The notes under the pieces: model-generated | The model's input: only the letters and a program-made list of their open reading frames with translations | Told to the model about the DNA's origin: nothing | The model's database searches: none | Translations under genes and position numbers: made by a program | Part shown: one piece after another, positions 1-21,166 of the stretch | How the letters are laid out: every line of letters starts with the position of its first letter | Numbering within the stretch: position 1 is the first letter of the stretch | Assembly: GCA_000310025.1 (NCBI GenBank) | Contig: FN649727.1 | Location: 7,921,075 to 7,942,240 of the forward strand | Direction: 5' to 3' | Length of the DNA: 21,166 nucleotides | Source: Ectocarpus siliculosus | Taxonomy: Eukaryota; Sar; Phaeophyceae; Ectocarpales; Ectocarpaceae

Positions 1-145
1 CTTATTACGCAACAAAAACGAACATTTGTCAACACGAAAACAGTGGTTGCTCTTGTGTGAAAAAACGGGTCACGTTGCCCAGCTACACAAGCATTCTCGC
101 CCCCTCCCCCCCCCAAAAAAAGCAAGAATTCTATATCGCCCTGAC

Positions 146-146
146 C

Positions 147-183
<37 letters not shown>

Positions 184-271
184 CGACGGACAGACAGACA
201 GATAGACAAGCTAGACAGATAGACGAGCTAGACGGACAGACGGACAAGCTAGACAGACATGCAGACAGACA
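146..271. repeat. GACA microsatellite, pure then degenerate
   Basis: A pure (GACA)n core at about 147-183 decays into variants such as gacggaca, gatagaca and gacaagcta up to ~271. Confidence 0.95.
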
Positions 272-432
272 TGCCGGACTAAAATGCAGAAAGAGGCTGT
301 ACAAGCAGAGGAGCCGAGAACACTACGAGAGAGACGAGGTAATCAAGTGCCACACGAAAAAACAGGATGACATATACTACAGAGGATGCGGCGGCACTAT
401 ATCGTAGTATTGAAAAATTGAATAGACACCTT

Positions 433-452
433 ACCCACCCACCCACCCACCC
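433..452. repeat. ACCC microsatellite
   Basis: Five tandem accc units followed by aacactgg. Confidence 0.9.
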
Positions 453-2289
453 AACACTGGGTGAGGAGCATTTGCGGGGACCCTTACCATCCGCTCGACC
501 CAGATACACCTATCAACAGATACCAAAAATGGTGTCGATAAAATCAAGTTGGGAGCTGGCGGCATCAAACACTCAAGAGCAAAACTTGTAAAAACACATT
601 TCCCTGGGTGGTCGCCTCGTGCAAAACCCCCACCTACCGCCGTGTTCCATTCCAAGGGGCTCCTCCCTCGACTCCGTCGTCCTTGCTCTACCCGAGCCCG
701 TTCACGACACAGCCAGCCGTCTGTTCTTTCGGAGAGGCACTCTTCCACCGCAAGGAGAACAGCAACAATCAAGGAGGGGAAAACAATCTCGGATGGTAAC
801 CTACACATACATCAAGCTCGCGTCCCCGATTCACACAGCAGGACCCTTGTGGCGGCGAGAAGCGAGGGCAAAAAGAGGGCAGCAGAAAACAAACAAAAAA
901 ACGGGAGGCAACGGGGGAACACAAACCAGACGTAGTCTTAGCCCTCCTCCCGGCTCCCTGTCCTCCAAGAAAACTACACCTATACTGCCATGAAAGTTTA
1001 GGTAAGGGTGCATCATCACCGCAAACAAATCACATCAATCTTGCCTACACTGATGTCCCTCTCTTTCTCAACGCGAACACTTGGTCTATTCGTTTTCCGT
1101 GGTCACGGCTTCCTACTTCCCACGGGCAGTAACTGACCCCCACCGTCTCACTCCCCTGACCCCAAAAGCCCGGCAAGAAAAAACGGCACCCAGGACCTGC
1201 CTACCTTTCGGAATAAACTCAACATCTGCATTCCCGTTCTTGACTTTTTTATAAACGGAATGTTTCTACGCGCAAAACCTATATTATCCCCAAGTCCCTA
1301 GCCCCTTTCTCCCCCAGCTCTTGAGAAAGAGTTAACGAGCTGTTGCAGTCAAGCCGGTGGGTGTACTTGTCATTGTTCTTTTAGCACCGCTGTAACAGTC
1401 AGTACAATCGACTGCCATGACTTTCCCATCAACCCGGCGGAAGCTTTCAACACATGAACCAGCTGCGCTGTCTCGCCCAACCCATCAAAACAGGACAACC
1501 AGTGAACGGACACCGCCGCGCCACTAAACGTGCAACTGTCGTTCCGCCGACCGTCAACACACACACACAACCGTGGCCGGCGCAAAAGGATGCAGGCGCG
1601 CAACCGCTAGCCTTAAAGGCGTATCGCTAGCCTTAGGAACAGGACAACTCGCCGGTGTTCTTCCGATGGCACAGAAACCAAGCACGACCTCGCTGAAAAA
1701 AACAGGAACGGGACGTGTACCGACATACCAATAGATTTGAACCCCCCCCTCTCCATTTTCACATCCGCGTCCCCCCCTCCCTCTCCCGAGCATGAAGAAC
1801 CATGAGCATGGGCCATGCATCTGCCATTCCCGTCAGGTTATCCTAGACCAACCGACCAAAGCGTGAATTACGCCACAAAAATCCAGGCGTGTCGGCCGAA
1901 CCGGCAATCATCGCGCCGCCGATGCGCGATTGCTTTTCTGTTCGATTCGCCTCTTCGCTAGAAGCAAAAGCCACAATCATGAAGCAATGACAAGAAAAAA
2001 AGAAAGAAAAAAAAAACGACCGAAAAGCTCCTTTCAAATTGCGCTCTCCCCCTCGCGCCCGAAAGAAGCTACTTCTTCTTGCCAAGAAAAAAACAGACTC
2101 TGGAAAAGGCCCAACCAGTGTTTTATTACGTTCTTGGCAGCTCAATGGCGACACTATTACACTTGTCCGCCCGACCAAGGGCGCTTCCTCAAGAGCGAGA
2201 TATCCGACAGTCGACGTACTTCCACATCTACCTCTTGTTTCTGGTAGGTATGGATGACCCGTCGCGCCTGTTGGATGTTCGTTGGCACA

Positions 2290-2472
2290 TCACTTGTTGC
2301 CTCGGGGAGGGGGTTGTTCGTTCCCTTGGTGGCTGCTGTCCGTGAAACCGGGGTGCAGGTCGACGGCCACTATGTCCTTCAGGTGTTTGCCAGCAAAGGA
2401 GAAGGCGTTCTTCCACTTGCGGGCGGGGGCGGGGGCCTCGGCTTCGACCTTGGCCTTGGCCTTGCTTTGGAT
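2290..2472 (-). CDS. Last exon: C-terminal segment and stop
   Basis: Acceptor atctgcaacag|ATC (phase 0) lies just downstream of a CT-rich tract. It reads IQSKAKAKVEAEAPAPARKW, then KNAFSFAGKHLKDIVAVDLH, and ends RGNK with TGA at 2292-2290. A Lys/Ala-rich spacer is followed by a compact, ordered-looking ~25-residue stretch. Phase fits the previous exon exactly. Function unknown. Confidence 0.72.
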   Translation of the reverse strand: MQSKAKAKVEAEAPAPARKWKNAFSFAGKHLKDIVAVDLHPGFTDSSHQGNEQPPPRGNK

Positions 2473-4435
2473 CTGTTGCAGATGGCGACACAAATGAGAG
2501 GGAGAGAGACGGACAGAGAGAGAGAGAGAGAGAAGAGAGAAAGAGAAGGAGAGACAGACAGAGAGTGAGAGATAGACAGAGGAGGACAGAGACGCCATAA
2601 AGCGAAGCCGTCCCTGTTGTATGATGGAAGCCGATGAGGCTTCGATTCACTAACCGTCCATCAGAACATGGACGAGGTACACGTGCACCCCACACAACCG
2701 ACAGACACACCCTTACGAAGGGGAATGGGCAAGCGGCCAGCCTTACGTCCCGACAGCAGCAGTCGATGAAAAAAAGAAAAATCCCGCATAACATCCAAAA
2801 CGAACCGCAACTACTACTGTGTACCAGGCGTTACCAAGGCCAACTCTCAAAACTCGCAACCCCTGCCTTCGCACTCACCCCGTCCTCTCCTCGGTACGGT
2901 GCGGTGGGAGTATGGTACGGGGCAGCTGCCCCAGGGTACTGGTGCTGGTGGGCGTTCATCCACTGCCCTCCTCCGTCGCCGCTGTTTCCCGGGGCCCTCC
3001 CATCGCCGCCGCCGACCCACTCCTCCCCGCCGCCGTACGCCGCGCCGGACACCGGCCCCTCGACCGCGCTCGTCGCTCTGCCCAGCCTCGACGGAGTGTC
3101 GCTCCTCGAGCCCGACGAACCGCCGCGCAGCATCACCTTAAACCTGTCGCCGCCGCCGCCGCCGCCGCCGCCACGGGGAGCTCCGCCCCCGTTCGACGAG
3201 ATCGGAGTTTGCGGGTTCGACCCCGGGTTGGAGTGGCTTAAACCCGCCGCCGCTCCCGGGTAACCGGGCGGGATCTGCTGTTGGTTGGGGTTCGTGGGAG
3301 CAGGGGGGCACGCCGCCCTGGCCGACATGAGGGTGCGCGCGCGGGCGATCGTGCGCGACTCGCAGAGGGCCCGGTCCATCTCCGCCTGGGTCGGCGGCGG
3401 GGAGGCCTTGCGGAAATTCCGGAAGGGGTGGGTGTCTGCGACTCGGGAGAGGTGGGGGCGGGGGGGAGCAACGCAGCAGCACTCGGTTGTTGAGTCGTTT
3501 GACCTCCAACCACGTCTACATTGGGGGACGGAGGGGTGTTCCTAAACCCTATCCCAAACAGGACCACTGCCAAAAGTGGCTTCCCACGATTGAAATATAT
3601 ATCCTTACAATACATGCATACTTGTACTCCCAAGCACAAGCGTGTTTCTTGATTCGCCTATTGCAAAAGGGGGGGCATTTACAGAGGGGATGGATGCCCA
3701 ATGCTGTTATACACAAAATTCCTTGCTCGAATCATGCCATACGCCTCTCTCGCTCCCTGTGGGTATTGGGTACACCTCACACCACTAGTGACCGAATGCT
3801 CAAATGTCTGTGCGCGCGTTTACAGCAGTACGTTTACAGGGCAGATCAACGACCCGATCACTACTGCCTACCGGAGAGCTCCCTCCAGTCGACCATGAAG
3901 ATCTTGAGGTGGTTCAGCTTCTGGAGAGATCTCGGCAAGTTCCCTGCAAATGCATGTTCGCGAATTTGGGTCAGTTTCACGAGGCCCTCCAACCAACATG
4001 AGTTCCGAGAGCTTGGGGTCAGTTTCACAAGGCCCCCCAATCAAACGTGCCCTTACGCCACAACGCAAAAAACATGGTGCAGCAAACGAACTCGAATAGA
4101 TCACTCCACCACCGCCAGGACCCCAAAATCAAACCACGAGTCTTCGGAAAGCTCTCGACGAGACGGTTCAAACGCCGTCATCTTCGGCGCCGTGGCTGTT
4201 TAATGCTCAAGACTTCAGACAATCGGTCCAGGGGAGGTGGAATCTCACGCGAGCTACATTGATGCGGTAGAGTCGGTCGCTCACCGGTAAAGCCGTTGCA
4301 CTGGAGGTACAACCTCTCGAGGGATACCGCTCGCGACAGGCCGCCAGGGATCGCCCCTAAAACAAATCAAACAAGTCAAACACAGAGAAAGAAGTGTGAG
4401 AGATAAGGAGAGGGAGAGGGAGAGGGAGGGAGAGG

Positions 4436-4493
<58 letters not shown>

Positions 4494-7400
4494 GGTTGCA
4501 TACACACAAGATGAGACAAAACAAAACACACGCATACACGTATTGTACGACTGGCGCACAGATGTCTTGTCGTTTGGTCAGCCGAGGCCGATGCTAGATA
4601 CACTCATCGCCGCAGCATAAAGCATGGTGTATCAGAATAACCACAAGGAACACGTAAAATGCGGAGAACAAAAATCTAATCCAGAAAAATGTAAAAAAAC
4701 AGAAAACACAAACGACATAGTTGGAACCCGCAACGGTGTAGAATTTCGTAGTGTCTGACCATGACCAAGTTCAGCACAGCCACATGTCTAATGCCGCAGC
4801 CTACGTAAGCATGCCACACCCAAACGACGTGGATCCAGGCGGTACACATGCTTCTTTCTGGCTCACCTGTGAGATCGTTCATGGACAGGTCCAGCTCCGC
4901 AAGCCTTCCAAGGTCTCCGAACTCATGCGGAACGGGTCCTTCCAGCTTGTTGTCGGACAGAACCAGGGTCTTCAGGCGGCTGAGGCACCCCAGCTCGCGG
5001 GGTAGCTGACCTGCTCCCCAAGCCATCGGGGGCGATGATTGGCCGTCGAAGTCGTACGTCAAGGGATGGGAGCGTTAACAGCAGAGGTTGCTTTGAGACG
5101 GCTTGTCATATCGCACGTGCAGGCCGAACAACAGCACGTCGGGGACACGCGGTCGGGAACGGGAGGTGCCCAGACATGACCTAAAAAAACACGAGTACCC
5201 CCCCCCTGCCCGCCCCCAAACACCGAGTCACGGCCCCCCCTTCCCTCTCTCTTCTTACCCTGAAGGTTGTTCGACCGGAGGTGCAGCGACGTAACGCGCC
5301 CCCCCTCGCCACAGACCACTCCGTACCACTTCGATAGGTTGGGGTCGTTAGTCTCCCAGCCGGTTTGCTCGTACCACCCTGGCCCCTGGGTAGCGGTATA
5401 GAGAGCCCTTAGGGCCTTTCGCTCTTTTTTGTAGTTCGTTGTATTTTAGTTAATCAACGACAACGACAATGGCACACAGCGGGATGGAAAGAGAAGGCGA
5501 CGTCAACGACAAAAAATGTATTTCGTCAACGATACATACGTCGGCGGGCGGAGCAGGTGGAAACGGCACACAGCAGGATGGAAAGAAAGAGAAAAGGCGA
5601 CGAAAACGACGAAACATCATCGCGGTCGGCGGCGGATACGGGACAGGGCACGAGACGCGAGGTTTTCAATGTCCGGACAACGACACCACACGTAGAGAGA
5701 GGTGCCAAACGTATTTCGGTCAGGCTTCACGAACACCCTTTGCGTAAAGACTATGGCAAGAATAACAACTGCCACAGGGGCCCCGCACCGCTGGAATCTA
5801 GGCAGGCTTGCAGGCAGGCAGGCAGGCAGGCACACGTAGAGGCGCCGTCAACGAGACCGCCCGGCCCGGCACCGCCACCCATTCGTCCAACAACACACAC
5901 GCCAAACACTTGTATATACAAACGGAATGTCCTGCGAGCAGCTGCCTTCTCCCGGTGCGCATGACTCCTCTTCTATACGCACGCAGACATCCTCTTTGGC
6001 ACATAATAATAAATGCTCACTTCTCATCAACTCCAATAAACACCAATGTCAGACTCCTCCCCCCTTAGGTTGGATCCATCTGAAATACTCGCTATATATA
6101 AACACCACACACCACCGCTGCCATGTTGCAGCACTATACGAATAACCCCTCCCCCGCCACGTCGCGTTGTTTCAACACTTGGTAAAAAGACCCACCACAC
6201 GCTGTCCCGTTAAAATTGCTCCGAGAAACCCGGACGCAGAGTCAAGTTTCAAAACAATATTAAAACCCCGTTTCTTTCCCGTTTGCGTGTATGACATGGG
6301 GCAGGTGAAAAAAATTGAAAGAAAAAACTGCATTTCTCGAACTCCACAGCAAGCACCGTAACCGCATACCTTCGGAACCCTCGCCTTCTCCGGCGTTGGG
6401 GAACATTGTGGCATGAACGACCCCGCTGGAACGTCGAGAGACCGGCTGCTGCTGCTGCTGCACCCTCTGCTGCTGCCTCGCCATCGCACCTCCGCTCCCT
6501 CCTCGGCCGCCGCCATCGCCTCCCTTCTGCATCTTGAGAGCGCGAAGCTCTTGCTCAAGGTCGTGAATCCGGCGCTCCTGTTCCGTCATCGAGACTCGCG
6601 GGATTCTCCCCGGGGTGTTTTGCTCAATGGGCGTGGACGGTGCCGCTTCGCCCGCGGTCTGTTGGCATTGTGGGTTTTTGGGCGTAAGGCGCGTACTCTT
6701 GTCAGATATTGTAGGGGGGCGGTGTGTTTGGCGCGAATAAAATTGTCCACACGGGAAAAACGTGCGTGTATGTTCCTTGGCAGTAGCATCGACGGGGCTG
6801 AGGAGGCTGACCGAACGAGAACATGTCAACTGCAGCGCGATAAACAAACACGAAAGCGGTCTATCGTAAAAGCCGTCGTGCTCCCCCGCCTGTGTTATTC
6901 TTGTGTGTGTGTGTGGGAATATTCGCCCACCGTGTGTTGGGTGCGTGTGCGTTATTGCGACGACCTTGGCGATACGAATCACGTTCCCATTTTGGGTGCA
7001 AGTACACGCCGAGGATTTGCGAAAGAGCCGGCCAGAGCAGCAGCACAAGCGTTCAACAACCACCACCAAACGGGCCTACGCACACAGCCGGGGCCAGCGA
7101 GTTAGCCGAGAGCGGCCCGCCGTCCAACCTGCCAACGATAAAACGAAGAGCAAGACACCTGCGGAAACCGACCTTCGCGCACGGCCGGTGCCAGTGACAC
7201 AGGCGAGAGCCGCCCACAGCCGCAACTTGCCAACGATACATGTAGGAACATCCTTGCGAACTAACAGCAAGAACGAACGACACAACATACTTCCAACTGA
7301 GGAGAAGAACGGTAACAAAGAACAAGACCTACATACGTTACATGACAATGCGTAAGCACAAGGAGGATAAGAACGGTAGCAAAACAAGACCTACATACGT

Positions 7401-8640
7401 TACATGACAATGCGTAAGCACAACACACCTGAGTGTGAGGCTGAGGGCGAGGGTCACCCCCGAGGGCGTTGAGGATGTGCCCGAGCTCCGTCACGATGCC
7501 GTTCAAGCTCGTTGGGCGAGCCTGCAAAAACAAGCGCCGTGGACGATCAGGCGGGAATGCAAGGACAAGTCCAGACACTCAGTTCGAACTGGTCTCTTGC
7601 TAGCCCTGTCCTATCGTGGACTCTCCCATCCTCAGATAGAAGAAAATCTAGGTAGTTTTCGTGCAAACAAAAACCAGCTCGTTTTCGCGCAAAAGCAAAA
7701 CTGGCTTGTTTCCCTCAAGCACAAACAAAACAAGCGAAAACTCAGACTTCCATGATGTCTTTGATTGATGATGGCAGATTTCCGATGAGAACCGAATTTC
7801 AAACCGAAACAACACCACAAATGGGACATGTTCAACACTGCTGCTGGATGCATGTTCTCAGACTTGTCGATACTTGGCCCGCAGCGAAGTGTAGTAAACG
7901 TAGGTACTGCTGTTGGACAATGCGATGACACGAAGAGTCACAGCCAACGAATCAATGAACTAATGAACGAATGAAAGTGGAGAAGCAAGAGGCAAATATT
8001 TCAAACCGTCGTATTTGATGGGTTTGATAGGTTTCAGAATTGGTTCGCCAGGCTTTGTCAGCGCACGCGTCCTCGGGGTTTTGAGCCAGTTTTCGCAACT
8101 TTGGCCGTCAACCACACGCCCCACGGAGGCCTACCGAGCTCCGGACACGGGCATTGATGTACCGACGAGCCTCCTGCGTGCCCCTGAGAAGGAACCGCGA
8201 GAAAAGACTCGCTGCCGCGAGAGACAGAAACGCCCAAGCATGAAAAGTGACCAAATCTTATACTATGTACAACATATATGACAAAAAAAAAAAGCACGGC
8301 ATTTGACTCAAAAACATCACACGCACCGCTGGGTCTTGCGTCCAGCACACGTCAACGAGCTTGGTTAGCCCCGGGGGGAACTGCGCCTCCTCGTTCTCAA
8401 GGTATCCCGGTCGGTGTCCCTTTGCGACGACGGCCGTGATGACCTTGGCAACGTTCTTTCCGGCGAAAGGCACCCGCTGCGTCAGCACCTCGTGGACTAG
8501 GATTCCGAAGCTGTCGTCCATCGATCGATGCAGCAAGTGCGTATGTATGCGCGTGGTTCGAGCAAATCGTTATGGGGTTGCGTGGGCCCCCCGAGAAAAT
8601 GGGCCGTTCGGGGTAAATGAAAACATCACCAATAGGCGAC

Positions 8641-8706
<66 letters not shown>

Positions 8707-11700
8707 TACACCAACACCACCATCTATGCAGTAGGGGGCCCTGTACAAGGCCGGTCGCCCGATATAAGGCCGGGAAAATCCCGCGGCACTACAATATGCG
8801 GCCTTTCATATCCGACACCCTACTGTCCCTTGGCTTGCATGCGTAATACGCCATGCTTTCCTGTGACCAACACACACTACTATACTACAGTGATACACCA
8901 CCGCCCCCAACACACGCGCGTACAGCACCCGTCTGGCTTCTACAGACGTGCCAACGAACCCTGCAAATACCGTCGACTCGTGCTCTCACCTGTACACGTC
9001 GGACAGCACGGACGGGTTCTGGTCATCCAATACTTCGGGGGCCGTCCAAGCTGCCGACCCCACCGTGTCTCCCCCTCCAAGAGACTGCGACTCCCTCAGC
9101 GCGATCATCCCGAAGTCGCTCACTCTGTGTGTTGCCGAGGAGGAGGGAGAGTGGATTGTTACGGAAATTTTTGGGGAAGGGGGGCACCGGGGAATAGGAA
9201 ACTTGAAAAACAACTTGGGGGGGGGGGGGGGGGGATACATGATACATGGCTCGGATACATGTTCTTGGTGTTGCTCACTTGAGGCGGTTGTTCTCGAACA
9301 CGAGAACGTTGGTACTCTTGAGGTTGCCGTGCACCATCCGCTTCACGTGTAGGAAGTGCAGCCCGCGCGCGACGTCGTAGAGCATGGCCGCCTTCTCCGG
9401 CGACGGCAGGGTCAGGGGAATGCTAAGGTCCGGCCTGTGCAGGAGGTCGAAGAGGTTGGTTGCCGCCTGCTCCTGGACGATGCAGACGTTGGGCCGTACG
9501 GTGCAGCCCCCCAGGGTTCTCACCACGAAGTCGTACTGCAAAAAAAAAAATCACGGGCGACGCGAAGAAAAGCTTTTCTAGGTCACGCAACACAATTGTT
9601 GTTGTTGTTGTTGTTGTTGTCTTCACATTAAAAACCGTTCCGATCTCTCTCTACCCAGTACCTTCGTATGTCCGTACTGATCCAACACTCGACGCGGTCG
9701 ATTCCCGTGGTCACAGGTTAACTTACCCTAAAAAGGTACACTCAAATAAACTGGCCCCGAGGGGTCCGCAAGTCAATAGAAATCAACGACAGATATTTTG
9801 GAATCCTCCACTCCCTCTTCGCGCTATGCGAGGTATCAACTGAGACTAGGAGTCACTATCTATCATGGGCCGGAGAGAAAGAGGTACACCCCCTTGGTTC
9901 AATCTTGGTACTTCACAACGCAAGCAGAGACAAGGCCATCTGGAACAGAAAAAGAGAGAAAAAACAAAACAAAAAACAACAACAACAACAACAACAATAC
10001 CATGGATTAAATATTCATCGAAAAAAAAAAAAAACGTAATCCAAACAAAAAGCTTGATTAGGTCACGCAACACAATACAAACCCTGGATACCATTAAATA
10101 ATATATAGAAAATAAAAAAAAACGGACGCAGAGAAAAAACAAGTGATGTCACACAACACAACACCAATAATTCATTGCTGATTTGCACTGGACCTCGTTA
10201 GCCGTGAACACATATGAGTCCGTTTCATTCTTGTAAGCAAAAAAAAAAAGAAATATGACGCGTTACCCCACCTGCATGGCGTGGAAATCCTGCACGTCCC
10301 TCCTCAGCCCGTCCAGCAGCTCGGCCCTGATGTTCTGGTTGTTGAGCTTTTTCACCGCCACGGGGGCCCCTTCCAGAGACGCGCCAAGCACGGTGCCGAA
10401 ACCCCCGTTGCCCAGGCTCCTTTCGCCCAAGAACTGCAGCCTGTCAAAGCCTACAGCAGTGAACAAATAGTATGGACGCGCGTGGGCACAAGGGAGGCGG
10501 GGTAATCCATCAGCATCGGCCGCGACAAATGGCTCGTCAAAGAAAGGGAGGCAGACTCGGATGGTGGGGCCACATGAACAGCCCAGTGTCTGCTCTGCTT
10601 TTGCCCCCGCCAGTATAGTGCCCTTCCTGATACCCGCTTGTTGATCGCAATATCTCGGAACTATGTCTCGCACTAGTCATATTGACGCTCGATACAAAAC
10701 CGATCGAAAGTATTCTCGCCACGTCGTCCGAAACCGATCCGATCCTCTCGGTTCGATAGGCAACACCATCGCTCACCGATCTCTGACGCGGCAAACCTCC
10801 CCTCCGACGCCGCCCGCATCGAAACCCTCCGCAGCACCGCCATGATGTCCCTGGCTACCCGCTCGTCCTTCGTCACTCGGAGTTTTTCCTGCGGGAGAAA
10901 ATTATCCGTTTCAAGTTATTTTTTGGGGCCGGGGGGCAGGCAGTTAGTATCAAGAACGCACCAGGTTGCACGTAAGCATACAAATAATACATACACGACA
11001 GACGTCAAGCAACCAGTCAAAGCCGACGGCTTCATTTTCGTGACTTATTTAGTCGTCAAGGTAGCAGAGGTCTCCACCCAAGGCACGGACCACGGATGGC
11101 GGTTGATCCCACACACACACTTCAAGCGGTGTTGCCCCGTGCAAACAGGGCGTACTGTAACAGGACTGCTGCGGTGTCTCGCAAACCTTCGCTTTCGACA
11201 AAGCCGGGTAAGGTCGTCATCATCTCTCTCTCTTTCCTGCGACAGAGCAAGGAGTGTGTACTGGTGTATGGTACGGGTGACGAGCGATGAATTCCGTCCG
11301 CCACAGCAGTCCAGGACCCGACACCCCCTCTTAGTGTTGGCCTTAGGCCGGGGTTCTTCGGGTAATGCTATTTACGATACAAACAGGTTTATTCTTCGTG
11401 GAAGGGTGTACAACCAACCCGGCTCACCAAGGTTCTCAAGAGTAACGCTAGATACCAACAGGTTTATCTTTAGTGTAGGGGGTTACAACCGGGCTCACCC
11501 ACGATATTCCACTTCTCATCCTCGATACAAGGGCAAACGCGAAGGTCTCCTCTACACTGTCAAGTCCTTCCGTGCGGGCGAAATGTTTAGAACCTTCTTT
11601 CGAATCGAAGGCTCGTTTCGGAGGAGATCAACAACCCTGAACCATTGTGTAACTTCTTGACCAGGTCTTGTGGAAGCGGAAACGACAGATGCATCCCTTG

Positions 11701-14700
11701 CCCCCCATAGGGACACGGTGAACTGACCTTGGGGACGTGAGATTGGGAAAACCGCTGTCGGTTGGCTGTTGGCGCGGTCACAAAAGACGAAAGACTGGAT
11801 TTGTTCAGAAATTCCAGTTATTTCCAACAAGCAAGAGAGAGAGAGAGAAGAGAAAGAAAATGTCTTGCTAGCCAATGGACATGGCGAGCGCGTACACACA
11901 CCCAAAGACAGTTCCGTCCTTCTATCACACCTCAAGAGAACCCAGGTTCAAATCATCGAAAAAAGAAAACCATTTGAGTATTTGAATTGGCAGCACACTG
12001 TTCAAGACTCAGTACGTTTGCTTGGGAGTTAGACTGCTGTGTTCAACAGTCGAGAGACGGAGAGAGGGTTTTGGGCCTTGCTGACGCACTACAACTTTAC
12101 GCGATAAATTGGCATTTTTTGCAACAAAGCGTGGGACACCGTATGTGTAGCTGGCCCGTATTTAGACCCAGCACGCGTCCGCTGCTCAGGTAGTGCGCGC
12201 AGTGCGGGCATGGCTAACGTGCGCCGGAACCGTAGTGTGAAAAAAGAGACCACCCCCCCCCCCTCGACCGATTTCGAAGCTCGACGACAAGGCCCACGAC
12301 GAAGAGGACACACAACCAACCAAACGATGCTTCATAGGAGAGATCTCGACAAAACGGTTACAACGCCGCCCTTTTCGGCACCACCGGTCTGTCTGCTGTC
12401 GAGCAACCGAGCCTTGAACATCCTTCCACGGGGTGTGGTATTTCGCGTCATGGCACCAACCCGTTCGCTCCGGCGCGGTGACATTGTCGGAGATTCTGAC
12501 ATCTACCTTGATGTTTGAATGTTTTTCAACGCCACAGAAGGAGTAGTACACAGTAGCAACCACACACGAGACATACACCATACGTCAAGACAACACACCA
12601 GTTGGAAACCGCCGAGGAAAAAACAAACAAAAAAAAGCAGGTCGGTTGTTGTCGCACAGAGCACTCGAGGCTTGTTTCCATCAACACATCACCCAGTCTG
12701 CCTCAAGGCACACAATCGTTCCTGTCTACCGAGGCGACAAAATCAACCAATCACAACTGGACAGCCGATGTGACGGGCGCTCAAAGAACGTTCAACTGTT
12801 CCTCCGCTTGTCCTGCGGATCTTTCCGTGCGGTCCGCGCGCACCCGTATGTCACTGTACACACATGCCCGCGTACCGCATTCTACGGCAACCACCCAGAT
12901 GGTTGTTTGTCGTCTCACGCCCGGAGAGATTCCCCGGTAGCGTGTCAGTGCTGTACCACGTCAGCACGCCAGCACAGACTGTGTCTGTGCCACCGCCTAG
13001 TCAGGTCGGTTCTGCGTCATCAGGGCTGCGGCTAGTGTGCTGTGCACACCCCTCTTCACTCTTCTTATTCCCCTCTCTTCCCAGAGACCACACCGTTGGC
13101 TCTTCCTAGAGAACTACTCCTGTCCCGCAAGTCTGTGCACTAGCGGTTCCCCACCGTCGGTTTGGAAGTCTCCTCTGGTCGCACAGTCGAGAGAAGGTTC
13201 AACTCAACCCCTTCCGTCGGTCTGAGATAGGTCACCCTTACAAAAAGCTCTGTGTACTGTAGGAAGATGCGCCTCAAGAGAGGGCCATGATATCGACCAA
13301 CCTCCACCACTTCGCGCAGAGGAATTTTGGAACTGTTTTCAACTATATTAGGGTGACCCTATAATGTTGTTAGTTGGCCTGTGATCACGGAAGGCGTTCG
13401 AGCTAGTTGGAACCAACTGCGGATTGAAAAAGGTAGTTAACGATGGAAGATTTTCTTCCTTTGATATTTGATACAAATATAACACACCGAATCCATCATA
13501 TCCGCAGCAAACGTTCTTTTTTTTTTCTTTTTACGAAGAACGCCACAAATCCATCTCTTCCACACAAACAACAGTTTTGAAAGTGAAGACAACGGCAACA
13601 ACAACAACAACAACAACTTTTTCAACCACGCACCGAGATGTTGTCAGGCCGTATACAACTTTTCGCGGCGATTTCCATGGGGCAAGTTGTCTTCGGACAA
13701 ACTCTCTTGAGCAGTTTCGTTCTTCTTGCAACGATTAGTTGCCAGGTAGACTGCAACTCAAAAACATCTTGTTCGCTCGTTCGAGGTTTCGGACAACCTT
13801 GAGAATCTCCGGATTTGTGGTCCGATGATTGATGTTGGCGACAAGTGCTTCTTGAACCAAAACCCTTGCTCGTAGTCGCCCAAAACGCGGCAACTTTCGT
13901 ATCCTAGACAGACCCTTTTCTATCGATAGAGATAGATTTGTAGTACTTCATAATATTAAGGGAAAATATACATATATATGTTCAAAATCCCATTGTATTG
14001 TCTATGCAATTGAAGTTTTGTCCCGAGACAAGATATGTTTTTTCTATAAAAAAACGCAACAAATCCATACCTTCCTCACATGGTCCCTTGACTAGATTGG
14101 CAATAAATTAGCAATGAACTTCATAGTGTGGTACGAGGACCACTTTGTGTTTCTACACGTTTTAAGCTAAGCGGGTCCTTGTAAGATGTAGAAGCAGATG
14201 CTGTCAACGTTTTCATGCCCAACGATCTCTTCCCTCTCTTCACCTGGCCTGCGTTAGCCCCCAGGGTCACACAGAATACCAATGTTTTATCATAGTCAGG
14301 CGATCCAGGTTCCTTACAAAAAAAAAGCAGTTAATTTAAAGGGAACGTAGAGCGACCGAAAAAGCTGTTTAATACCGTTTCGGGTCGGTAGATCGACAGG
14401 TTGAGCTGTGCCCAATCTAAAACCTCTGCTACACGTTGTAGGCGTGTAGATGAACGCCCGGTGAACCGGCTCGATATCTGAACCAGCTTGATCCACGTTG
14501 AATCCGTTTGTTGGTTGGGGATGCACACGTCAAGAACGGCGGAGACGCCTCAAAGTATCCAGAAGATCCGACAGTTGGGTCAAACTTCGGGCTGCTGCAT
14601 GCATGTACATATTGGTACAACAGTTCACAACAACACCTCTACAATTGTTTCTGGTAGTCTGCTACTGCTGCTATCAAGGCATGCGACGCCGTTCACACAC

Positions 14701-17006
14701 CACATCGGTTGTTTTCTGACGTGCTGTAGCTGTCGGCAGCTGAAGCGCACTTGACTGTGCTTGTTGACACCTCTACGGGACAATTGTGCATAAATCGCAA
14801 ACTTCAAGCACACCTCCATCTCGCGCTACAAGGCCTAAACTGACATGCGGCACATTATTAGTCGACGGGGCTGTGGAAGCTGGGATGCATACATATGATT
14901 TCCTCCAAGGAAGTGTAGAGGTTTGTGTCTCCTATGGCAAAGCGAGAGTGAGGAGAGTATAGCAGTCCGCGGGGGAACCGCCCGGGATTCTTTATTGTAG
15001 CAGTTTGACTTGTGAGATAAACAGATGGGAGCAAAAACACACAATCACGGAGCCCCGAGGGACGGAGCGGGGCCTGGCGTCGACTTCAACCTCGACAAAC
15101 CAAGACGGCATCGACATACCAAAGGTGCTGTTACCCTCGCTCTTGTGTGCATGTTACATACATACCTGCCTACAGCTACAAACACACACCGGCGATGTTG
15201 CCACATACTGCTACCGCACCCCCCACGAAACACTACGTACACAACAACCCATATAAGGACTTCGGCCGCCGACCTACTAACAACGCTGCCCTGCCAGCCG
15301 CGCAGCATACCTCGAGAATAATCTGCAGGTCGGAGTAATCCTGGAGGCGATCCGCGTGATCTTCCTCCTGAGACTGCTCCTGGAAGCCCGGTGGCGCCTG
15401 GAACAACAAGCAAGATACGGAAATATTTGGTGTCCAAAACGAAAGTGTTGTCGAGGGTACACGCGTGACTGAACAGGATGGCACGCAGGCGGCGGGATAA
15501 GAAACCATGCGGACCACATGGCAACAAACGGACGGCGGGGATGGCTGACGAATCAAGCTTGTTGGGATCACCCATGGAGATATGTTCTTGGTTCGATGGG
15601 GCGAAAACCACTACAGCTTGTCGGTGGGGGGAGTGCGCCGCGCCCCGATTCCTCCGACTAGGATACCAAGGCATATCACAGGCACGATTCGAGGTCAATT
15701 GTCTAACGACTACGGCATGCGTTGTTTACATGGGTACACCCCCCCCCCCCGGCTCTTCCGAATCATCGGTGCCCCCATGTACGCACGAACATACCTGCAT
15801 CAAGAAGCCCAAGCGAAACGTTAGCTCTCGGAACATCTCAGAGTCTTCCTTGCGGCTGGCCCCCTTGCTCCACCACTCAGGGTCCAAGAATCTAGTAAAG
15901 ACGCACAACAATATTTGGCGCGGAGACAGCGAGGGGGTCAAACTGTCAGTCCAGATTCGCAGTGCAGTCAGAGCAACACTTGCATCTTTCCAAGTCTGCC
16001 AAGGTGCCCAAGGCAAAAGCAAAAACAAGTTGACGTAGAGAGAGACACACACAGCAAGGCGAGAGCTTCCTAAGCGAGCCTGGAAAGAAAGAGAGAGAGC
16101 GAGCGAGAGAGAGAGAGATAATGCTTTTTCGCAAACGAACTTCCATCCAACGCTGATGAAACGTGGCCGTGCTGATTGCTCCCGTTCGACACGTGACGCA
16201 TCTACCCCAGGGTACAAGAGGCGCGTTTTTGGTGGGCTCATGCAATAGTGCCCACAGGGTGGTCGAGTACACCGAACAACAACGCGGAACCTATGTAGCA
16301 CAGATACCGTGCGCGCAAGTTCTACATTCGTGTTCAAACCCTCTATTACCGCTCTTGCGGTCTACACGGCATCAGCTGGGATTCCTATTTCATGCAACAC
16401 GCGAGCGAGCAATTTAACGAATGAAACGCACAAACGAACATACACATGGCGCGCTCGGAACCAACGCACGCTGGAGCGCTATCGTGAGCAAACAAAAACG
16501 TAATCACGCAATTTTATCCACGAAACCACACGCGGGGCCGCCACAATACCGAACGATGTACAATGTAACAAGTTGCTACCAAAACATCCGAGAGTGGAGG
16601 TGTTCGCCGACAAGACGTTTCTTCGAGTTTTCGGTGGGACGGCCAACCTCTCTCTCCCCGCATCGCGAAAAACAACAAGCGGGCGACGACAAAAAAAAAA
16701 AAAATTGCCGCAAGAGAAAAAATCGCCGCAAATCGCAACGGAAAAAAAACCCAGCAAGCCGCGGTGAGTGTTGGATACCGTACCGCCATACCGTTACCAC
16801 CACCGCCATATACCGTGCCACCACTACCACCACACAACGTGCCGAACTACTTACCTCTCCATGAAGACTTGCGCTTCCGTGACGAGGTCCTTAATGGTCG
16901 CCAGCACGGCGTGATCCGCCGTCTGCCGGCCCCGGTGCACGGCTATCATGGGTTTCTTCAGGGCGGCAAGCCGCGCTCCGAGTCGCTGGCACTGGCACCT
17001 GTTCGC
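2290..17006 (-). CDS. Split gene: MLKL/HeLo-like helical bundle - pseudokinase - coiled coil - LRR protein (16 exons, 5' end missing)
   Basis: Exons on the minus strand: 17006-16855, 15891-15795, 15397-15311, 10888-10777, 10450-10272, 9535-9279, 9124-8990, 8510-8327, 7521-7429, 6658-6370, 5423-5259, 5010-4867, 4356-4285, 3943-3872, 3435-2879, 2472-2290. All introns are GT-AG. Junction phases run 2,0,0,1,0,2,2,0,0,1,1,1,1,1,0 and every pair matches; the sum is 2778 nt, an exact multiple of three ending in TGA. Residues (counted from the first exon listed): helical bundle ~1-149, kinase fold ~151-420, coiled coil and Q/G linker ~433-528, LRR cap and repeats ~529-679, low-complexity tail ~680-925. 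No membrane segment is visible, so the protein is probably intracellular. By analogy with MLKL and NLR proteins, a role in sensing and cell-death or defence signalling is inferred, not shown. The weakest joint is 6370/5423. The initiator exon is missing. The gene could instead be two neighbouring genes (kinase, LRR), but the LRR part has no start codon of its own. Confidence 0.82.
2496..2586. repeat. GA-rich tract in intron (CT on coding strand)
   Basis: Imperfect (GA)n with gaca units. It lies in the last intron; on the coding strand it is a CT tract starting ~24 nt upstream of the acceptor at 2473, so it may serve as or extend the polypyrimidine tract. Confidence 0.9.
2879..3435 (-). CDS. 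Exon: C-terminal low-complexity region
   Basis: Acceptor cccgagtcgcag|AC (phase 1, long C/T tract); donor GGG|gtgagt (phase 0), 185 codons plus 2 nt. It starts THPFRNFRKASPPPTQAEMD, followed by a short charged helix (ALCESRTIARARTLMSAR), then Pro/Gln/Asn- and Gly-rich sequence with a run of eight Gly. Disordered tail is the likely structure. No known domain recognised. High GC with G/C-ending codons supports coding on this strand. Confidence 0.72.
3872..3943 (-). CDS. Exon: single, degenerate LRR (72 nt, phase 1-1)
   Basis: Acceptor catttgcag|GG and donor TCCG|gtaggc. It encodes GNLPRSLQKLNHLKIFMVDW followed by RELS. The first half is a good LRR; the N of the N-x-L position is replaced in the second half, as expected for the final repeat of an array. 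Its acceptor is preceded by two copies of a 48-nt-spaced segment that itself resembles LRR coding sequence. Confidence 0.85.
3952..4042 (-). repeat. Duplicated LRR-like segment in intron
   Basis: Two copies 48 nt apart share ggtcagtttcac(g/a)aggccc (cores 3969-3992 and 4017-4040). On the minus strand both read GLVKLT, the start of an LRR consensus (L-G-x-L-V-K-L-T). No intact repeat with splice borders can be made from them, so they look like decayed LRR coding sequence. Confidence 0.55.
4285..4356 (-). CDS. Exon: single LRR (72 nt, phase 1-1)
   Basis: Acceptor tgttttag|GG and donor ACCG|gtgagc. It encodes one 24-residue repeat, GAIPGGLSRAVSLERLYLQC followed by NGFT. The repeat boundaries coincide with the exon boundaries. 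A long CT tract lies in the intron upstream on the coding strand. Confidence 0.9.
4383..4490. repeat. GA tract with central CG run
   Basis: GGGAGA units, then (CG)n at about 4437-4450, then pure (AG)n at about 4450-4490. It is intronic, 25-135 nt upstream of the LRR exon acceptor at 4357 on the coding strand. The CG run next to (AG)n could favour non-B DNA. Confidence 0.93.
4867..5010 (-). CDS. Exon: two LRRs (144 nt, phase 1-1)
   Basis: Acceptor ggggagcag|GT and donor CACAG|gtgagc. It encodes exactly two 24-residue repeats: GQLPRELGCLSRLKTLVLSDNKLE and a second beginning GPVPHEFGDLGRL, both fitting G-x-(I/L/V)-P-x2-(L/F)-G-x-L-x2-L-x2-L-x-L-x2-N-x-L-(T/E). The length is 2 x 72 nt and symmetric, so the exon can be gained or lost without shifting frame. 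Confidence 0.92.
5259..5423 (-). CDS. Exon: LRR N-terminal cap and first LRR strand
   Basis: It encodes ERKALRALYTATQGPGW, then WETNDPNLSKWYGVVCG, then GRVTSLHLRSNNLQ. This is the cap preceding LRRs in plant-type and brown algal LRR proteins (A-L-x2-L-Y... W ... W-x-G-V). Donor CAGG|gtaaga is phase 1. Acceptor aaaaaag|AG (phase 1) completes a Glu codon and matches the upstream exon, but its pyrimidine tract is poor. An in-frame stop lies just upstream at 5448-5446 with no Met between it and the domain, so this exon cannot start a gene by itself. Confidence 0.85.
5424..6369 (-). other. Intron joining kinase half to LRR half (946 nt)
   Basis: Donor gtatgc at 6369, acceptor aaaaaag at 5424. It contains a CAGG microsatellite (5800-5832) but no further domain-like exon in phase 1-1 that I can recognise. 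Confidence 0.55.
5800..5832. repeat. CAGG microsatellite
   Basis: Imperfect then perfect tandem ggca units inside the 946-nt intron. Confidence 0.9.
6370..6658 (-). CDS. Exon: coiled coil and Gly/Gln-rich linker
   Basis: Acceptor atgccaacag|ACC (phase 0); donor GAAG|gtatgc (phase 1), 96 codons plus 1 nt. After a Pro/Thr-rich start, the segment MTEQERRIHDLEQELRALKM is a clear leucine-heptad coiled coil. It is followed by a Gly-rich run, a Gln-rich run and RRSS. It probably mediates self-association or acts as a flexible tether between the pseudokinase and the LRRs (inference). Confidence 0.85.
7301..7422. repeat. Tandem duplication, two ~60-bp copies
   Basis: Copies at about 7301-7361 and 7363-7422 share acaagacctacatacgttac, then atgacaatgcgtaagcacaa, with only a few differences near the start. 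They are intronic, a few bases from the donor of the exon ending at 7429. Confidence 0.95.
7429..7521 (-). CDS. Exon: end of kinase domain (subdomain XI, helix I)
   Basis: Acceptor tttttgcag|GCT and donor CAG|gtgtgt, both phase 0, 31 codons. It begins ARPTSLNGIVTELGHIL, the standard R-P helix that closes a kinase C-lobe, then runs into a Pro-rich linker. Two near-identical ~60-bp tandem copies lie just inside the following intron, close to the donor. Confidence 0.9.
8327..8510 (-). CDS. Exon: kinase C-lobe helices F to H
   Basis: Acceptor gacgacag|C (phase 2) completes Ser in DVYSFGILVHEVLTQRVPF. The exon runs through FPPGLTKLVDVCWTQDPA to donor GCG|gtgcgt (phase 0). The CW-x2-DP motif marks subdomain XI. 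Using this donor makes the next exon restore the conserved ARPT, so the splice choice is well constrained; reading on into the intron loses the motif. Confidence 0.92.
8644..8702. repeat. (AG)n microsatellite, ~29 units
   Basis: Uninterrupted AG run in the intron upstream of the kinase C-lobe exon; CT on the coding strand, ~130 nt before the acceptor at 8511. Confidence 0.96.
8990..9124 (-). CDS. Exon: kinase activation segment (DFG to APE)
   Basis: Acceptor acacacag|A (phase 2) completes a Lys codon, giving RLKVSDFG. Donor is TACAG|gtgaga (phase 2). The DFG (~298-300), a short activation loop and the TAPEVL motif are present, followed by SVLSDVYS, the conserved helix F start. The exon is 135 nt. 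Mg-binding Asp is retained although the catalytic base is lost upstream. Confidence 0.93.
9217..9234. repeat. Poly-G run (18 nt)
   Basis: Homopolymer in the 154-nt intron; C-tract on the coding strand ~90 nt before the acceptor at 9125. Length may be affected by sequencing error. Confidence 0.9.
9279..9535 (-). CDS. Exon: kinase hinge to catalytic loop, HRD changed to HGN
   Basis: Acceptor is a T-tract followed by gcag|TAC (phase 0); donor CTCAA|gtgagc (phase 2). It covers beta 4-5 and the hinge (TVRPNVCIVQEQA), helix E (DVARGLHFLHVKRMVH) and the catalytic loop HGNLKSTNVLVF (H~278, N~280). The catalytic Asp of HRD is Asn and the Arg is Gly. The K and N of the loop are kept. The same HGN-L-K-S form occurs in many plant receptor-like pseudokinases (established knowledge). 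Confidence 0.93.
9568..9625. repeat. Short direct repeat plus (TTG)n
   Basis: The segment taggtcacgcaacacaat at 9579-9596 recurs at about 10059-10076, each after aaagctt. The first copy runs into (TTG)8 at 9596-9620 followed by tcttcac. A related inverse (CAA)n with gtgaagacaac upstream occurs near 13580-13617. Confidence 0.8.
9974..9998. repeat. (CAA)n microsatellite
   Basis: Tandem aac units inside an A-rich intron stretch, flanked by further A-runs at 10021-10034. Confidence 0.9.
10272..10450 (-). CDS. Exon: kinase N-lobe (Gly loop and VAVK lysine)
   Basis: Acceptor cactgctgtag|GC (phase 1); donor CAG|gtgggg (phase 0). It encodes FDRLQFLGERSLGNGGFGTV, then LGASLEGAPVAVKKL. The glycine-rich loop GNGGFG and the VAVK lysine (~residue 183) are intact. 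The helix C region reads LRRDVQDF where related kinases have RREV, so the usual salt-bridge Glu appears to be Asp (alignment by eye). The exon joins directly to YDFVVRTLGG of the next exon. Confidence 0.93.
10777..10888 (-). CDS. Exon: helical brace before the kinase domain
   Basis: Acceptor ttctcccgcag|GAA (phase 0, good pyrimidine tract); donor ATCG|gtgagc (phase 1). It encodes a charged helix (EKLRVTKDERVARDIMAVLR) and then RRVSMRAASEGRFAASEIG. The last Gly codon is completed by the first two bases of the kinase N-lobe exon. The basic, helical character suits the linker between helical bundle and kinase fold. Confidence 0.85.
11361..11499. repeat. Diverged tandem duplication (~70-80 bp unit)
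   Basis: Unit 1 (11361-11428) and unit 2 (11441-11499) share the order taa(t/c)gcta - gatac(a/c)aacaggttta - gtgta/gttacaac - cggctcacc, with small indels. Confidence 0.8.
13369..13412 (+). repeat. Dispersed 'cacggaaggcg' repeat, copy 1
   Basis: Shares gttggc(c/t)tgtga(t/c)cacggaaggcgt and agttgga with the copy at 17496-17541; a weaker third copy lies at 20071-20110. Confidence 0.65.
13588..13617. repeat. (CAA)n microsatellite
   Basis: About nine units, preceded by gtgaagacaacgg, a flank also seen beside the inverse (TTG)n run at 9596-9620. Confidence 0.9.
15311..15397 (-). CDS. Exon: acidic helix of N-terminal bundle
   Basis: This 87-nt symmetric phase 0-0 exon has acceptor gttgttccag|GCG and donor GAG|gtatgc. 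It encodes 29 residues with an acidic stretch (QSQEEDHADRLQDYSDLQ) ending IILE, consistent with the last helix of the bundle or the brace leading to the kinase domain. The next exon in phase lies 4.4 kb away; an extra symmetric exon hidden in that intron cannot be excluded. Confidence 0.78.
15795..15891 (-). CDS. Exon: middle of N-terminal helical bundle
   Basis: Acceptor ctttactag|A (phase 2) completes an Arg codon with the AG of the previous exon. The exon reads FLDPEWWSKGASRK, then EMFRELTFRLGFLMQ, and ends at donor CAG|gtatgt (phase 0). The segment 'F-x-E-L-x2-R-L' is an amphipathic helix expected in the MLKL/HeLo-like fold, and the junction gives VFMERFLDPEWW without a break. Confidence 0.82.
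15892..16854 (-). other. Intron (963 nt) between helical-bundle exons
   Basis: No exon recognised. It carries a GA-rich patch at 16084-16119 (CT on the coding strand, ~200 nt before the acceptor) and an A13 run at about 16691-16703. Confidence 0.6.
16855..17006 (-). CDS. Exon: first helices of MLKL/HeLo-like N-terminal bundle
   Basis: Acceptor cacaaccag|GCG at 17007, phase 0; donor AG|gtaagt at 16854, phase 2. It encodes about 50 residues beginning ANRCQCQRLGARL. The pattern N-R-x2-C-x2-L-x2-R-hydrophobic is typical of the second helix of MLKL-type and NLR-adaptor four-helix domains. It continues with a second amphipathic helix ending VTEAQVFMER. A preceding helix and the start Met should lie upstream. 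The family assignment rests on motif and helix pattern, not on a search. Confidence 0.8.
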
Positions 17007-17690
17007 CTGGTTGTGGGTGGCAAGCGTCGTTGTTTGGCGTCAAAAGTGTCAGTGTTAGTGTCGCCGTTGTCGTTAATCTTGTTGTTCGTCATCATTGTCG
17101 TTGTTGGGGTGGTTGTGGTGACAGCGTCATTTGTTGGTGTCAAGCGCCAGCGTCAATGTCAATACTGTCGATGTTGTTGTTGTTGCTGTTGTGGTGCCGA
17201 GACTGGGTCGTACATGTACCGCAAAATTGCGAGGGCGAACACACAGGTTCGAGGTCGATCTATTTACCCCACGAGGTCCATAGCGTGATTGACAGACAAC
17301 CCGACCGACTTGTGTGCAAGGAAAGCAAAGACCCCTCTCGACGAATCTGCAACCAAAACCACCCTCTTCGGCATTGGCAGCCTCTTCCTTCCACATGGCC
17401 ATAGAGCAATCGAGCTTTCAAAAACATCGATCGCACACATGTTACTTTCGCTAGCACTTCTGCTGCTGTGCCTCGTTTGGGTACAATGCTGCTGTAGTTG
17501 GCTTGTGACCACGGAAGGCGTCTGCGGCAGTTGGACCAGTACGAACATCAGGAGGTACTGAGCGCAGACCGGGACGGATATACCACAGACCAAGCCTACT
17601 TCCAAAGAGATGGTTCGCGCTTTTGTTGTGGGCTCGTCGCGAGCCTTTTTCGACCTTAGAGATCGGTATTCAGCTGCCTATGTACAGCAG
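17007..17690. other. Immediate 5' region, expected to contain the first exon
   Basis: The exon at 17006 opens with a phase 0 acceptor, so a start exon must lie upstream. One weak candidate on the minus strand ends at 17273 with CTC|gtgggg, phase 0, and reads VFAFLAHKSVGLSVNHAMDL before the splice; it is helix-like but I cannot confirm it or its start. A (GTT)n-rich patch lies at 17171-17190. Confidence 0.3.
17496..17541 (+). repeat. Dispersed 'cacggaaggcg' repeat, copy 2
   Basis: Aligns by eye with 13369-13412 on one side and, through ccacggaa(g/a)gcgtc and gaccagta, with 20071-20110. Confidence 0.65.
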
Positions 17691-17694
17691 TCAC

Positions 17695-18170
17695 AATCAT
17701 GGTCAGAAGAACCGACTTGAAATTAGAGCAGTGTTTTCTCCCAGCAAACGCACACCCCTCAACAGACGAACGAAGAACCACATTTGCATGTTTCCAGCGT
17801 GCCAACAGTATGAGGTGGCGACCGACCGTAGCATCATCATGTCTCAAAATCCGGTGGGAACAGGCACCATATTCTCAGGATTTTGGGCGATTCAACAGAA
17901 CGCTGAATTGGGGATGAGGCAACATGGGACAGCCGCAGTGCACAGCGTCTCTGCATGACAGAATTGAACACAATACCAGAAAACAGTCAGAATCCCGGCT
18001 GGAAACGATTTGAAACTAGAACCGTCAAGTCAAGCCAACGCATACACCCTCGCCACAAGAGAGAAAGCGCTGCACTGCGCGATTCCAGCTTGCAAACAGT
18101 ACAACAATGACCGTACAGTAGCATCATGGTGTCTCAAACTCCGGTGAAAAGAGGCACGTTCTTTTGGCTT
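17695..18170 (+). repeat. Left arm of a large imperfect inverted repeat (two tandem units)
   Basis: Unit 1 (about 17695-17975) and unit 2 (about 17984-18200) share gaaacgaYttgaaaYt, ccagcgtgc/ccagcttgc, and gtagcatcatSRtgtctcaaa followed by tccggtg. The reverse complement of 18640-19100 shows the same elements in the same order, including ggggatgaggc and gcatgaYMgaaYtSaacac between units. Confidence 0.85.
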
Positions 18171-18199
18171 AAAAGCGTGCAACGTGCCGTTGAATCTGG

Positions 18200-18356
18200 A
18201 CAAACAAGCTCTTCTTTCGCGCGATTCATGTGCGCAAAACAGCAGAAGAGCAGTAATCGCAGTAGCATGACGGTGCCTTAAAATCCGGTGAACAGAGGCA
18301 CGATTTTTTGTTTTTTGGGCTTAAACACGTGCAACGCAGCGTTGCATCTGGAGCGC
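18200..18356 (+). repeat. Third unit of the same repeat, in the inverted-repeat spacer
   Basis: It carries gtagcatgacggtgccttaa, aatccggtgaacagaggcacg, gcttaaacacgtgcaacg and gttgcatctgg, matching the end of unit 2 (aggcacgttcttttggctta...gttgaatctgg). Confidence 0.8.
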
Positions 18357-18639
18357 AGTGTTGCATCTGGAGGAGGTAATCATGCCGATGGATTGGTGTC
18401 TAACCCTGCTGTAACGAACGACACAACAAACGATATTGTCTTCTCGAAAACACGGTCGGAGGAAGGCCTCTGTCCCTACAATCCAACAGGTTGCAACGCC
18501 AACAACAGGTGGCGGATATCAGGGCAGCGCTCAATGACGGGGCTCTGGGTTGGGCATTGGAGAGCGGAAGGCGAGAGCAACGCCGTTCGAGCAGCCAAGC
18601 ATCTCTCCGCTCTCGCCCTGTCTCATGGCGCTCCTAAGC

Positions 18640-19100
18640 TCGCAAAAAAGCGCGTCTCTTCTTCATCCGAGTTTGAGACACCATGATGCTACGGCGGTGA
18701 CTGCCTTTCAGCTATACAGTAGGCACGCTGGAAATGGGCGAACGCGCGAGCACTTCTACGCCCATTACGAGGGTGGGTGTGCTGGACGACAACACGGTCC
18801 GAATTTCAAGTCGTTCTTCCGTCCAGGACTCTCGGACTGCATTTTGACGGTGACAGTTGCATGTTATATTTTTGTGTTGAGTTCGGTCATGCGGAGGCGT
18901 TGTGGACTGCTGTTGTCCAATCTCGCCTCATCCCCCATTCAGTGCCTGCTCCCCACCGGATTTCGAGACATCATGATGCTACGGTTGGTCACTACTGACT
19001 GCTGTACGCACGCGGGAAACGCAAAACTGTCCTGTTGTTTCTGGTGGTCCTTTAGAGGGCGTGTGCCTTTGCTGGGAGAATACACCGCAAGGAGAACAAA
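18640..19100 (-). repeat. Right arm of the large imperfect inverted repeat
   Basis: On the minus strand, unit at 19100-18930 contains ttctcccagcaaa, caaccgtagcatcatgatgt and ccggtggg; unit at 18850-18640 contains gaacgacttgaaatt, ccagcgtgcc and gtagcatcatggtgtctcaa. The order is the same as in the left arm. Confidence 0.85.

Positions 19101-21166: not shown

Follow-up and report, generated by a model that had tools for sequence, protein, structure and literature searches.

Whether a single brown algal gene joins a helical bundle of the kind found in MLKL to a kinase fold and to a block of leucine-rich repeats (LRRs), and what such a protein might do, is the question raised by a locus in the genome of Ectocarpus siliculosus (assembly of 189 Mb in 492 contigs). 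The window, that is, the whole stretch of DNA analyzed here, comprises 21,166 nucleotides (C2:7921075-7942240). On its minus strand, running from 17006 to 2288, 16 exons with GT-AG sites throughout and agreeing phases were rebuilt, in keeping with the exon count of the initial annotation and with tblastn support from orthologous proteins, and these form a single frame of 925 residues closed by a TGA stop codon (Table 1). An extra exon from 8183, between exons 8 and 9, was rejected, as joining exon 8 to exon 9 restores the kinase ARP motif in the form seen in the orthologue P0001. The order of parts in the model is a putative four-helix bundle, a kinase domain, a short coiled coil, an LRR block and a tail. 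Pfam scanning of the model returned a kinase match (2.2e-41), LRR_1 (8.4e-12) and MLKL_N (9.4e-5; 22.4 bits, with a cut-off of 27 bits), and NCBIfam scanning returned kinase and LRR models alone, all far below their cut-offs. The N-R-x2-C-x2-L-x2-R motif pointed out earlier was located in exon 1, and the absence of a membrane helix, sought by hydropathy alone, held in the model and in four orthologues, none of which contains a 19-residue window at or above 1.6. The annotated coiled coil is present, though it is short (22 residues) and assigned by eye.

Table 1. Exons of the gene model and the sequence features that they carry, in window coordinates
Feature	Position	Strand	Content
Exon 1	16855..17006	-	bundle helix 2; NRCQCQRLGAR motif 17003-16971; MLKL_N match from residue 2
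Exon 2	15795..15891	-	further part of bundle (FLDPEWW)
Exon 3	15311..15397	-	bundle end to brace start; EEDxxDR motif 15367-15338
Exon 4	10777..10888	-	brace-like helical segment, bundle to kinase; without tblastn match in P0003
Exon 5	10272..10450	-	kinase N-lobe; GNGGFG 10412-10395; VAVK 10361-10350
Exon 6	9279..9535	-	kinase catalytic loop HGNLKSTN 9331-9308 (HRD to HGN)
Exon 7	8990..9124	-	kinase; SDFG 9120-9109; APEV 9042-9031
Exon 8	8327..8510	-	kinase C-lobe
Exon 9	7429..7521	-	kinase end; ARPTS 7521-7507
Exon 10	6370..6658	-	linker; short coiled-coil-like segment 6589-6524; without tblastn match in P0003
Exon 11	5259..5423	-	LRR N-terminal cap and first repeat; 165 bases including cap; without match in P0121
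Exon 12	4867..5010	-	LRR; 144 bases, two repeats
Exon 13	4285..4356	-	LRR; 72 bases, 2 leading bases finish a codon; without tblastn match in P0003
Exon 14	3872..3943	-	LRR; 72 bases, 2 leading bases finish a codon
Exon 15	2879..3435	-	low-complexity tail; without tblastn match in P0003
Exon 16	2288..2472	-	basic amphipathic segment 2421-2362; DLHPG[FY] 2361-2341; stop 2290-2288

Several features outside the exons deserve mention in their own right. The 4.4-kb intron at 10889-15310 holds at least two repeat families present elsewhere in the genome (at least 44 matches including itself; best 40 of 825 candidates scored), long GA microsatellites occupy intronic positions 4450-4490 and 8646-8702, and the final ~400 bases of the window (20780-21166) contain many long homopolymers and resemble a poor assembly edge.

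Position 17006, originally taken as the start of the gene, proved to be a splice acceptor instead, and P0001 extends 193 residues upstream of what exon 1 reaches by tblastn, a stretch composed of an N-terminal tail and bundle helix 1. This tail, which opens with MLPSARRAEL and FDNSYLSRKAF, is conserved as far as Discosporangium in the full-length alignment. Residues 1-193 of P0001 were not found when compared with the whole assembly, the 30 matches at E ≤10 (best 0.002) falling mostly on a low-complexity stretch, and a location of the N-terminal exons within 17007-21166 or the next 20 kb (6.5 kb of it N) was rejected, as no tblastn match of P0001 in that region improved on E 0.5. A gene that is decaying in this genome and has lost its 5' exons would produce the same failure; we consider this very unlikely, since a 6,467-base run of N, which starts directly after the window (L016:242-6708), matches the position of the missing part, and since all 16 exons are open, with 91% identity between the model and P0001 (939 aligned columns, 24 gap positions). 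The likeliest reading is that the missing 5' exons lie inside the gap.

A homologue search with model residues 1-720 returned 547 proteins at E ≤0.001, out of 7,992 candidates that were scored. Among the best 120 of these, three cover the query nearly in full, namely P0001 from Ectocarpus sp. 13 (95% identity, 100% coverage), P0002 from Pylaiella littoralis (68%, 100%) and P0003 from Discosporangium mesarthrocarpum, a brown alga by NCBI taxonomy (41%, 96%), all values referring to query residues 1-720. When the bundle region of P0001 served as the query, three proteins were found, of which P0121 was new (EukProt; 81% identity over that region), and searching from the Discosporangium bundle returned P0003 alone; the family is thus documented in four protein sources. 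By tblastn, all 16 exons are matched in order by P0001 and by P0002, 15 by P0121 (not exon 11) and 12 by P0003 (not exons 4, 10, 13 and 15), of which exons 9, 12, 14 and 16 reach only E 0.006-0.13. As far as predicted proteins tell, the proposal of one gene rather than two is upheld: in the full-length alignment, bundle, kinase and LRR run co-linearly in P0001, P0002 and P0003, and the same holds for P0121 apart from exon 11.

The possibility that a bundle-kinase gene and an adjacent LRR gene were merged by prediction must be weighed here. All four orthologues are gene predictions and not cDNAs, made by pipelines that are possibly non-independent, and P0121, which has an unrelated FAM194 part joined to its front, illustrates that fusion errors may occur. 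Against such a merger, phases are compatible from the kinase exons through the linker to the LRR exons, and the LRR block follows the kinase in P0001, P0002, P0003 and P0121 alike; we find the artefact barely credible. The Ectocarpus genome contains a FAM194-like gene on the opposite strand, ~28 kb past the gap (L042:5165-9520, L043:149-1633), so that the fusion in P0121 is either a misprediction or a rearrangement in its source species. The locus is a member of a real gene family, present in this genome, in three named brown algae and in the source of P0121.

Conservation is distributed evenly over the three principal parts. Between P0001 and P0002, identity amounts to 76% in the bundle, 76% in the kinase and 73% in the LRR block, with 51% in the N-terminal and 43% in the C-terminal tail; between P0001 and P0003, the corresponding values are 40, 46 and 42%, with 31 and 26% in the tails. 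Because the three parts are nearly equal in identity and the tails lower, bundle, kinase and LRR all look constrained at the level of sequence.

That the bundle is of the MLKL type, as first suggested, is supported by several sequence comparisons. Firstly, the Pfam family MLKL_N scores above its cut-off in two of the four orthologues (P0001, 27.3 bits; P0121, 30.7) and below it in P0002 (23.2) and P0003 (23.9); the window model, deprived of helix 1, reaches the 22.4 bits given above, and the bundle piece of P0001 that includes helix 1 reaches 32.9. Secondly, MLKL_N is matched by six of six bundle pieces, drawn from the four orthologues and from paralogues on contigs C29 and C10 (best 7.4e-10). 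Thirdly, when 177,635 PDB sequences were searched with a profile of the bundle (hmmsearch), 15 reached E ≤10, of which the seven best are all MLKL (3.7e-5 to 8.2e-4; next hit 0.4), in alignments that span helix 1 to the acidic ED-rich segment at the brace. Structure prediction with AlphaFold (four sequences per job) yielded mean pLDDT values of 40.9 for P0001 and 41.5 for P0003. Helices are predicted in the bundle region at block-mean values of 29-66 and 27-53, respectively, too low to confirm the fold; the kinase stays below 50, and the LRR block is highest, at 52-84 and 56-86. The sequence comparisons support homology of the bundle to MLKL_N, and we hold the architecture, with common descent of bundle and MLKL_N, to be highly probable.

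The kinase domain retains the glycine loop, the VAVK lysine, the catalytic-loop Asn, DFG, APE and ARP. The HRD site reads HGN in the window, P0001 and P0002, HGD in P0121 and HRD in P0003, and the αC glutamate, as aligned here, is replaced by Asp in the window, P0001 and P0121 and retained in P0002 and P0003. Given the change from HRD to HGN, the Ectocarpus kinase is probably inactive, and phosphotransfer in Ectocarpus has likely been lost. The available parts of one review describe replacement of the HRD arginine by glycine as frequent among pseudokinases, and give the same site in MLKL as HGK in human and Asn in mouse (PMC4718504). Alternatively, the protein may be an active TKL-like kinase under control of the N-terminal bundle, in which HGN still catalyzes or the change is immaterial. 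The intact VAVK lysine, catalytic-loop Asn, DFG, APE and ARP would accord with such activity, as would wheat Pm13, an MLKL described in the accessible text as having an apparently active kinase and as giving resistance (PMC10951266); the replacement of the catalytic Asp by Asn in the window, P0001 and P0002, and the Asp aligned with the αC glutamate in the window, P0001 and P0121, speak against it and render it improbable. The designation as a pseudokinase accordingly fits the window, P0001 and P0002 and does not extend to the family, in which P0003 has HRD and P0121 HGD. As P0003 keeps HRD and P0121 HGD, an active kinase was probably ancestral, and the loss of catalysis looks derived. In a kinase tree, the window lies closer to P0121 than to P0002, on weakly supported branches (84/72), and for this reason one or two changes of Asp to Asn are both compatible with the tree.

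C-terminal LRRs were also proposed at the outset, and a block of a cap and approximately five plant-like repeats, counted by eye, indeed follows the kinase, with LRR_1 and LRR_8 above their Pfam cut-offs in the model; it is not the end of the protein, as a tail of 246 residues lies behind it. Exons 11 to 14 each open with two bases that finish a codon. The tail is variable except at its end, where the DLHPG[FY] motif is common to P0001, P0002, P0003 and P0121. The basic segment preceding this motif has a charge of +4 and the top hydrophobic moment of the whole protein in the window model (0.60) and in P0001 (0.57). Since the moment is lower in P0003 (0.44) and P0121 (0.28) and is not the top value in P0002 (0.59), little weight is placed on this amphipathic segment.

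The Ectocarpus genome holds further genes with related parts. Searching it with the MLKL_N family gave at least ten matches at E ≤10, with ~10 kb examined around nine of the ten; these ten loci are a lower bound, because the search missed the present gene, the bundle of which is split over exons. Four matches exceed the cut-off (C10, C29, C485 and C21:3137075), and C24 is among the six others. At C10 (L019) and C29 (L018), the bundle is followed by a kinase with HRD and then by TPR stretches, six of six of which, when scanned, match TPR_12, five of them above cut-off. C25 (L053) has an HRD kinase, TPR-like stretches recognized by eye and a weak bundle match (18 bits), with hmmscan returning nothing for the stretch beside that match; at C15, kinase pieces accompany a weak bundle (19.7 bits); and at C11:3050590 a bundle (E 4e-5 to P0001) and the start of a kinase run into N. 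At two neighboring, divergent loci, C21:3137075 (L048, 27.5 bits) and C21:3142917 (L049, 19.0 bits), an MLKL_N-like stretch precedes NB-ARC and TPR, and at C21:2955352 (16.4 bits) such a match stands directly before an NB-ARC match, by position only. C14 (L050:4167-5186) carries an MLKL_N match of 24.2 bits; a hydrophobic tail rich in Gly/Ala comes after it, and the reading frame gave no kinase match. From their order and strand, we infer that the bundle, kinase, NB-ARC and TPR stretches at these loci form single genes.

A query with the Discosporangium kinase found five places at or below 1e-15 (best 136 of 187 candidates scored), corresponding to C10, C29, C25 and two exons of the present gene. 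The kinase tree was built from a chosen sample of 24 rows (22 different) and 191 columns; L004, L005, L020 and L051, each shorter than ~100 residues, were omitted, and two of these four are bundle-kinase loci. In this tree, the bundle kinases of the LRR type and of the TPR type cluster together (97/98), separately from 14 other rows. It is on account of this grouping that joint descent is proposed: bundle and kinase have probably travelled together while the repeats were exchanged. The earlier idea that a pseudokinase stands in place of an NB-ARC switch gains some support from the MLKL_N-like exons that precede NB-ARC-TPR in the same genome; the comparison of bundles lends it no such support, hhalign of kinase-type against NB-ARC-type bundles giving a Prob of 1.6 and an E of 0.031, not significant, from shallow profiles. 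The NB-ARC-type bundles had zero hits in the PDB. A broader scheme, which we put forward as speculation and think rather unlikely, would be a brown algal kit of intracellular receptors in which an MLKL-type bundle serves as common executioner, NB-ARC or kinase fold as interchangeable switches and LRR or TPR as interchangeable readers, with the kinase switch losing catalysis in the Ectocarpus line. Were this true, the path from a signaling kinase to a pure molecular switch could be read in living species.

How might such a protein work? The explanation that we consider best is of an intracellular brown algal protein that follows the layout of an NLR, the switch in its center being a kinase fold. 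At rest, kinase and brace would keep the bundle closed, and the LRR block would hold or read the kinase. The pseudokinase might then change in response to a ligand, to a modified host protein or to phosphorylation by a second kinase (an HRD-keeping bundle-kinase paralogue, for instance) and thereby free the bundle, which would oligomerize and act at membranes, leading to cell death or ion flux. Each of these steps, from autoinhibition and release to membrane action, sensing and killing, is inferred. The role of the kinase as a switch is moderately favored, the entire chain through membrane action stands slightly below even, and membrane-directed killing is a tentative suggestion. MLKL and HeLo domains act via their N-terminal helix (in part also PMC10197012), whereas ~170 residues precede helix 1 in P0001, which counts against this explanation. 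A role as pathogen sensor is countered by the LRR block, which is short and as conserved as the rest of the protein, unlike a fast-evolving sensor.

These same observations would suit a conserved scaffold in developmental or stress signaling, in which the bundle would serve dimerization or membrane location and the (pseudo)kinase and LRR would bind partners, with no killing involved. A scaffold would agree with the single close copy in the genome (a bundle search found the four exons of this gene and three weak matches), with the equal conservation of bundle, kinase and LRR, with the retention of catalytic residues in Discosporangium and with the long tail that P0001 carries ahead of its bundle. 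Nonetheless, the available portions of two sources report those related bundles whose function has been tested (MLKL, plant MLKL, HeLo, CCR) as cell-death domains (PMC10951266, PMC10197012), and we regard the scaffold as a possibility to be taken seriously, if a doubtful one.

The NLR-like reading, with its kinase fold in the middle, bears on the distribution of cell-death machinery. MLKL-type executioners have been described in animals, plants and fungi (PMC10197012, PMC10951266, each as excerpted), and a survey that used human sequences to search 67 unicellular species, in the accessible text of which Ectocarpus is unmentioned, detected no necroptosis regulators (PMC7539657). No MLKL-type protein of brown algae was recognized in the open-licence full-text literature, judged mostly by title and abstract. 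An MLKL-type protein with an LRR block common to several brown algae would extend the executioner machinery to stramenopiles, would point to specific candidates for regulated cell death among brown algal proteins, and would suggest that a kinase fold can occupy the position of NB-ARC in NLRs. Additionally, the orthologue series of HRD, HGD and HGN offers a natural test of how a signaling kinase becomes a switch.

Comparison with known systems places the protein among several of them. NLRs, of the plant CC/RPW8 type as well as the fungal HeLo type, likewise combine a helical death domain, a middle switch and terminal repeats (PMC10197012, in part), whereas the switch of the algal protein is a kinase fold, and neither NB-ARC nor NACHT appeared at E ≤1 when the model and P0001-P0003 were scanned against Pfam. 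LRR receptor kinases also unite LRR and kinase in one protein, but in reversed order, the LRR here following the kinase, and no membrane helix is found here by hydropathy. Brown algal LRR-ROC-COR (ROCO) genes are described, in the available text, as having an LRR module of 72-base exons in fixed phase (PMC11378527), a feature shared by two of the four LRR exons here; in contrast to the ROCO repeats there described, those of the present protein are few and conserved, and Pfam scans of the model and P0001-P0003 gave no ROC-COR. Animal MLKL resembles the algal protein in its N-terminal bundle, homologous by profile, and in the pseudokinase that follows it, with an altered HRD (PMC4718504, in part); it differs in ending with the kinase, without LRR, whereas the algal protein adds a long N-terminal tail and an LRR block, and in its non-canonical DFG (same excerpt), which the algal protein keeps. 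The protein is thus neither MLKL proper, as it continues past the kinase, nor an NLR, as it is without NB-ARC. Similarly, plant MLKLs and wheat Pm13 set a bundle (MLKL_NTD) before a kinase, and the accessible part of that account does not mention C-terminal repeats for them (PMC10951266). Lastly, MLKL-family proteins of Glomeromycotina join MLKL homology and repeats in one protein, the repeats being Sel1 and not LRR (PMC8778642, as excerpted), and these constitute the nearest precedent that we have met for the union of MLKL and repeats seen in Ectocarpus.
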